Below the pieces are notes generated by a model. That model was given only the letters and a program-made list of their open reading frames with translations. It was not told the DNA's origin and did no database searches. This document shows positions 1-64,000 of a stretch of DNA of 64,000 nucleotides, piece after piece; position 1 is the first letter of the stretch, and the number at the start of each line of letters is the position of its first letter. Origin of the DNA: Anaerolineales bacterium (GTDB lineage Bacteria > Chloroflexota > Anaerolineae > Anaerolineales > Villigracilaceae); the NCBI GenBank assembly GCA_030680795.1, contig JAUXUL010000033.1, forward strand, positions 1 to 64,000, given 5' to 3'. Both the position numbers and the translations under genes were made by a program.

Positions 1-1068
1 GCCATGCTTGCCGAGTTAAACATCAATTACGGCATTGGCGGAAATATCTTCTTTGGCGAATACCTGGGATTCCTGATCGCAACCCTGATCACAGGCATCC
101 TTGCAGACCGCTTCGGATTAAAACTCGTTATCCTTTTGGCGGGTTTTGGCCTGCTGATCGGCGTGAGCGGATACAGTTCCTTTCAAACTTCCCTCCTGCT
201 TTCCATTTCACTTTTCATCGTTGGGCTGGGATTGGGCGCACTCGAACTTGGCTCAAACGCGATCATCGTCAGCCTGCACCCTGAGCGCAAGGGACTTTAT
301 CTAAACCTCATGGCGGTCTTTCACGGGCTTGGTTCATTGATCGCGCCGCTTTTTGCAAGTTGGCTGTTCAGCCTGAACACAACCTGGCGCACGCTCTATC
401 GTTGGGATGTTTCACTCATCGCATTTTTCATACTGATCTTCATCTTCCTGCGGTTTCCAAAAGCCGAAGAAAAAGTCAGGCTCGAATTTAACAAAATCCC
501 TGCCGTCGCATTCAAAGGACAACTGCCCTGGTCCTATCTTGCCATCACATTTTATGTTGCGGCAGAGATCGGCATGGCTTCCTGGCTCGTTACATATTTA
601 CAGGAAGGCTTGGGCAGCTCCGTCGCATCCAGCAACCAATCGCTTTCCCTATTCTTCGCTGCATTAATGATCGGACGTCTATTCGGCGGATTTTTCGTCC
701 ACCGCATCGGATATCTTCGTTCGATCTTCTTCGCAGCCATCGGCGCACTGGTCTGCCTTTCAATCGGCATATTCATTCCCTCGCAATCGGCGCTCTTTCT
801 TCCCCTCACAGGTTTATTCTTCTCAATCATTTTTCCCACCATCACAGCAAGTGTATCGGACGCTCGATCAAAAAACATCACTACCATCCTGGGCGTATTA
901 TTCACATTCGCGGGCGTTGGCGGGCTGCTCGGTCCCTGGCTGGTTGCATGGGGCAGCGACCTGTTTGGTCTGCAAATCGGCTTCTCCATCAACCTGGTTT
1001 TCAGCGGACTGACCTTCATCTCCATCTTTATCTTAATGAAAAGGACGCCGCATGGAACAGATCCTTAA
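1..1068 (+). CDS. MFS transporter (5' end outside window)
   Basis: Integral-membrane secondary transporter of the major facilitator superfamily; the substrate cannot be told. About ten hydrophobic helices are visible. The sequence LADRFG near residue 35 is the conserved loop 2-3 MFS motif (G-x-L-x-D-R-x-G type). The first ATG lies at base 4, but the frame is open to the window edge and the visible protein (354 residues) is shorter than the usual ~400, so the first one or two helices are probably missing. Its last 17 bases overlap the following oxidoreductase gene, which suggests co-transcription and perhaps uptake of a sugar-like substrate. Family call is firm, substrate unknown. Confidence 0.85.
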   Translation, partial: AMLAELNINYGIGGNIFFGEYLGFLIATLITGILADRFGLKLVILLAGFGLLIGVSGYSSFQTSLLLSISLFIVGLGLGALELGSNAIIVSLHPERKGLYLNLMAVFHGLGSLIAPLFASWLFSLNTTWRTLYRWDVSLIAFFILIFIFLRFPKAEEKVRLEFNKIPAVAFKGQLPWSYLAITFYVAAEIGMASWLVTYLQEGLGSSVASSNQSLSLFFAALMIGRLFGGFFVHRIGYLRSIFFAAIGALVCLSIGIFIPSQSALFLPLTGLFFSIIFPTITASVSDARSKNITTILGVLFTFAGVGGLLGPWLVAWGSDLFGLQIGFSINLVFSGLTFISIFILMKRTPHGTDP

Positions 1069-2032
1069 TTGGGGACTTCTATCAACAGCCAAAATCAACC
1101 GCGCCTTGATCGAACCCCTTAACGCCTCGAAACGGACCCGTTTGCTGGCTATTGCTTCGAGGAACATTTCCTCCGCTGAGGCATACGCCCGCGAGCACAA
1201 AATTCCTCGCGCGCACGGAAGTTACGAAGCCCTGCTGGCCGACCCCGAAATTGACGTGATCTACAACTCACTCCCCAATCACCTGCACGCCGAATGGACG
1301 ATCAAAGCCTTGCGCGCAGGCAAGCATGTTCTGTGTGAAAAACCATTCGCGCTCACCCTCGCAGAAGTGGATGAGATGATCTCCGCCGCAAAGGAAACTG
1401 GAAAAATATTGGCAGAAGCCTTCATGTACCGTCACCACGCGCAAACTTTGAAAGTAAAAGAAATTGTGGATAGCGGCGTGCTTGGAAAGTTACAACTCAT
1501 CCAAGGCACATTCACGTTTACGCTCACGCGCGCAGGGAACTTTCGCTTCGTGAAGGAAATGGGCGGAGGCAGTCTCTGGGATGTGGGCTGTTATCCCATT
1601 AGTTACGCGCGGATGATCGTCGGGGAGGCACCCGTTGAAGTTTTTGGCTGGCAGGTTGAGGGTCCGGGAGGAAGCGATGAGTCTTTCATCGGACAAATGC
1701 GATTTGCAAATGGAATCCACGCGCAATTTGATTCGGGCTATAAGTCCCCTGCTCGTTCTTATATGGAAATTATCGGCAGTGATGCGGTTTTGAAAATCCC
1801 CGTGCCTTTTAAGCCCGGAAGAAAAAATACCCTGTATTTATTAGATGGCGATATGGAGAAAGAAATCAATGTGGCTGGGAGCGATTTGTATCTTGGCGAA
1901 GTGGACGATATGTGCGATGCGATTTTGCTGAATAAACCGCCGCGCATCCCGTTGAGCGACAGCCGTGGGAATATCGCTGTTATTCTTGCTCTAATCGAAT
2001 CTGCCGACAACAATAGACCTGTTTTCCCATAA
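1052..2032 (+). CDS. Gfo/Idh/MocA family NAD(P)-dependent oxidoreductase
   Basis: Predicted cytosolic dehydrogenase of 326 residues. The N-terminal Rossmann fold starts at GLLSTAKINRA (residues 8-18), and the family-typical EKP motif is at residues 96-98 (CEKPFAL), where the Lys helps bind cofactor and substrate. The C-terminal alpha/beta domain carries GGGSLWDVGCYPIS, a typical substrate-side helix. Substrates in this family are usually sugars, inositols or related polyols; the exact one is not readable. It overlaps the MFS transporter by 17 bases, so transport and oxidation of one substrate is a reasonable inference. Confidence 0.88.
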   Translation: MEQILNWGLLSTAKINRALIEPLNASKRTRLLAIASRNISSAEAYAREHKIPRAHGSYEALLADPEIDVIYNSLPNHLHAEWTIKALRAGKHVLCEKPFALTLAEVDEMISAAKETGKILAEAFMYRHHAQTLKVKEIVDSGVLGKLQLIQGTFTFTLTRAGNFRFVKEMGGGSLWDVGCYPISYARMIVGEAPVEVFGWQVEGPGGSDESFIGQMRFANGIHAQFDSGYKSPARSYMEIIGSDAVLKIPVPFKPGRKNTLYLLDGDMEKEINVAGSDLYLGEVDDMCDAILLNKPPRIPLSDSRGNIAVILALIESADNNRPVFP

Positions 2033-2048
2033 AAAAAAGGGGGGGGGG
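2031..2048. repeat. A8-G10 double homopolymer
   Basis: Directly after (and including part of) the stop codon of the oxidoreductase come eight A and then ten G. Such a G run is rare in this sequence. It may be a true simple repeat or an assembly/base-calling artefact. It lies outside coding sequence. Confidence 0.8.
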
Positions 2049-2102
2049 CTTGGGCACCGAACTCATTTTCAGAAATCATAGGTCAAATTGTGTCCTTGTG
2101 GT

Positions 2103-2108
2103 TATAAT
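2103..2108 (+). promoter_or_regulatory. Candidate -10 box for the ABC ATPase gene
   Basis: TATAAT lies 35 bases before the ATG of the ABC ATPase, and a clear ribosome-binding site (TGGAGG) sits a few bases before that ATG. No good -35 box is seen at the usual spacing. Confidence 0.5.
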
Positions 2109-2142
2109 AAAGTTACCATATTCTTAAGACTGGAGGATTCCC

Positions 2143-3243
2143 ATGGCAAGTGTTACTTTCAAGAACATAGTCAAAAAGTTCGGCGACCTAACGGTCATCA
2201 AGAATCTCAATATTGAGGTTGAAGATAAGGAGTTTCTGGTGCTGGTCGGACCATCAGGCTGCGGAAAAACAACCGCCCTGCGCCTGCTGGCTGGATTGGA
2301 AGAGATCACAGAAGGAGAGATGATCATTGACGATCGGGTTGTGAATGACGTGGCGCCCAAAGACCGTGATATTGCCATGGTATTCCAATCTTATGCCTTG
2401 TATCCCCACCTTTCTGTTTATGACAATATGGCTTTTGGACTCAAACTCCGCAAGATGCCAAAGGAAGAGATCAAGCGCCGCGTGGATGAAGCGGCGGAAA
2501 TTCTCGGCATTACAGACCTGCTCCAGCGTAAGCCGCGCCAGTTATCCGGCGGACAGCGCCAGCGTGTGGCTGTAGGACGCGCCATCGTGCGCGAGCCAAA
2601 GGTCTTCTTGTTCGATGAACCACTTTCAAACCTGGACGCAAAATTGCGCGTGCAAATGCGCGCTGAGATCAGCAAATTGCACCAGCGTTTGCAAACCACT
2701 TTTATTTATGTAACCCACGATCAAACCGAAGCCATGACGATGGCAAGCCGCATTGCCGTGATCAACAAAGGCAACTTACTGCAATTGGATACGCCTCAAA
2801 ACCTGTATGACTATCCAAACGATCTATTTGTGGCAGGGTTCATCGGCTCACCTGCCATGAACTTCTTCCCAGCTAAATTGGTAAAAAGCGGCGAAAAGAT
2901 CATCGTGGATACGGGCGACTTCCAGGTGCAAATCCCGGAGGCTCTCGCCGCGTCATATAAAAGTATGGAGGGCCGCAGCATCGTCTTTGGCATCCGCCCT
3001 GAAAATATTCACGACCCTGAATTTGCCCCGTCAAATATTCACGGTGAAAAAGTATCCGCCAAAGTGGATGTGACTGAATTAATGGGCAACGAAACCCTGC
3101 TTTATCTCCTCAGCGGAAAGAATACTTATGTTGGCCGCGTAGACCCGCGCTCCAAACTGCGCGTGGGTTCTTCAACCGAGGTTGTTTTCGACATGGACAA
3201 AGTTCACATCTTTGATGCCGGCACGGAAGAAGCAATTCGATAA
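2143..3243 (+). CDS. ugpC: Sugar-type ABC transporter ATP-binding protein (UgpC/MsmK/MalK family)
   Basis: Cytosolic ATPase subunit of a carbohydrate importer, 366 residues as usual for the family. Walker A GPSGCGKT is at residues 36-43, the signature LSGGQ at 134-138, Walker B VFLFDE at 154-159, and the switch His is in THDQTEA. The C-terminal ~120 residues form the regulatory TOBE/OB extension of the MalK group. No permease or binding protein is adjacent, so it is probably a shared ATPase serving several sugar permeases, as known for MsmK-type proteins. The amylase that follows supports a role in malto-oligosaccharide use (inference). Confidence 0.9.
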
Positions 3244-3258
3244 ACTTGGAATCAATCT

Positions 3259-3294
3259 AAGAGACGTGAAGAAATTTCTTCGCGTCTCTTTTAA
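3259..3294 (+). terminator. Hairpin terminator after the ABC ATPase
   Basis: Long stem from AAGAGACG to CGTCTCTT with a GAAGAAATTTCTTC core, followed by TTTTAA. It starts 15 bases after the stop codon. Confidence 0.7.
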
Positions 3295-3308
3295 TACAAG
3301 GACAAATC

Positions 3309-4778
3309 ATGTTTACTCCAAAGTGGGTAAAAGATGCGATCTTTTACCAAATATTTCCAGATCGTTTTGCGAAGAGTTCGCGCAATCCATCCAGTTCATT
3401 GCCATTCGAGCCATGGGACTCTGCGCCTACTACCAACGGCTTCAAAGGCGGCGATCTATATGGCGTGACCGAGAAGTTGGATTATTTGCAGGATCTGGGG
3501 ATCAATGCGATCTATTTCAATCCTGTTTTCGCTTCGGCTTCCAATCATCGTTATCACACCTACGATTATTACAACGTTGACCCATTACTTGGCGGCAATG
3601 AAGCATTGAAAAAATTATTGAAGGAAGCGCACAAACGTGATATTCGTATCGTGTTGGATGGTGTCTTCAACCATGCTTCACGAGGCTTTTGGCAATTCAA
3701 TCACGTACTCGAGACGGGCGCGGCATCGCCCTACCGCGATTGGTTCCATTTCGATGGAGACCGCCTGAATGGGAAAAAACATTGGGGCGCCTATCCAACC
3801 CATCACGAAGAGCAAGTCTTAAAACATGAGGACAGCCTGACCGCCATTGGCTATCGCGCCTGGTGGAACCTGCCCGCGCTGCCGAAATTCAATACCCACA
3901 CCCCGGCGGTGCGTGAATTCATTTTTGACGTGGCCGAATATTGGGTCAAGTTTGGCATTGACGGCTGGCGCCTGGATGTTCCCGCCGAAATTGACGATGA
4001 TGAATTCTGGCGCGAGTTCCGCCGCCGTGTGCGCGCAGTCAACCCCGATGCATACATTGTCGGTGAGATTTGGCATGAGGCGCAGCGCTGGTTGCAAGGC
4101 GACCAGTTTGATGCAGTAATGAATTATCTTTTCACAGCGGCTTCGCTGAGTTTCTTTGCAGGTTCGCACTTGAATATCAACGTAGTCACAGCAGTAGGCG
4201 GACTCAAAGACCGTGTTCGGCACATAAGCGCGCCTGATTTTGCAAATGAGGTTGATCGCATTTTGAATCTCTATCCACCCGACATCACTGCTTCACAATT
4301 GAACCTGCTCGACAGCCATGATATGCCGCGCTTCCTTTCATGTGTCAGCGGTGACAAGGATTCGCTCAAACTCGCCTGGCTGTTCATGTTTACCATTTCC
4401 GGTGCGCCGTGCCTGTTTTACGGCGATGAGATCGGCATGGATGGTGGACATGATCCCGAATGCCGTAAATCCTTTCCGTGGGATGAAAGTAAATGGGATA
4501 AAGACCTGCTCGAATATGTAAAGGCATGCATTGCACTACGAAAAGAGCATGCTTCGTTACGCCGCGGCGAATACAAACGCATGCATGCCGAAGGTGAAGT
4601 GATGGCATTTATGCGCTCGTATAAAAACGAGAATATAACGGCTGCGTTCAATGTCTCGAACGAAGAAAAAACAATTGGGCTTTCATTTGAAAAAAAGCCG
4701 CGTGTGCTGTTTGGAAAGCCCGTGGTCTCAGGCGATCAAATCACAATCCCGCCGCGCAGTGGCATTGTACTGAAGTAG
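3309..4778 (+). CDS. Glycoside hydrolase family 13 (cyclomaltodextrinase/neopullulanase-like)
   Basis: Alpha-glucan hydrolase of 489 residues with a TIM barrel. The catalytic triad is visible: nucleophile D223 in GWRLDV, acid/base E253 in GEIW, and stabiliser D338 in LLDSHDMPRF. The early motif DGVFNH is also present. No signal peptide is seen, so it acts in the cytosol, probably on imported maltodextrins or cyclodextrins. The N-terminal CBM34 domain of classical neopullulanases is absent; the protein starts directly at the barrel (WVKDAIFYQIFPDRF). It ends with a short C-terminal beta domain. Preceded by a MalK-type ATPase gene. Confidence 0.9.
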   Translation: MFTPKWVKDAIFYQIFPDRFAKSSRNPSSSLPFEPWDSAPTTNGFKGGDLYGVTEKLDYLQDLGINAIYFNPVFASASNHRYHTYDYYNVDPLLGGNEALKKLLKEAHKRDIRIVLDGVFNHASRGFWQFNHVLETGAASPYRDWFHFDGDRLNGKKHWGAYPTHHEEQVLKHEDSLTAIGYRAWWNLPALPKFNTHTPAVREFIFDVAEYWVKFGIDGWRLDVPAEIDDDEFWREFRRRVRAVNPDAYIVGEIWHEAQRWLQGDQFDAVMNYLFTAASLSFFAGSHLNINVVTAVGGLKDRVRHISAPDFANEVDRILNLYPPDITASQLNLLDSHDMPRFLSCVSGDKDSLKLAWLFMFTISGAPCLFYGDEIGMDGGHDPECRKSFPWDESKWDKDLLEYVKACIALRKEHASLRRGEYKRMHAEGEVMAFMRSYKNENITAAFNVSNEEKTIGLSFEKKPRVLFGKPVVSGDQITIPPRSGIVLK

Positions 4779-4834
4779 GCATTAACATGACTCACCCGCA
4801 AAAGATTAAATTCGGGACGAGTCATGTTAATGCC
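4778..4834. terminator. Bidirectional terminator between convergent GH13 and sirtuin genes
   Basis: A perfect 16-bp stem (GGCATTAACATGACTC and its complement) with a 25-base loop. It overlaps the last codons of both convergent genes, so it can stop transcription from either side. Confidence 0.7.
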
Positions 4835-5553
4835 TTCACCAGTTCAGGCAATATTTCGCCCGATTTCCCGTGAAATGCAAAATCCACTTTGGGGGTGAGC
4901 GGGGTTGGCTCGGCATTGATCTCTACTATCACTGAGCCATTGTTGCGGGCAGCGTGTGCCAATGCCGCAGCGGGTTGCACAACTCCAGAAGTTCCAATTG
5001 AAAAGAAAATCTGCGCTTCACGCGCCGCACTGACAGCTGATTCCAATTCTGCGCGAGGAAGCGATTCCCCAAACCAGACAACATCTGGACGCAGTAATCC
5101 ATCGCATTTTTCACAACGCGGCACGGATTCAGTATCATCACCCCATGTTCCAGTTAACGTACCGCAGTCCGCGCAACGGACACGCAGGACATTACCGTGT
5201 AATTCGAGCACATTTTTACTGCCCGCCAAACAATGTAAACCATCTACATTTTGGGTGATGAGCGTAAATTCAGTGATTTTCTTTTCCATTTCAACCAGCG
5301 CGTAATGTCCTGCATTTGGGCGCACACCTTTGATGGCTTCACGCCGCCATGCGTACCAATCCCAGACAAGTTTGGGATCGCGGGTAAATGCTTCAGGCGA
5401 GGCCAGGTCTTCTGGCTTGTAGCGTGCCCATAATCCGTCTTGAGAGTCTCTAAAAGTGCTGAGTCCGCTTTCTTGCGAGACTCCAGCTCCCGTTAAGACG
5501 ACGATGCGTTCTGTTTTTGTCAAGAAACGAATCAAATCGGGAGGAAAATTCAT
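4822..5553 (-). CDS. cobB: NAD-dependent protein deacylase, Sir2 family
   Basis: Removes acyl groups from lysines using NAD. 243 residues from the chosen start; the frame is open further upstream, but the homology begins at MNFPPDLIRFL and this ATG overlaps the stop of the preceding lipoprotein gene (TAATG). Motifs: GAGVS at residues 22-26, TQNVDGLH with the catalytic His, and two CxxC pairs (CADC, CEKC) for structural zinc. The Tyr and Arg in WYAWRRE match the pair that in CobB/SIRT5-type (class III) sirtuins favours succinyl and malonyl lysine, so desuccinylase activity is likely (inference). Confidence 0.9.
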   Translation of the reverse strand: MNFPPDLIRFLTKTERIVVLTGAGVSQESGLSTFRDSQDGLWARYKPEDLASPEAFTRDPKLVWDWYAWRREAIKGVRPNAGHYALVEMEKKITEFTLITQNVDGLHCLAGSKNVLELHGNVLRVRCADCGTLTGTWGDDTESVPRCEKCDGLLRPDVVWFGESLPRAELESAVSAAREAQIFFSIGTSGVVQPAAALAHAARNNGSVIVEINAEPTPLTPKVDFAFHGKSGEILPELVKALT

Positions 5554-6248
5554 TAGGGTTTCACACCGGTTGCAAGCGGCGTCGGGGTCGGATCGCAATC
5601 AAGCATGGATAGATTTTCTTTAATGATTTCGGTGCGCCCGATCTCACGGGCATTTGCAGTGACCGCCACCAATTGATATTCAACCCAGGGATTTCTGAAT
5701 AAAGCATCACCCTTCATTTCATCTGAGAACAATTCATGGACGAAAGTACCTGCCCCGCTCGCCTGCATGGTGAAGTTTGTCCAATTACTGATGGAGCCAG
5801 AATTCCTGCTCTTGAAACGAACAAACAACTCCACATACGCTGCCTGATTGGGCTCTGCCACCTGTACGGTAAATTTAACGGAAGCAGGCTGGCATTTTAT
5901 CCCTTTATAAAATTCATTTTGAGAAACCTTTACGGAAACAAATCCGACCATTTGCACAGTAGGCGTGGGGGTATTCAAGGTTATCGTTGGCAAAGGTGTA
6001 TCGGTTTCCGCCACTGTGGGGGTATTCTCTGGCGTGGAGGTAGCCGTCTTTAGACCAGCTAGTGTGGGTGTCATTGTAAATGTCAATGTAGGTGTGAGCG
6101 GGGTGGAGGTAGGAACGGGTGTATAAGTTTTAGTAGGAGTAGGCGCGGGTGTGAAAGTATCCATAGGGATCAAAAATATCTGCTCCGCGGTAAAAGAACA
6201 CGAGGAGGAAAGGATGGCCAGGATGAGAAAGATGTATATATTTTTCAT
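5553..6248 (-). CDS. Lipoprotein with Thr-Pro linker, paralog of the next gene upstream
   Basis: Signal peptide followed by a lipobox-like Cys (ILSSSC) within the first 18 residues, so probably lipid-anchored outside the membrane. A long Thr/Pro-rich linker (about residues 28-90) leads to a C-terminal ~120-residue domain. Start taken at the ATG that overlaps the upstream stop (ATGA). The C-terminal domain aligns along its whole length with that of the gene at 6245-6937, including a WVxxQLVA...EIGRT/EVGRT segment, so the two are tandem paralogs. Function unknown. Confidence 0.75.
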   Translation of the reverse strand: MKNIYIFLILAILSSSCSFTAEQIFLIPMDTFTPAPTPTKTYTPVPTSTPLTPTLTFTMTPTLAGLKTATSTPENTPTVAETDTPLPTITLNTPTPTVQMVGFVSVKVSQNEFYKGIKCQPASVKFTVQVAEPNQAAYVELFVRFKSRNSGSISNWTNFTMQASGAGTFVHELFSDEMKGDALFRNPWVEYQLVAVTANAREIGRTEIIKENLSMLDCDPTPTPLATGVKP

Positions 6249-6937
6249 GGCGTAGGTGTTGGACATCCCTTTAAAGGCTCAGAGCACATGCAAGGCGAGA
6301 GCGCAATAGCCTCCGTATAAACCCGGGTGCGCCCCACTTCCTCACCTTTAATATTGGTTGCCACCAACTGAAACCTGACCCAGGAATTTTTGTAATGATT
6401 ATGGCCCTCAACTTCACTGCCTACCATCACATACGAGAATGTACCATCTTGATGATTAAACATGGCGTTACCAGACGTCCAGAGTGTGTAATCTTCCTCT
6501 TTGGCTGACTTGACCTGCGTAAAAAAGGTTACAGTAAATACCTCATCAGGGTCTTCCACTTGCGCGAGAATGGTGGTCTTGTTTGGCGTGCAGCCGCCCC
6601 AAAATATTTTGTTATCTGCCACTGTGACCAGGGCAAACCCCACATCAGGTTGGAAAGTGGCCTGGGGAGCAAATGGAGTGATGGTATCCAATCCACTAAA
6701 AAGAGGGATTCGAACAACTGTCTCCGTCGGCAAGTCCGGATCCAGTGCTGGGAAGCGTACGATCGTTGGAGTGGCAGTGGCAGGCGGGTTCCGTGTAATG
6801 GTTGGCCATAAAAAAGGTACTGATGTTGTTGTGGGAGTGGACTTGGGAGAATCTGTGTTTGTAAGTAAAAAGAAATCGTTTATGGAACAGGCCTGCATAA
6901 AAATCACCAGCACCATGACCAAATATAACTTTCGCAT
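6245..6937 (-). CDS. Lipoprotein with Thr-Pro linker, first of a tandem pair
   Basis: 230 residues. Signal peptide MRKLYLVMVLVIFMQAC ends at a lipobox Cys (residue 17). A Pro/Thr-rich linker is followed by a globular domain shared with the neighbour at 5553-6248, then a Cys-rich tail (CMCSEPLKGC). Both are likely exported and anchored. The pair plus the sirtuin form one minus-strand operon by their overlaps. No known family was recognised. Confidence 0.75.
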   Translation of the reverse strand: MRKLYLVMVLVIFMQACSINDFFLLTNTDSPKSTPTTTSVPFLWPTITRNPPATATPTIVRFPALDPDLPTETVVRIPLFSGLDTITPFAPQATFQPDVGFALVTVADNKIFWGGCTPNKTTILAQVEDPDEVFTVTFFTQVKSAKEEDYTLWTSGNAMFNHQDGTFSYVMVGSEVEGHNHYKNSWVRFQLVATNIKGEEVGRTRVYTEAIALSPCMCSEPLKGCPTPTP

Positions 6938-7132
6938 TTCTAACCTCTATCAAGCTATCATACTATGGAATTTACTTTCCTCCATTTTACAACAACATGC
7001 CATTAATTCTCAATATGGCTTTTATTAAGCCATAGATTTACCCTTTCGGGCACGATGCGACAGATTTGTGCGAAGTCTGTGGATAACCGATTATTAAATT
7101 AAATCTTACTACGATCCGCGCGATTTCTCTGG

Positions 7133-7138
7133 TATAAT
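7133..7138 (+). promoter_or_regulatory. Candidate -10 box of the rpsO-pnp operon
   Basis: TATAAT lies 107 bases before the rpsO start codon. The -35 region is weak. The transcribed leader that would follow holds a GCGGC-T7-GCCGC hairpin just ahead of the ribosome-binding site of rpsO, which could be a control element for S15. Confidence 0.5.
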
Positions 7139-7245
7139 CGCGCCCGTGACTGGTCCTGCCCAACGGTTCGCGCTGTAGGCATGGAGACCTGCGTAGTGCG
7201 GCGTTTTTTTGCCGCCAATATCTCAAAAGAAAGGAAGCATACGTC

Positions 7246-7518
7246 ATGCCACTCGCAAAAGAGGTCAAGACAAAGGCGATTGAGGATTTTCATCGCCACG
7301 AGAAGGATACTGGTTCACCCGAAGTACAGATCTCTATCCTGACGAACCGCATCACTCAACTCACCGGGCATTTACAGTCCAACAAACAGGATCAATCCTG
7401 CCGCCGCGGTTTGCTCAAAATGGTCGGTTCCCGTCGTCGCTTGCTCACATACTTGCGCCAAAGCAATTATAAGAGCTACCTCAATATTACCGAACGATTA
7501 AACCTGCGCCGCAAGTAA
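7246..7518 (+). CDS. rpsO: 30S ribosomal protein S15
   Basis: Binds 16S rRNA early in small-subunit assembly. 90 residues, the usual length of about 89. Family signatures are visible: FHRHEKDTGSPEVQI and the C-terminal GLLKMVGSRRRLLTYL segment. Followed by pnp, the same order as in many bacteria, where both are co-transcribed. An AAAGGA ribosome-binding site precedes the ATG. Confidence 0.97.
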   Translation: MPLAKEVKTKAIEDFHRHEKDTGSPEVQISILTNRITQLTGHLQSNKQDQSCRRGLLKMVGSRRRLLTYLRQSNYKSYLNITERLNLRRK

Positions 7519-7532
7519 TATCGTAATTCACC

Positions 7533-7562
7533 AGTAGGGACACAGCGTGCTGTGTCCCTACT
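7533..7562. repeat. Perfect 14-bp palindrome with 2-nt loop between rpsO and pnp
   Basis: AGTAGGGACACAGC, GT, then the exact complement. There is no T-run of terminator length (CTTTATAAAT follows). It could attenuate transcription after rpsO, act as an RNA-processing site, or be an interspersed palindromic element. Confidence 0.75.
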
Positions 7563-7574
7563 TTATAAATGGCA

Positions 7575-7645
7575 CCCGCAGTCAGGAATTGAAAAGCGCG
7601 AACAACTGAGTTGTTCCCACTCTTCAGTCCCTGACCACTGGCGGG
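7575..7645 (+). promoter_or_regulatory. Long imperfect stem-loop in the pnp leader
   Basis: CCCGC...GCGGG, AGTCAGG...CCTGACCACT and ATTGAA...TTCAGT can nest around an inner GAACAA/TTGTTC hairpin. It lies 50 bases before pnp. In enterobacteria a comparable double-stranded pnp leader is cut by RNase III and lets PNPase repress itself; the same logic here is inference. Confidence 0.45.
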
Positions 7646-7695
7646 AAATATTGTAAGGGCGGATCGCGATCCACCCCAACAGGAGACAATAAACT

Positions 7696-9936
7696 ATGAA
7701 ACCCGAACTAAAACGTTACTCAGCCGTTATTGGAACGCGCACCTTCACCTTTGAGACCGGCACATTGGCCGCTCAAGCTGGCGGCGCGGTCACCTTCGGC
7801 GTTGAAGATTCCATCGTATTCGCCGCGGCCACCATGGGCGGAGTGCGCGAAGGAATTGACTTCTTCCCGCTCTCGGTTGATTTTGAAGAGCGCATGTACG
7901 CTGGCGGCAAGATCCCCGGTTCATTCTTCCGACGAGAAGGACGCGCCTCCACAGATTCCATTCTTGTGGCACGCCTGACGGACCGCCCCCTGCGCCCGCT
8001 CTTTGCACACGGCATGCGCAATGAAGTCCAAGTCATTATGTACACATTCTCAGCCGACAGCGTTAATCCCCTGGATATTCTCGCGATCAACGCCGCTTCT
8101 GCCGCCATCATGATCTCGGATATCCCCTGGGCTGGACCTGTTGGAGCTGTGCGAGTTGGACGCGTAAACGGCGAGTTCGTGCTCAACCCGACATTTGCGG
8201 AAATGGACGCTTCAGATCTGGACCTGAGAATTGCCGGCACCAAAGAGGCGATCCTCATGGTTGAATGCAGCGCGAACGAAATCCCCGAAGATGTTATGGT
8301 GGCCGCACTGGAACTGGGACATCAGTCCATTCAGCCGATCATTGACCTGCAACTCAAGATGCAGGCTGAAATTGGCAAACCCAAGCGCGAAGCAACCATC
8401 ACCACTGCAAATGAAGAAATACAAAAGAAAGTATTCGATTCTGTAAATGCAAAGATGAACGAGTTGCTTGATAAGCCGTTGAGCAAAAATGAATTCTACG
8501 GCGGCATGGACGAATTACAAGCCGGGGTCATTGCCGAATTATGCATCGAAGGGGACGCAAGTGTGCCTGCACAAAAAGATGTAAAGTCTGCGTTTAGCGA
8601 AGCCGAGCACAAGATCGTTCGCGAAAGAATATTGAGCATGGGCAAGCGCCCTGATGGACGCGCCCCCAACGATATCCGCCCGATCTGGTGTGAAGTGGGA
8701 CTTTCTCCTCGCGCACACGGCACTGGTCTTTTCACACGCGGCGAGACACAAGTCATATCCTTTGTGACGCTCGGCACATTGGGTGAAGCGCAGGAACTCG
8801 ATAATTTATCCCCCAATAAAAACAAACGATATATGCACCACTACAGTTTCCCACCTTTCTCTACGGGCGAGGTCAAACCTCTTCGTGGGCAGAGCAGGCG
8901 TGAGATCGGTCATGGAGCGCTGGCAGAGCGTGCGCTCGAACCGGTCCTCCCCGCCGAGGAGTCTTTCCCATATGCGATCAGAGTTGTATCCGAAGCGTTG
9001 TCATCCAACGGCTCGACCTCAATGGGTTCAGTCTGCGGCTCGACCTTGGCTTTGATGGACGCGGGTGTGCCGATCAAGGCTCCCGTATCCGGCGTAGCCA
9101 TGGGACTCATCACCGACACTTCGACAGGTTCAGGGCAGGCTGGTCGCTATAAAATTTTGACAGACATCCAGGGCACCGAAGATCATCTCGGCGATATGGA
9201 TTTCAAAGTAGCAGGTACTGCCGCGGGCATTACCGCATTGCAAATGGATATCAAGATCAGCGGTTTGAGCACACAGATGATGAAAGAGGCATTGGCACAG
9301 GCGAACATCGCGCGCATGTCCATTATGGAAAAGATGCTCGAAGCCCTACCTGAATCACGCGCGGAATTGAAACCACACGCCCCGCGTATTATTACGGTGA
9401 AAATCCCGATTGACAAGATCGGCGCACTGATCGGACCTGGCGGTAAGAACATCCGCGCTTTGCAGGAAGAGACCCACACCAAGATTGATATTCAGGAAGA
9501 CGGTACGGTCTATATCGCATCCACCGACAGCGTCGGCGCAAAGATCGCACAGGAACGCGTGGAATCGCTTAGCGAGGCTGTGGTAATTGGAAATATCTAC
9601 ACGGGCAAAGTAGTCCGCATTGAAGCCTTCGGCGCATTTGTGAACCTGCTCCCCGGCGTAGATGGCCTCGTGCACATCTCACAACTCGCAAGTGAACGAG
9701 TCAACACTGTAGAAGATGTGTGTGTGCTTGGTGATGAACTGACTGTCATGGTCACTGACATTGACCCGCAAGGCAAGATCCGCCTTTCACGTCAGGCTGT
9801 GCTCGAGGGCTGGTCTGCTGAGGAAGCGCGCGAGAAGGATGCCCGCAAGAGCGGACCTCGCCCCGGCGGCGGAGGACGTGGTGGAGATCGTGGTGGGCGC
9901 GGTGGCGGCGGGGATCGCGGCGGAAACAGAAGATAA
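7696..9936 (+). CDS. pnp: Polynucleotide phosphorylase
   Basis: 3'-5' phosphorolytic RNA exonuclease, 746 residues. Two RNase PH-like domains flank an alpha-helical domain. The active-site segment EDHLGDMDFKVAG is at residues 495-507, so the Asp pair corresponds to D496 and D502. A KH domain has its GPGG loop near residue 577; an S1 domain (GKVVRIEAFGAFVNLLPGVDG) begins near residue 637. The C-terminal tail is Gly/Arg-rich (about 30 residues), suited to RNA binding. Residues 475-482 (TSTGSGQA) are an in-frame repeat insertion in a loop just before the active site, described separately. Confidence 0.97.
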   Translation: MKPELKRYSAVIGTRTFTFETGTLAAQAGGAVTFGVEDSIVFAAATMGGVREGIDFFPLSVDFEERMYAGGKIPGSFFRREGRASTDSILVARLTDRPLRPLFAHGMRNEVQVIMYTFSADSVNPLDILAINAASAAIMISDIPWAGPVGAVRVGRVNGEFVLNPTFAEMDASDLDLRIAGTKEAILMVECSANEIPEDVMVAALELGHQSIQPIIDLQLKMQAEIGKPKREATITTANEEIQKKVFDSVNAKMNELLDKPLSKNEFYGGMDELQAGVIAELCIEGDASVPAQKDVKSAFSEAEHKIVRERILSMGKRPDGRAPNDIRPIWCEVGLSPRAHGTGLFTRGETQVISFVTLGTLGEAQELDNLSPNKNKRYMHHYSFPPFSTGEVKPLRGQSRREIGHGALAERALEPVLPAEESFPYAIRVVSEALSSNGSTSMGSVCGSTLALMDAGVPIKAPVSGVAMGLITDTSTGSGQAGRYKILTDIQGTEDHLGDMDFKVAGTAAGITALQMDIKISGLSTQMMKEALAQANIARMSIMEKMLEALPESRAELKPHAPRIITVKIPIDKIGALIGPGGKNIRALQEETHTKIDIQEDGTVYIASTDSVGAKIAQERVESLSEAVVIGNIYTGKVVRIEAFGAFVNLLPGVDGLVHISQLASERVNTVEDVCVLGDELTVMVTDIDPQGKIRLSRQAVLEGWSAEEAREKDARKSGPRPGGGGRGGDRGGRGGGGDRGGNRR
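9118..9141. repeat. TTCGAC-family short repeat, in frame inside pnp
   Basis: 24 bases with the core CTTCGACAGGTTCAGGGCAG, encoding eight extra residues between GLITD and GRYKIL. Near-identical cores occur at 60466, 60684, 61417 and 61534. PNPases normally have a short turn here. Confidence 0.75.
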
Positions 9937-9950
9937 AGTTTGAATGATAA

Positions 9951-9986
9951 AACTCCGAGTTCTTGATGAACTCGGAGTTTTTTTTT
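9951..9986 (+). terminator. Intrinsic terminator of pnp
   Basis: Stem AACTCCGAGTTC with a 5-base loop, its exact complement, then a run of T. The same stem sequence recurs at 10758. Confidence 0.9.
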
Positions 9987-10060
9987 GGAGCTATAATTTC
10001 AAGCACATCAAAATATGTGTGCATAAGAAGGTATACTTGAAAAAAGACAGGAGCGTCAAA

Positions 10061-10309
10061 ATGATTACTGCTTTACGAAAAAAAGTAACCGTCCGCTCAG
10101 ATGGGCGAATTGAGATCAAGTCAACGAATTTGAAGCCCGGCACGAAAGCCGAGGTGATCGTGCTTGTCAAAAGCGTGGATACTGACCGCCAAAAGCGCAT
10201 CCGCCGTTTGAAAGCCCTATTCAAAACCACACAGGCATTACCGCAGGCAAAAACGATCACAGAAGAGGAAATCGCCGCAGAAATTGCGGCTTATCGCGCA
10301 GGGAAATAA
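10061..10309 (+). CDS. Small AbrB/VapB-type antitoxin-like protein
   Basis: 82 residues, starting at MITALRKKVTV after a good ribosome-binding site (CAGGAGC). A longer frame upstream runs through the pnp terminator, so this ATG is preferred. The N-terminal ~35 residues (VRSDGRIEIKSTNLKPGTKAEVIVLVK) fit the swapped-hairpin AbrB-like DNA-binding fold. The C-terminal half is helical and charged (TEEEIAAEIAAYRAGK), suited to binding a toxin. One base separates its stop from the PIN toxin start, a typical antitoxin-first pair. It probably represses its own promoter. Confidence 0.75.
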   Translation: MITALRKKVTVRSDGRIEIKSTNLKPGTKAEVIVLVKSVDTDRQKRIRRLKALFKTTQALPQAKTITEEEIAAEIAAYRAGK

Positions 10310-10310
10310 C

Positions 10311-10721
10311 ATGAAGGTCATCATTGACACCAACGTATTTATTTCAGCGGTTTGGCGCGACAGAAATCCAGAGGCGGTTGTCTTGTGGATTTGCGATCAA
10401 CCTGACTGGCAATGGACGGTTTCAAAAGAGATCAAAAAGGAATACAGGGAAGTTTTGCGGCGAAAAAAGTTTTCATTCACACCCGATGTATTGGAAGAAT
10501 GGAGTCAAGCCATAGATGAAAACACAACTGAAGTTGAAACGGATGAAAATATAAATTTTCCACGCGACCAAAAAGATGCAAAATTCCTGGCTTGTGCGCT
10601 TTCCTGTGAAGCGGATTACCTGATTACCGGTGATAAAGACTTTACAGAGGCACAGCGTTTGGTAAAAACCACCATCGTTTCCGTGTCCATGTTCAAAAAT
10701 TTGTTTTGTGATGTGGGGTAA
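10311..10721 (+). CDS. PIN-domain toxin (putative RNase)
   Basis: 136 residues. The PIN acidic residues are visible: D in MKVIIDTNVFISAVWR, E/D in the central helix (DEN.....DQKDAKFLACA) and the distal D in DYLITGDKDF. This arrangement matches the PIN family of toxin-antitoxin ribonucleases (COG1569-like). Start chosen at MKVIID, one base after the antitoxin stop. Followed by a strong terminator, so the pair is a self-contained unit. Confidence 0.85.
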   Translation: MKVIIDTNVFISAVWRDRNPEAVVLWICDQPDWQWTVSKEIKKEYREVLRRKKFSFTPDVLEEWSQAIDENTTEVETDENINFPRDQKDAKFLACALSCEADYLITGDKDFTEAQRLVKTTIVSVSMFKNLFCDVG

Positions 10722-10757
10722 AAACAAATGGTTATCTGGTTGCCTGCTTGAACAGCA

Positions 10758-10808
10758 AACTCCGAGTTCTTGCCCACAGGGTGCTGTGCAAAGAACTCGG
10801 AGTTTTTT
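10758..10808 (+). terminator. Terminator of the toxin-antitoxin unit
   Basis: Stem AACTCCGAGTTCTT with its complement at 10791-10804, then a T-run. The stem repeats the pnp terminator stem; the 19-base loop can itself pair (GCCCACAGGGTGCTGTGC). Confidence 0.85.
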
Positions 10809-10871
10809 TGGATGCTTTTGTTGTAAAATAACGCTGTCACAATAAACCCAAAATATGGGGAGAACCCATTT

Positions 10872-13800
10872 ATGAGCTACGCCAAAGAAGAAGCCCGAAT
10901 CAAAATTCAAAAACTTGTGGAAGATTTCCGCGCGCACGAGGCGACTCTTGAAAAGGCGGCGGAAGCGCAGATCGAGAATAACTTTATCCGTCCGTTGTTT
11001 CGTTACTTGAATTGGAACACCGAGAATGTAGGGCTTTCACACGCGCATTATGAATTCAAGGTGCAGGTCACGAACAAAAAGGGACTGCGCCCCGATTACA
11101 TTTTGAATGTGGACGGACGCGATGTGTTGGTGATGGACGCCAAGCAGGTCAAATATTCCATGAAAGACCCGCGCTGGCTTTATCAAGTTTATTCCTACGC
11201 ATATTCCACGCAAAACAGCAAGCCTTCTGCAAAAATGGATTTTGCCATTCTGACTGACTTTCAGGAATTCATCGTTTTGGATTGCACGTTGTTCGCGGCA
11301 AAGCCCGAAGCAGTGAACAACTTCCGTGTGCTGGATTGGACGTATAAAGATTACGTCGAAAAGTTCGATGATTTGTGGGAATTGCTCGAACGAAACAATG
11401 TTTTGAATGACAGCAAGGAACGCAAAAGTGGGCTTTGGTCGCGTTACCTTTCCCCGCAAAAAGTAAAAGCAAATCGCATCCCTCCTGATAAAGCCTTTCT
11501 TGCAGAAATGGACGATGAGAAAACTGGCTGGAGAGTTTTACTTGCAAAGGATATGAAGAAGCGCAATCCCTCAGCGGACGGCGAACTCATCACGGCGGCT
11601 GTGCAATTATTGATTGACAGACTGATCTTCATCAAAGCGCTTTCCGACCGCGAAGTGGACAAGGATTATCTCGGCGAATTAGCAAAAGTTGTCCAAGAAA
11701 ATGGTTTGGCAGACAACGATACAGGCTGGTTCAAAGCCTGCAAAACGATCTTCGATGAATTGAACAACTTTTATAACGGCAGTATTTTTCAAGAACGGCG
11801 CGAACTGGAAAATGTGACCGTATCAAATAAGGTCGTGCAATCCGTGATAACAGACTTACAGCCTGAGAACTCGCCCTACAACTTTGCGGTTTTGCCCGTT
11901 GAAATTCTCGGCACAATTTACGAACGCTTTTTGGGACGTGTGGTACGCACAACAGATAAGCGCGTCACTATCGAAGATAAGCCCGAAGTACGAAAAGCAG
12001 GCGGCGTATATTACACCCCGCAATATATCGTGGATTACATCGTTGAAAACACGCTTGGAAAACTTCTTGACCCCAACCCCAACCCCAACCCGAATGAAGA
12101 ACACATTCGGAGAGGGGGGCTAACTCCCGCTGATGTTGCCAAAATAAAAATCCTTGATCCCGCCTGCGGAAGCGGCTCGTTTTTGCTCGGCGCGTACAGC
12201 AAGTTGATCGAGTGGCACAAGGATTATTTTGAACGCGCGGGCAAGGAAAAACGTGACCGCGCATCGTTCTACAAAGACGAAAGCGGAGACATTCGCTTAA
12301 CCGCCAAACTCAAACGTGATATTTTGAAGAACAATCTCTTCGGCGTGGACATTGACCCGCAAGCCGTGGAGGTAACGCGCTTCTCGCTCTCGTTGAAGGC
12401 ATTGGAGGATTTGCGCGAAGGTGAACTAACCGAGGAACGCTCGCTCTTTCACCAGACCGTTTTGCCCGATTTGAGCCAGAATATCAAGAACGGGAATAGT
12501 TTGATTGGGAATGATTATTTTGCAGGGAAAATGTTTGAAGACGCGGCAGAGATAAAGCGCGTTAATGCATTTGATTGGAAATCTGAATTCAAAGAGATCA
12601 TGGAGGATGGAGGATTTGACTGCGTCATCGGAAATCCGCCATATAGAAAAGAACGGGAAAGCAAAGAACTTCTATCTGATTTGCAAAAATCTAACTACGG
12701 AAAAAAATATTATCAAGGCAAGATGGATTTTTGGTATTTCTTTTTACATCTGGCAATAGATGTTGTAAAAAGAGACGGATTAATTTCTTTTATTACACCA
12801 TCTTATTGGCTTGCAAGTTCTGGAGCGTCTCGGCTTATTGATCGAGTCAGGGAAAACTGTGCATTTGTAAATGTAATAGATTTCGGAAACAACAAGATTT
12901 TCGATCAAGTTTCAGGGAAACATATGGTTTGGGTTTTGAAGCGCAGCAAACATGACTCAAAGACAATTTATCAAAAATTTATTTCTAAAAACCTTACTGG
13001 TGAGCAGATAAATTCCGAACTTGTAAACACCAGTCTGTTTTCAACGATTGAATATATTGAAGGTGAATCTGCATTTGTAAAAGACGGAAGAATTGATTTC
13101 AGTATTGATAAATATTCATCGTTACTGGAAAAGATACAGTCACGCAGTTTCAATTTGGAAACAAAGGAAAAAATATTTGAAGTAAGCCAAGGAATAGTTG
13201 AAGCACCAGATTCAATAAGTCCAGCATTGGCGGAAAGAGAAAACGTTCCTGACCTAGTCGGGCAGGGCGTATTTGTTATTCCAAAACAAACCTTGGAGCA
13301 GTATTCATTTACAGAAACAGAGGAAAAATTTATCAAGCATTATCTTCGCACCCAAGACGTGAAAAGATACTACTACAGCTTCTCTGGCTACCACGTCTTT
13401 TATATCGGCAATAGCGACAACAAAGAAATTATAAGCAACCATGAAAAATATCCAAACATTACTCGCCACTTAAATAAGTATAAAAAAATTATTACGTCAT
13501 CAAATAGACCTTACGGAATTCATCGTACCAGAGATCAACGTTTCTTTACTGCCCCCAAGTTGATATGCCATAATATGTTTGACAAACCAAGTTTCACTTA
13601 TTGCGAAAAAGAATTTTATGTTAACTTTAGTTTCAATGTTGTTGTAGGAAATCAAAAAAACTATGATTTAAGATGTTTGTTAGGCATTTTGAATTCAAAG
13701 CTCGGCTCATTTTGGTTTGACCTTCATGCAAAAAAACGTGGAATCAATAACGATGTTGGTGTTGGGGTAATGAGAATGTTCCCCATCCGCGCCATTGACT

Positions 13801-14015
13801 TCACCAGCCCCGCCGAAAAAGCCCAGCATGACAAAATGGTCTCGCTTGTGACGCAAATACTGGAACTGCACAAATCCAAAGCGGGCGCGAAGACCCAGTC
13901 CGAGGGTGATGTGTATGAGAGACAAATCAAAGCGGTGGATGAGTCAATTGATGAGTTGGTGTATGCGTTGTATGGGTTGAGCGAGGATGAGGTCAAGATT
14001 GTGGAAGGCGGATAG
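10872..14015 (+). CDS. Type IIG restriction-modification enzyme (Eco57I-like)
   Basis: A single 1047-residue chain joining endonuclease, adenine-N6 methyltransferase and target recognition. The nuclease core is N-terminal: P74-D75 and D89-A90-K91 (VMDAK) form a PD-(D/E)xK site. The methyltransferase has motif I DPACGSGSF starting at residue 429 and motif IV NPPY at 588-591. The region after about residue 620 (SFITPSYWLASSGASRL...) continues the methyltransferase, then a TaqI-like recognition domain. Residues 401-415 are an Asn-Pro repeat insertion not expected in the family. Bases about 12600-13770 are much AT-richer than both ends, suggesting exchange of the recognition part. Cuts unmodified foreign DNA; no separate specificity subunit needed. 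Confidence 0.9.
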   Translation: MSYAKEEARIKIQKLVEDFRAHEATLEKAAEAQIENNFIRPLFRYLNWNTENVGLSHAHYEFKVQVTNKKGLRPDYILNVDGRDVLVMDAKQVKYSMKDPRWLYQVYSYAYSTQNSKPSAKMDFAILTDFQEFIVLDCTLFAAKPEAVNNFRVLDWTYKDYVEKFDDLWELLERNNVLNDSKERKSGLWSRYLSPQKVKANRIPPDKAFLAEMDDEKTGWRVLLAKDMKKRNPSADGELITAAVQLLIDRLIFIKALSDREVDKDYLGELAKVVQENGLADNDTGWFKACKTIFDELNNFYNGSIFQERRELENVTVSNKVVQSVITDLQPENSPYNFAVLPVEILGTIYERFLGRVVRTTDKRVTIEDKPEVRKAGGVYYTPQYIVDYIVENTLGKLLDPNPNPNPNEEHIRRGGLTPADVAKIKILDPACGSGSFLLGAYSKLIEWHKDYFERAGKEKRDRASFYKDESGDIRLTAKLKRDILKNNLFGVDIDPQAVEVTRFSLSLKALEDLREGELTEERSLFHQTVLPDLSQNIKNGNSLIGNDYFAGKMFEDAAEIKRVNAFDWKSEFKEIMEDGGFDCVIGNPPYRKERESKELLSDLQKSNYGKKYYQGKMDFWYFFLHLAIDVVKRDGLISFITPSYWLASSGASRLIDRVRENCAFVNVIDFGNNKIFDQVSGKHMVWVLKRSKHDSKTIYQKFISKNLTGEQINSELVNTSLFSTIEYIEGESAFVKDGRIDFSIDKYSSLLEKIQSRSFNLETKEKIFEVSQGIVEAPDSISPALAERENVPDLVGQGVFVIPKQTLEQYSFTETEEKFIKHYLRTQDVKRYYYSFSGYHVFYIGNSDNKEIISNHEKYPNITRHLNKYKKIITSSNRPYGIHRTRDQRFFTAPKLICHNMFDKPSFTYCEKEFYVNFSFNVVVGNQKNYDLRCLLGILNSKLGSFWFDLHAKKRGINNDVGVGVMRMFPIRAIDFTSPAEKAQHDKMVSLVTQILELHKSKAGAKTQSEGDVYERQIKAVDESIDELVYALYGLSEDEVKIVEGG
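12072..12116. repeat. In-frame C-rich/G-rich element inside the type IIG gene
   Basis: 45 bases coding PNPNPNPN then EEHIRRG. A CCCCAA tandem run is followed by a CCGAATG/CATTCGG hairpin and GAGAGGGGGG. It interrupts the expected NTLGKLLD-GLTPADV join. It resembles the CCCTC.../...GAGGG palindromes found between genes at 30412, 31716, 35748 and 56102. Confidence 0.6.
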
Positions 14016-14096
14016 GGGGGATTCGCTTGTGCTAGAATGGATGCAGAATGTCCGCTAAATATATGGTTGGGCGGTACTCGCAGATAAGGAAATAAA

Positions 14097-15386
14097 ATGT
14101 CAAAGAACAAGTTATTGCCCGCCCTAAATGAAATTTCAAAATTCATAAATTCTCTGGATATTGTTGAAGGAATATCTAGGGAAGCAGAGTATGATTTGTT
14201 CTTTTCGCTAGCAGATGAAGGCACGCTCCTCTTAAGCGGCAAAGAAGCCATTCAATACAGACAATGCTTGAAATTGTTGATTGACACTATCGGTGATGAA
14301 AGTATCAGCCCGAAAACCATTGAAACGCTATATCAAAAAACAATATTGACCGCTCTTGATATTCACGAAAAACGAAGAGATAAGCCATTTGAGCAAAGGC
14401 TTAAAGTCGCAATAGATGAATTACAGAATTCTCTTACAACGACGCCAACGACTTTCAGTGTGTATTATCCTGTCTTTGGGCTGGCGTTAGATGGGCTACC
14501 GATACAAGTTGGCAATGTGTTATTTTGCAAATTCGATGATGTTCATTTAGAGAAATTTCTGAAATTTTTGAATGAATACGAAGGCGATGAAAGCGAAAAA
14601 GCAAAGAGAATGTCTTTTGCAGACTCTATAAAACAATCTGAAATTTTTGGAAAGTCTGCTGGATTAATAGACGTAAAGGCTTTTGATAATATTGCGGCAA
14701 AAACTTTAGCCCTAAAAGAATTGGCTTTAACTGTAGATGTAATCAATTTTTTTAGCGACATCATTCCTTATCAGAAAGGTCATATCTATCTACCAGGCAA
14801 TAACGAGCGGCTGACAATTAACATCCCAATAATTTCAAAAGGTGAAAAACCAAATTTCACATTTGGCTGGGAGGTTGCTGGACCACTTATGCCATTTTCT
14901 TTTCCTCAATTACTTGAAAACGATAAAAAGCGTGATTGGGGTTTCTCTAAGATTGCTAACCTTCTCGCTAAAAAACGAAATGGATTAGAAGATAAAATTA
15001 TCTCGGCAATCCAATGGGCAGGCAAAGCAACTGTAGAAGGCAAGAAAGAAGAGGCTTTCCTTTTATATGCCATATCTTTGGAAAGTTTGGTTCTATTAGA
15101 TAATGAAAAAGAAGAGTTGGGATATAGACTGCGAACAAGAGTCGCCCACTTACTTGGTGGTGACCTCGAAAGTCGTATGAAAATATCAAATAAAGTTCGC
15201 GACTTATATACAGTCAGGTCAAAAATAGTGCATAGTGGAAGTTATCAGGTTACTGACGCTGATATTAGTTTAATAAGGTTGTATTCAAAAAATTGTATTT
15301 TACACATAGTCAACAACGAACCTTTTTCGTCAATGAACAGCATAGATTCTTTGGTGCAATGGTTCAATGAAAAAATCTTGACCTAG
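14097..15386 (+). CDS. HEPN-domain protein, possible defence RNase
   Basis: 429 residues, soluble, AT-rich relative to housekeeping genes. The C-terminal ~130 residues (from LLYAISLESLVLLDNE) look like an ApeA-type HEPN domain. R374 and H379 in VRSKIVHSG form the R-x4-H signature of HEPN ribonucleases. The N-terminal ~290 residues show no family I can name; they mix helices with beta segments. It lies 81 bases after the type IIG enzyme on the same strand, followed by hicBA, so a role in phage defence is plausible but inferred. Confidence 0.7.
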   Translation: MSKNKLLPALNEISKFINSLDIVEGISREAEYDLFFSLADEGTLLLSGKEAIQYRQCLKLLIDTIGDESISPKTIETLYQKTILTALDIHEKRRDKPFEQRLKVAIDELQNSLTTTPTTFSVYYPVFGLALDGLPIQVGNVLFCKFDDVHLEKFLKFLNEYEGDESEKAKRMSFADSIKQSEIFGKSAGLIDVKAFDNIAAKTLALKELALTVDVINFFSDIIPYQKGHIYLPGNNERLTINIPIISKGEKPNFTFGWEVAGPLMPFSFPQLLENDKKRDWGFSKIANLLAKKRNGLEDKIISAIQWAGKATVEGKKEEAFLLYAISLESLVLLDNEKEELGYRLRTRVAHLLGGDLESRMKISNKVRDLYTVRSKIVHSGSYQVTDADISLIRLYSKNCILHIVNNEPFSSMNSIDSLVQWFNEKILT

Positions 15387-15478
15387 ACCAAACCCGCCTA
15401 ACAAAGTGCGCAGTGGACGGCGGGGACGCTTCGCGTGCGCGGTTTTCAAGTATTTTTCAAAAGAGACAGTCACCTGAA

Positions 15479-15573
15479 AGACCCTAAAGGTTTTCTCTGC
15501 TAACCTTCGTCACGTCTGGCGGGATAGTCTGGCTTATCAAGGCGACTGTTAAACAAGGAAACCTTTAGGGTCT
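15479..15573. repeat. 15-bp inverted repeat spanning 95 bp
   Basis: Perfect arms AGACCCTAAAGGTTT and AAACCTTTAGGGTCT separated by 65 bases. The right arm ends nine bases before the hicB -10 box. Could be a miniature mobile element or an operator/attenuator for hicBA. Confidence 0.7.
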
Positions 15574-15581
15574 GATAAAGG

Positions 15582-15587
15582 TATAAT
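15582..15587 (+). promoter_or_regulatory. Candidate -10 box for hicBA
   Basis: TATAAT 17 bases before the hicB ATG, with GAGGTG as ribosome-binding site in between. Confidence 0.5.
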
Positions 15588-15604
15588 CCTCGTAGAGGTG
15601 CAAC

Positions 15605-15841
15605 ATGTTAATTGCTTATATTCAAAATGCCATGAAGTTGGCAGCCTATGAAATCCTTGAAGACGGGCAATACTATGGCGAGATTGAAGGCTTTCAAGGT
15701 GTGTGGGCGCAGGCAGATCATCTTGAAACCTGCCGCGAAGAATTACAAAGCGCATTGGAAGACTGGCTTGTGCTTGGCTTGCGAATGGGACATAAACTCC
15801 CTGCTGTGGCGGGCATCCAACTTGCGCCAGCAGAGGCCTAG
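15605..15841 (+). CDS. hicB: HicB-family antitoxin
   Basis: 78 residues. The partial RNase H-like fold of HicB is recognisable in EDGQYYGEIEGFQGVWAQA followed by a helix (CREELQSALEDWLVLGL). No C-terminal DNA-binding domain is present, as in the short HicB group. Immediately followed (3 bases) by the hicA-like frame. Neutralises HicA and may repress the operon through the inverted repeat just upstream (inference). Confidence 0.85.
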   Translation: MLIAYIQNAMKLAAYEILEDGQYYGEIEGFQGVWAQADHLETCREELQSALEDWLVLGLRMGHKLPAVAGIQLAPAEA

Positions 15842-15844
15842 TTT

Positions 15845-16065
15845 ATGCCGCCTTTCAAACCGATCAAGCGCAAGGATTTGATAAAAGCCCTAAAAAAGAA
15901 GCGGGATTTGAGGGTCCTTTTGTAGGCGGCAAGCACGAATTTTTGATAAAAGGAGAATTGCGTCTTATTCTTCCAAACCCGCATCAAAGCGAAATTAGCA
16001 AGGATTTATTAGCGCGTATTTTACATCAGGCAAATCTCACGCGTGAAGAATGGGAAAAACTTTAA
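15845..16065 (+). pseudogene. hicA: hicA-like toxin with a -1 frameshift at a slippery heptamer
   Basis: Frame 0 starts MPPFKPIKRKDLIKALKK and stops after 26 codons. The rest of a normal HicA (GFEGPFVGGKHEFLIKG...NPHQSEISKDLLARIL, ending EEWEKL) continues in the -1 frame to 16065. The shift falls at 15892-15898, A AAA AAG in the zero frame, the same heptamer used for programmed -1 frameshifting in dnaX. A shift there gives exactly the right downstream frame and a full 73-residue HicA including the catalytic His (GGKH). Alternatives: loss of one A from an A7 tract in evolution, or a base-calling error. No strong stimulatory hairpin was seen. Confidence 0.8.
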
Positions 16066-16135
16066 TGACAAAACTCCGAGTGGCCGTATTTTTAGATTTG
16101 TATGGAAACAAGTGGGATTAATTGCAATTGAAGAG

Positions 16136-16213
16136 TTAACGCGTCAACATCGCTTCCAAATTCTTTTTTACCGCTCCCCATTCCGTATCCAGAATGCTGT
16201 AATAAATAGAATC
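16136..16213 (-). pseudogene. Remnant of a GNAT acetyltransferase C-terminus
   Basis: Encodes DSIYYSILDTEWGAVKKN and a few more residues to a stop. It matches the end of the intact GNAT at 17877-18488 (DSVYYSILDTEWVSVKTN) nearly residue for residue. An upstream in-frame stop shows the rest is gone. The remnant and the intact gene lie on either side of the nitronate monooxygenase gene. Confidence 0.8.
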
Positions 16214-16220
16214 ACTGCAT

Positions 16221-16226
16221 TATAAT
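16221..16226 (+). promoter_or_regulatory. Candidate -10 box for the nitronate monooxygenase gene
   Basis: TATAAT 70 bases before the ATG; no clear -35. Confidence 0.4.
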
Positions 16227-16295
16227 CAGGGTTACAAACAAGATCACCTGCCATTATTGGTGACTACGATTTGATTTTAGGAACTGGAGTAATGA

Positions 16296-17750
16296 ATGAA
16301 TCTACCCAAGTTAATACAAGGCGGCATGGGTGTCGCCATCTCCGATTGGCGGCTGGCAAAAGCCGTTTCAAAACTCGGACAGTTGGGCGTGGTATCGGGA
16401 ACAGGCATAAGCCGCGTGCTAGCCAGCCGCCTGATGGATGGCGACCTGAGTGGAAACGTCCGCCGCGCACTGGCAAATTTTTCACTGCCTGAGCCCGTGC
16501 AGAGCATCATCAACCGCTACTACACCCCCGGCGGAAAATCACCAGAGACACCCTACAAAACGCCTGCAGCTTATACCATCAAGCCGCCGAAGTTCCTCGA
16601 TCAGATCACAGCGATTGCGAATTTCGTCGAAGTCTTTCTCGCAAAAGAAGGACACAATGGCGTCGTCGGCATCAACCTGTTGGAAAAAGTGCAGATGCCG
16701 AACCTGGCCTCGCTCTATGGCGCAATGCTGGCCGGGGTGGATGTAGTACTGATGGGCGCAGGCATCCCCACGCAAATTGCAGGAATACTGGATAAGCTGA
16801 GGCACCACGAACCGGTCTCATACCGCGTTGATGTGCACGGCGCGGAAAAAGATGACGACCATCGCATCCACTTTGATCCAGAGAGCGTTTTCCCCGGCAT
16901 TGCCAAACTCGTCGGAAAACTCAAGCGACCCAAATTTTTACCCATCATCTCCTCAGTAGTGCTGGCGCAGGCTTTGATCAAACGCAGCGAAGCCCCAGTG
17001 GATGGATTCGTGATCGAAGGTCCAACTGCTGGAGGTCACAATGCCCCGCCACGAGGCGCAGTCAACTTGAATGAAAAAGGTGAACCGATCTACGGCGAAA
17101 AAGATGTAGTGGATCTGGAGAAGATGAAACTTTTGGGCTTGCCTTTCTGGCTCGCTGGTGGGTACGGAAATCCGAAACAAGTACAGGCGGCGTTGGATGC
17201 CGGCGCGGCAGGTGTGCAAGTGGGTACGGCATTTTCCCTGTGCGCCGAATCGGGTATGAGAGATGATTTGAAAAAACGCCTGCTTCGCAAAGTGCTGGAT
17301 GAAGAAGCGCAAGTGTTCACCAGTCCCCTCACTTCGCCGACCGGCTTCCCCTTCAAGGTTGCTCAACTGGAAGGCACACTCTCAGAGCCAGAAGCCTATG
17401 AAGTACGCAATCGAATTTGCGACCTTGGTTTTCTTCGCATCCTTTATAAGAGGGAGGATGGCTCGGTCGGTTATCGTTGCGCCTCCGAACCAGTGGATGC
17501 ATTTGTAAAAAAGGGCGGCGCCATTGAAGACACTGTCAACCGCTCCTGCCTGTGCAACAACCTGACAGCCACTGCCGGCTTTCCTCAAATCCGCAAGGAT
17601 GGCTACGTGGAACAACCGATCATCACCTCTGGCGATGACCTGGTGGCAGCAGGTCAGTTCCTTAAAGAGGGCAAAACCAGCTATTCCGCCGAAGATGTAA
17701 TCTCGTATCTTCTTGACCCCTTCTTGAGGCCAAGCCTTGCTACTGGATAA
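16296..17750 (+). CDS. Nitronate monooxygenase-like FMN enzyme
   Basis: 484-residue TIM-barrel flavoprotein of the 2-nitropropane dioxygenase/nitronate monooxygenase superfamily (COG2070). Seen: QGGMGVAIS near the N-terminus (phosphate/FMN loop), EGPTAGGHNAPPRG in the middle with the catalytic-type His, LAGGYGNPKQVQAALDAGAAGVQVGTAFSLC for FMN binding. It is longer than the ~330-residue classical enzymes; the extra C-terminal part (VKKGGAIEDTVNRSCLCNNL...) is Cys-containing and belongs to a subgroup with unassigned substrate. The true reaction is uncertain. Confidence 0.82.
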   Translation: MNLPKLIQGGMGVAISDWRLAKAVSKLGQLGVVSGTGISRVLASRLMDGDLSGNVRRALANFSLPEPVQSIINRYYTPGGKSPETPYKTPAAYTIKPPKFLDQITAIANFVEVFLAKEGHNGVVGINLLEKVQMPNLASLYGAMLAGVDVVLMGAGIPTQIAGILDKLRHHEPVSYRVDVHGAEKDDDHRIHFDPESVFPGIAKLVGKLKRPKFLPIISSVVLAQALIKRSEAPVDGFVIEGPTAGGHNAPPRGAVNLNEKGEPIYGEKDVVDLEKMKLLGLPFWLAGGYGNPKQVQAALDAGAAGVQVGTAFSLCAESGMRDDLKKRLLRKVLDEEAQVFTSPLTSPTGFPFKVAQLEGTLSEPEAYEVRNRICDLGFLRILYKREDGSVGYRCASEPVDAFVKKGGAIEDTVNRSCLCNNLTATAGFPQIRKDGYVEQPIITSGDDLVAAGQFLKEGKTSYSAEDVISYLLDPFLRPSLATG

Positions 17751-17782
17751 GGATTTCCCACCACCCCGAATCGAACAACAAA

Positions 17783-17824
17783 TAATCCCCGTAATCAACT
17801 ATTATTGGTTACGGGGATTATTAT
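17783..17824 (+). terminator. Hairpin terminator
   Basis: TAATCCCCGTAA with its complement TTACGGGGATTA around a short loop, then TTATTA. Located 33 bases after the nitronate monooxygenase stop. Confidence 0.7.
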
Positions 17825-17876
17825 TAGATATTTTATAGCTGAGATATCCGCCTGCAACTTACCTGCTTATTCAAAA

Positions 17877-18488
17877 TTACAAATCCGGCTGCTCGTACCT
17901 TCTCATCATTGCTTCCAAATTCGTTTTTACACTCACCCATTCCGTATCCAAAATGCTGTAATAAACAGAATCGCGATACCTGCCGTCTGGCAATATCATG
18001 TGGTTGCGGAGAATTCCTTCCTTCTTAGCACCCAGCCTTTCTATCGCTTTCTGTGAACGCTCGTTCAGCAAGTCCGTCTTCAACTGCACCCGGATACAAT
18101 TCAATGTCTCGAAAGCATGGGTCAGCAACAGGTATTTACATTCTGTATTAACAGGTGTACGCTGGAAATCCAGTCCATACCACGTGCCGCCAATTTCCAG
18201 TCCGCGGTCATTGGGGATGATATTCAAGTAGCGTGTCGCCCCGGCCACGCGCCCCGAAGCAGTATGAATCACAACGAAAGGCAAGTCTGTCCCTTTTTCG
18301 GCTCGGCTGAGAATATCCGAGACCCAATGCCTCATATCTTCTTCAGTTTTAATATCTCCATACACCATAAAATCCCAAAAGTTTTGCCCAATACCAATTT
18401 CAGCCAAACCAGGGATGTGCGCCTCCGTCAGCGGCTCGAGGCGGACATGTTTTCCCTGCAAAGTAACCGGCTTAACCCAATTTGTCAT
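17877..18488 (-). CDS. GNAT N-acetyltransferase (RimJ/RimL-like)
   Basis: Transfers an acetyl group from acetyl-CoA, probably to a protein N-terminus or small amine. 203 residues from MTNWVKPVTLQGKHVRLEPLTEAHI, chosen because GGGAG precedes this ATG and the homology starts here. Family features: HVRLEPLTEAHIPGL at the N-terminus, the LGAKKEGILRNHM motif typical of RimJ-like enzymes, and RYRDSVYYSIL at the end. Located 30 bases downstream of murE, likely in its operon. Its last 25 codons are duplicated at 16136-16213. Confidence 0.88.
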   Translation of the reverse strand: MTNWVKPVTLQGKHVRLEPLTEAHIPGLAEIGIGQNFWDFMVYGDIKTEEDMRHWVSDILSRAEKGTDLPFVVIHTASGRVAGATRYLNIIPNDRGLEIGGTWYGLDFQRTPVNTECKYLLLTHAFETLNCIRVQLKTDLLNERSQKAIERLGAKKEGILRNHMILPDGRYRDSVYYSILDTEWVSVKTNLEAMMRRYEQPDL

Positions 18489-18517
18489 TTTATTCTCCCA
18501 AACAATTTTACTGTTCT

Positions 18518-20131
18518 TTATCCCTTCAACCATTCCTCTTCCTGCTTATCCTGCGAAGGCAGGTACGGCATCCTGGGTCCATCGAGCCCTAATAACCCGG
18601 CAAGCGCCGCCTTCATTGCAGTGCGGTCATCCCAAAGATATTCTGTCCTGCCAAAACACATGGACTGTTCATGCCCTTTGCCGCATGACAGCACGACATC
18701 CCCTTCCTTTGCAAGACGAAGCGCAAATTTGATCGCCTCGCCTCGGTCTGGAACACGCCAGAACGTCTCCCCCTCGCGTCCGCTTTTGGACCTGGCGCCT
18801 GCCGCCATCTCCTCAAGGATGCCGTCCAGCGACTCAGTGCGCGGGTCTTCAGCCGTCAACACTGACAAATCAGCCAACTCAATCGAGGTTTCCGCCATCA
18901 TGCGGCGCTTCTCTTTATCCCGTAAGCCAGCCGAGCCAAACACGGAAATGACTCTGCCCTTTTCCCTCAGCCCAGCCCCTCTCCCTTTGGGAAAGGGTTT
19001 AGAGGTGAGGGCGCGTCCCGCTTCCAAGGCCACTTTTAAAGCATTCGGCGTATGAGCAAAATCCACAATCGCGATGAAATTTTGGCCCAACGATATATTT
19101 TCCATGCGCCCAGGCAGGGCAAGCAGCGAAGCGATTCCTTGCGCCGCTATCTGCGGATCAATTCCCAAACCATAAACAGTTGCTGTCAACGCGGCCAGGC
19201 AATTCGGGACGTTGTACGCGCCCACTAATTTACTTGAAGTGCCTACGCGAAAGTCCTTCGAGACCGCAGTGAAGTTAATACCCATTGAAGTAGTTCCAAT
19301 ATTTTCAGCGCGGACATCCGCATTGCCGCCTAAACCATAATTCAATTTATTGACCTTGATAAGGCCATTTAGAAAATCAAAGGATTTGACATCATCGCGA
19401 TTGATGACACCCAATCGCGGATTACCTTGCGGTTTTTCTTTTGTCTGCTCAAGGCTTGAAAATAACCTTGCTTTGGCAGCGCGGTAGTTTTCGTAATTTC
19501 CGTGCTCGTCCATGTGTTCATGCGTAATGTTAGTGACCACGCCAATGTCAAACTCGCAGGCATCCACACGATACTGCGCCCAGCCGTGGGAAGTAGTTTC
19601 GAGCACAACATGGGTCAAGCCTGCCTCCACCATCTTCGCAAGGTAATTTTGTACATCATGTGCATCAGGTGTGGTGACGTGGAAACCCGTATCCAGCACT
19701 TTATCGCCAATTACTGCATTGACTGTCGAGACCATGCCTGCTTTGATGTTCGCCGCAACAAGAATCTTGTAAATGAGATTACTGGTTGTAGTCTTACCAT
19801 CCGTGCCGGTGACGCCGATCACTGTCAGCTTGCGGGCAGGCCAATTGTAAAACGCGGCAGATAACCAGGTCAGGGCTTGACGCGGGTTTTCGAGTCGAAT
19901 GTATGGGACGGAGAGCCCATCCAAATCCTTATCCCCTATAACCGCGGCGGCTCCATTGTCAATTGCTTTTTGGATGAAATCGTGGCCATCCACGCTGCCT
20001 CCCTTCATGGCGACAAACAAATGGCCGGGGTTTATTGCGCGGCTATCAATGGAAATGCCTATGATCTCAACATCTTGAATATTTGATGGGAAAGAAAGTG
20101 GAAGGTCAACAAACAAGTTTTTTAGTAACAT
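18518..20131 (-). CDS. murE: UDP-N-acetylmuramyl-tripeptide synthetase
   Basis: Cytosolic Mur ligase adding the third residue to the peptidoglycan stem peptide. 537 residues. P-loop GVTGTDGKTTT near residue 104; the Mur middle-domain motif VLETTSHG; NITHEHMDEHGNYENY; and the specificity loop EDPRTES, in which the Arg points to a diamino acid such as meso-DAP rather than Lys, though the usual Asn is replaced by Asp. A 16-residue stretch around residue 374-390 (TSKPFPKG...) is an in-frame palindromic insertion between the GRALT and GRVISV segments. Shows that the organism makes peptidoglycan precursors. Confidence 0.93.
   Translation of the reverse strand: MLLKNLFVDLPLSFPSNIQDVEIIGISIDSRAINPGHLFVAMKGGSVDGHDFIQKAIDNGAAAVIGDKDLDGLSVPYIRLENPRQALTWLSAAFYNWPARKLTVIGVTGTDGKTTTSNLIYKILVAANIKAGMVSTVNAVIGDKVLDTGFHVTTPDAHDVQNYLAKMVEAGLTHVVLETTSHGWAQYRVDACEFDIGVVTNITHEHMDEHGNYENYRAAKARLFSSLEQTKEKPQGNPRLGVINRDDVKSFDFLNGLIKVNKLNYGLGGNADVRAENIGTTSMGINFTAVSKDFRVGTSSKLVGAYNVPNCLAALTATVYGLGIDPQIAAQGIASLLALPGRMENISLGQNFIAIVDFAHTPNALKVALEAGRALTSKPFPKGRGAGLREKGRVISVFGSAGLRDKEKRRMMAETSIELADLSVLTAEDPRTESLDGILEEMAAGARSKSGREGETFWRVPDRGEAIKFALRLAKEGDVVLSCGKGHEQSMCFGRTEYLWDDRTAMKAALAGLLGLDGPRMPYLPSQDKQEEEWLKG
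18963..19010. repeat. 48-bp palindromic element in frame inside murE
   Basis: Outer arms CCCTCA/TGAGGG and inner CCCTTTGGGAAAGGG. 48 bases equals 16 codons, so the frame is kept. Related to CCCTC-type palindromes between genes at 30412, 31716, 35748 and 56102. Confidence 0.75.
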
Positions 20132-20228
20132 TTATCTTTGTTCATCTCCGTGGTCAAAGTTTAACAAAAAAGGGTCCTGGTAATTTTACCAAAACCCTTC
20201 CTGTAAACGACCAAAGTCGTGATTACGC

Positions 20229-20945
20229 TTACTTCAATGTCTGGCGCAGACCTTCGAGTTTGCCAGCCACGGAACCATCAAGCACCTTGTCACCGATTTT
20301 GATGACGAGACCGCCAAGAATGGAGGGATCCACCTTGAAGGAAACTTCCTTCGCAGAGACGTTCTTCTTGACAGATTGTTGTTCATCGCTGGTAAGGGGC
20401 AGGGCGCTGGTCACTATCGCAGAATCGCCTGTGAAGCCTTCCGCCACAACAACCTTGCCGCCTTTCACACCCGAGAAGAATTCGTCAATCAAAGCGCGCT
20501 GTTTTTTCTCGTCGAGAGTTTCGCCGACGAGTTTGTTCGCGGCGGCAATGGCGAGAGCGGCAACCTGGCCGCGCAGGTCGCCGAGAATACGATTGCGTTC
20601 GAGTTCAGCTTCGCCCATCGCGACTTCGCGAGCCTTGGCGGCTTCTGCTTCGGCGGCGGCTTTCACGTCCTTGCCTGCGGAGGCGGCGCGCTCAGTTGCC
20701 TGGCGGACTACCTTACCCGCTTCGGCTTGCGCGGCTGTGATAATTTTTGCGGCTTCCTTTTCAGCATTTGCGCGGGCTTCGGATGCAACGCGGGCATCTT
20801 CCAAGCCTTGCGCGATCTTATTTTTACGGGTCTCCATCATGTCCAGCATGGGTTTGTAAACCCACGCGTTCAATGTCAGCAAGACAATAATAAACGCGAT
20901 GATCTGAACAATGAGAAAACCGGGGCTAATTCCAAGCGCTGCCAT
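20229..20945 (-). CDS. atpF: ATP synthase F0 subunit b with a delta-like C-terminal domain
   Basis: 238 residues. One N-terminal membrane helix (residues 7-26), then the subunit b stalk: a long Ala/Glu/Lys-rich coiled coil to about residue 165. The last ~60 residues (ALPLTSDEQQSVKK..., VDPSILGGLVIKIGDKVLDGS) match the C-terminal domain of subunit delta. The N-terminal six-helix bundle of delta, which caps the F1 crown, is absent, so this is a partial b-delta fusion. It ends the F0 cluster; no F1 gene follows. Confidence 0.88.
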   Translation of the reverse strand: MAALGISPGFLIVQIIAFIIVLLTLNAWVYKPMLDMMETRKNKIAQGLEDARVASEARANAEKEAAKIITAAQAEAGKVVRQATERAASAGKDVKAAAEAEAAKAREVAMGEAELERNRILGDLRGQVAALAIAAANKLVGETLDEKKQRALIDEFFSGVKGGKVVVAEGFTGDSAIVTSALPLTSDEQQSVKKNVSAKEVSFKVDPSILGGLVIKIGDKVLDGSVAGKLEGLRQTLK

Positions 20946-20964
20946 ATTTCTATGCTCCTATGAG

Positions 20965-21207
20965 TTACACGACTTTGAAGAGCATCAGGAAGGCGATCAC
21001 CAGACAGTAGATCGCGATCGCTTCAGAGAACGCGATGCCCAGAATCATGTTGGTCAGCAGGTTGCCGTATGTATCCGGGTTGCGAGCCATGCCCGTCAGC
21101 GCGCCCTGCACGCTGAGTCCAATACCGACACCAGCGCCTGCGGCGCCGATCATTGCCAAGCCTGCGCCCACGTAGCGCATTCCATCCAAAAGAAATTGTC
21201 CATCCAT
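20965..21207 (-). CDS. atpE: ATP synthase F0 subunit c
   Basis: 80-residue hairpin of two membrane helices forming the rotor ring. Helix 1 carries the Gly pattern GAAGAGVGIG; the polar loop is ARNPD; the ion-binding carboxylate is E62 in AFSEAIAIY. The residue after Glu is Ala and the Gln of the sodium type is not at its position in helix 1, so a proton ring is more likely than a sodium ring (inference). Confidence 0.96.
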   Translation of the reverse strand: MDGQFLLDGMRYVGAGLAMIGAAGAGVGIGLSVQGALTGMARNPDTYGNLLTNMILGIAFSEAIAIYCLVIAFLMLFKVV

Positions 21208-21275
21208 GTTGCAAACCTCCTAAGGTTTATTCTAATAATGTAAATTATTCCGACGAGTACCTGTCGAAACCGAAA

Positions 21276-22268
21276 TTAATGCTCGGCGTGTTCTTCGCCG
21301 CCGTGACCCTGCGTGGCTTGCGCCATAAAGACCATGGTCAACATACCGAACACGAACGCCTGAATGATGCCGACAAACAATTCAAACATCATGATCATTG
21401 CGGGCAGAATGGAAATACGTCCCAACAGGCCCGCAACGATGGCAACCAACACGACACCCGCGAACATATTACCGAAAAGACGGAAGGCAAACGAGAGTAT
21501 CTTCGAGAGTTCAGAGATCAACTCAAGTAAGCCGACTAAAAAGTCCATCGCGCCAAAGAACGGCACCTGGAACATGCGGCGGGTATTGAAGAATTTGCTC
21601 AAATAGCCAAGTCCCTGCGCGCGGAAGCCGATGTATTGAATCGCCACTACCGCAATAATAGCGAGCGAAGCGGTGAAGTTCAAATCCACGGAGATGCCGC
21701 GGAAGAACGGGGCGAGAATGTAACCGCCTTCTTCCACTTTGGCAGGCAAAAGGCTCGACCAATTGCCAAAGAGAGGCGCAATCGCGTGACCTTCCCCATG
21801 CGCGGGGTGCAAAATGCCGATCGACTCAAAACCAGGGATCAACTTGAGCAGGTTCGCAAACAACACATAGATCATGATCGTCGCAAACCAGGGGAAGATC
21901 GCCCTCGCCCACTTTGTTCCCGCAGAACCTTCGGTAAGGTTGTAAAGCACTTCGAGAATGCCTTCCATCACATTACCGATGCCGCGCGGCACGAGGTCGG
22001 TATTTTGACTCTTCTTCAAAGAACGATTGGTAAAGAACGCAATCACCACCAGCAGGACAAGAGTCACAGCCAGTGTCGGCATCGTGTTCACCAAATACAA
22101 CGGACCCAGGCCGAGAAAATTCTCAGCGATAGGTTCTTCAATTAATTTTTCAGCGGCAACTGCGATCTCAGGTTGTACAGGGATATAAATCCCGCCCAGA
22201 ATAAAACCAGCGATCATCAACACTAGAACAATCCAGCGCCGCCACGGGGTACGTTTTTGGGTTTCCAA
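21276..22268 (-). CDS. atpB: ATP synthase F0 subunit a
   Basis: 330-residue stator channel protein with about six membrane helices. The essential Arg is in SFAFRLFGNMFAG, and the C-terminal helix has the usual VFGMLTMVFMAQA form. The C-terminus is His-rich (HGGEEHAEH). It has a longer N-terminal extracytoplasmic segment than the 270-residue E. coli protein. Between atpI and atpE in a minus-strand operon. Confidence 0.95.
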   Translation of the reverse strand: METQKRTPWRRWIVLVLMIAGFILGGIYIPVQPEIAVAAEKLIEEPIAENFLGLGPLYLVNTMPTLAVTLVLLVVIAFFTNRSLKKSQNTDLVPRGIGNVMEGILEVLYNLTEGSAGTKWARAIFPWFATIMIYVLFANLLKLIPGFESIGILHPAHGEGHAIAPLFGNWSSLLPAKVEEGGYILAPFFRGISVDLNFTASLAIIAVVAIQYIGFRAQGLGYLSKFFNTRRMFQVPFFGAMDFLVGLLELISELSKILSFAFRLFGNMFAGVVLVAIVAGLLGRISILPAMIMMFELFVGIIQAFVFGMLTMVFMAQATQGHGGEEHAEH

Positions 22269-22277
22269 GCCCGCCTC

Positions 22278-22553
22278 CTAAGCAGTAGTTTTTTTCTCTT
22301 CGGTCTCATATTTTTCCTTCAGCTGCGCCAGCGCTTTCCGCGAGACGTACAGCATCAGGATCACCGAAAGAGGGATTCCAGCAAACAACAACGCCAGCGT
22401 AAAAACTGGCTTCGTTCCAAACATATTATCAAGCCACAACCCGCCATAAATAGAAGCCAGAATGACCGCCAGGGTCAAACAGCCCACCTGACCGATCACA
22501 ACGATCAGCAAGGTGCTGATCATATTTCGACGATTATCATCCGATTGTGCCAT
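22278..22553 (-). CDS. atpI: AtpI/AtpZ-like small membrane protein
   Basis: 91 residues with two hydrophobic helices (about 14-36 and 48-70) and a charged C-terminus. Size, topology (GGLWLDNMFGTKP between the helices) and position at the head of the atp cluster match the AtpZ/AtpI family, thought to help c-ring assembly or cation supply. Nine bases upstream of atpB. Its ATG lies only 8 bases after a consensus -10 box, so the mRNA is probably leaderless or nearly so. Confidence 0.85.
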   Translation of the reverse strand: MAQSDDNRRNMISTLLIVVIGQVGCLTLAVILASIYGGLWLDNMFGTKPVFTLALLFAGIPLSVILMLYVSRKALAQLKEKYETEEKKTTA

Positions 22554-22561
22554 GTCGTACG

Positions 22562-22591
22562 ATTATAACTGACAGGTCTAAGGGATGTCAA
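22562..22591 (-). promoter_or_regulatory. Consensus promoter of the atp operon
   Basis: On the minus strand TTGACA (22591-22586), an 18-base spacer, then TATAAT (22567-22562): both boxes are perfect. The expected start point falls at or just before the atpI ATG (22553). Confidence 0.85.
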
Positions 22592-22609
22592 ACAATAATT
22601 GATTTCGAT

Positions 22610-22658
22610 GCGGCGGCGGGACTTGACACATATTTTGACCTGCCATAACACCGCCGCC
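22610..22658 (-). terminator. Hairpin between nuoN and atpI
   Basis: GCGGCGG/CCGCCGC arms around a 30-base loop. It lies 149 bases after nuoN on the minus strand and just before the atp promoter. No clear T-run, so terminator function is tentative. The rest of the 22592-22806 gap holds nothing recognisable. Confidence 0.4.
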
Positions 22659-22806
22659 TATTCAATCAACTCCGTTTCTTTCCTGACTTGAGGCCTGATT
22701 CTGTCACGAAGGAGTGCGTCACACCTGGCAGATAAACGCGCCTCCATAATGAGATGAATCTACTCTGCAAGCGGAACTTCTTAATGAAGGTGCGGCCCAC
22801 ACGCGG

Positions 22807-24255
22807 CTAATACAAATTCAGCGCCGCAGCATCAGACCAACTGAACCACGGAGCGAATACAGTGCCAATCAGGATCACGCCGAGCATCAACACAGCCAAC
22901 GCAATGGCATACGAACGAGTCAACGGGATGGGGTGATTCTCTTCATCTTCATTCGGCATGCGATAAAGATAAACGTACTTCATCGCATTGAGATAGTAGT
23001 ACACGCCGATGATGGAATTGAGGATACCGACGATCACCAGCCATGTGTAATTGGCCTGCACACCCGCGGCAAAGACAAAGATCTTCGCCACGAAGCCACC
23101 GAAAGGCGGCATGCCCGTCAGCGACAGGAACGCGGCCAGCATCATCAATGCCAGCCATGGATTGCGGCGGCTCATACCTGCATAGTCTTTGATATCGTCG
23201 AGGCCGGTCACACGACTGAATGCCATGACCACACCGAAGGCGAGCAGGTTGGTTGCGATATATGCCGCGAGATAAAAGACCACACTCGCCGCACCCAATT
23301 GACTAAATGCAACCACACCGATCAACGCATAGCCCGCATGCGCAATGGATGAATACGCAAGCAGGCGCTTGACGTTTGTCTGCGAAATCGCTAGCAGGTT
23401 GCCGACCGTCATGGTGAGGGCAGAAAGAGCCGCGAGGATCAACGTCCACGAGGGGGCGAAATCGGGGAAGGCAACGAAGAATAAGCGAACGACGACCGCA
23501 AAGCCCGCAGCTTTGGAAGCCGTTGAGAGGAAGCCGGCCACAGGGGTCGGCGAGCCTTCATATACATCGGGTGCCCAGAATTGGAATGGAACAATGGCGA
23601 TCTTGAAGCCAATTCCCACAAGGATAAGGGCCAATACACTGAATGCGAGCAAAGCAGAAAGGTTGCCGGCAGCGAGTATTTCGGCAAGTTTGTAGATATT
23701 GGTCGTGCCGGCAAAACCAAAGATCAGGCTAAATCCATAGAGCATGACGGTGGAAGTCACTGTGCCAAACAGCAAATACTTGAAGCCCGCTTCGGTGGAG
23801 CGATCGTCAGCCAGTAAAAAGCCTGCGAGGATGTAAAGCGGAATGGAGGCGGTCTCAATCGCGAGGTAGAGCATGACCAGGTCGGCTGAAACAGCCATCA
23901 GGTTCATGCCGAGAAGCGAGACGAGGAGCAAAACATACGCCTCGCCGCGTTGTCCCGCTTTCTCGTGATCCATCAAAAGCAGGGCGGTCACAGCGGCAGC
24001 GAACATGAAGAGTATCTTGAAGAAGAATCCCAGCCAGTCGAAGCGGATCATGCCGCCCAGCACGGATGTCGGTTCGCCAGGCTGACCAAAGAGCAGGCTG
24101 ACGATCATGATAATGAAGAGTCCGCCCGCAGTGAGCCAGCCTGCATTGCGGCGTTGGTCTACTTTCCAGAACGGCTCAACGACGAGCAAAATCATGACGA
24201 GAGCGAGGATCAAAATTTCGGGGAGGATGGAAGCGAAAATTTGCGGAGTAAACAT
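22807..24255 (-). CDS. nuoN: NADH-quinone oxidoreductase subunit N
   Basis: 482-residue antiporter-like membrane subunit of complex I with about 14 helices. The conserved Glu of the proton channel is in LYLAIETASIPLYIL, and the conserved Lys regions lie in FQFWAPDVYEGSPTPVAGFLSTASKAAGF. Its ATG overlaps the nuoM stop by one base (TAATG). Last gene of the membrane-arm operon. Confidence 0.96.
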   Translation of the reverse strand: MFTPQIFASILPEILILALVMILLVVEPFWKVDQRRNAGWLTAGGLFIIMIVSLLFGQPGEPTSVLGGMIRFDWLGFFFKILFMFAAAVTALLLMDHEKAGQRGEAYVLLLVSLLGMNLMAVSADLVMLYLAIETASIPLYILAGFLLADDRSTEAGFKYLLFGTVTSTVMLYGFSLIFGFAGTTNIYKLAEILAAGNLSALLAFSVLALILVGIGFKIAIVPFQFWAPDVYEGSPTPVAGFLSTASKAAGFAVVVRLFFVAFPDFAPSWTLILAALSALTMTVGNLLAISQTNVKRLLAYSSIAHAGYALIGVVAFSQLGAASVVFYLAAYIATNLLAFGVVMAFSRVTGLDDIKDYAGMSRRNPWLALMMLAAFLSLTGMPPFGGFVAKIFVFAAGVQANYTWLVIVGILNSIIGVYYYLNAMKYVYLYRMPNEDEENHPIPLTRSYAIALAVLMLGVILIGTVFAPWFSWSDAAALNLY

Positions 24256-25769
24256 TATGCACCTCCCAGCAAACGCAGAATATTCTCAACACCTCTTTCC
24301 ACCATGGGCACCATGACGGCCGGGAACAAGCCAATGACGATCATAAAGAAACACAGGGTCGATATGGCCACTTTATCCAAAACCGTAATGTCGCCGACAT
24401 GACCTTCAAGTGTGACGGGCATCGGACTAAAGAACACTTTGCGAATATTCATCATAATGTAAGCCGCAGTGATGATAATTGAGATGCTTGCAATCACCGC
24501 CACAAACCATTGCTCGCGCCAGACACCCATGAAGATGGGAAACTCTGCAATGAAACCAGAGAAGCCGGGCATACCCATGGAAACGAAGCCGCCGATGATG
24601 AAACCGATCGTGGCGAAGGGCATCACTTTGGCAATGCCGCCAAGTTCGGGAATCATACGTGTGTGCGTCCTGTCGTAGATCATACCTGTAATAGCAAAGA
24701 AGAGAGCCGTCATTACGCCGTGCGAGAACATTTGCACTCCCGCGCCCGTGAGACCGTTTTGATTTAGCGTAGAGAAGCCAAGCATCACTAGTCCCATGTG
24801 CGAAACGGACGAAAAACCGATCATGTATTTCAGATCTGTTTGTACGAAGGCGATGTATGCGCCATAAACCACCGCGATGACGGCTAAGGTCATAATTAGC
24901 CACGACCATTGCTTCGCGCCTTCGGGCAGGAGCATCACGCCCACACGCAAGGCAGCGAACGCGCCGAGTTTCATCAACACGCCTGCATGGAACATGGAGA
25001 CGGCAGTCGGCGCGGCCACGTGGCCATCAGGTGACCAGTTGTGGAAGGGCCAGATACCGCCCAAGACTGCGAATCCCAGGAAGACGGGCAGGAACCAAAT
25101 ATATTGGAAGGTTGATGAGAAACCCGCGCTTTCCATTTGAAGCATATCGAAGGAAAGCACACCTGTGTTTTGATATTGCGCCCAGTACATGACGAGTACG
25201 CCGACAATGGAAACCACGGAACCGATGAAAAGGTAAAGCGTCAGTTTCATGGCGGCGTATTCACGAGTTTTTATCCAGCCCCAAATGGCGATGAGCAGAT
25301 ACATCGGGAACACGGCGATCTCGTAGAAGAAGAACAACATGAACAAGTCGAGCGAAACGAATACGCCAAAGACTCCGCCTGCCAGCAGGAAGAGGAAGGC
25401 GAAGAATTCGCGCGGTCTGTCTTGAATGCCCGCAGAGACATGCTCATTGTTCTCGCCCCACGAGATCAAGACACCCGTGAACATAACGATACCCGTCAGC
25501 AAGACAAGCGGGGCGCTCATGCCATCTACGCCGAATTTCAGGCTGATGCCGAGAGCGGGAAGCCAGTTGTATGTTTCGATGAATTGATAGCCTGTCATGC
25601 CGCGGAGCAGGTATTGCAGATAAACCCAGCCAGCAAGCAGAAGGTCTATCGCCGCGGTTGCAAGCGCAACGGCGCGGACTTCCGTCTTGCGCTCGGCAGG
25701 CATCATCAACATGACGACTGCGGCGACAAAGGGAAGAAACGTGATAATACTTAGTATCGGAAAGTTCAT
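24255..25769 (-). CDS. nuoM: NADH-quinone oxidoreductase subunit M, second copy
   Basis: 505 residues from MNFPILSIITFLPF; the open frame runs further upstream through a palindromic repeat, but this ATG has AGGTGAT in front and fits the family. Channel Glu in FFYEIAVFPMYLL; GIWPFHNWSPDGHVAAPTAVSMFHAGVLMKLGAF is the NuoM broken-helix signature. It is clearly different in sequence from the other nuoM at 25885-27411, so this is an old duplication rather than a recent one. Two M subunits imply an extra proton-pumping module. Confidence 0.93.
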   Translation of the reverse strand: MNFPILSIITFLPFVAAVVMLMMPAERKTEVRAVALATAAIDLLLAGWVYLQYLLRGMTGYQFIETYNWLPALGISLKFGVDGMSAPLVLLTGIVMFTGVLISWGENNEHVSAGIQDRPREFFAFLFLLAGGVFGVFVSLDLFMLFFFYEIAVFPMYLLIAIWGWIKTREYAAMKLTLYLFIGSVVSIVGVLVMYWAQYQNTGVLSFDMLQMESAGFSSTFQYIWFLPVFLGFAVLGGIWPFHNWSPDGHVAAPTAVSMFHAGVLMKLGAFAALRVGVMLLPEGAKQWSWLIMTLAVIAVVYGAYIAFVQTDLKYMIGFSSVSHMGLVMLGFSTLNQNGLTGAGVQMFSHGVMTALFFAITGMIYDRTHTRMIPELGGIAKVMPFATIGFIIGGFVSMGMPGFSGFIAEFPIFMGVWREQWFVAVIASISIIITAAYIMMNIRKVFFSPMPVTLEGHVGDITVLDKVAISTLCFFMIVIGLFPAVMVPMVERGVENILRLLGGA

Positions 25770-25784
25770 AATCACCTCGTTTAT

Positions 25785-25875
25785 CGTCATTGCGAGGAGG
25801 GTGTTCTTCCCGACGAAGCAATCTCCTGTATTGACTTGGAGATTGCTTCGGGCAAAATGTGCCTTCGCAATGACG
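25785..25875. repeat. Nested palindromic repeat between the two nuoM genes
   Basis: Outer arms CGTCATTGCG/CGCAATGACG and inner GAAGCAATCTCC/GGAGATTGCTTC. Elements of the same kind occur at 42928-43013. It sits in the gap between nuoM copies. Confidence 0.85.
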
Positions 25876-25884
25876 GATAACGTA

Positions 25885-27411
25885 TTAGAACAGCGCAACC
25901 ACCGCTTTATTAATCACTTCAAGAATCCACGCGGGCCAGACGCCGATGACCAAGATCAAGATCATCAGCGGGACCACCACGAATATCTCGCGCGTATTGA
26001 TCTCGGTCAACTTATGTTCGCCGCGTGCCCAGTGTTCGTTCATGGGACCGTGCAAAACCTTCTTGATGCCTTTCAAAATATAGGCACCCGTGAAAAGCAG
26101 GCCGAGCATGGAAATAACGGTATAAATCTTCAATACTGGATACGCGCCTCGCACCACCAAAAACTCAGAGACGAAGCCGTTAAGTCCAGGCAGGCCAAGG
26201 GAGGCCATGCTCATGAAAATCAGGATGCCGCCATAGACAGGCATGAGCGGGAATAAACCGCCGAACTCTTCCAAGTTACGTGTGTGCGTGCGTTCGTAGA
26301 TCACACCGACCAGGAAGAACATGCCAGCCGCGGATAATCCGTGATTGAACATCTGCAAGACCGCGCCGTTCATGGCGATCTGAGCATCGGCCGTTCCGGC
26401 GGCAAGGCCTGCTGCAGCGATACCGAGGACTACAAATCCCATGTGATTGACTGATGAATACGCAACGAGGCGTTTGAAGTCTGTTTGACCGAATGAGCCA
26501 AACGCCCCAAAGACAATCGCTGCAACCGCAAGGAAAGCCAGTGCACCCGCAAATATCTTTGCTTCAAGTGGATAGAGCGGAAGCACGAGTCTGATAAATC
26601 CATACGCGCCGAGTTTGAGAAGCACACCAGCCAGGATCATCGATCCGGCAGTAGGGGCTTCGGTGTGTGCATCCGGCAGCCAGGTGTGGAAGGGCCAGAT
26701 AGGAACTTTGATGGCGAAGGCGATGGTGAATGCCCAGAAGGCGATGGTTTTAACGGTATGCACAGACATGCCGAGCAGGATGGCACCAGCATCCAGCGCA
26801 TTCCAACGCTCATAGAGGGCAACCAGGTCATAAGTCCCGAAGAGCACGCCCAGCAATTGAATCCCAAGCAACAGACCGAGCGATCCGCCCATGGTGTAGA
26901 CCATGAACTTCATGGAGGCATAGTCTTTGTTCGCGCTGCCCCATTGATTGATGAGGAAGTACATCGGGACGAGACCAATTTCCCAGAAGACGAAGAAGAT
27001 CAGGAGGTCGAGAGCCATGAAAACGCCGAGCATGCCTGTTTCCAAAAAGAGGAAGAGCATCATGTACGGCTTGACGCGATCAGTCACGCTGAAGGAAGCA
27101 AGAATGGCAAGAGGCGTAAGCAGTGTGGTAAGTAAGACCATCGAAATTGAAATGCCGTCCACGCCCAAATGAAGCGATGAATGCAAGGCCTCATACCAGG
27201 GATAAATTACTTGAAATTGAAAGCCTGTCTTGTCCGGATCAAACCTGCTCCACAACACAAGCGTGAGTACAAAAGGAATCAGGCTGGCAGAGAAAGCGAA
27301 CCATCGCAGAAGTTTCGTCTCGCCGCTTGGCAGGAAAAGCATGATCAGCGCCGCGATTGTCGGCAGGAATAAGATCAGGCTAAGGAGATGAGTATTGAGG
27401 AAATCCATCAT
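25885..27411 (-). CDS. nuoM: NADH-quinone oxidoreductase subunit M, first copy
   Basis: 508 residues from MMDFLNTHLLSLILFLP; start chosen because it overlaps the nuoL stop (ATGA). Channel Glu in FVFWEIGLVPMYFLINQWG; broken-helix region PIWPFHTWLPDAHTEAPTAGSMILAGVLLKLGAYG. Standard length. Directly after nuoL as in most nuo operons, so this is the canonical M. Confidence 0.95.
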   Translation of the reverse strand: MMDFLNTHLLSLILFLPTIAALIMLFLPSGETKLLRWFAFSASLIPFVLTLVLWSRFDPDKTGFQFQVIYPWYEALHSSLHLGVDGISISMVLLTTLLTPLAILASFSVTDRVKPYMMLFLFLETGMLGVFMALDLLIFFVFWEIGLVPMYFLINQWGSANKDYASMKFMVYTMGGSLGLLLGIQLLGVLFGTYDLVALYERWNALDAGAILLGMSVHTVKTIAFWAFTIAFAIKVPIWPFHTWLPDAHTEAPTAGSMILAGVLLKLGAYGFIRLVLPLYPLEAKIFAGALAFLAVAAIVFGAFGSFGQTDFKRLVAYSSVNHMGFVVLGIAAAGLAAGTADAQIAMNGAVLQMFNHGLSAAGMFFLVGVIYERTHTRNLEEFGGLFPLMPVYGGILIFMSMASLGLPGLNGFVSEFLVVRGAYPVLKIYTVISMLGLLFTGAYILKGIKKVLHGPMNEHWARGEHKLTEINTREIFVVVPLMILILVIGVWPAWILEVINKAVVALF

Positions 27412-29558
27412 GCACTCCCAGCCAGCAGTAAGAAGTAGACTAAGCCGCCAACTACGAGGAGGACGACCAGTGAAAGAATGAGATACTGCTGGATACGACC
27501 CGTTTGTATGGGACGCAGGTTCTTGCCAATCCAATAGGTGGCTTCGGCGGAACCATCGCCGAAGAATTGATTGATGACTGGCACATCAAATTTATCTCGA
27601 ATGAAGGACCCAAGTCCACCAGTAGCGGGACCAAAGATATGCAAAATACCATCAATGAAACCCTTGTCCATCCACTTGGAGACGAAGACTTCGGAAAACC
27701 AGGTTAACGGTTTGATGAAAAGGAAATCATAGGCTTCGTCGAAATAATATTTGTTCTTGAGCAAGGGAATTTGCAGTTTATCCTGCTCAGCCGATTGGAC
27801 GTTGCGATAAGCAAGCCAACCGAAGAACAGACCACCGAGCGCCACAAATAAAGATGTAGCCAATGGAATGAAATTGAATTCCACACCTTCTGGATGTTCA
27901 GCCAATGTGCCGCCCACAAATTCATGGAACCAGTTCGGCACGAGTCCGCCGAGGATTGGGAAATGTTCGGGGATGCCGACCCAGCCGTAAGTCACAGCAA
28001 AGAAAGCGAGAACTACCAGCGGAGCGGTCATCGTCCAGGGAGTCTCATGCGCGTGTTCTGCTTCTTCTGTGCGAGGTTTGCCGAGGAAGGTCAATGTGAT
28101 CTGGCGCATGGTATAAAACGCGGTCAGGAATGCGGCAACTGCGAGAGTGATGAAGACTGCTAAATGTCCATGACCGAAGGCATCCGCGAGAATTTCATCC
28201 TTGGACCAGAAGCCTGCGGTGATGATCGGGAAGCCTGAAAGAGCAAAGCCGCCAATGAGAAAAGTCCAAAATGTGATCGGCATCTTCTTGCGAAGACCGC
28301 CCATATTGAACATGTCCTGCGGGTCAACTTTGTGATTGCCTGTGTGAAGCACGCCATGCTCCATGCCATGAATGACTGAGCCAGAGCCGAGGAAGAGTAA
28401 AGCTTTAAAGAAGGCGTGTGTAATGAGATGAAAGACAGCGGCTACATACGCACCGATACCGAGCGCGGCAATCATGAAGCCAAGTTGTGAAATGGTGGAG
28501 TAAGCCAGCACGCGCTTTATGTCATTTTGGGCAACAGCGATGGTCGCGGCGAAGATGGCTGTGAATGCGCCGATGAAGGCAACAATCGTCATCGTTCTTG
28601 GATCAAGGCTCAAGAGCGGGAACATGCGAATGACTGCATACACACCCGCTGACACCATGGTGGCCGCATGGATCATTGCGCTGACCGGGGTCGGGCCTTC
28701 CATCGCATCAGGAAGCCAGACATGCAAGGGGAACTGCGCTGATTTACCAATTGTGCCGATGAAGAGCAGAAGAGCGATCAAACCTGCCGCAGATAAACCA
28801 AATACGCCGCTGGGTATTATTGAAAGAGTATGTAAAACTTCTTCGCGGAAAATTTCGCGGTAAGAAAGTGTGCCCGTCGCACTATAAAGGAAGACAATGC
28901 CGAGCAACATGAACACATCCCCGATGCGTGTGGTCATGAAGGCTTTCACGGCCGCGTTACGCGCGGATGGCTTGCCGTACCAAAAGCCGATCAATAAGTA
29001 TGAGCACAAACCCATGATCTCCCAACCCACAAAGAGTGTGAGCAGGTTATCAGAGAGGACGAGTGTGTACATACCAAATGCGAACAAACCGATAAACGCA
29101 AAGAAGCGCGAGTACATCGGCTCTACCGAAAGCACAGTATGCTTGTGACCGAGGTCATCCGTCACGGTTGCGCCAAGCGGAGGCAGACCTGCCTGATCGT
29201 GATCGCCAGCGGGTTGACCGTAGTTGTGATAACCAACGCTGTAAATGAAGATCATCAGGACCGTCCATGCCACGAAAAATAAAGTCGCGGCAGAGAGCGG
29301 GTCAATCAACACACCGATCTTCAACCACGTCTCACCAGTTGGCAGCCAATTGATCGAAGATGCAAAAGGATGTTCGCCAAGATGCTCCACACCGAGCGCG
29401 AGCGCAAACACAATCATGCTCCCCAGCCATGAAAGGAATGCCGCACCCACAGCCACACTGTGACTCATTGCTTTATTTTTATTCGTGAACAACACGATCA
29501 AAAAGAAAGCCAGCACAGGTGGGAGTGGGATTAACCAAATTAATGTTTCAGTCGCCAT
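27408..29558 (-). CDS. nuoL: NADH-quinone oxidoreductase subunit L
   Basis: 716 residues, about 100 longer than the E. coli protein. Antiporter core: WEIMGLCSYLLIGFW with the channel Glu, and PLHVWLPDAMEGPTPVSAMIHAATMVSAGVY. An extra hydrophilic stretch lies between helices near residues 115-150 (GDHDQAGLPP...GHKHT). The long C-terminal part should form the lateral helix that clamps the membrane arm; extra length there would fit the wider arm needed for two M subunits (inference). Confidence 0.95.
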   Translation of the reverse strand: MATETLIWLIPLPPVLAFFLIVLFTNKNKAMSHSVAVGAAFLSWLGSMIVFALALGVEHLGEHPFASSINWLPTGETWLKIGVLIDPLSAATLFFVAWTVLMIFIYSVGYHNYGQPAGDHDQAGLPPLGATVTDDLGHKHTVLSVEPMYSRFFAFIGLFAFGMYTLVLSDNLLTLFVGWEIMGLCSYLLIGFWYGKPSARNAAVKAFMTTRIGDVFMLLGIVFLYSATGTLSYREIFREEVLHTLSIIPSGVFGLSAAGLIALLLFIGTIGKSAQFPLHVWLPDAMEGPTPVSAMIHAATMVSAGVYAVIRMFPLLSLDPRTMTIVAFIGAFTAIFAATIAVAQNDIKRVLAYSTISQLGFMIAALGIGAYVAAVFHLITHAFFKALLFLGSGSVIHGMEHGVLHTGNHKVDPQDMFNMGGLRKKMPITFWTFLIGGFALSGFPIITAGFWSKDEILADAFGHGHLAVFITLAVAAFLTAFYTMRQITLTFLGKPRTEEAEHAHETPWTMTAPLVVLAFFAVTYGWVGIPEHFPILGGLVPNWFHEFVGGTLAEHPEGVEFNFIPLATSLFVALGGLFFGWLAYRNVQSAEQDKLQIPLLKNKYYFDEAYDFLFIKPLTWFSEVFVSKWMDKGFIDGILHIFGPATGGLGSFIRDKFDVPVINQFFGDGSAEATYWIGKNLRPIQTGRIQQYLILSLVVLLVVGGLVYFLLLAGSA

Positions 29559-29564
29559 AATTCC

Positions 29565-29873
29565 CTACCATTTTAAGAGATCAAGTTCTTCTGCAACCAC
29601 CGTGTTACGACGGCGATAGACAGAGATTACCAAAGCCAAACCCACAGCCACTTCCGCCGCGGCAACCGCGAAGACAATGATCGCGAAGACCTGTCCAGCC
29701 ATCTGAGTAACATCGCCGTAACGCCAGAAAGCCACGAGGTTAATATTTACAGCATTTAGCATAAGTTCAACGCCGAGCAAAATTGCAACTGCATTTCTGC
29801 GCGCCAGCACGCCAAACAAACCAATGCTGAACAACCCAGCCGCGAGAATGAGATACCAGGAAAGAGGGATCAT
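29565..29873 (-). CDS. nuoK: NADH-quinone oxidoreductase subunit K
   Basis: 102 residues, three membrane helices. Conserved acidic residues of the E-channel are visible: Glu in LLGVELMLNAVNIN (helix 2) and Glu in FAVAAAEVAVGLAL (helix 3). Usual length. Six bases upstream of nuoL. Confidence 0.96.
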   Translation of the reverse strand: MIPLSWYLILAAGLFSIGLFGVLARRNAVAILLGVELMLNAVNINLVAFWRYGDVTQMAGQVFAIIVFAVAAAEVAVGLALVISVYRRRNTVVAEELDLLKW

Positions 29874-29882
29874 CTACGCCTC

Positions 29883-30392
29883 CTATTTCTTATTGAACGC
29901 GAGATAAACCGCGCCCACCAAAGCCGCAAGAAGTAAAACGGACGCGACTTCAAACGGCAGGACATATCCCGCTGGCGAGGTCAACGCCTCACCTAACTGA
30001 TTGACCGCATCAAACCCAGACGGGATGGCTGCTGCTGTCTTCGAGAAGCCTCTCCAACTCTGGAGTAGATATGCCAGCCCCGCGAAGGTCAACACAGCCA
30101 TGAGTGCGCCTGCCCACCAATTCTTATTCACCGATACGCCCGTGTCCGCCGCCTGGCGGCGGGTCAACATGACCGCGAAGATGAAGAGAATGGCGATCGC
30201 GCCGATATACACCACCACCTGCACAACTGCCAAAAAGCCCGCGTTGAGCAAAGTATAGATGATTGCCACACCGAAGAGCGTCGCTACCAGCCACAACGCC
30301 GCATGGACGAGGTTGCGCATGGTCACAACCATCAGCGCGGAGAGCAGCGTGACTGCTCCAACGATTAGAAAAATTATGTGTTCACCGGTCAT
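29883..30392 (-). CDS. nuoJ: NADH-quinone oxidoreductase subunit J
   Basis: 169 residues, five helices. The helix 3 signature VQVVVYIGAIAILFIFAVML, which holds the conserved Tyr of the quinone-coupled switch, is intact. Nine bases upstream of nuoK. Confidence 0.95.
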   Translation of the reverse strand: MTGEHIIFLIVGAVTLLSALMVVTMRNLVHAALWLVATLFGVAIIYTLLNAGFLAVVQVVVYIGAIAILFIFAVMLTRRQAADTGVSVNKNWWAGALMAVLTFAGLAYLLQSWRGFSKTAAAIPSGFDAVNQLGEALTSPAGYVLPFEVASVLLLAALVGAVYLAFNKK

Positions 30393-30411
30393 AAGTTACT
30401 CCATCAACTTC

Positions 30412-30488
30412 CCTCACCCTAGCCCTCTCCAAAAGCGGGAGAGGGGACTCTCCCTTCCCCGCTCGTCGGGAAAGGCTGGGGGATGGGG
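30412..30488. repeat. CCCTC-type palindromic repeat between nuoH and nuoJ
   Basis: CCCTCACCCTAGCCCTCTCC, then GGGAGAGGGG, then CCCTTCCCCGCTCGTCGGGAAAGG. Fills the 104-base gap. Same class as those at 31716, 35748 and 56102. Confidence 0.7.
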
Positions 30489-30496
30489 GTTTGTTA

Positions 30497-31690
30497 TTAG
30501 TGATGAGCCTCCACAACTTGCTTCAAGCCTTCCACTCGCTCGCGTTCCTTTTTGCTCACCAAACGGACGATCTCCAGCGAGGCCCACGCGACAATTATGT
30601 TAGAGAGGATCATGCCTGTGATGTAGAGCCAGTTGCCAGCGTCGCGCAGAAGCGCATTCATCAACGCAGTCACCATCACGAGCACAAAGGCAACAGGCGT
30701 CAGGAATTTCCAATTAAAGGCCAGCATTTGATCAATACGGATACGCATCACGGTGTATTTGACCCACATGATGATCCAGTAACCGACAAGAGCCTTGAAC
30801 AATATAATTGCGATGGCAAGGAAAGGACTGATCTGCTCCAAACCAAAGAAACGATAGCCGCCGAAAAACATAATCGCCCAGAAGCCGCCAAACGTGAAGG
30901 CGTGCAAAAGTTCGCCCGCATAGAACATGCCGAACTTCATGCCCGAATATTCGATGTTGTAGCCAGAGACCAATTCCGATTCACCCTCTGCAAGATCGAA
31001 CGGCGCGCGGCCTAATTCCGCGATCGCGGCGATCAGGAAGATCAACGCAGCCAAAGGCGAAAGGAAGACATACCAGATATTTTGGCCTTGAATGATCGCG
31101 TTCATGCCCATTGAACCAGTGAAGATGGTCGGGATAAGCAAAGTCGCAAGCATGGGGATTTCAAACGAAACCATCACAGCCACACAACGGAACGCGCCGA
31201 TCACCGAAAATTTATTGTTCGACGACCAGCCCGCCATGATAATGGAGAGCGTGCCAATTGAGCCCGCTGCAATGATGAAAAGCACACCGATGTTCAAGTC
31301 CACGCCGAGCATGACGGGCGCCAAAGGCACAACCGCCCATAAAATAAGCACAGACATCATCGAAAGTATTGGCGCGATGTTATACACAACCTTGTCTGCG
31401 CCATCGGGCGTGGTGTCCTCCTTGATCATCAATTTGATGATGTCTGCAAATGGCTGGATCAAACCGAAGGGACCCACTCGATTGGGGCCAATACGATCCT
31501 GAAAACGAGAAACCACCTTGCGTTCGATCCACACAAGGAAGATGTCAATCACCATCAAAATGGTGATGAGCAGCAGCACGCCGAGGAAAGCCACCAGCAC
31601 ATGAGCTGCAACATCGTTCATGCCCCAGCTGGTGAATATTCCCATCAGCCAATCTGCGGCTACTTTAAGAGGGTCATTCCAAAAGTTCAT
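30497..31690 (-). CDS. nuoH: NADH-quinone oxidoreductase subunit H
   Basis: 397 residues, about eight helices; forms part of the quinone chamber. Signature loop: WIERKVVSRFQDRIGPNRVGP, then GLIQPFADIIKLMIKED, and ELGRAPFDLAEGESELVSGYNIEY. It would contact NuoB/D/I of the peripheral arm, none of which is encoded nearby. The usual neighbour nuoI is missing between nuoH and nuoJ. Confidence 0.96.
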   Translation of the reverse strand: MNFWNDPLKVAADWLMGIFTSWGMNDVAAHVLVAFLGVLLLITILMVIDIFLVWIERKVVSRFQDRIGPNRVGPFGLIQPFADIIKLMIKEDTTPDGADKVVYNIAPILSMMSVLILWAVVPLAPVMLGVDLNIGVLFIIAAGSIGTLSIIMAGWSSNNKFSVIGAFRCVAVMVSFEIPMLATLLIPTIFTGSMGMNAIIQGQNIWYVFLSPLAALIFLIAAIAELGRAPFDLAEGESELVSGYNIEYSGMKFGMFYAGELLHAFTFGGFWAIMFFGGYRFFGLEQISPFLAIAIILFKALVGYWIIMWVKYTVMRIRIDQMLAFNWKFLTPVAFVLVMVTALMNALLRDAGNWLYITGMILSNIIVAWASLEIVRLVSKKERERVEGLKQVVEAHH

Positions 31691-31715
31691 TTGTTACTCC
31701 TGTTTGCCATCTTCC

Positions 31716-31780
31716 CCAGCCCTTCCCCCGAAATGGGAAGGGAGTCCCCTCTCCCATCGGGAGAGTGCTAGAGTGAGGGC
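31716..31780. repeat. CCCTC-type palindromic repeat between nuoA and nuoH
   Basis: CCCTTCCCCCGAAATGGGAAGGG and CCCCTCTCCCATCGGGAGAG are two adjacent hairpins. The gap also holds an AGGCTGA...TCAGCCT hairpin (about 31796-31823). Confidence 0.7.
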
Positions 31781-31843
31781 TTTTACACAAAGAAAAGGCT
31801 GAAAGGAAGTATCCGATCAGCCTTCTCAATAATTATATAAAAA

Positions 31844-32197
31844 TTACACCCATTCCAACATCCCTTTGCGCCAGGTGTAAACGAGGCCGGCAATGAGAAT
31901 TAAAATGAAGACAATGCCTTCGATAACGGCAAACATTCCCAACTGCCCCAATTTCACCGCCCACGGAAAGAGGAAAACAGTTTCCACATCAAACACAAGA
32001 AAGACCAGTGCAAAAATATAATACTGCGCCTTGAACTGCACCCAACCTTCGCCAACAGGTTCGATACCACATTCATAAGTTGATTGCTTAATGGGGTTGG
32101 GTTTCTTGGGTCCCAACATAAAACCCATGGCAATTGCGCCAATGGGAATGATCAACCCGACAATAAAAAATAAGCCGACATAAAGCCACTCGTTCAT
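31844..32197 (-). CDS. nuoA: NADH-quinone oxidoreductase subunit A
   Basis: 117 residues, three helices. Conserved KQSTYECGIEPVGEGWVQFKAQYY loop (with the switch Cys) and FDVETVFLFPWAV helix. First gene of the membrane-arm operon; the expected nuoB, C and D do not follow. Confidence 0.96.
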   Translation of the reverse strand: MNEWLYVGLFFIVGLIIPIGAIAMGFMLGPKKPNPIKQSTYECGIEPVGEGWVQFKAQYYIFALVFLVFDVETVFLFPWAVKLGQLGMFAVIEGIVFILILIAGLVYTWRKGMLEWV

Positions 32198-32317
32198 TTA
32201 TATTCTCCGTCGTGAAAAATCTCGTAAGCGGAAAAATTGTACCATACAGAACAAACCAGCCCCCATGATAGCATGTCAATATTTTAGGTGATTTTCGTCA
32301 TATATTTTCCCCCGCTC

Positions 32318-32345
32318 TGTAGCGCGACATTAATGTCGCGCTACA
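32318..32345. repeat. 28-bp perfect palindrome
   Basis: TGTAGCGCGACATT followed at once by its exact complement. It lies between nuoA and the lipoprotein gene at 32392. No T-run follows on the minus strand, so it is more likely an interspersed repeat than an intrinsic terminator. Confidence 0.8.
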
Positions 32346-32391
32346 CTTTCTTCCTTCTTTTACTCTTAAAAACAAACTTGATAATATCATC

Positions 32392-33099
32392 CTAAAATGG
32401 GAAGCCGATGACAAGACCCAGAACGGAACCGACCATACCAGAAGTCCGCACGAGATTGACTGGGAAACCGAAAAAATCCACCGCTTCGATCTCGACGATT
32501 TGGGCTGATACTGCCATTCGGCTTTTTTCGCCGCTGACACGTTCCATAAACACCAAATGCAGCCAGACTGTGCCGCGATACACTCCCGTTTCTTGCGGGC
32601 GAATGCTCCAGTAAAAAGTCACCGACTGGCCGGGCTTCATCGGTTCATAAATCGAACCAGACGGCTGAACTTCCATGCCTGCCAGATCAAAACGCGCTTC
32701 TGCAGTAACAAAATGCGTTTCATACAAATTGGAGATCTCAACCAATTCGCCTGTCACTATGTTGTCCCCAATTTGGGCAGCGGGAGTGATATTGCCCAGA
32801 TCATCGACCTCCAGTGTTAAGCGGACAATATCGCCCTCCACACCAGCTTTCATCTTAGGAGGATACTCCAGGGTGAGATGGCGCGTTTCAAGGATGGCAG
32901 GCGGTGCGGCTATTTGCGTAGACGGGATAATTGGCGAGGCAGGTATTTGAGTTGCTGAAGGAGGCTCAGGCAAAGCTGCCTCTACAGAAGAATCTTCTGT
33001 AGAGGCGGCTGCCCCACCGCACGCGTACAACACAAAAATTATCGTCAACGCGGAGATGAGGAGAAAAATATTAAGGGGAGGAAATGGTTTGTTAATCAC
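32392..33099 (-). CDS. Lipoprotein of unknown function
   Basis: 235 residues with a GTG start overlapping the previous stop (GTGA). Signal peptide with lipobox-like VLYAC at residues 23-27, then a low-complexity Ala/Pro/Ser linker, a central beta-rich domain (residues about 70-200) and a hydrophobic C-terminus (MVGSVLGLVIGFPF). Third member of a coupled operon with the small membrane protein and the nucleotidyltransferase-like gene. No known family recognised. Confidence 0.7.
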   Translation of the reverse strand: MINKPFPPLNIFLLISALTIIFVLYACGGAAASTEDSSVEAALPEPPSATQIPASPIIPSTQIAAPPAILETRHLTLEYPPKMKAGVEGDIVRLTLEVDDLGNITPAAQIGDNIVTGELVEISNLYETHFVTAEARFDLAGMEVQPSGSIYEPMKPGQSVTFYWSIRPQETGVYRGTVWLHLVFMERVSGEKSRMAVSAQIVEIEAVDFFGFPVNLVRTSGMVGSVLGLVIGFPF

Positions 33100-33272
33100 G
33101 AGACCGGTAACGCGTAATCATGAAGCGATGAGGGTGTGGGAAGCCGCATCTCTGCAGGAGGGATAGTCCGATCAAGAGCTTCGCGAGGGTTGGGCAAATA
33201 TCCCCAAGCCAAAAGGGAGATTGAAAATGTGAGAATAATAAGCGCGAGAATAAGGCGAAGGCGTTTGCTCAA
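33096..33272 (-). CDS. Small single-pass membrane protein with TTG start
   Basis: 58 residues: a basic N-terminus (MSKRLR), one membrane or signal helix (LILALIILTFSISLLAW), then a 34-residue Pro-rich exterior part (NPREALDRTIPPAEMRLPTPS). The TTG overlaps the upstream stop (TTGA) and its own stop overlaps the next GTG (GTGA), so translation of three genes is coupled. These overlaps on both sides are the main evidence that it is real. Confidence 0.65.
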   Translation of the reverse strand: MSKRLRLILALIILTFSISLLAWGYLPNPREALDRTIPPAEMRLPTPSSLHDYALPVS

Positions 33273-34024
33273 CGATCCACTTCTTCCACTTCAATGTACC
33301 ACTTCACGCGTGTGCCGACACGATCACGCATTTGCCATGCAATTGGTTTATGCATTTCTTCAAATGTCTTTTGTATGGCGTGCACGCGGCTAACGATGAG
33401 GTCGCGTTCATCCTGTGTGAGGCTTATATCTTTCTCGCTGACCAGATCAACCACGCGATTCAAATTAATGGATGTGGTTTTATACAAGCCCCAATCCTGG
33501 CTGCAAAGCTGGGCAAGGATTGTCAAATTTATCTTCTCACGATCATCACTGCCAGTTTCATTATTCAACAAAATGGAAGTTATATCGAGCACGTCTTTGC
33601 GGTTGAGTTCCACGATCTGCGCCTTGGATAGCAACAACTCCGCCAGCGGAATGGTGACGGGGTCAAAGGTCAGGCGCTCTTCGAGGGGAATCTTGTGGCA
33701 CATTTCAAAATCACCGACGAAGATATCGATCTTCATGTCGGTTTTGTCATCAAAATAAATCTGTCTGGTTGCGCCGTTCAGGATATTAAACTGCCTGTCA
33801 GGGCTGTATCCCACCTCGGGCATGAAAGCCTCGAACTCACGGCGTTGTTTTTTTGCAACCACAAAATCCAGGTCGGCAAACTTGCGGACAAAAAGCGGAT
33901 GGTTTTTTTTGTTATGCGCCTGCACAGCCAACCCGCCAATCGCTCGGAGTTGGATATTTTTCGCCTCCGCTGCGTCTACGAGATGGGTCATTTCTGCCAA
34001 AATTACCTGTGATGTGATTGCCAT
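33269..34024 (-). CDS. Nucleotidyltransferase-fold protein
   Basis: 251 residues from MAITSQVILAEMTHLVD. The nucleotidyltransferase core is suggested by AIGGLAVQAH followed by KFADLDFVV (the DxD-like pair) and by MKIDIFVGD with the third acidic residue, as in AbiEii/DUF6036-like proteins. Substrate unknown; relatives include antitoxin-type and tRNA-modifying enzymes. Head gene of a coupled operon with two envelope proteins, an unusual pairing. Confidence 0.65.
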   Translation of the reverse strand: MAITSQVILAEMTHLVDAAEAKNIQLRAIGGLAVQAHNKKNHPLFVRKFADLDFVVAKKQRREFEAFMPEVGYSPDRQFNILNGATRQIYFDDKTDMKIDIFVGDFEMCHKIPLEERLTFDPVTIPLAELLLSKAQIVELNRKDVLDITSILLNNETGSDDREKINLTILAQLCSQDWGLYKTTSINLNRVVDLVSEKDISLTQDERDLIVSRVHAIQKTFEEMHKPIAWQMRDRVGTRVKWYIEVEEVDR

Positions 34025-34044
34025 CCATTCACCTTGAAATACAC

Positions 34045-34082
34045 AAGTGACAGTCACCCGCTTCGCGAGGTGACTGTCACTT
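34045..34082 (-). terminator. Hairpin after the APC permease gene
   Basis: Perfect 14-bp stem AAGTGACAGTCACC with a 10-base loop. Lies 10 bases after the permease stop and before the nucleotidyltransferase start. It ends without a long T-run and may equally be a repeat element. Confidence 0.55.
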
Positions 34083-34091
34083 ATTCATCCA

Positions 34092-35717
34092 TTACTCAAC
34101 TGGAATTTCAGCCTGCACTTTGTTCAGGTCAATACCCTTGCTCTTGCGATAAGCCTTGAAGCCGAAATAAATAACGGCGGCAAGCACGTAATTGCCGAGC
34201 ATGTAATAGACCGAACTGGTATTGCTAATGCCAATACCGTACAAACCATTCGGGTCAAAGATCCACTGATAGAGCAGGAAAACCAGGAAGCCGCCAAATA
34301 CGACGCCTGCAACAGAGATCAACGGCAAGCCAAGCACATTATATTTGGCAATCGGCGATGCTTTATACAGATCAGGCTTCGTATACGGCAGCACAATGGC
34401 GGAGATGGTTGTTCCGAGGAATGTCACTGCAATGACCAATGTGGAGCAAAGCGTCAGAGTCTGGAAATTGGCAATGTTGAACGCAAATAGATACGCCACA
34501 AACACCGAGGGGACGATCATCAACAAAAGCGCGTTGACAGGTGTGCCTGTACGCTCATCCAATTTTGCAACGGATTCGGGGAGCAGGCGGTCAAACGCGG
34601 CCGCAAAGATGACACGCGTGGAGGAAAGGAAGACTGTTCCGCTCCAGCCAAACCACCAAAGACTCATCAAGGCAACCACGAGGAATTGCACAAATTTATT
34701 CGTGGTCAGGAATGCCGCCAACATGGCAGGATACGGCCAAACAGGCAGCGCGGGCGCCACCTCACTATAACCCCAGGCGTAATTCCACCATGCGCCGCCG
34801 GCTTGTACGTAAAAGTCCCAGCCAATGGTTTTGCGGATGGCAAAGAGCAAAATGATGCCGAGCACGGTTGTAATTCCAAGCGCCAAGCCCATGCCAGCTA
34901 CATTACGTTTGAAATCTGTTGCGCCGCGCACTTCACCATACAAGGTTGCGCCCCAGTTTGGCCATAAATTGAAAAAGACCATGTAGGGGATCACTAGGAA
35001 TATCAAAGCCAGCGAACCGCCGCTGAATGGCGTGATCGCGCCGGCATCGGTGCCCAGGGCGACAGTGGCATCATATACGCCAGGCGCCGCGCCAAACATG
35101 GAGGATGCGTTCGCTTCCAAGCCCGCCTTGAAGGCCGCGGGGGAACCCATTAGCAATAGTCCAATCACGATGAGAAGTCCCAACATACCGCCGTAAAAGG
35201 AAAACTTTTGAATACGCGCGTATGTTTTCATGCCAAGCATGATGAATATGCTGACAATGACCAGTGTGATGATCGAAGCGGTGAACGAACCCATTTGTGT
35301 GCCAGCAAACCACAATGCCAGATCTTTCGCACCAAATATGCCAAGCAATGGCACCAGCACAATATGACGGAACATATCGCCATACAATGGGACCCACAGC
35401 CACAAAATGAACCACCAGCCAGTGACTGCAAGAATGAAGCCGACTGCGCCTCCAAGAATACGGCTCTGCCAGACATAATCGCCGCCTGAACGGGGCATGA
35501 CGGAGATCAGCGCGGCATACACAATCACTTCAAAGAAAATGAACAATGCGCTGATGATTAGCGCATTCACCATGCCGCCCTCGAAATAGTACATCTGACT
35601 AAAACTGTACAAGCCGAGGGTGATCAGGTTGATGGAAAACAACGCGTAAATGAACGCGTCCATGACCGACCAGGAACGTACCAGGCCAGTCGCCTTACGG
35701 ACAAACAAATTACTCAT
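34092..35717 (-). CDS. APC superfamily amino acid/polyamine permease
   Basis: 541 residues from MSNLFVRKATGLVRSWS, after a strong AAAGGAG ribosome-binding site. About 12 helices. N-terminal helix 1 contains the unwound GLYSF-like region of APC transporters, and GGDYVWQSRILGG matches the conserved helix 2-3 segment. Substrate not readable. Transcribed alone or with the downstream nucleotidyltransferase operon. Confidence 0.85.
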   Translation of the reverse strand: MSNLFVRKATGLVRSWSVMDAFIYALFSINLITLGLYSFSQMYYFEGGMVNALIISALFIFFEVIVYAALISVMPRSGGDYVWQSRILGGAVGFILAVTGWWFILWLWVPLYGDMFRHIVLVPLLGIFGAKDLALWFAGTQMGSFTASIITLVIVSIFIMLGMKTYARIQKFSFYGGMLGLLIVIGLLLMGSPAAFKAGLEANASSMFGAAPGVYDATVALGTDAGAITPFSGGSLALIFLVIPYMVFFNLWPNWGATLYGEVRGATDFKRNVAGMGLALGITTVLGIILLFAIRKTIGWDFYVQAGGAWWNYAWGYSEVAPALPVWPYPAMLAAFLTTNKFVQFLVVALMSLWWFGWSGTVFLSSTRVIFAAAFDRLLPESVAKLDERTGTPVNALLLMIVPSVFVAYLFAFNIANFQTLTLCSTLVIAVTFLGTTISAIVLPYTKPDLYKASPIAKYNVLGLPLISVAGVVFGGFLVFLLYQWIFDPNGLYGIGISNTSSVYYMLGNYVLAAVIYFGFKAYRKSKGIDLNKVQAEIPVE

Positions 35718-35747
35718 AGCATTCTCCTTTTTTGATGTTTGCTCAAG

Positions 35748-35796
35748 CCCCCACCCCATCCCTTCCCCAAATTTGGGGGAGGGGATGGGGTGGGGG
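35748..35796. repeat. CCCTC-type long palindrome
   Basis: CCCCCACCCCATCCC and TTCCCC, then AAATTT, then the near-complement ending GGGGTGGGGG. Fills the gap between the phosphoesterase stop and the permease start. Confidence 0.8.
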
Positions 35797-35799
35797 TAG

Positions 35800-36786
35800 T
35801 TAACCTGTTGTCAAAACGTAATCTTCCAGTTTATTCTTTCCCATTCTCACAATAGTGCCAAGCAAAGTTCCCTGCTCGTACATTGAGCCAGGATTAATAC
35901 AAAGTGTCTTTCCAATTCGTGAAGTACCGCGCCCTTCGTGGATGTGCCCATGCAAGCCGAGCAAAGGCTGAACTTTCTCGATCGCCTCACGCAAAGCAGT
36001 GGATCCTACAGGTTTCATTGAATTGCCCGCCAGCACAGGACGCAAGTCCTTATCCAATTCAGGCGCTTCATCCAGATTTGATTTATAGGGAGGCACGTGG
36101 ATGTTAAAGATGGCACTATGCGGATTTTTCAACCGAGAGGTCATCGCCTCATACCTGGCCCTGAGCTGGTGCTCGTCCTCTTCACGGTGCGTGTCCCAGG
36201 GTGTTCTGTTGCTCCAACCCGAGGAGACCATTTCGTGGTGATCATCCAACTGAGTCAACTGACCTTCAACCAACAACACACGCTTGCTCGAGCGAACGAT
36301 CTCGTCCACTTCAAGCACATCATCGTTGCCAGGCGAACAGTAGACTTTCATGTCTGTGCCTACTAGCTTTTTATCGGCAAGGTCCATCCACTCTTGAACG
36401 ACCTTGAGTACTTCCTGTAAAAATATCTCACTTACGCGTTTGGGATTTTTTTCAAGTTCGGCAATTTCATCTGGATTCGTCAGATAAGGATAATAGCCGC
36501 GGCTGCGGACACGTTTGACCATGTCCTGCAATTCCTCATCGTTTGTAGTATCAAACACCTGTTCGAGTAAAGTGATGCGATAGTTTTTCCCACCCTGATG
36601 TACAAACGGGACAACTGCCTTGCCCGTCATGTCGCCGCCGAGGATCAGTTGATCGGCGCCGTAGAACTTCCCCGCATTAAGAAACTTGCTCCAGCAAATA
36701 TCCGACCCGTGTATATCTGTTGCAAAAAAGAGAGTGGTCACATACAAATCCTTTGGCTGAATTTGGCTTACTGATACTGTGGTCAT
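35800..36786 (-). CDS. Calcineurin-like metallophosphoesterase
   Basis: 328 residues, cytosolic. Metal-ligand motifs in order: FATDIHGSD (DxH), LGGDMTGK (GGD), SPGNDD (GNxx), then NIHVPPYKS and GLHGHIHEGRG (GHxH) and CINPGS. All five phosphoesterase motifs are present, so it should be active. It contains an insert of ~100 residues between motifs II and III. Substrate unknown. A TATAAT box lies 19 bases before its ATG on the minus strand (36810-36805). Confidence 0.88.
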   Translation of the reverse strand: MTTVSVSQIQPKDLYVTTLFFATDIHGSDICWSKFLNAGKFYGADQLILGGDMTGKAVVPFVHQGGKNYRITLLEQVFDTTNDEELQDMVKRVRSRGYYPYLTNPDEIAELEKNPKRVSEIFLQEVLKVVQEWMDLADKKLVGTDMKVYCSPGNDDVLEVDEIVRSSKRVLLVEGQLTQLDDHHEMVSSGWSNRTPWDTHREEDEHQLRARYEAMTSRLKNPHSAIFNIHVPPYKSNLDEAPELDKDLRPVLAGNSMKPVGSTALREAIEKVQPLLGLHGHIHEGRGTSRIGKTLCINPGSMYEQGTLLGTIVRMGKNKLEDYVLTTG

Positions 36787-36965
36787 GCGATTTAATTTTT
36801 TTTTATTATACCCCCCGAAGTAAGAATTTTGCCAGCGTGAGCAAAAGTCGCCTGCCTCGCGGCGGTTCGCTTTTCATTTCCCGCCGCACAGGTATGTCAT
36901 CGAAGCCGCAGATGCTTTCACAAATTCAACTTGTGACAGGGTTATAATCGGACATGAGGTAAAAC

Positions 36966-37214
36966 ATGACAGTGGCCGATATTCTTAGCTCGGTAAAATT
37001 CGTTGTAAACCCTGACGGACATCAGTCCGCCGTCGTCGTAGATTTGGACGTTTGGGAGCAAATTGTGACACTTCTTGAGGACGCCAAAGACGCAGAAGAG
37101 ATGAAGCAGGTGCGTGCTGTTAAGGAAGAAACAATTCCTTGGAAGACCGCAAAGAAAGAGTTAAAATTGGGGAAATTAGCATGTACCGAATTGACCTTCG
37201 CAGACAGGGATTAA
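36966..37214 (+). CDS. RelB/Phd-like antitoxin
   Basis: 82 residues. The first half (FVVNPDGHQSAVVVDLDVWEQIVTLLED) matches the small Phd/YefM/RelB-type antitoxin group; the second half is charged and helical. A TATAAT box lies 18 bases upstream (36943-36948), and GAGGT precedes the ATG. Its 3' end overlaps the start of a truncated RelE/ParE-like frame, so it now appears to be an orphan. Confidence 0.7.
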   Translation: MTVADILSSVKFVVNPDGHQSAVVVDLDVWEQIVTLLEDAKDAEEMKQVRAVKEETIPWKTAKKELKLGKLACTELTFADRD

Positions 37215-37270
37215 AAGACTTGGAATCAATCCCTGCCGATTACAAACATCGCGGTGAGCCATATCGTTAA
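37181..37270 (+). pseudogene. Truncated RelE/ParE-type toxin
   Basis: 29 codons, MYRIDLRRQGLKDLESIPADYKHR, which is the usual first beta strand and helix of RelE/ParE toxins (~85 residues). The conserved basic core that follows is absent, and the frame ends soon after (GEPYR). Overlaps the antitoxin by 34 bases as in intact pairs. Probably a deletion remnant. Confidence 0.7.
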
Positions 37271-37355
37271 AAAGCAACACACCCAGCCCGAAGGGCTTCC
37301 ACGTACTGAGGCAGGACTTTAGTCCGCCGAAATACCAACCAACGAGACCAACACC

Positions 37356-38346
37356 ATGAAAGTCTTTCTCAGTTCCATGTCTCTAGCCTTGTTGATGATT
37401 GTCGCATCTGCATGTGGCGTTGACCCGGCTTCAACTGCCGCACCCGTGCCGGAACAGATAAATACCCCAACTCTCCCGCCATCACCAATACTCGTTACAC
37501 CCACCATTACATTCACCCCTGCCCCCAGCCCAACCCAGACTCCTTTAGGCGGTGGGGGAGGAATAATTGCATTTATCGCCGCCGACGATAATGACCTTGA
37601 AATTTACGTGATGAATTTAGATGGCGGCAGTCGAGTCCAATTAACATATGATACAACCTGGGATTGTTGCCCGGCCTGGTCGCCGGACGGCACGAAGATC
37701 GCCTTTTCGTCCCTGCGGGAAGGAGACCGTGAAATCTTCGTGATGAACGCAGACGGAAGCGAACAGACGAAACTGACCTTTAACAGCGTACGTGATTTCG
37801 ACCCAACCTGGTCACCGGATGGCACCAAGATCGCCTTCGTATCCAACCGCGACGGCAACGCGGAAATCTATGTAATGAACGCAGACGGAAGCGGACAGAC
37901 TCGTCTTACGTACGACAGTCTCGACAACGGGGAGCCAGCCTGGTCGCCGGACGGGACGAAGATCGCGTTTGTAACCAATCCCACCGAACACTTTGGGCAG
38001 ATCTATGTGATGAATGCGGATGGCCACAGACCCAATTCTCATAAGAGATGTAGGAACACCCGATAACGCGCCTGCCTGGTCGCCAGATGGGACGAAGATC
38101 GCCTTTGTCTCTAGCCTCGGACCCAATCTTTCAGAAATTTATATAATGAACGCGGACGGCAGTAATCCGATCCAGATAACGCACAACGGCATACCGGACT
38201 TTGAGCCTGCCTGGTCGCCGGACGGAACGTTAATAGCTATCTCTTCAAGCAGGGACGATGGTTATGGTATTTATCTCATTTACGTGGACGGGTCCAACGA
38301 GATCAAATTGCCAGTTTATGGTGGCGGACCCGCGTGGTCACCGTAG
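37356..38346 (+). pseudogene. PD40/TolB-like beta-propeller lipoprotein, frameshifted
   Basis: Signal peptide with lipobox (IVASAC, Cys at about 22), a Thr/Pro linker, then about six ~40-residue repeats each carrying AWSPDGTKIAF and EIYVMNADGS, typical of WD40-like PD40 propellers. After the fourth or fifth repeat the frame shifts near 38030: the first frame ends at 38066 while the repeats continue in the next frame (DPILIRDVG...) to 38346. One surplus C in GGCC explains it. Intact length would be about 330 residues, extracytoplasmic. Confidence 0.8.
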
Positions 38347-38380
38347 TTGGGTTTGGCTGTAAAATAGGTGCACGAGAGAT

Positions 38381-38405
38381 CCCCGAGTTCTTGGAGAACT
38401 CGGGG
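38381..38405 (+). terminator. Hairpin after the propeller gene
   Basis: CCCCGAGTTCT, a short loop, then AGAACTCGGGG. The core CGAGTTCT is shared with the terminators at 9951 and 10758, but no T-run follows here. Confidence 0.5.
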
Positions 38406-38419
38406 GTCTGGAGGCAACC

Positions 38420-38482
38420 ATGAAAGTTTTCCTCAGTTCCACCTACCTTGACCTGATCGAACATCGCAAAAAACATTTCTAA
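38420..38482 (+). pseudogene. N-terminal remnant of a DUF4062 protein
   Basis: Twenty codons MKVFLSSTYLDLIEHRKKHF then a stop. The sequence is the highly conserved start of DUF4062 domains (MKVFxSSTYxDLxEHR), a TIR-like module common in defence and signalling proteins. It has GGAGG in front. The body of the gene is missing; the kinase-TPR gene follows 11 bases later. Confidence 0.7.
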
Positions 38483-38493
38483 TCTGACTACCT

Positions 38494-40440
38494 ATGAACC
38501 AATCAACAGCACAAATCATAGCAGAACGTTATGAAGTAATTAAATCTCTTTCAGGAGGCATGGGGATGATTTATCTCTGCAAAGACAAAGCCGATAACGA
38601 CGCGCCTATTGCCCTAAAAACAATTCAGTCTAAATTTCTACCTAATTTAGACTCTCGTGAAAAATTCTTGCATGAGGCAACAATTTGGATTGAATTAGGC
38701 TGCCACCCAAACATTGTACAGGCCTACCGTGCAGAATATTTCATTCCACTTCATGAAATTTACCTTGCATTGGAATTAATACCAATTGCACCAGGGCGAA
38801 AAGATCCCTCTTTACGCTCATGGATTATTCCTAATATGCCGATGCAAATCTCAAAGGCATTAAAAATCTGTCTTGACATTACACGCGGCATGAAATTTGC
38901 ATCTAAAAAAGTTCCAGGGTTAGTACATCGTGATCTAAAGCCAGAAAACATATTACTTGGACTTGACGGCACAGCCAGAATTACAGACTTCGGTCTTGTA
39001 AAAGTTCCAAACATAAAAAATAAAACTAAGAATCAAGAAAAAGCAATTGAAGGCGTAGGCACTCCACTGTATATGAGTCCCGAGCAATGGCTTGACCAAC
39101 CTACATTTGCCCGTACCGATATTTATTCTTTCGGGTGCATCGTTTATGAATTACTAACTGGAAATTTAGCAGTAAATGGAAACACTACTGATAAGTTAAT
39201 CCAAAACCATATTCAAGGCATGGCATTTCAAAAAGCATCTAACTTAAACGCACACTTCTCTATAAAAAGGTTCCTCATAAATTGCCTCTCTCCAAATCCA
39301 GAGAAAAGATTTCAAACATGGGAAATCGTGGAAAAAGAACTTGTAAATCTCTTCCAAGAGGTTTTAAACGTCAAAATAGAAGATGAAAGTATTGCAATTG
39401 ACGTAAGTAAGCTGGGACAAATACGAAAGGGAGAATCTTTACTTGCAATTGGAAGTTCATACCTCGACATTGGAAATCCCAATGCAGCAATAGAATATTA
39501 TAAACGGGCAGTTAAAATAGGCGAAGTACAGGAATATCCAGAATTAATTTCTAGCTGCATAGGAAATATCGGCATTGCGAAATTCAATCTTGGCAAATTT
39601 CAAGAAGCACTATCGTTTTATCAACAAGCTATAGAGATAGGATTAAAAAACAGGCTACTTGAAATTGTTGCATTAAATTTTGGCAACAAGGGAAATGCAT
39701 TTTTTGCAATGGGGGACTTCAAGCAAGCCCAAGAACATTTCGAAAAAGTAATTCAATTAGCCGTAGAAGTTCACGACAAATATCAAGAGTTTTTATGGAA
39801 GCAAAACCTTGCAAATGTTTATTCAATAACAGGAAATGATAAACGGGCGCTGATTCTCTATCAGGAAGTATATACATTTGCAGAAAGCCAGAATAATTTA
39901 TACGGCATATCCAATGCATTAGTGAACATAGGGATTGCACTTGATAGATTAGGAAATTTTTTGGATTCACAAACTTCCTTTGAAAAAGCACTACAAATAG
40001 CAGAAGAATTAGGCGACCAAAAAATATTACTCCTTGCCTTATCTGGAATCAGCCAAGTTTTTGCTCATCAAAACAAAATTGCAGAAGCAATAAAATATGG
40101 TGAAATGGCGCTTTCAATTGCAGAACGCATTAAGGACCAAAACGCAACATGCATGGCTCTTGGCAACTTAAGTACTTACTACACGGCAATTGGGGAATTT
40201 CAAAAAGCACTGCCATGTGTAAATCAGGCTATTAAGTTAGCAAAGGAAGTCAAGAACAAACAGACTGTAGCTAGAGGACACTTAACTTTAGGTTATATTA
40301 TGGGGATGAATGGGAAAATATCTGAGGCAATCAATAATCTAAGGGAAGCAACTAATCTTTTCAAAGAACTTGGACTTCCTGAGTATGTAGAAGCATCAAA
40401 ACTATTGCAGGAGTTAAGAAAGCAATTGGGTCTTTTGTAA
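38494..40440 (+). CDS. Serine/threonine protein kinase with TPR repeats
   Basis: 648 residues, cytosolic (no membrane helix). Kinase domain residues ~12-275: Gly-rich loop SGGMGMIY, K42 in IALKT, catalytic HRDLKPEN at 145-152, D165-F-G, and SPEQW in place of APE. From about residue 315 to the end at least eight TPR units follow (for example A-x-L-G-N-L...A-I-x-Y/F patterns). The gene is AT-rich and codon use differs from neighbours, suggesting transfer. Followed closely by a small gene at 40451. Likely signals through protein contacts; target unknown. Confidence 0.9.
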   Translation: MNQSTAQIIAERYEVIKSLSGGMGMIYLCKDKADNDAPIALKTIQSKFLPNLDSREKFLHEATIWIELGCHPNIVQAYRAEYFIPLHEIYLALELIPIAPGRKDPSLRSWIIPNMPMQISKALKICLDITRGMKFASKKVPGLVHRDLKPENILLGLDGTARITDFGLVKVPNIKNKTKNQEKAIEGVGTPLYMSPEQWLDQPTFARTDIYSFGCIVYELLTGNLAVNGNTTDKLIQNHIQGMAFQKASNLNAHFSIKRFLINCLSPNPEKRFQTWEIVEKELVNLFQEVLNVKIEDESIAIDVSKLGQIRKGESLLAIGSSYLDIGNPNAAIEYYKRAVKIGEVQEYPELISSCIGNIGIAKFNLGKFQEALSFYQQAIEIGLKNRLLEIVALNFGNKGNAFFAMGDFKQAQEHFEKVIQLAVEVHDKYQEFLWKQNLANVYSITGNDKRALILYQEVYTFAESQNNLYGISNALVNIGIALDRLGNFLDSQTSFEKALQIAEELGDQKILLLALSGISQVFAHQNKIAEAIKYGEMALSIAERIKDQNATCMALGNLSTYYTAIGEFQKALPCVNQAIKLAKEVKNKQTVARGHLTLGYIMGMNGKISEAINNLREATNLFKELGLPEYVEASKLLQELRKQLGLL

Positions 40441-40450
40441 AGGAGTAAAT

Positions 40451-40863
40451 ATGGCTACATTACGTGAATTAGTAAAACAATCTCTTATGGAGGGGATAAA
40501 ACGGGCGAACTACAATATTAAGCACATCCAACCTGCGCCCATTAAAGCGGGATTATTTGCAGATCGTACAGAGATAGCGAATGCAGAACGTACTGCTTTA
40601 GGTATTGTACAAAGAATCAATATCCGTGCAAACAAGGGAGAGATTATGAATCGCGAAAAATTAGAAAAAATCATTGACATGGAATCTGCTCAAAGCGCAT
40701 TTTTTTAGCAAGAAGTTCAATCACATTCAGTCTTGCATCAGGAAAAAATGCTTCAAAATATGTTAAAGAGGCAAGAGAATCACTAGAAATATTAAAAAAA
40801 TATCCCGAATCTTGGAGCTCAGGCTTAGAGAAAAGTTTAAAAGAACTCATTGGAGAAGAATAG
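40451..40863 (+). pseudogene. Small hypothetical gene, frame broken in a T7 run
   Basis: The first frame (85 codons, MATLRELVKQSLMEG...) stops at TAG directly after seven T (40700-40706). In the -1 frame coding-like sequence continues for 52 more codons (LARSSITFSLASGKNASKY... EKSLKELIGEE) to a stop at 40861. One more T would make a single 137-residue protein. AT-rich like the kinase gene 10 bases upstream, so both probably arrived together. No family recognised. Confidence 0.55.
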
Positions 40864-40882
40864 TTTTCAAAGGAATATTTCT

Positions 40883-40937
40883 ATGCCATACTACCCACCC
40901 GAACCCTTCCGCATCAAAGTAACCGAATCGATTCGCC
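40883..40937. repeat. Partial direct duplicate of the tnaA 5' end
   Basis: 55 bases that match the first 55 bases of tnaA (41542-41596) at 51 positions, including the ATG. The copy reads [18 protein letters not shown], then runs into unrelated sequence and stops. Between the two copies lie the DUF4258 gene and its partner. Confidence 0.9.
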
Positions 40938-40941
40938 GTGC

Positions 40942-40947
40942 TATAAT
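40942..40947 (+). promoter_or_regulatory. Candidate -10 box for the DUF4258 pair
   Basis: TATAAT ends 7 bases before the ATG at 40954, so transcription would start at the ATG itself (leaderless mRNA). Confidence 0.5.
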
Positions 40948-40953
40948 TTCTCC

Positions 40954-41262
40954 ATGCCTTTACTCAAAGAGATTCGGGTAAAATTCTTCCAAGATGAATT
41001 TGAATTTTCAAAACACGCCGTTGACCAATCCATCTTACGCGACATCAGCGTGATTGAAATTCGGGAAGCCATAGACAACGGCGAAATCATCGAAGATTAC
41101 CCTGACGACAAATACGGACCCAGTTGCCTGATAATTGGCATGACGTTATCCCAACGTCCGCTGCACATTCAATGCAGTTATCCAAGCCGTCCGCTCATCA
41201 AGATTATTACCCTTTACGAGCCAAACCCTGCGGAATGGGTTGATTACAGAGAAAGGAAATAA
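40954..41262 (+). CDS. DUF4258 domain protein, probable toxin
   Basis: 102 residues. FSKHAVDQSILRDISVIEIREAI is the start of the DUF4258 fold (a RelE/BrnT-like family, often a toxin), and HIQCSYPSRPLIKIITLYEPNPAEWVDYRERK is its characteristic end. Four bases precede the partner gene, a toxin-antitoxin layout. Located between two copies of the tnaA 5' end, so it came in as an insertion. Confidence 0.8.
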   Translation: MPLLKEIRVKFFQDEFEFSKHAVDQSILRDISVIEIREAIDNGEIIEDYPDDKYGPSCLIIGMTLSQRPLHIQCSYPSRPLIKIITLYEPNPAEWVDYRERK

Positions 41263-41266
41263 ATCC

Positions 41267-41479
41267 ATGAAACAAGAAAAATTGGTCGAGCAAAAAGTAA
41301 CCTACACCCTGTTCAAAGATGGACAGTTCTATATTGTCGAAAACGTCCCTGCGCGCGTGGATTTCGAAACAGGCGAACAATACTTCTCTCCGCAGACCGT
41401 ACAACAACTACAGCAAATCATCAAACAGCATCCAAAGCCAACCAGAGTCGTACAAACACCCGTATATAATTTTTCGTAA
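41267..41479 (+). CDS. Small partner protein of DUF4258 (YgiT-type antitoxin-like)
   Basis: 70 residues from MKQEKLVEQKVTYTLFKDGQFYIVENVPARVDFETGEQYFSPQTV. The pattern VPARVDFETGEQYFS...Q resembles YgiT/MqsA-type small antitoxins, but the CxxC zinc pair of that family is not present. Probably the antitoxin for the preceding DUF4258 toxin. GAAAGGA supplies the ribosome-binding site. Confidence 0.7.
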   Translation: MKQEKLVEQKVTYTLFKDGQFYIVENVPARVDFETGEQYFSPQTVQQLQQIIKQHPKPTRVVQTPVYNFS

Positions 41480-41482
41480 GTC

Positions 41483-41520
41483 AATCTCCGCAGTCACAAT
41501 GACTTGCGGGGATTCTTATT
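41483..41520 (+). terminator. Terminator of the DUF4258 unit
   Basis: AATCTCCGCA-GTCA stem with TGAC-TTGCGGGGATT, then CTTATTATTTT. Just after the antitoxin stop and before the intact tnaA. Confidence 0.65.
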
Positions 41521-41541
41521 ATTTTACCAAATTGGAGATTC

Positions 41542-42918
41542 ATGCCCACCTACCCACCCGAACCCTTCCGCATCAAAGTGACCGAATCGATTCGCCTCAT
41601 CTCACCTGAAGAGCGCGAAGCGGCGCTTAAAGAAGCAGGCTATAACCTGTTCTCGATGAATGCCGAAGACATCTTCATCGACCTGCTGACCGACTCAGGC
41701 ACAGGCGCGATGAGTCAGGAGCAATGGGCGGCGCTCATGCGCGGCGATGAGTCGTATGCAGGCGCGCGCTCGTATCATCGTCTCAAAGCCGCCGTGGATG
41801 ACATCTTCGGCTTCAAATATTTCGTCCCCACGCATCAGGGACGCGCCGCCGAAAATATTTTGTCCGCGTGTTTGGTCAAGGAAAATCAATGGGTGCCGAG
41901 CAACATGCACTTCGACACCACCGATGCCAACATCCGCGCGCGCGGCGGGCGTCCCGCCAACCTCGTCATTGATGAAGCCTTCGACCCCGGGGATCCGCAT
42001 CCGTTCAAGGGCAATATGGATCTCGCCAAACTCAAAGCCTTCATTGAAAAGGTCGGGGCGGCGAATATCCCCTTCGGAATGATGACAGTCACAAACAACG
42101 CGGGAGGCGGTCAGCCCGTCTCGATGGAAAATCTCAAAGCAGTTGCGGATGCCTACGCTTCAAACAGAATCCCGTTCTTCATCGACGCTGCGCGCTACGC
42201 CGAAAACTGCTTCTTCATCAAGCAGCGGGAACCTGGCTTTGAGCACAAGTCCGTCAAAGAGATCGCGCACGAAATGTTTGCTCTAGCCGATGGCATGACC
42301 ATGTCCGCCAAAAAGGACGCGATTGTCAACATCGGCGGCTTGTTATGTTTGAACGACGAAATGCTCTTCGAGCAATTGAAAAACGAATTGATCTTGCGCG
42401 AAGGCTTCCCCACCTACGGCGGACTGGCAGGCCGCGACCTCGATGCGATGGCAGTCGGTTTATACGAAGGCTTGGATGAAGCTTATCTTTCGTATCGAAT
42501 AGGTCAAACCGCCTATCTCGCCGCGCGCATCAACGAAGCAGGCATTCCCACCATCCAACCCGCAGGCGGTCATGCCGTTTATATAGATGTACTGGCAATT
42601 GTTCCACACATCCCCCAATCGGAATTTCCCGCGCAAGCCATGGCAGTCGAACTATATCGCGAGGGAGCGATCCGTGGCTGTGAAATCGGTTCGGTCATGT
42701 TCGCCCACCACGATCCCGACACTGGCAAAATGATCTACCCCAAACTCGAACTGTTGCGTCTCGCCATCCCCCGCCGCACCTACACCCAAAGTCACATGGA
42801 TTACGTCGCCGATTGCGCCGCGAGAATCAAAGCGCGTGCTGACAAAGTGAAGGGATATAAATTCACCTACGCACCTGAATTGTTGAGGCACTTCACCGCA
42901 AGATTCGAACCGCTATAA
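41542..42918 (+). CDS. tnaA: Tryptophanase (beta-eliminating lyase)
   Basis: PLP enzyme splitting tryptophan into indole, pyruvate and ammonia. 458 residues. The PLP-binding Lys is K258 in [13 protein letters not shown]. Tryptophanase is favoured over tyrosine phenol-lyase by D125 in HFDTTD (Thr in phenol-lyase) and CEIGS near residue 385 (where phenol-lyase has an Arg). Start [13 protein letters not shown] fits the family, with GGAGA upstream. A 55-base copy of its 5' end lies 659 bases upstream. Confidence 0.9.
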
Positions 42919-42927
42919 TTTCACATG

Positions 42928-43013
42928 TCTTTGCGAGGAGGGCGCCTTTTCGACAAAGTAATCTCCTCGTCATATAGCGGATTGCTTCGTCGCTATCGCT
43001 CCTCGAAAAGACA
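42928..43013. repeat. Palindromic repeat between tnaA and recJ
   Basis: TTTGCGAGGAG...CTCCTCGAAAAG outer arms with GATTGCTTCGTCGC inside; related to the element at 25785-25875. The open frame of recJ passes through it, but the true recJ start lies after it. Confidence 0.75.
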
Positions 43014-43023
43014 TAATCAAAAC

Positions 43024-45333
43024 ATGACTCGCTGGATCAACCCACTCCCCGTACAAATCCCCGCCTCCTTCGCGGACCTTGGCCTGCCCCCGCTTATCGC
43101 GCAGACTCTGCTCCGACGCGGGATCAGTTCTCCCGAAGAAGCTGAAGCGTTTTTGCATCCTGATGCGATTCCGCCAATACCTTTTCCAGATATTGAAACT
43201 GCGCTGCGGCGCATTATACTGGCTATACGCAAAGGCGAAATCATCTGCGTCTGGGGTGACTTTGATGTGGACGGACAAACATCTACTGCCCTGCTGGTGG
43301 AAACACTGCAATCTCTGGGTGCGCAGGTCCTCTATTACATCCCGATCCGCGGTAAAGAGAGTCACGGCGTTCACACCGAAAGCCTCAAACCGATCATTGC
43401 TAATGGGGCAAAGTTAATCGTCACTTGCGACACAGGCATTACCGCCCACGAAGCGGTTGAGTACGCCAACTCGCGCGGCGTGGATGTGGTCATCACCGAC
43501 CATCACGATTTAGGCGAGACATTACCAAACGCAGTTGCAATCGTCAATCCAAAATTATTGCCAAAAAATCATCCGCTTGCAAATTTGGCGGGTGTTGGGG
43601 TTGCTTATAAATTGGCGGAGGCGTTATTAGACGGTGGACGATGGACGATGGACGATGAAACACGGTCTACGGTCAACGGTCTATCGTCCGATGATTTACT
43701 CGATCTCGTCGCCCTGGGCCTCATCGCCGACGTTGCCTTGCTCAAAGGTGAAACACGCTCTCTCGCACAAAAAGGGATTGAAGCATTAAGAGAAACAAAG
43801 AGGTTGGGATTAAAAGTCATTGCAGAACTTTCAGGCACCAATCTTGAAACGCTGACCGAAGAAACCATTGGCTTTACCTTCGCGCCGCGATTAAATGCGC
43901 TTGGCAGATTAGGCGATGCAAATCCCGCCGTGGAATTATTACTCACACAAGATCCTGCGCGAGCGCGAGTGTTGGCCACGCAAATCGAAGGGCTCAACGC
44001 GCAACGCCGCTTATTGACGAGTCAAGTTTACGAAGCGGCAGAGGCGCAACTCAAAGCCAACCCCGATCTACTAAGCGAACCTGCAATCATATTATCCCAT
44101 CCCAACTGGCCTGGCGGCGTGGTGGGAATTGTCGCCAACAAACTTGTTGACCGTTATCACAAGCCCGCGATCCTCTTAAACGAATCAGAAGACGGCATCC
44201 TGCGCGGGTCGGCACGTTCCGTTGAAGGATTGCATATCACGGATGCCATTGCCACACAAAAAGATATCCTGCGCGGATTTGGCGGTCATCCCATGGCAGC
44301 GGGCATGGCATTTGATGCGGATAAATTAACTGAGTTTCGCAGAGGTCTTGGCAAAGCCATCGAAAAGCAATTGGGGGAGGTTGTTTTTGAAGAATCCACT
44401 TTGCAAATAGATGCGTGGCTTGAATTTGACGAACTCACCCTTGAATTGGCAAATTCATTGGAAATGCTCGCGCCTTTCGGAGCAGGAAATCCAGCACTGA
44501 CTTTGGCTTCGCGCAGTGTGCAGTTGAAATCCGTTTCGACGATTGGAAAAACAAAAGAACACCTGCGCTTACATATTGAAGATGAAAGTGGAAATATGCA
44601 AAGCATTTTATGGTGGGGCGGCGCAGGTGAAGAATTGCCTGAGCAAGGAAGAAAATTCGATGTTGCTTATTCTTTACGCGCCAGTTCTTATCGCGGACAA
44701 AAGCAAGTCACATTACAGTTTGGGGAATTTAGGATCACACGCGATGCGGAAAAGCCTCTTGAAGTTCAGAAATCAAAATTAGTGATTAGAGATTGGAGAG
44801 TAGAGAGCAGTAAGTTCGATACATTAGAACCGAATGTATTAATTTGGTCTGAGGGAAGCGAAAAGGCTAAAGGCAAATCTCGATTCGAATTAAAGAAAAC
44901 TGATGAGCTTGCAATTTACACGACCCCCCCATCGCCAGTTGAGCTGCGGAAGGCTTTGGAGATCGTCAAACCAAAAACAGTTTATATTCTTGCAATTCCA
45001 CCCACTGAAGAAAAGCCTAATGACTTTTTGAATCGTTTAACAGGCTTATGTAAATATGCGCTCAATCAACACCGCGGTAAAGTGACCGTCCATGAACTGG
45101 CGGCGGCCATGGCTTCACGCGAGAGTGGAATTCAAATTGGGTTGGAATGGCTGGCCGCGGGAGGTCAGCTGACAGTGGAATTTGAGGAAGACCAGATTAG
45201 TTTATCGGGAGAAAAGCAGGAGAAAAATCCATACCTGCAGGCGGAATTATTCATTGCCTTGAAAGGTATACTCAATGAAACATCTGCATATCGGAAATAT
45301 TTTGCAAGCGCTGATCTAAAAACACTTTTCTAA
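43024..45333 (+). CDS. recJ: Single-stranded-DNA-specific exonuclease RecJ
   Basis: 5'-3' exonuclease for recombination and mismatch repair; 769 residues from MTRWINPLPVQIPASF, chosen because the frame upstream is repeat sequence. DHH-family motifs: DFDVDGQTS (DxDxDG), CDTGITA, TDHHD at 158-162, and the DHHA1 motif GGHPMAAGMAF. An OB-fold follows, then an extra C-terminal domain (from about residue 620) present in many RecJ proteins of this phylum. Two stretches look inserted: residues 203-222, and about 587-598. Two bases separate it from the next gene. Confidence 0.94.
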   Translation: MTRWINPLPVQIPASFADLGLPPLIAQTLLRRGISSPEEAEAFLHPDAIPPIPFPDIETALRRIILAIRKGEIICVWGDFDVDGQTSTALLVETLQSLGAQVLYYIPIRGKESHGVHTESLKPIIANGAKLIVTCDTGITAHEAVEYANSRGVDVVITDHHDLGETLPNAVAIVNPKLLPKNHPLANLAGVGVAYKLAEALLDGGRWTMDDETRSTVNGLSSDDLLDLVALGLIADVALLKGETRSLAQKGIEALRETKRLGLKVIAELSGTNLETLTEETIGFTFAPRLNALGRLGDANPAVELLLTQDPARARVLATQIEGLNAQRRLLTSQVYEAAEAQLKANPDLLSEPAIILSHPNWPGGVVGIVANKLVDRYHKPAILLNESEDGILRGSARSVEGLHITDAIATQKDILRGFGGHPMAAGMAFDADKLTEFRRGLGKAIEKQLGEVVFEESTLQIDAWLEFDELTLELANSLEMLAPFGAGNPALTLASRSVQLKSVSTIGKTKEHLRLHIEDESGNMQSILWWGGAGEELPEQGRKFDVAYSLRASSYRGQKQVTLQFGEFRITRDAEKPLEVQKSKLVIRDWRVESSKFDTLEPNVLIWSEGSEKAKGKSRFELKKTDELAIYTTPPSPVELRKALEIVKPKTVYILAIPPTEEKPNDFLNRLTGLCKYALNQHRGKVTVHELAAAMASRESGIQIGLEWLAAGGQLTVEFEEDQISLSGEKQEKNPYLQAELFIALKGILNETSAYRKYFASADLKTLF
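43630..43689. repeat. In-frame 60-bp repeat insertion in recJ
   Basis: Tandem GGACGATGGACGATGGACGAT and then CGGTCTACGGTCAACGG with a closing TATCGTCC. Arms GGACGAT and ATCGTCC are complementary. It adds exactly 20 codons between KLAEALL and DDLLDLVALGL, which are normally near each other. Confidence 0.7.
44781..44816. repeat. GATTGGAGA-type repeat in recJ
   Basis: AGTGATTAGAGATTGGAGAG, the same low-complexity wording as in the non-coding stretch at 60554-60590 (GATTGAGGATTGGAGATTAG). It codes about 12 extra residues between the OB-fold and the C-terminal domain. Confidence 0.5.
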
Positions 45334-45334
45334 A

Positions 45335-46273
45335 ATGAAACCTGAGATCATTTCCTGGTTACTCGAAGGAGACCCGTCCATTCGCTGGCAGGTCCAACGG
45401 GACTTGTTGAATTCATCCCCTTCAAAGTATGAAACAGAACGCAGGAAGATCGCCAAGGAAGGCTGGGGCGCGCGCTTGCTTGCATTGCAAGATGCGGACG
45501 GAAAATGGGGTGGCGGAATCTATGGCCCGAAGTGGACATCCACAACCTATACCATGCTGACCCTGCGTCAACTGGGATTGCCGCCGAATAATCCGCAGGC
45601 GAAACGAGCCTGCAAACTATTTCTCGATAAAGGCATTTACACAGACGGGGGCATCAACTTCTTTTCATACTCCTTGAAATACAGCGAGACCTGTGTCACT
45701 GGGATGATCCTCGCTTTGCTGGCTTATTTTCGTTACCCAGATGAGTATATTCATTCCATTGCTTCATATTTGATGAACCAGCAAATGCCCGATGGCGGCT
45801 GGAATTGCGATTCATACAAGGGCGCGACACATTCATCCTTTCACACAACGATCTCAGCTCTAGAGGGATTGTATGAATATGAGCGTTTGTTTCCCGAAAA
45901 GAATAAGGTGATCAGAAAATTCCGCGCCCGTGGACACGAATTCCTGCTCGCGCACCGTTTGTATAAATCTCACCGAACAGGCCAAGTCTTCGACGCAAAG
46001 ATGACGAGCATGCCCTTCCCTCCCCGCTGGAAATATGACTTTATCCGCGCGCTGGATTACTTCCGCGTTTGCGATGCACCGCGCGATGAACGGATGTCCG
46101 ATGCACTTGAACTCCTGCAAAAGAAACAAAAGAAGGATGGACTCTGGACGTTGAATAGCGGCATGTCTGGAAGGAAATATTTTGACTTGGAAAAGGCCGG
46201 TCAACCCAGCAGGTGGAATACCCTGCGAGCGTTGAGAATATTGAAGTGGTGGAATGCCAAAAGTAATGAATGA
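45335..46273 (+). CDS. Terpenoid-cyclase/prenyltransferase alpha-alpha toroid-like protein
   Basis: 312 residues. Repeated helical pairs with GKWGGG, MPDGGWNCDS and KDGLWTLNSG segments resemble QW/prenyltransferase repeats of squalene-cyclase-like folds. The Asp-rich cyclase motif (DxDD) is not seen, so enzyme activity is doubtful; similar proteins are annotated only as hypothetical. Starts two bases after recJ, so it is co-transcribed. Cytosolic. Confidence 0.65.
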   Translation: MKPEIISWLLEGDPSIRWQVQRDLLNSSPSKYETERRKIAKEGWGARLLALQDADGKWGGGIYGPKWTSTTYTMLTLRQLGLPPNNPQAKRACKLFLDKGIYTDGGINFFSYSLKYSETCVTGMILALLAYFRYPDEYIHSIASYLMNQQMPDGGWNCDSYKGATHSSFHTTISALEGLYEYERLFPEKNKVIRKFRARGHEFLLAHRLYKSHRTGQVFDAKMTSMPFPPRWKYDFIRALDYFRVCDAPRDERMSDALELLQKKQKKDGLWTLNSGMSGRKYFDLEKAGQPSRWNTLRALRILKWWNAKSNE

Positions 46274-46325
46274 TTCAGAAAACAGATTCAATTTCAGTTA
46301 AATAAAGAAGCGTGACCTACTGATA

Positions 46326-48149
46326 TTAATGGGGCAATCCCAACTCCTGCAACTTCTCTTTGGTCGGCACACCCTTCTCATCCCAGCCGCGCAATTTATA
46401 GAACTCAGGCAGCATCTTGTCGAGTTGGACAACCATGCCTTTGGCGGGACCATCGGGCAACGGCTCGTGCAACATGCGATGCGGAAGTGTATCTTCCGTT
46501 GAACCCGCTTTGATGAGGAACATGCGCTCGAGGTTGTAAACACGCTCGGCAGCAAGCATCACTTCTTCGGGAGTGTAGCCCGCGCCTGTGGTGAGATTCA
46601 TCATCTCGGAGAGGCGCTCGGGCCAGACCATACGCTCCTTGCTAAACACATAACGAATGGCGAGGAAGACACACAAGCCAGCGCTATCAATGAGGGTAAA
46701 TGAATCTTCAAAGCGTTTGACGAGTTCGGCTTTGCCATCGGTTGTGAGTGGATTCTCTTTGACAGGCACGCCGAAGACTTCTTCATAAGCCACATCGCCT
46801 TCCATGTGTGAAGCGCCTTTGTTGGACGTGGCATACAGCAAGCCCATGCCTTGCGAACCGCGCGGATCATAGCCAGGGAATTCCTGTTTACGCGCGGTGA
46901 CTGCAATTTCGGGATGACCGTATTTTTCAGCGAGGCGATAACTGCCTTGCGCGAGGTCATTCCCAAAACCTTCACGATACGCCATCTTCTTGATCATCGC
47001 GATCATCGCGTCGTGGTCGCCGAAAGGCAGAGGCATTCCGATAATTTCTTCGGAGATATAACCCTTTTCATACATTTCCATCGCGGCGGCAATGGTCATG
47101 CCTGTCGTGATCGTATCCATGCCGTATTCGTTGCACAGATAATTCGCTTTTGTGAGCGCGGCGAGATTGCTCACGCCGCAGCCCGTGCCAAGCGATGAGA
47201 TCGTTTCATATTCCGGGCCTTCACCCTTGCCCTTGTATGGGCCATCCGGCACTTCGGTGAGTCGTCCGCACGAAATGGGGCAGCGATAACAAGGCACATG
47301 CTTGATCAGGAATTGTTCCTTGAGCGCAATGCCATCAATTTTATCGGTGTGCTCAAACGTGCCTTGCAAAAAATTTCGCGTGGGCAAAATTCCGAGCGTG
47401 TTGGTCACTTGCGGCACATAGGCCGTGCCATAAATACGCAGGTTCGAGCCTTTCTTAATATCCACGCCCACATCCTTGGATGTGGTCACGCTCAACTCGC
47501 GCATGCCTTCAGGATTATGCAGCGGCGGGTTTTTATTCCCCATCGCAACCACGGCTTTGAGCTTCTTGCTTCCCATCACCGCGCCCACACCAGAACGAGC
47601 TGCCGCGCGATTCTTATCGTTCATGATGGCTGCCATCAACGTGAGGTTTTCTCCCGCAGGACCGATACATGCGACTCTCGCTTCGTTGGATGTTTCTGCC
47701 TTGAGGATATCTGTAGTCTCAGGCACTTCCTTCCCCCAAACATGCGCCGCAGACCTGACCTCAACCTGATACTCGTTTATGTAAACATAGACTGGCTCTG
47801 AGGATTTTCCCTCAAAGATGAACATATCGAAGCCTGTGCGTTTCATCCATGTCGGAAATTCGCCGCCCGAATTGGAGTGCGCCAGAGCCCCCGTCAGCGG
47901 TGACTTGGTCACAACCATGTAGCGGTTGCCTGTCGGAGCAGGCGTTGCTGTCAGCGGGCCTGTGGCAAAGATCAACACATTTTCAGGCGAGAGCGCATCA
48001 GCCATTGGATCCATTTCATTATAGAGATAATGAATCGCCCATCCGCGCCCCCCGAGATAATCACGCGCAATCTTGGGGTCTACATCTTCCTGCGTTACTT
48101 TTTTGGTGGTGAGGTTTACACGTAGAATTTTGAGATGCCAGCCGTACAT
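46326..48149 (-). CDS. aor: Aldehyde:ferredoxin oxidoreductase (tungsten/molybdopterin enzyme)
   Basis: Oxidises aldehydes to acids with ferredoxin as electron acceptor; 607 residues. N-terminal domain begins MYGWHLKILRVNLTTKKVT, a standard AOR start; GGRGWAIHYLYNEMDP and ATGPLTATPAPTGNRYMV bind the pterin. The 4Fe-4S cysteines are in CYRCPISCG plus a downstream Cys (DSAGLCVFL). Oxygen-sensitive cytosolic enzyme, supporting an anaerobic or fermentative life style. Followed on the same strand by a MoaD/ThiS-like gene that fits cofactor synthesis. Confidence 0.93.
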   Translation of the reverse strand: MYGWHLKILRVNLTTKKVTQEDVDPKIARDYLGGRGWAIHYLYNEMDPMADALSPENVLIFATGPLTATPAPTGNRYMVVTKSPLTGALAHSNSGGEFPTWMKRTGFDMFIFEGKSSEPVYVYINEYQVEVRSAAHVWGKEVPETTDILKAETSNEARVACIGPAGENLTLMAAIMNDKNRAAARSGVGAVMGSKKLKAVVAMGNKNPPLHNPEGMRELSVTTSKDVGVDIKKGSNLRIYGTAYVPQVTNTLGILPTRNFLQGTFEHTDKIDGIALKEQFLIKHVPCYRCPISCGRLTEVPDGPYKGKGEGPEYETISSLGTGCGVSNLAALTKANYLCNEYGMDTITTGMTIAAAMEMYEKGYISEEIIGMPLPFGDHDAMIAMIKKMAYREGFGNDLAQGSYRLAEKYGHPEIAVTARKQEFPGYDPRGSQGMGLLYATSNKGASHMEGDVAYEEVFGVPVKENPLTTDGKAELVKRFEDSFTLIDSAGLCVFLAIRYVFSKERMVWPERLSEMMNLTTGAGYTPEEVMLAAERVYNLERMFLIKAGSTEDTLPHRMLHEPLPDGPAKGMVVQLDKMLPEFYKLRGWDEKGVPTKEKLQELGLPH

Positions 48150-48255
48150 GGGAAACTCCTGTGGGGAAATGATAAATTATGTAGGATGAAGGATGATAAA
48201 GGTCGAAGGTCGAGAGTCAAAGGTCTTCTCCTTCGTGTCCTTCGTGTTTTAAGAT

Positions 48256-48495
48256 TTAACCGCCAGCGATTGCCGAAAAAGCCGTGACCATGTCGCCTTC
48301 TTTGAGCGGGGTGTTCATATCAACGGTCAAGCCATTCAGTACTATAACACTTGTATCATCGAGCGGAATGTCAAAACGTGAAATCGCGTCGTAGACTGAT
48401 GTCCCATCTGGGACATCAATTTCAACCACCCCGTTTTTTGCTTCGGGTGGAAGTTGGTCACGGTAGTTGGCGATCAGTTTGACGTGGATCATCAT
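48256..48495 (-). CDS. MoaD/ThiS-family sulfur carrier
   Basis: 79 residues from MMIHVKLIANYRDQLP; the longer open frame upstream is repeat DNA. Beta-grasp fold with the required C-terminal Gly-Gly (AFSAIAGG), which becomes a thiocarboxylate. Its place after aor, as in many archaea and anaerobic bacteria, suggests it delivers sulfur for the tungsto- or molybdopterin dithiolene. The gap between it and aor holds AAGGTCGAAGGTC-type repeats. Confidence 0.85.
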   Translation of the reverse strand: MMIHVKLIANYRDQLPPEAKNGVVEIDVPDGTSVYDAISRFDIPLDDTSVIVLNGLTVDMNTPLKEGDMVTAFSAIAGG

Positions 48496-48600
48496 TGGCT
48501 GGATTCTAGCATGAAAGGCAAAAGGTCGAAGATCAAAAGTTAAAGGTCTTTTCCCTCGTAACCCTTTGTACCCTTCATGATAAAGAGATAAAATAAACTC

Positions 48601-49032
48601 ATGAAAAGACAACTCCCCTATCACGGCTGGTGCTTTGTGTGCGGACATGACAACCCGCACAGTATTGGTCTCACCTGGTTTGTAGATGATGACGGAATTA
48701 TGACCTCCGAATTCACATTGAATGAGGCGCAGCAAGGTCCGCCGGGACATGCACATGGAGGTGCATCTGCGGCGATACTAGACGAAGCCATGGGACTCGT
48801 CGTCTGGGCGGCCGGACTTAAAGTGGCGGCTGTCAATTTGGAGATCAATTATCACAAGCCGCTTCCGTTGAATCAACCGCTGACTCTCGAAGCACGTATC
48901 ACTCAAATGGATGAGAGGAAAATATTTTCGACGGGAGAAATCAAATTGACAGACTCAACTGTCGCCGTGAGTGGACGCGGGATCTACGTCGCGGCACCGA
49001 AGCTATTTGAGCAAGTCCGACTGACAGGATAG
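48601..49032 (+). CDS. PaaI-type hotdog thioesterase
   Basis: 143 residues, hotdog fold. HGGASAAILDEAMG is the PaaI-like active-site helix with the catalytic acid Asp/Glu, preceded by GPPGHAHGG. CFVCGHDNP near the N-terminus is a typical leader of this subgroup. Cleaves acyl-CoA thioesters, substrate unknown. Starts a short plus-strand run with two lipoprotein genes. Confidence 0.85.
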   Translation: MKRQLPYHGWCFVCGHDNPHSIGLTWFVDDDGIMTSEFTLNEAQQGPPGHAHGGASAAILDEAMGLVVWAAGLKVAAVNLEINYHKPLPLNQPLTLEARITQMDERKIFSTGEIKLTDSTVAVSGRGIYVAAPKLFEQVRLTG

Positions 49033-49038
49033 GGATAA

Positions 49039-49500
49039 ATGAAAAGAGTCCATTTTCTGGTTATCACGGTGTTTTTGAGCGCCTGCGCTGCTCTGCGCGC
49101 ACCAACACCGACATCCACCCCAACAACAGTAATTCCACTGATTCTGCTTGTTGAGGAGAATCCATACAGACCACAACTTGAAGATACGAGTTTAAGCATA
49201 GCAGGGATAGAACTGACAAGCATCAATTTACTGGAACGCTTTGACTTAGATCCTTTTCGTGTGCAGTTAAGGTTATCAGGCTCGCTGCCAAGTGTGTGCA
49301 ATGAATTACGAATAGAGGTGGCGCCCCCGAATGAGAATTTTCAGGTCGTCATGGAAGTGTACAGCCTGGCGAATCCAAATATCCGATGCGAGCATGTTCT
49401 TCAACAATTTGAAGCCAGCATTCTTCTGGGCGTATATTCCACAGGGCGTTATACCGTTTGGGTCAACGAAGGCTTGGTCGGCGACTTCATCATGTATTGA
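49039..49500 (+). CDS. Lipoprotein, first of a second tandem pair
   Basis: 153 residues. Signal peptide MKRVHFLVITVFLSAC with lipobox Cys at 16, a short Thr/Pro linker, then a ~100-residue beta-rich domain. That domain aligns with the next gene: CNELRIEVAPPNENFQVVMEVYS against CHQLRVSVSPPGTDNKVKVGVYS. Exported and anchored, function unknown. Confidence 0.75.
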   Translation: MKRVHFLVITVFLSACAALRAPTPTSTPTTVIPLILLVEENPYRPQLEDTSLSIAGIELTSINLLERFDLDPFRVQLRLSGSLPSVCNELRIEVAPPNENFQVVMEVYSLANPNIRCEHVLQQFEASILLGVYSTGRYTVWVNEGLVGDFIMY

Positions 49501-49549
49501 TGGAACTTTCCAGGCTCTTTGATCGTCAGGAAATAAAATGGAAACAGTC

Positions 49550-50005
49550 ATGAAACGAATTTTATTTGCCATCCCCATTTTGATCCTTGCTATAAGCACC
49601 TGCAGACCTGCTGAACCTCCTGCTATGGATCAACCCGTCACCAGCGAAACCCCGTCCGCGCCGCAAACAGGTGGTTTCATCCCCAGTCCTGCTGATTCAA
49701 ACCTGATGCGCAGCGAAGTGTATCTTGATTCAACAGAACTGCTCAGCATGGAAAGTTATCCACTGCAATTTGCGCTGGTACTCAAAGGCAATCTGCCCAC
49801 GCCCTGCCATCAATTACGCGTGTCGGTCAGCCCACCAGGTACAGATAATAAAGTCAAAGTGGGTGTTTACTCTGTATCCAATCCAGATGGAATGTGTGCG
49901 CAGGTTCTTGAACCTTTTGAAATTAATTTCCCGCTGGGGAGATTCCCCGAAGGCAGGTACACGCTTTGGGTAAATGGTGAAATGGTCGCAGGGTTTCAAT
50001 CATAG
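49550..50005 (+). CDS. Lipoprotein, second of the tandem pair
   Basis: 151 residues from MKRILFAIPILILAISTC (lipobox-like Cys at 18); an in-frame ATG four codons earlier is possible. A Pro/Thr linker leads to the same domain as the previous gene, ending in GRFPEGRYTLWVNGEMVAGF. The shared ending GxYTxWVNxG suggests a small immunoglobulin-like domain, which is inference. Confidence 0.75.
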   Translation: MKRILFAIPILILAISTCRPAEPPAMDQPVTSETPSAPQTGGFIPSPADSNLMRSEVYLDSTELLSMESYPLQFALVLKGNLPTPCHQLRVSVSPPGTDNKVKVGVYSVSNPDGMCAQVLEPFEINFPLGRFPEGRYTLWVNGEMVAGFQS

Positions 50006-50017
50006 ACTCTCATACCA

Positions 50018-50767
50018 TTATTGACTAAGTATCTGCGAGAGGAATAATTTTGTTCGTTCCTCTTTCGGATCCTGGAATATTTCTTCAGGGGCGCCGCTTT
50101 CCACAATTTGTCCCTGATCAAAAAAGAACATGCGGTCGGCAACGGCACGCGCGAAGCCCATCTCATGCGTCACGACGAGCATGGTCATACCTGATTTAGC
50201 CAAATCAACCATCACATCCAATACTTCCTTGATCATTTCAGGATCAAGCGCCGAGGTTGGTTCATCAAACAGCATAATTTTGGGTTGCATGGCAAGCGCG
50301 CGCGCAATGGCTACTCTTTGCTGTTGACCACCCGATAGTTGGCCGGGAAATTTTTCTGCCTGTTCGGGAATACCAACCCGCTCCAATAATTCATTGGCAA
50401 TCTCCTCGGCTTTTTCCTGAGGCCATTTTCGCACCCAAACAGGCGCAAGGACAATATTCTGCATAACAGTCAAATGAGGAAACAGATTGAATTGTTGAAA
50501 TACCATTCCTGTTTCCATTCGTACTTGTTCGATGTTCCGCACATCATGGCTCAACTCAATGCCATCCACCACGATCTGGCCGCGCTGATGTACCTCCAGC
50601 CGGTTAATCGTCCGAATGAACGTGGATTTACCAGAACCTGACGGACCAAATATAACGACAACTTCCCGTTTCTTCACATCCATATTTATCCCCTTTAAGG
50701 CGTGAAATTTACCGTACCACTTGTGGACATCTCGCGCCACAATAATTGATTCATTATCCTGTGACAT
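50018..50767 (-). CDS. glnQ: Polar amino acid ABC transporter, ATP-binding protein
   Basis: 249 residues. Walker [10 protein letters not shown], signature [15 protein letters not shown], Walker [15 protein letters not shown], switch His in VTHEMGF. This wording is diagnostic for the GlnQ/AapP/HisP group. Last gene of a four-gene importer operon (binding protein, two permeases, ATPase). Confidence 0.94.
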
Positions 50768-50781
50768 TGTTTCTCCTTATC

Positions 50782-51990
50782 TTAACGCACACCAACGCCC
50801 AGCGTTTTTTCCAATTTCAAACTAGCTTGCGACATAAAATAACTAAACACCCAAAATATTAGGGCAATAAATATATACATCTCTGCCTGCAACCGTACAA
50901 ATTCGGGATCAGATCCCAGAATAGATTTGCCAATGCCCAGCAAATCATTAATTCCTACAATTACAACCAGAGTAGTGTCCTTAAATAGGGAAATGAACTG
51001 GCCAACAATTGATGGAATAACTGCCCGCAAGGCTTGGGGGAGCACAATCAATACCATTGTTTGAAAATTGTTTAATCCGATTGCTCTTGCCGCCTCAATT
51101 TGACCGGGGGGAATAGACTGTAGTCCGCCGCGAACATTCTCAGCCATATACGCGGCGCTAAAAACGGTCATCCCTATCAATGCGCGCAAGACACGATCAA
51201 TCCGCGATTCCGCGGGCAAAAAAAGGGCTAATATGATCGAAAACATGAATAATATCGTGATCAATGGAACACCACGAATAACTTCGATGAACAATATTGA
51301 AAATATCTTTACTACCGGCAGAGACGATCTTCGTCCGAGGGCCAGAAGAACACCAATTGGAAATGATAATACTATCCCTCCAACCGCGAGCAAGAGAGTA
51401 ACAAGTAAACCACCCCAAACAGTGGTTTCAACCTTGGGCAGGAATGGAATCCCTTCAAAACCAGGCAAGAGAACCAAAACAATCAGAGATGAAACAAATA
51501 TCCAAAGTGTAATTACATGCTGTCCATTTACAATCTTGTTCTTTCCTATGAGATACCCCAAATAGATTAGAACAGGATTTATCAAGAACGCCGCACGCAC
51601 ACCCAAAGTAATTGTGGCGGTTTCCAATGGAACAATCGCGAAGATACCGAGCAAAATAGCCAAGAAAATTGCGAAGGCTTTGACATATTTCTCCCAGACC
51701 CCCCAGGACATCCCAATTAGAAACATTATCAACCAAAGGCTCAACCCCGGACGCCACATTTGATCGCGAGGATACTGACCGATTAGATACAACAAAGGAG
51801 CGCCAACAACCGGTCTCCAGTCAGCTGTAGTAAACACCCATGATAATACACTGGCGGCAGCAAAGTAAATAATTGACAACGAAATCAATGTCAAAAGTGA
51901 GTTGAACCAATTACTGAAAAGGTTCTTTATCAACCAGGCGACGGGACCCGGTGGATCAGGAGGACTTTGTGTATTGGGTTTTACGATCAT
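50782..51990 (-). CDS. aapM: Amino acid ABC transporter permease (AapM-like)
   Basis: 402 residues, about eight to nine helices, longer than the ~220-residue HisM type and matching the AapQ/AapM class of general amino acid permeases. The ATPase-contact (EAA) loop is EAARAIGLNNFQTMVLIVLPQALRAVIP. Forms a heterodimer with the product of the gene upstream. Confidence 0.9.
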   Translation of the reverse strand: MIVKPNTQSPPDPPGPVAWLIKNLFSNWFNSLLTLISLSIIYFAAASVLSWVFTTADWRPVVGAPLLYLIGQYPRDQMWRPGLSLWLIMFLIGMSWGVWEKYVKAFAIFLAILLGIFAIVPLETATITLGVRAAFLINPVLIYLGYLIGKNKIVNGQHVITLWIFVSSLIVLVLLPGFEGIPFLPKVETTVWGGLLVTLLLAVGGIVLSFPIGVLLALGRRSSLPVVKIFSILFIEVIRGVPLITILFMFSIILALFLPAESRIDRVLRALIGMTVFSAAYMAENVRGGLQSIPPGQIEAARAIGLNNFQTMVLIVLPQALRAVIPSIVGQFISLFKDTTLVVIVGINDLLGIGKSILGSDPEFVRLQAEMYIFIALIFWVFSYFMSQASLKLEKTLGVGVR

Positions 51991-51992
51991 TG

Positions 51993-53174
51993 CTACCTTT
52001 CCACAAACTGGATCCTACGATTATAAATATTCAAGATAAAGGATGTTATAAGGCTCAGCATCAGGTATGTGACCATGACCATGATAAACACTGGGACGGC
52101 GCGGCCAGCCTGATTGATTGTTACTTTTCCAATTGCGAACAGGTCTTGATAACCAATGGCAAGCGCCAAACTTGAGTTCTTGGTCAAATTCAGATACTGA
52201 CTAATCAAGGGAGGAATAATTATTCGCATGGCTTGTGGGATAACGATCAACCTAAGTACATGGGTTTTCCTCAAGCCCACTGCTCTTGCAGCCTCAGTTT
52301 GGCCAAGCTGCACTGCTTGTATCCCTCCTCGAATAACTTCTGCAATAAATGCCGCTGTATAAGTTGTTAGCCCGACCAGTATTGCGCCAAATTCAGGCGT
52401 CAGACGCATTCCATTTTTATAATTAAACCCCTCCAATACCGGCACATCCAGCCAGATGGGATTGCCACCCGCAGCAAACCAACCAATCAAAGGAAAAATA
52501 ATGAGCAATCCAAAGGCTATCGGAACATAATAGGTCTCGCGGCCTGTCCGCTCACGGATTCGTATCAATATATTCCAAGCCAGGATCGCAAGAACCAATC
52601 CGCCAATCAATAATCCGAGGAAAATATTTCCAGTTTCGGTAAGCCGGGGCCAGGTTAGATAAAGGCCTCTTAAATTCAGATAAATGGGGCCGGGAAGTAC
52701 GATACTGTCTTTTACGGAGGGCAAGCGATTAAAAACAGCAAAATACCAAAGAAACAACAATACAAGCAGGGGAATATTCCGATGAAATTCGATATATGCG
52801 ACAGCCAGGCGGTTAAATAACCAATTTGATGACAGGCGCGCCAATCCAATAATAAACCCCAATACCGTGGCAAAAATAATTCCGATGACAGACACGTTTA
52901 ATGTATTTACCAGCCCAACGAGAAAAGCCCTGCCAAAAGACATGGTTGGGTCATATGGAATTGTAGATTCCGAAATTGGAAAGCCAGCGGGTTCGCTTAA
53001 GAACTTATACGATAATGATATCCCGCGCTGTTGGGTTATCTCTGTAAAATTTTCAGCCATCCAATATAACAAACCAAGCACAACGATCGAAGAGATGATT
53101 TGCGTCGCTGCACTCAAATAGCGTTCATCACGCCAAACGGGTATTTTTTCTTTAGCTTGAATATTGGCAGCCAT
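51993..53174 (-). CDS. aapQ: Amino acid ABC transporter permease (AapQ-like)
   Basis: 393 residues, membrane protein with about eight helices. EAA loop EAARAVGLRKTHVLRLIVIPQAMRIIIPP is conserved. FHRNIPLLVLLFLWYF is the usual first core helix segment of the family. Two bases before the next permease gene. Confidence 0.9.
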   Translation of the reverse strand: MAANIQAKEKIPVWRDERYLSAATQIISSIVVLGLLYWMAENFTEITQQRGISLSYKFLSEPAGFPISESTIPYDPTMSFGRAFLVGLVNTLNVSVIGIIFATVLGFIIGLARLSSNWLFNRLAVAYIEFHRNIPLLVLLFLWYFAVFNRLPSVKDSIVLPGPIYLNLRGLYLTWPRLTETGNIFLGLLIGGLVLAILAWNILIRIRERTGRETYYVPIAFGLLIIFPLIGWFAAGGNPIWLDVPVLEGFNYKNGMRLTPEFGAILVGLTTYTAAFIAEVIRGGIQAVQLGQTEAARAVGLRKTHVLRLIVIPQAMRIIIPPLISQYLNLTKNSSLALAIGYQDLFAIGKVTINQAGRAVPVFIMVMVTYLMLSLITSFILNIYNRRIQFVER

Positions 53175-53253
53175 AATTTTGTATATCTGTCATTGAAATT
53201 GTGCGCAGCCCAACCAGGACTGCGCACAATTCATCAGGTTTACTAATATTCAA

Positions 53254-54369
53254 TTATTTGATCGCGGGGGCGACGAGCCAGCCGCCGTTGATGCCGAGAT
53301 TGTTTGGGCCGCGGTCCAACACGAAGACACCATCAGCACCAAAGTAACGATTATAAATTTCGCCATAGTTACCGACTGCAGTAATGGCATTTGCCAAGGC
53401 GGAAGCATCGACACCCAATTGGGTGTAACCCCAGTCGCCCTCTACCCCCAGCAATGCGCGAACATCACCATTTTGGCTGGATTTCATCTCTTCCACATTC
53501 GCAGAAGTAATGCCGAATTCCTCAGCTGTGATCAAAGACCACATGACGGTCTTGACAAGATCAAACCACTGGTCATCACCAGCCGGAACGGCAGGAGTCA
53601 AGTATTCCTTTGAAATAGTGAAACCAAGTAATTTGTGAGCGGCAGGGTCCTGAAGACCGACGCGGATAGCCGCTAACTGCGAGGCATCACTCGTAGCGAC
53701 GTCACAACGTCCTTCATCATAAGCGCTGTAAACCGAAGCCGTATCTTCAAAGGTGACGGCTTCATAAGTAAGGCCGGCATCAGCGAAGGCAGAAGCCAGG
53801 TTCTTTTCGGTGGTCGTGCCTGTGGTCACACAAACGGTTGCGCCATCCATATCTTTGAGTGTATTAATACCACTGTCACTACCGACTATGAAGGTCTGAC
53901 CGTCATAGAACATCGTAACTGTAAAGTTGCCCCATTCCGCATCACGTTTCGAGTTCCATGTGACGTTGCGAGAAAGCAAGTCAACTTCGCCCGTTTGAAG
54001 CGCGGGTCCACGATCAGCGGCGGTCAACGGAACGAACTCGACTGCTGTCGGGTCGCCTAGCACAGCGGCGGCAACTGCACGGCAGAGATCAGTATCGAAG
54101 CCGACATTATTTCCGTTATCATCCAGGTAGCCGAAACCAAGCAAATCAGTTCGCCCACCACAGACCAGCTTGCCGCGCTCCTTCACACGGGCAAGGATGG
54201 TTCCATATCCTTGTGGCTGAGTAATGATGGTTTCGCCCGGAACTTCAACGATAACTGTTTCCACAACAGTCACAGGCTCAACGCCAGTTGAAGCAGGGGC
54301 GCCACCACAGGCAGCAAGTACAAGACTTGCTACGATCAACATTGATACGATCCATAAAGTTTTACGCAT
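53254..54369 (-). CDS. aapJ: Amino acid ABC transporter substrate-binding lipoprotein
   Basis: 371 residues from MRKTLWIVSMLIVASLVLAACGG, preceded by a strong AAGGAGGAG site; the open frame continues upstream but without a good start. Lipobox LAAC at Cys21. Periplasmic-binding fold type II: VKERGKLVCGGRTDLLGFGYLD at the front and GFDTDLCRAVAAAVLGD as the family 3 signature. It anchors outside the membrane and feeds the permease pair. Confidence 0.92.
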   Translation of the reverse strand: MRKTLWIVSMLIVASLVLAACGGAPASTGVEPVTVVETVIVEVPGETIITQPQGYGTILARVKERGKLVCGGRTDLLGFGYLDDNGNNVGFDTDLCRAVAAAVLGDPTAVEFVPLTAADRGPALQTGEVDLLSRNVTWNSKRDAEWGNFTVTMFYDGQTFIVGSDSGINTLKDMDGATVCVTTGTTTEKNLASAFADAGLTYEAVTFEDTASVYSAYDEGRCDVATSDASQLAAIRVGLQDPAAHKLLGFTISKEYLTPAVPAGDDQWFDLVKTVMWSLITAEEFGITSANVEEMKSSQNGDVRALLGVEGDWGYTQLGVDASALANAITAVGNYGEIYNRYFGADGVFVLDRGPNNLGINGGWLVAPAIK

Positions 54370-54520
54370 TTCTCCTCCTTGAGAAATTAGGTTTGAATGG
54401 ATAAGAAGTAGTTTGGAAACTCCGAGATCCTCACAGCCTCTTATCCCATCCATTGCTTTTACTTCATTTTTTATAATTAATCAAGTTAAATACCAAGGCT
54501 CCACATGCCCAATCAAAACA

Positions 54521-54642
54521 AATACACTATCAGGACTTTCGCTTGTCATTCTCCCGAAGGACACACCTGTGCTGCAACACACCTCGCTAACGCTCAGGGC
54601 GACATGAAAAGGCGAGGCTGAGCGAAAGTCTTGATAGTATTA
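54521..54642. repeat. Candidate miniature inverted-repeat element
   Basis: About 120 bases with imperfect ~20-bp terminal inverted repeats (TATCAGGACTTTCGCT on the left, AGCGAAAGTCTTGATA on the right). No coding potential. It occupies most of the 276-base gap between the binding-protein gene and the YbaK gene. Confidence 0.6.
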
Positions 54643-54645
54643 AGA

Positions 54646-55122
54646 TCAACCCATTCTACTGATATTTCCAATTCGCGCCTGTACCAACTGCGCCAGATCG
54701 TTCACGCCCAATTGAATATTCAAGCCACGCTGACCGCCAGAGACGTAAATCTCATCGAAGGTTTGCGCGGCAGAATCAATCACCACTTGAAAACCCTTGT
54801 TGATCAAAGCCAATCCTGAAATTCCGCCAGCCTGCAAGCCTGTCATAGATTCTGCTTCACGCTCGCTCGGCAGGTGCATTTTCTTCTCCCCCAAAAACGA
54901 GGCCAGCAATTTCAAATCCACCACGCGCGGAGCGGGGACCACCGCCAGCACGGGCTTCCCTTTTTCACACACGGTAACAATGGTCTTAAAGACCTGTTCC
55001 GCAGGCACGCCCATAAATTGAGCCGCCTCCAGCGCGCCAATTTTTTCGGCGGGCAAATCATGCGCCGCATACTTCACCTTACGCGCGTCCAAAAATCTTG
55101 TGACATTATTTGTGACAGACAT
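54646..55122 (-). CDS. ybaK: YbaK/EbsC-family aminoacyl-tRNA deacylase
   Basis: 158 residues from MSVTNNVTRFLDARKVKY. Fits the Cys-tRNA(Pro) deacylase YbaK: QVFKTIVTV with the key Lys, VPAPRVVDLKLLA, and the glycine-rich end GGISGLALINKGF plus VSGGQRGLNIQL. Clears mischarged tRNA in the cytosol. Divergent from the gene at 55167, sharing a short promoter region. Confidence 0.9.
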   Translation of the reverse strand: MSVTNNVTRFLDARKVKYAAHDLPAEKIGALEAAQFMGVPAEQVFKTIVTVCEKGKPVLAVVPAPRVVDLKLLASFLGEKKMHLPSEREAESMTGLQAGGISGLALINKGFQVVIDSAAQTFDEIYVSGGQRGLNIQLGVNDLAQLVQARIGNISRMG

Positions 55123-55166
55123 CTGATATAAAATCCTGTACAATTATAAACACAAAGGAGGCTGAT

Positions 55167-55517
55167 ATGTCCAGCGAGGAACAGGATAGGCTCAAAAAAC
55201 TTCGCGACAGGCAACTTCAGGCGCGTGATCCGCTTGCCAGACAGCGCAATTTCCAACACAACAGTTCCACCAAAGAAAAACGCATGCGCAAACCGTTCTC
55301 CCTGTCCAAGGCATGGAAAGACATCCCCCACATCTTCAAATCCCCGTTCTACGGTCTTCTTCTCGGCGTCAGTGTGGTCTTCGTCCTCCCAACAATCTGG
55401 GACTCACCCTATGCAATTATCGTCGGCGCAGGCGCGACCCTCCTACTCATTATATTGGGATTGATCCTCGGCAACTCGCTCGATATCCGCGACAGGATCA
55501 GAGACAACCTCAAGTAA
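55167..55517 (+). CDS. Small membrane protein of unknown function
   Basis: 116 residues. The first ~60 are charged and cytosolic (RLKKLRDRQLQARDPLARQRNF), then two membrane helices (about 67-84 and 89-106). AAAGGAGG precedes the ATG. No family recognised. Confidence 0.7.
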   Translation: MSSEEQDRLKKLRDRQLQARDPLARQRNFQHNSSTKEKRMRKPFSLSKAWKDIPHIFKSPFYGLLLGVSVVFVLPTIWDSPYAIIVGAGATLLLIILGLILGNSLDIRDRIRDNLK

Positions 55518-55640
55518 GCAGACACAAGCGCTTCGCACATAACACTTCCCCCTTCGGGGACGATGCGACACGGCTCAGTGCAAGCCTGAAATCTGGTTCA
55601 GCACAACAAACATTTTCCACACTCACATATTGGAGGCAAA

Positions 55641-56093
55641 ATGATCAGCACGGAAACCTTATCCCGATTCAGTTTATTCAACGCGCTCCCTGAATCACTG
55701 CTCAAAGAGATGGCCGCCATCTGCAAGGAGGCTTCTTTCAAAAAAGGAGATTTCGTCTTCCGCGAAGGCGAAAAGGCAGACAAGTTACACTTTCTATTAG
55801 ATGGGAGCATTGCCTTGCGAGTGAAACTGACCTCGCGCCCGGAGAGCGTTACCGTGTCCTTTGTGTCATCGCCATTTCAAAGTTTTGGCTGGTCTGGCGT
55901 GGTGCCGCCTTATCACTACACAGCCAGCGCCGAATGTGACGAGGACTCAAACCTGCTTATCATTCCTGCCGAACCATTCATGAAATTACTGGAATTGAAT
56001 CCCGAAGCTGGATTCAAGGTCATGCAGCGCATCACAGTCATCATCGCAGACCGTTTAAGGAACAGCCGGCAGGCGTTGTTGAAAACCATGTAG
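55641..56093 (+). CDS. Cyclic nucleotide-binding domain protein
   Basis: 150 residues, only the CAP effector domain (residues ~5-125): KKGDFVFREGEKADKLHFLLDGSIAL and a phosphate-binding region. No DNA-binding helix-turn-helix follows, so it is a lone sensor or partner domain. TTGGAGG ribosome-binding site. Confidence 0.83.
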   Translation: MISTETLSRFSLFNALPESLLKEMAAICKEASFKKGDFVFREGEKADKLHFLLDGSIALRVKLTSRPESVTVSFVSSPFQSFGWSGVVPPYHYTASAECDEDSNLLIIPAEPFMKLLELNPEAGFKVMQRITVIIADRLRNSRQALLKTM

Positions 56094-56101
56094 CCCTCAC
56101 C

Positions 56102-56128
56102 TTGCCCTCTCCCAATGGGAGAGGGCAA
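56102..56128 (+). terminator. Hairpin after the CNB gene
   Basis: TTGCCCTCTCCC, a 3-base loop, then GGGAGAGGGCAA. Nine bases after the stop. No T-run; belongs to the CCCTC repeat class. Confidence 0.5.
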
Positions 56129-56237
56129 TCCCTTTCAGATTAGTAAAAATCATCAGGAAACAGGAGCAGGCGCGGGGGAGAAGGAAGCGGCGCATCCTGT
56201 TTTCGATTCTTTAAACCTGCGTAGTACAATTACCTGA

Positions 56238-58463
56238 ATGAAATCAGCAGTGGCCGCGATCCCCCTCGAAAAACTTCTCGAGCAGCTTCCCGAAACTTAC
56301 AGTGTAACGGATCGGGAATTGGTCACGCGCGCCTATCAGGTGGCAGAGGCAGCACATCGAATGCAAAAACGGCATTCGGGTGAGCCGTACATTAATCACT
56401 GTATCGCCGTCGCCAGCCTGCTTGCGGATTTGAAAGTGCCGCCTGAAGTTGTTGCGGCAGGGCTTCTGCATGACACTGTGGAGGATACCTCCATCACGCT
56501 GGCGGATATTCGGCGCGAGTTTGGAGATACGGTAAAAATCCTTGTGGATGGTGTCACAAAGCTGACACATTTGCCGCGCGTCTCACGCGGTGATCAACAT
56601 GCCGAAAATGACAATAACGGTAATGAGATCGAAGAGCAGTCCACTGAACCCGCTTTGCCGGGGCGCAAGGAAGATATCGTTTCTGAAACTTTACGCAAAA
56701 CCTTTCTTGCCATGGGTGAAGATGTGCGCGTGGTGCTGATCAAACTGGCAGACCGTTTACACAATATGCGCACGCTTGGTTACATGCCGGAACACAAGCG
56801 AAAACGAATCGCGCGCGAAACATTGGATATTTTTGCGCCGCTCGCAAACCGGCTCGGTATCTGGCAGATCAAGTGGGAATTGGAAGACCTCGGCTTTCGC
56901 CATGTGAACCCTGAAAAATATAAAGAGATCGCGGAACTACTGACCGAAAAAAGGCCAGACCGTGAAGCGCACCTTGAAACGATCAAAGAAAACCTTGTAA
57001 AACTGCTTGAAAAAAATAACATCAAAGCCGAAATCAGCGGGCGTCCCAAACATATTTATTCGATTTACAAAAAGATGCAGAAGAAAGACAAACCATTTAA
57101 TATGGTACACGACGTACGCGCCGTGCGGCTGATCGTGCCGGATATTCCATCCTGCTATGCCGCGCTGGGGGTGATCCATACCACCTGGCGTCCGATCCCC
57201 GGTGAATTTGACGATTACATCGCCGCGCCAAAGGATAATTTTTATCAATCGCTGCATACGGCTGTCATGCATGATGACAAGCGCGCGCTGGAAGTGCAGA
57301 TCCGCACTAGCGAGATGCACCTGAATGCGGAATATGGCATCGCCGCGCATTGGCGCTATAAAGAAGGCACAAAACATTCCGATAAGAATTACGAGCAGCG
57401 CATCAACTCACTGCGCTCGATGATGGAATGGCGTTCAGATGTGAACGATGCCGCCGAATTCGTCGAATCCATGCGCAGTGATGTGTTCCAGGACCGTGTC
57501 TACATCTTCACCCCGCGCGGAGACATCATTGACCTGCCGGCCGGCTGCACACCGATTGATTTCGCTTATCACGTCCACACAGACATCGGTCATCGCTGCC
57601 GCGGGGCGCGGGTCAATGGAAAACTTGTGCCGTTGTATCAGGAATTAAAGACCGGGGATCAGGTTGAAATACTGACTGCCAAGCGGGGTGGACCGAGCCG
57701 CGATTGGCTGAATGCCAACCTTGGGCTTGTGCGCACTTCACGCGCGCGCTCGAAGATCATGGTCTGGTTCAAAAGGCAGGAGGATGAACAAAACCTCGCG
57801 CATGGACGCACTACGTTCGAGCGCGAACTGCAAAGGCTCGGTATCAGTGAGATCAACTTTGAAAAGATGGCGCGTGATCTCGGTTACAAAACCCCGGATG
57901 AAATGTTCATTGCGCTAGGCTGCGGCGACCTGTCCATCAGCAAGATCATCAGACAGTTCTCACAAACTGAAGAGGTGGAGGATATCCTTGCGGCAGGCAG
58001 GCCCATTGCACAGACCTCAGCCACAGACGCAATAGAAGTAGTCGGGCTTAAAGGGATGCTCTCCAACATGGCGCGCTGCTGCCATCCCATGCCCGGCGAC
58101 CAGATCGTTGGCTTCATTACGCGCGGACGCGGCGCAACCGTCCACAGGCAGGACTGTCCCAATATATTACAAACAAAAGACCGCGAACGTTTGCTGCAAG
58201 TGGACTGGGGGCATTTGGAACGAACCTATCCTGTGTCGGTCAAGATCAAAGCATACGACCGTCAGGGGTTGATGGGCGACATCTCGACCCTGCTCACGGA
58301 TGAAAACATCAACATCGCCAATGTTACCGTAAACGTCAATAGCAGCATGGCCGATCTGCATTTAATTATTGAAGTCAAAGACCTTACACAGTTGAGCCGC
58401 ATTCTGACCCGCATAGAAAATTTACCGAATGTAATGGAAGCGCATCGGATGAGGCCCGGGTAA
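56238..58463 (+). CDS. rel: Bifunctional (p)ppGpp synthetase/hydrolase
   Basis: 741 residues, alarmone enzyme of the stringent response. Intact HD hydrolase domain: H54, H78-D79 and E82-D83 (GLLHDTVEDTS). Synthetase domain from about residue 260: GRPKHIYSIYKKM, HDVRAVRLIV, and EVQIRTSEMHLNAEYGIAAHWRYK. Then a TGS domain (VYIFTPRGDIIDLPAGCTPIDFAY), a Cys/His segment (ARCCHPMPGDQIVGF) and a C-terminal ACT domain. All domains intact, so both making and breaking of ppGpp are expected. Confidence 0.95.
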   Translation: MKSAVAAIPLEKLLEQLPETYSVTDRELVTRAYQVAEAAHRMQKRHSGEPYINHCIAVASLLADLKVPPEVVAAGLLHDTVEDTSITLADIRREFGDTVKILVDGVTKLTHLPRVSRGDQHAENDNNGNEIEEQSTEPALPGRKEDIVSETLRKTFLAMGEDVRVVLIKLADRLHNMRTLGYMPEHKRKRIARETLDIFAPLANRLGIWQIKWELEDLGFRHVNPEKYKEIAELLTEKRPDREAHLETIKENLVKLLEKNNIKAEISGRPKHIYSIYKKMQKKDKPFNMVHDVRAVRLIVPDIPSCYAALGVIHTTWRPIPGEFDDYIAAPKDNFYQSLHTAVMHDDKRALEVQIRTSEMHLNAEYGIAAHWRYKEGTKHSDKNYEQRINSLRSMMEWRSDVNDAAEFVESMRSDVFQDRVYIFTPRGDIIDLPAGCTPIDFAYHVHTDIGHRCRGARVNGKLVPLYQELKTGDQVEILTAKRGGPSRDWLNANLGLVRTSRARSKIMVWFKRQEDEQNLAHGRTTFERELQRLGISEINFEKMARDLGYKTPDEMFIALGCGDLSISKIIRQFSQTEEVEDILAAGRPIAQTSATDAIEVVGLKGMLSNMARCCHPMPGDQIVGFITRGRGATVHRQDCPNILQTKDRERLLQVDWGHLERTYPVSVKIKAYDRQGLMGDISTLLTDENINIANVTVNVNSSMADLHLIIEVKDLTQLSRILTRIENLPNVMEAHRMRPG

Positions 58464-58554
58464 TAGTGACTCCACTGAAAAAACCGATTAAACACAAAGG
58501 TCGCGAAGGAACACGAAAAAAAACCTTTGTGCAGAAGACTCAATAATGCAATGG

Positions 58555-58560
58555 TATAAT
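58555..58560 (+). promoter_or_regulatory. Candidate -10 box for moeA
   Basis: TATAAT 16 bases before the moeA ATG. The preceding stretch has AAACACAAAGGTCGCGAAGG, a common repeat wording in this window. Confidence 0.5.
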
Positions 58561-58576
58561 CCCGCCGCTTCGGGAT

Positions 58577-59791
58577 ATGATCTCAGTCAATGAAGCGCGC
58601 GAGCGCATCCTCTCACATTTTCAAACCACCGCAACGGAACGCATTGCGCTGATTGCGTGCGCAAAGCGTGTACTGGTAGTGAACCTCACCGCCGCGCACG
58701 ACCTCCCCCTCTTCGACAACTCAGCCATGGACGGATTCGCCATCCGCGCAGAAGACACATCCGCTTCAAACTTAACTTTGAGCGTGGTCGCTGACATCCC
58801 GGCAGGCTCATCGCCGACGGTGATTCTCGCGCGAGGTCAAGCCGCACGAATCATGACAGGCGCACAAATGCCTGAAGGCGCAAACGCCGTCATCCCCGTA
58901 GAAGATACAGACTTCAACCATCGCGAAGCCGGCACACCCGCCCCGAAGTCCATTTCATTTGCAAAGATAATCGAAACTGGAGATAACGTCCGTCCGCGCG
59001 GGATGGATATTCACACAGGCGAAATCGTCCTGCGAAAGGGACAGACTCTCAAGCCGCAAGACCTCGGTCTGCTGGCCATGCTTGGAATTGGGAATGTGCA
59101 GGTTTATAAAAAGCCGCGCGTGGCTCTGCTTTCTTCGGGCGATGAACTGTTGGAAGTGGACGCCCCGCTTGAATCAGGCAAGATGCGCGATTCAAATTCA
59201 TACACGCTGGCAGCACTGATCGAAAGCGCGGGGGGAGAAGTTTTACGGCTTGGTGTTGCAAAAGACACACGCGCATCAGTGGAGGCCCTCCTGCAAAAAG
59301 CCATCCGCGAAGATGTGGATTTCATCCTCTCTTCTGCGGGCGTGAGCGTGGGCGCGTTTGACTTTGTGAAAGAAGTGATCGAATCCAAAGGCGTATTGGA
59401 TTTCTGGCGCGTGAACATGCGCCCGGGCAAACCGCTTGCGTTCGGCGAATATCTCGATAAGCCATTCATCGGTTTGCCTGGAAATCCTGTTTCGGCATTC
59501 GTTGGGTTTGAGATTTTCGTACGCCAGGTGATCGAGAAGTTGAGCGGCAAATTGGACGGAAGCAGGCGCAAGATTAATGTCAGATGCGAAGAGGAAATTG
59601 AGTCGGATGGACGGGAGAGCTATCTGCGCGCAAAAATCCACGAAGAAAATGGTGTCCTCGTCGCCAGCCTAACGGGTCATCAGGGTTCTGGAAATCTGCT
59701 CTCATTGGTACAGGCGGATGCTTTACTTATTATCCCCGCTGGTGTAAAATGCGTGCCTGCTGGTCAGGAAGCAGAGGCTTACCTGCTATGA
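58577..59791 (+). CDS. moeA: Molybdopterin molybdenumtransferase MoeA
   Basis: 404 residues. Inserts Mo or W into adenylated molybdopterin. Signatures: LPLFDNSAMDGFAI (substrate loop), MTGAQMPEGANAVIPVEDT, LLSSGDELLE, SAGVSVGAFDFVKE and the GLPGNPVSAFVGFE motif. It would supply cofactor for the tungsten/molybdenum enzyme encoded at 46326-48149. Six bases before the VKOR gene. Confidence 0.94.
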   Translation: MISVNEARERILSHFQTTATERIALIACAKRVLVVNLTAAHDLPLFDNSAMDGFAIRAEDTSASNLTLSVVADIPAGSSPTVILARGQAARIMTGAQMPEGANAVIPVEDTDFNHREAGTPAPKSISFAKIIETGDNVRPRGMDIHTGEIVLRKGQTLKPQDLGLLAMLGIGNVQVYKKPRVALLSSGDELLEVDAPLESGKMRDSNSYTLAALIESAGGEVLRLGVAKDTRASVEALLQKAIREDVDFILSSAGVSVGAFDFVKEVIESKGVLDFWRVNMRPGKPLAFGEYLDKPFIGLPGNPVSAFVGFEIFVRQVIEKLSGKLDGSRRKINVRCEEEIESDGRESYLRAKIHEENGVLVASLTGHQGSGNLLSLVQADALLIIPAGVKCVPAGQEAEAYLL

Positions 59792-59797
59792 GGAAAC

Positions 59798-60226
59798 ATG
59801 AATAAAGTGTTGTACCGCGCATCTCTTGCGCTTGTTATCATCGGTTTGCTGGTATCGATTTATATGACGGTTTACAAGGTCACGTCCAACGAGGGCATGT
59901 GCCTGGGTTCAGGCGATTGCTCGACCGTGAACGCCAGCCGCTACTCAGAGGTGAACGGAATTCCTGTGGCGGTGCTCGGCATTCTTGGCTATGCGGCGAT
60001 CCTGGCTGTGCAATTATTCGAGCGCCGCAATTCGTTCTTCAAACAAAACGGCACGCTGATAATCTTTGGCATGGCGCTGGCCGGTTTTATTTTTACCGTC
60101 TGGCTGGTTTATGTTGAGCTCGTCTTATTGAAAGCCATCTGTCCGTTCTGTGTCACATCACAGGTTGCAATGACCTTCATTTTTATAATTGCCGTCATGC
60201 GCCTGTTCAAAGACCCCCAATCTTAG
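59798..60226 (+). CDS. Vitamin K epoxide reductase family protein
   Basis: 142 residues, four helices. Conserved pairs: C35 and C41 in the first loop, and C115-x-x-C118 (CPFC) at the quinone site, plus Ser/Tyr in NASRYSEVNGIPVAVLGILGY. Re-oxidises a DsbA-like partner by passing electrons to quinone. No fused thioredoxin domain is present, unlike many bacterial VKORs, so a separate partner is needed. Confidence 0.92.
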   Translation: MNKVLYRASLALVIIGLLVSIYMTVYKVTSNEGMCLGSGDCSTVNASRYSEVNGIPVAVLGILGYAAILAVQLFERRNSFFKQNGTLIIFGMALAGFIFTVWLVYVELVLLKAICPFCVTSQVAMTFIFIIAVMRLFKDPQS

Positions 60227-60238
60227 GAGGAAGTCAAC

Positions 60239-60463
60239 ATGCCCCGCATTAAATGTCATTATATAGATTGCGTGTTCGTGGACGAAGGTTATTGCTCTGC
60301 CGCGGCGGTGGAATTAGACCCGGATACCGGCTGCGCCACCTACTCCCCCTCGGAAGCCGCCGTAGTTAAAGACGCTGACTGGGATGAAGAAGACGAAGAA
60401 TGGGAGGAAGAAGAATCCGACGAAGACGACGATGAATGGCTCGACGACGAAGACGAATTCTAG
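60239..60463 (+). CDS. Small Cys-containing acidic protein
   Basis: 74 residues: an N-terminal Cys module (C6, C11, C19, C32: KCHYIDCVFVDEGYCSA) that could bind metal, and a C-terminal half that is nearly all Asp/Glu. AGGAGG before the ATG. Follows VKOR by 12 bases, so they may work together. Similar short Cys modules occur in DUF1540-like proteins; the match is weak. Confidence 0.7.
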   Translation: MPRIKCHYIDCVFVDEGYCSAAAVELDPDTGCATYSPSEAAVVKDADWDEEDEEWEEEESDEDDDEWLDDEDEF

Positions 60464-60486
60464 TCCTTCGACCAGCTCAGGACCGC
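60464..60486. repeat. TTCGAC-family repeat right after a stop codon
   Basis: TCCTTCGACCAGCTCAGGAC starts at the base after the TAG of the acidic protein gene. Same family as the copies at 9118, 60684, 61412 and 61531. The rest of the gap to 60600 has a TTCTCTGCGCGAGG stretch and GATTGGAGATTAG-type low-complexity sequence. Confidence 0.7.
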
Positions 60487-60683
60487 TTCTTTTTTAACTG
60501 AAAATTGAATCCTACGAATAAAGCCTTCTCTGCGCGAGGAGGTTTTTTGATTCTATGTGGAGATTGAGGATTGGAGATTAGTGATTGGTAATTGGTAAGT
60601 GGTAATTAGGGGTCGAGAGGGGATTTGACGGCGAGGCCGCCGCGTTGTAATACATGAGTGTAGATCATTGTGGTTTTGACGTC

Positions 60684-60706
60684 CCTTCGACGAGCTCAGG
60701 GCATGC
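60684..60706. repeat. TTCGAC repeat, 23 nt, frameshifts the integrase near its end
   Basis: CCTTCGACGAGCTCAGGGCA and three more bases split LLGHK from [12 protein letters not shown]. In the interrupted frame it reads ACPELVEG and stops soon after, removing the catalytic Tyr. Confidence 0.85.
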
Positions 60707-61198
60707 CTTGTGTCCGAGGAGTTCCTGGATGGTGCGGATATCGTAGCCAGCCTGGAGGAGGTGAGTGGCGAAGGAGTGGCGGAGCGTATGAGGAGTAACG
60801 TGTTTATCTATGCTGACACGGCGGGATGCTTCCCTGATGGATTTTTGGGCGATCGATTCGTGGATATGATGGCGGCGGATGATGCCTGTACGTTTGTCTT
60901 TGGATATTTTTGGCGCAGGGAAAAGGTATTGCCAGATCCAGTCTTTATTCGCATTTTTGTACTTGCGTTCCAGGGCGTAAGGCAGATATACCGAGCCGAA
61001 GCCATCAGCAAGGTCTTTTTCGTGAAGGGATTTTACGTATCTTAAGTGGAGTTGTAGTGGTTGAATGAGTGAATCGGGAAGGATGGTGAATCGGTCGTTT
61101 TCACCCTTGCCATCTCTCACAATAATTTGATGATTGTCAAAGTCAATATCTTTTATACGCAGGCGCATACATTCCATGATGCGCAGTCCGCCACCGTA

Positions 61199-61235
61199 CA
61201 CACTTGCACCGCACTGCGGATGCAGTGCAGGTGTA
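61199..61235. repeat. Palindromic insert of about 33-36 nt in the integrase
   Basis: CACTTGCACCGCACTGC and its near-complement (matching if G-T pairs are allowed) code about 12 extra residues ([11 protein letters not shown]) between TNKLIAQ and [11 protein letters not shown]. Frame is kept. Different sequence from the TTCGAC family. Confidence 0.7.
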
Positions 61236-61411
61236 ACCTGGGCGATGAGTTTATTTGTTCCTGTGAGGTTGGCGATGAGGCGCTTGACCTCATCCTTTGA
61301 GAGAACGGTTGGGATGGTTTTGGATCGTTGAGGGCGAAGTTCGGCAAGTTGGAGTTCGTCAAGTTCGATGTGAAGGACATGTCGGTAGAGGAAGAGGATG
61401 GCGCTGAATGC

Positions 61412-61437
61412 TTCACTTCGACAGGCTCAGTGCAGGG
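61412..61437. repeat. TTCGAC repeat, net +23 nt, frameshifts the integrase
   Basis: TTCACTTCGACAGGCTCAGT plus six bases replaces one expected codon between AASTQN and [13 protein letters not shown]. In the old frame it reads PCTEPVEV. Confidence 0.85.
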
Positions 61438-61530
61438 ATTTTGGGTGGAGGCGGCGACTTGCTGTTTGGTTGCGAGGTGGGTAAGGTATTGTCCAATTTC
61501 AGGAATGCCTATTTCTTTTGGGTGGCGTTT

Positions 61531-61554
61531 GACATTCGACGGGCTCAGTCCAGG
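61531..61554. repeat. TTCGAC repeat, 24 nt, in frame in the integrase
   Basis: GACATTCGACGGGCTCAGTC plus four bases, coding eight extra residues (PGLSPSNV) inside ILFHN-KRHPKEIG, normally contiguous. Confidence 0.85.
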
Positions 61555-61617
61555 GTTATGAAAGAGGATGTAGTTTTTTACCCAGAGGATGTAGGTATCT
61601 TCGGTACGCGGGGAGTA

Positions 61618-61640
61618 GTCCCGCAAGGGGATGCTGCGCG
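61618..61640. repeat. 23-nt insert of a second kind, frameshifts the integrase near its start
   Basis: GTCCCGCAAGGGGATGCTGC plus GCG separates VLRIKH from YSPRTEDTY. Removing exactly these 23 bases rejoins the frames. The sequence is unlike the TTCGAC copies although the length is the same. Confidence 0.75.
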
Positions 61641-61754
61641 ATGTTTGATGCGAAGAACATCGCGGTATTGGTCGAGCAGTTTTTTATCCTGTGGAGCCGA
61701 CGTTCCCAAGGGGGATGTATTTTTTTGAGAGGCGGATGAATTTGATTGGGACAT

Positions 61755-62022
61755 TTTTGCCTTTCTGGTAAAATGGACACGTAATTTGTACATAGTATGT
61801 TAAACAAGTTCGCGCTGTATAACACCCCGCACAGGGGTATTTTACAACAAATCTTGCTGAACACATAGTTAGACCCCTTCCTTGCACAACAAGGTAAAAA
61901 GAAAAAATCTTAGGCGTGTGGGGGAAGTGTGTAGCACGCGAACTTACTGGTTATAAACGTTTCTTTGAAGCATGGTGTTCTGACTGCCATGCTATAATTT
62001 CGTCAAGGAATCCAATCAATTC
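61755..62022. other. Gap between the integrase remnant and the helicase gene
   Basis: Contains GTATAACACCCCGCACAGGGGTATTTTAC, a small CCCC/GGGG hairpin at about 61829-61851, and further AT-rich sequence without coding signal. Ends with a TATAAT box at 61993-61998, 25 bases before the helicase ATG. Confidence 0.5.
61993..61998 (+). promoter_or_regulatory. Candidate -10 box for the helicase gene
   Basis: TATAAT 24 bases before the ATG, with CAAGGAA as a weak ribosome-binding site. The best -35-like hexamer (TTGAAG) is 22 bases away, too far for a standard promoter. Confidence 0.45.
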
Positions 62023-64000
62023 ATGAATCTTTACGAAGCACTTGCTATGCACGTTGCCGAATGGCGACAGGATAATTACAAGCATGAGAAATATTCTGCA
62101 ATCGCAGAGATTTTGGAATGGGCGCAAAACCCTGATGTAAGCGCGTTTCGTTTACGCGCTCCGCAATTCCGCGCTTTGGAAACCTACTGGTATTTGCGAC
62201 TCAAGGAAAACACGCCTCACATTCTTGATTTATACAAGCAAGTCTTTACAAAAAACACCGAACGGCTTCACGCACTTGGAATGAATCATCCTGATTTGAT
62301 TGGTTATGCCGCCGATTATAGTTTTGATGATTTGATAAAGAAAATCCGTGAAGATGATGTATTCGTAAAACAATACAAACTCGAAGCCGTGCGCGAAACG
62401 ATTGCATTGGATTATCCGAGTTATATTCTTGCGTTGGCAATGGGAGCGGGGAAAACTGTTTTAATCGGCGCAATTTTCGCAAGTGAATTTGCAATGGCGC
62501 AGGAATATCCAAATCAAAAGTTTGTGGAAAATGCGCTGGTCTTTGCCCCAGGAAAAACCATCATTGAAAGTTTGCGTGAATTGGCTGAAATGCACTTTGA
62601 AGCAGTCTTGCCGCCGCGTTTCTATAAATCATTTGCCGCACAGTTGAAATTGACATTCACCCGCGATGGCGACCCTGATATTCCGATTATCGCGGGCAGT
62701 CAATTCAACGTGGTTGTGACGAATACAGAAAAAATCCGTATCCAAAAAGAAGATATTCGCAAGGCTTCTTTGGGAAAGATGTTTTCACAGAAAAGCGAAG
62801 ATGAAGCGAAAACTGAGATTGCAAACTTGCGTTTGCAACGAATTGCCAGCCTACCAAATTTAGCGATATTTTCCGATGAAGCCCATCATACTTACGGGCA
62901 GGAAATGGATAAAGACTTAAAGAAAGTCCGCAAGACAGTGGATTATTTGCATAACCCACATGCAGACGATTCAGGAAAACGCGAGAAACACGATACTAAT
63001 TTAATTTGCGTGGTCAACACCACAGGCACACCGTATTTCCAAAAGCAAGCATTGAAAGACGTGGTGATTTGGTACGGATTATCCGAAGGAATCCGTGACG
63101 GTATTTTGAAAGAACTTTCGGGAAATATCAAAGCCTTTGATTTTGAAGGCAATGTTCAACCTTATCTTGAATATGTGGTTGAAGATTTTTTCAAAGAATA
63201 TGGCAAAGTAACCTTGCCCGATGGCACACCTGCGAAACTCGCAATCTTCTTCCCGCAAACCGATGATGTTGGCGAATTACGCTGGATTGTGGAAAAGAAG
63301 ATGGTTGAGATGGGTTACTCCACCGATTTGATTCTTGAACATCACACATCACATGACGAAAAAGATGAGTTTGACCGTTTCCGCGCTTCTGCAAAACGAG
63401 TCGCATTGTTGGTGAGTCGCGGCGTGGAAGGCTGGAATATACCTGCTTTATTTGCTTGTGCGCTTGCTCGTAAACTGCAAAGCGGGGGGAATAACTTTGT
63501 CTTGCAAGCCGCCTCTCGCTGTTTGCGCCAAGTTCCAGACAACACAAAACCTGCACGTATTTATCTCTCGATGGATAACCGCGCAGTTTTGGATAACCAG
63601 TTACAAGAAAATTACGGAGAGTCAATTAGCGACTTGAACGAAGCACAGACTCGCAGTATGCGCGCCACAATCACATTGCGAAAAGTCAATATTCCGCCGC
63701 TGGTTATCAAGCAAAAAGTGCGGACAGTAACTCAGGTAAAAAATAAAGTACAGCCGCTTTCCTTGATACCAGTTAAAGGCTCAAGCCGCAAAACCATGAA
63801 AATGATTACTTTTACACTGGCGCGGCAATTATCGTCAGGCAAAGTATTACAGGAAGATGGCGAGTCAGTTGATGTCCAGATTGAAGGTGGAACGATAGAC
63901 TTGTTCAGCGCGGCGGTGGAGTTGGCAGGCAATTATCATCTCGTGCCGATGACTGTCTATCAGGAATTGAAGCGCATTTATTCAAAAGATGAAATCCCAT
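62023..64000 (+). CDS. DEAH helicase, type III restriction Res-like (3' end outside window)
   Basis: Open frame of 659 codons to the window edge, starting MNLYEALAMHVAEWRQDNYKH. SF2 helicase motifs: Walker A AMGAGKT with K144, motif II D285-E-A-H (SDEAHH), motif III-like TTGTP, and a motif VI-like QAASRCLRQ. The N-terminal ~120 residues precede the helicase core and are unlike classical Res. The frame is open at the end, so a nuclease domain may follow. Resembles type III restriction subunit R and related phage-defence helicases; no methyltransferase gene lies upstream, only an integrase remnant. Confidence 0.8.
   Translation, partial: MNLYEALAMHVAEWRQDNYKHEKYSAIAEILEWAQNPDVSAFRLRAPQFRALETYWYLRLKENTPHILDLYKQVFTKNTERLHALGMNHPDLIGYAADYSFDDLIKKIREDDVFVKQYKLEAVRETIALDYPSYILALAMGAGKTVLIGAIFASEFAMAQEYPNQKFVENALVFAPGKTIIESLRELAEMHFEAVLPPRFYKSFAAQLKLTFTRDGDPDIPIIAGSQFNVVVTNTEKIRIQKEDIRKASLGKMFSQKSEDEAKTEIANLRLQRIASLPNLAIFSDEAHHTYGQEMDKDLKKVRKTVDYLHNPHADDSGKREKHDTNLICVVNTTGTPYFQKQALKDVVIWYGLSEGIRDGILKELSGNIKAFDFEGNVQPYLEYVVEDFFKEYGKVTLPDGTPAKLAIFFPQTDDVGELRWIVEKKMVEMGYSTDLILEHHTSHDEKDEFDRFRASAKRVALLVSRGVEGWNIPALFACALARKLQSGGNNFVLQAASRCLRQVPDNTKPARIYLSMDNRAVLDNQLQENYGESISDLNEAQTRSMRATITLRKVNIPPLVIKQKVRTVTQVKNKVQPLSLIPVKGSSRKTMKMITFTLARQLSSGKVLQEDGESVDVQIEGGTIDLFSAAVELAGNYHLVPMTVYQELKRIYSKDEIP

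Follow-up and report, generated by a model that had tools for sequence, protein, structure and literature searches.

The described systems closest to the element analyzed here, designated A, are the GTAG-tagged REPs with TnpA-REP/RAYT, the CGTC-tagged repeats, the Rickettsia palindromic elements (RPE) and IS200/IS605. GTAG-tagged REPs are described as short imperfect palindromes, present in many copies, with a mismatch region in the stem (PMC3733652, PMC6006769, PMC8266576), and as often intergenic and sometimes intragenic (PMC3733652), all of which applies to A; unlike them, A has no GTAG tag, and none of 35 Y1 loci held a transposase gene flanked by A. The CGTC-tagged repeats resemble A in being small hairpins, also found inside genes, that have no dedicated transposase, but A has neither the CGTC tag nor a stem starting with AT, and the two are set apart on this published description (PMC3733652). 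Like A, RPE are palindromic DNA located in frame in conserved protein genes; however, they are 105-146 bp long and Rickettsia-specific (PMC2229807), whereas A measures 23-24 nt and was found in several phyla. IS200/IS605 elements are described with hairpin-defined ends and a short target (PMC8266576), features to which A can be likened, and no target duplication was seen for A; in contrast to them, A has no transposase gene of its own and showed no guide-target pairing in a shuffle test.

The host gene of the A copies considered below is an integron integrase. Inactive integron integrases are reported to be common (43% of 1,135 homologues; PMC3108266), and active ones to be costly and lost in culture (PMC3510236). 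A would be an element-driven route to loss of function in these genes, possibly a reversible one. Although the kind of element is known, such recurrent filling of particular positions in one gene family is unusual, and in the literature searched we did not find a description of the A core, its breadth or the reuse of integrase sites. The core strings TTCGACAAGCTCAG and CTGAGCCTGTCGAA were not found in that literature, a search confined to the main text of papers and therefore no proof of absence; within the same scope, the strings TTCGACAGGCTCAG, CTGAGCTTGTCGAA, PEPVEG and TTCGACTTCGCTCAG were not found either, and PELVEG matched in the text of one stem-cell paper.

An integron integrase gene with five short inserts

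The window, i.e., the whole 64,000-nucleotide stretch of DNA analyzed, contains at 60606-61754 an integron integrase gene (TIGR02249). A 178-residue fragment of it scored 259.6 bits against TIGR02249, just under the cut-off of 265, and the closest uninterrupted relative among the matches listed, from genome G075 (81% identity over fragment residues 1-166), scored 441.6 bits, above that cut-off. Integrase homologues were present in 116 of the 152 genomes of the family. The first-pass annotation had described a tyrosine recombinase reading in three successive frames and carrying short elements, three of them frameshifting and one of these located before the catalytic Tyr motif. Reading of the minus strand bore this out, and the insert coordinates proved correct to within a few bases when the edges were set against relatives (29 loci, L060-L088; a nucleotide alignment of the N-terminal part; and 87 readable ORFs). 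The features are collected in Table 1. A simple pattern, which is not the full attC model, matched no attC-type site in 60401-62400, and Rfam gave a single weak match in 60300-62300 (E 0.27).

Table 1. Coordinates of the integrase gene, its inserts and the neighboring A core in the window (a slash in a motif marks the point of insertion)
Feature	Position	Strand	Basis or remark
Gene for an integron integrase (IntI, a tyrosine recombinase); three inserts break the frame	60606..61754	-	TIGR02249 and frame reading
A copy, 23 nt, at site I, where GHK/DVKTT is split between its K and D codons; frameshift before the Tyr motif	60684..60706	-	Same site filled in C16, G024 and G029
C insert, 33 nt, keeps the frame; from a palindrome family abundant in some sister genomes	61202..61234	-	Relatives and letters
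A copy, 23 nt, frameshift	61414..61436	-	Alignment with relatives and letters
A copy of 24 nt that keeps the frame; ordinary 8-residue segment at this position in 5 of 87 relatives	61531..61554	-	Alignment with relatives
B insert, 23 nt, shifting the frame; each edge can be moved a few bases; plus strand from 61615 starts GTAG, small palindrome	61618..61640	-	Alignment with relatives
Fourth A core, not in the gene but directly behind the stop codon of a 74-residue ORF (60239-60463)	60467..60480	-	Core search

That several short inserts occur in one gene, as had been claimed, is real, but the five are of three kinds (A, B and C) and not of one. The three A inserts share the core CTGAGC-NN-GTCGAA on the coding strand. 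The exact core occurs 89 times in this genome, as against once for its reversed, non-complemented control, and four of the 89 cores fall in 60467-61548; together, these counts make the insert pattern more than chance.

The comparison with the 87 readable ORFs separated the insert positions. An insert of at least five residues was found in none of them at 61618, 61414 and 61202, and in one (L288) at 60684, while five (L074, L238, L270, L275 and L288) have eight residues at 61531. Extra segments of the same kind occurring as normal protein in relatives had been named beforehand as evidence against insertion, and they were encountered at 61531 only. These five relatives speak for ordinary protein length variation, with no element insertion involved, as the source of the extra segments. 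That explanation is highly improbable given that three inserts shift the frame, that the A core is found 89 times in the genome and that the 61618, 61414 and 61202 positions have no counterpart in the 87 ORFs. At 61531 the window segment has an intact A core, and its counterpart in L288 resembles a degenerate A. Both would be accommodated if A had inserted there long ago and come to encode a protein loop, and had inserted again more recently in the lineage of the window. The proposal that the inserts are assembly or sequencing artefacts takes its force from the draft state of the genome (54 contigs), and is almost certainly wrong, since a second contig and other genomes have A at these very sites.

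We infer that B and C are members of other small palindrome families, distinct from A. With up to three mismatches allowed, B turns up once more among the 152 genomes, inside a decayed integrase on contig C44 of the genome under study, and the C core is present in 41 of the 152, where the reversed controls gave 14 matches in total. Folding of C is strong (z -4.4). The C palindrome (GCGCTGCGGATGCAGTGCAGG and variants) was seen in 20 copies in G109 and 15 in G101, and here only once, inside the integrase.

The stretches between the inserts contain no further stop or frameshift and remain open. A piecewise comparison of 299 codons gave a dN/dS of 0.061 between the window gene and that of G075, a rough value because synonymous sites are near saturation. 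With G025 as the outgroup, codon positions 1, 2 and 3 showed 20, 10 and 47 changes on the window branch and 14, 3 and 47 on the G075 branch, counts that are rough for the same reason; the amino-acid changes numbered 20 and 13, respectively. Judged from these substitutions, purifying selection of the ordinary sort appears to have maintained the gene over most of its independent history. On the codon-position counts and the lack of other stops between the inserts, it was probably disabled late, and the frameshifts look late as well. The description of the gene as dead is likely to hold, but the damage looks late.

Two further integrases are worth describing in this context. The third integrase copy of this genome (L046, contig C24, 1.2-1.9 kb) is broken and has no A copy. 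Another integrase, in G006 (L244, contig C18), has several short inserts, one of them an A, with readable stretches in between.

Distribution and predicted hairpin of element A

A was found in 136 of the 152 genomes of the family, at 0 to 107 copies per genome. A cross-phylum scan of named genomes for CCTTCGACAGGCTCAGG returned at least 113 stretches. By our own arithmetic, chance alone would give about 30 exact matches to CCTTCGACAGGCTCAGG in 257 billion bases; therefore, a single match proves little. However, the 113 listed stretches (788 kb) held at least 179 cores with a 2- or 3-base loop, as against 0 for the reversed control, and at least 50 of them held two or more. The record titles among those 50 name Cyanobacteria, alpha-, beta- and gammaproteobacteria, Deltaproteobacteria, Bacteroidales, Cytophagales, Actinobacteria, Chloroflexi, Dadabacteria and Eremiobacterota.

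The coding strand of A can form a hairpin with a short outer stem, an internal loop of conserved GA/GA and, at its tip, a variable loop of 2-3 bases. GA pairs such as those in internal loops can be stable. In 172 cross-phylum contexts the bases at -2/+16 were CG in 90, TA in 36 and GC in 22, and those at -1/+15 were CG in 148 and GC in 17; in 49 contexts from the genome under study, -1/+15 was CG in 36 and AT in 6. When reduced to 83 distinct flank pairs, -2/+16 was Watson-Crick in 60, compared with 29.0 in shuffles (maximum 43), and -1/+15 in 77, compared with 54.5 (maximum 63). Since the -1/+15 pair is fixed by the search string, support for the stem rests on -2/+16. The -1/+16 register was also slightly raised (50/83 vs 41.1 shuffled). 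Base-pair covariation of this kind supports the predicted stem. Folding energy did not single A out (z about -1).

The flanks were tabulated as 49 distinct contexts from the 89 copies, a table that includes three copies of one larger repeat (L014, L018 and L054) and, as two contexts, a tandem pair (L051). In the three former loci A has long common flanks and rides within a larger dispersed repeat. The consensus before the hairpin in this genome is GC-rich and ends in YTGY. GTAG is absent from the foot of the A hairpin in that consensus, while insert B does start with GTAG, and the flank tables show no CGTC at the end of A.

Copies of A also interrupt unrelated genes. In a sample of 30 copies from this genome, namely the first 30 loci in contig order (L029 and L030 being the integrase of contig C16), 14 were inside ORFs of 90 residues or more, 2 at ORF edges and 14 between ORFs. 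Ten of these A-containing ORFs, selected for being open across it, were compared with Pfam; nine had a match, which was above the cut-off in eight: Mfd/TRCF, SURF1, an ABC transporter, thiamin pyrophosphokinase, Pirin, methionyl-tRNA synthetase, a CinA-type protein and a FAD-binding protein. In-frame reading through A was seen in L023 (519-2351, methionyl-tRNA synthetase), L002 (1-2052, Mfd), L012, L019, L004, L024, L005 and L028. The 12-base A core occurs in several phyla and in frame in essential-type genes, and the odd short peptides in many predicted proteins would be explained once its enzyme and target rule are known. A preference of the element for the integrase gene, which the first-pass annotation had suggested, is not the whole story, because A is dispersed genome-wide and lies in frame in the genes for Mfd, methionyl-tRNA synthetase and others.

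Site reuse and sharing of inserts among integrases

The 112 integrase loci fetched from among the matches listed (102.6 kb of gene) held 11 exact A cores, distributed over 6 loci, where 0.56 would be expected from each genome's own density, an expectation based on genome-wide density that overstates the excess if integrases accept inserts as freely as intergenic DNA does. The integrase of contig C44 (L043) had no tblastn hit and lies outside this set. A further locus, L288, has an A copy with a 3-base loop, and two A-like matches with one mismatch in other integrases (L267 and L298) were left out as likely chance. Any DNA that tolerates insertion probably has A at a higher density, so that some of the excess may reflect tolerance alone.

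The same positions were found filled more than once. At site I there are 23 nt in the window, an identical 23 nt in C16, 24 nt in frame in G024 and 24 nt in G029, whose gene is otherwise truncated. Site II (HQ/IIV) is filled in C16 and, by a different copy, in G004. Other A copies fill VK/DIDF in G058, K/GEK in G004 and QE/IQ in G006. A loose site I pattern matched in 82 of 400 genomes of the phylum, most of the matches being flanked by sequence that does not resemble an element, and among seven such loci inspected only that of G029 (L351) is an integrase. Regarding the target, AAG occupies -10..-8 in 13 of the 49 contexts from this genome, compared with a background of 1.8%. Uninterrupted integrases contain on the sense strand a mean of 3.8 AAGG and 0.9 AAGGAY per gene (86 genes), and a preference for AAGG-like targets would be enough to bring A repeatedly to the same codons.

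One could suppose that A inserts at random, without target preference, and that integrases tolerate inserts like intergenic DNA. Integrase loss is reported as common (PMC3108266), and 14 of the 30 sampled copies lie between predicted ORFs, which would place the density in tolerant DNA above the genome average used for the expectation of 0.56. We nevertheless regard random insertion as unlikely, since sites I and II were each filled in different genera by different copies and the AAG left flanks exceed their background. The idea of a local hot spot survives in a weaker sense, i.e., as an excess of cores in integrases and reuse of their sites across genera, and not as an exclusive preference for this gene.

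Two pairs of integrases within this genome share inserts. The loop variant of the 23-nt insert common to the window and C16 was seen only twice in the genome, and the uninterrupted relatives of the two genes (G075 and G027, respectively) have no insert at site I. The decayed integrase of C44 carries two inserts at the positions of the window: B, matching at 20 of 23 positions, and the 61531 insert, with one difference. Outside the inserts, its identity to the window is 0.579, as against 0.569-0.624 to five other homologues, and at 34 sites that distinguish the window from G075 it agrees with the window at 15 and with G075 at 19. As C44 is no closer to the window outside the inserts, one inserted ancestor is unlikely, and common descent of the inserts shared by the window and C44 was rejected on this identity. 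What remains is repeated insertion or conversion limited to the insert.

Short-tract gene conversion between paralogs, in place of repeated insertion, is a possible but doubtful source of these shared inserts; it concerns the sharing only and is compatible with the explanation given below. It would agree with the rare loop variant common to the window and C16 and with the good conservation of the site I flanks. Against it, those flanks are 84% and 89% identical between the window and C16, which is within the range of other relatives and leaves a long conversion tract at site I unsupported. In addition, C44 has two of the inserts of the window and is otherwise no closer to it than to other homologues, and the A sequences that occupy the shared sites in G024, G029 and G004 are different.

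Inserts of other repeat-like sequence were also seen, in frame, in the integrase loop before the RRHH motif (alignment column 252) in L239, L237, L238, L241, L242, L281, L297 and L307. The longest, in L239, reaches up to 128 residues and includes an A copy.

Candidate route of insertion

We consider it likely that A is a small non-autonomous REP/RPE-like hairpin that is moved in trans and prefers AAG(G)-like targets, with integrases accumulating copies. The net length of the A inserts in integrases is 23 or 24 nt, and no target duplication was seen at them. By analogy with TnpA-REP as described in PMC8266576 and PMC6006769, the likeliest route is that a Y1/HuH-type single-strand transposase would act in trans on the single-stranded A hairpin, which would then be joined after AAG(G)-like targets. 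Copies of 24 nt can keep the frame and may be tolerated as short peptides, and those of 23 nt would shift it. The gathering of copies in integrases would be due to the loss of these genes being tolerated or even favored, together with conserved codons (GHK/D and VK/D) that make good targets.

A different function for the hairpin can also be imagined, in which it enters and leaves a few integrase positions precisely and serves as a reversible off-switch for cassette shuffling. From such a switch would follow the undecayed reading between the inserts, the purifying selection, the reuse of sites across genera and the inserts common to paralogs whose similarity is otherwise no more than average. 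All the same, we hold it to be very unlikely.

No cognate transposase was found: among 35 Y1 loci (30 of the matches in 14 A-rich genomes and five in this genome), none has a Y1 gene with its own A copies on the flanks. These loci hold five A-like copies, and the ones beside Y1 genes are located within another repeat. Three Y1 proteins of this genome, when compared with the 113 listed cross-phylum stretches, gave one match (E 0.74). IS608-like guide-target pairing was not supported by shuffling: the observed score was reached in 4746 of 5000 shuffles for this genome, and in 3686 of 5000 for this genome and the family together. Single-position signals at -7/-6 and -8/-7 are, we think, the product of two spacing variants.

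In two loci (L369 in G101 and L372 in G144), a repeat belonging to a Y1 transposase gene (AATCCCGAAGGGATGA) is arrayed 5' of that gene, and one of the repeat units is split by a 24-nt A copy. The possibility that A is the end of a Y1 insertion sequence was considered for them and rejected because A lies inside the arrayed repeat that belongs to the gene; L371 is similar. In both genomes A is located inside GAAGG/GATGA of the repeat, with empty copies of the repeat adjoining it.
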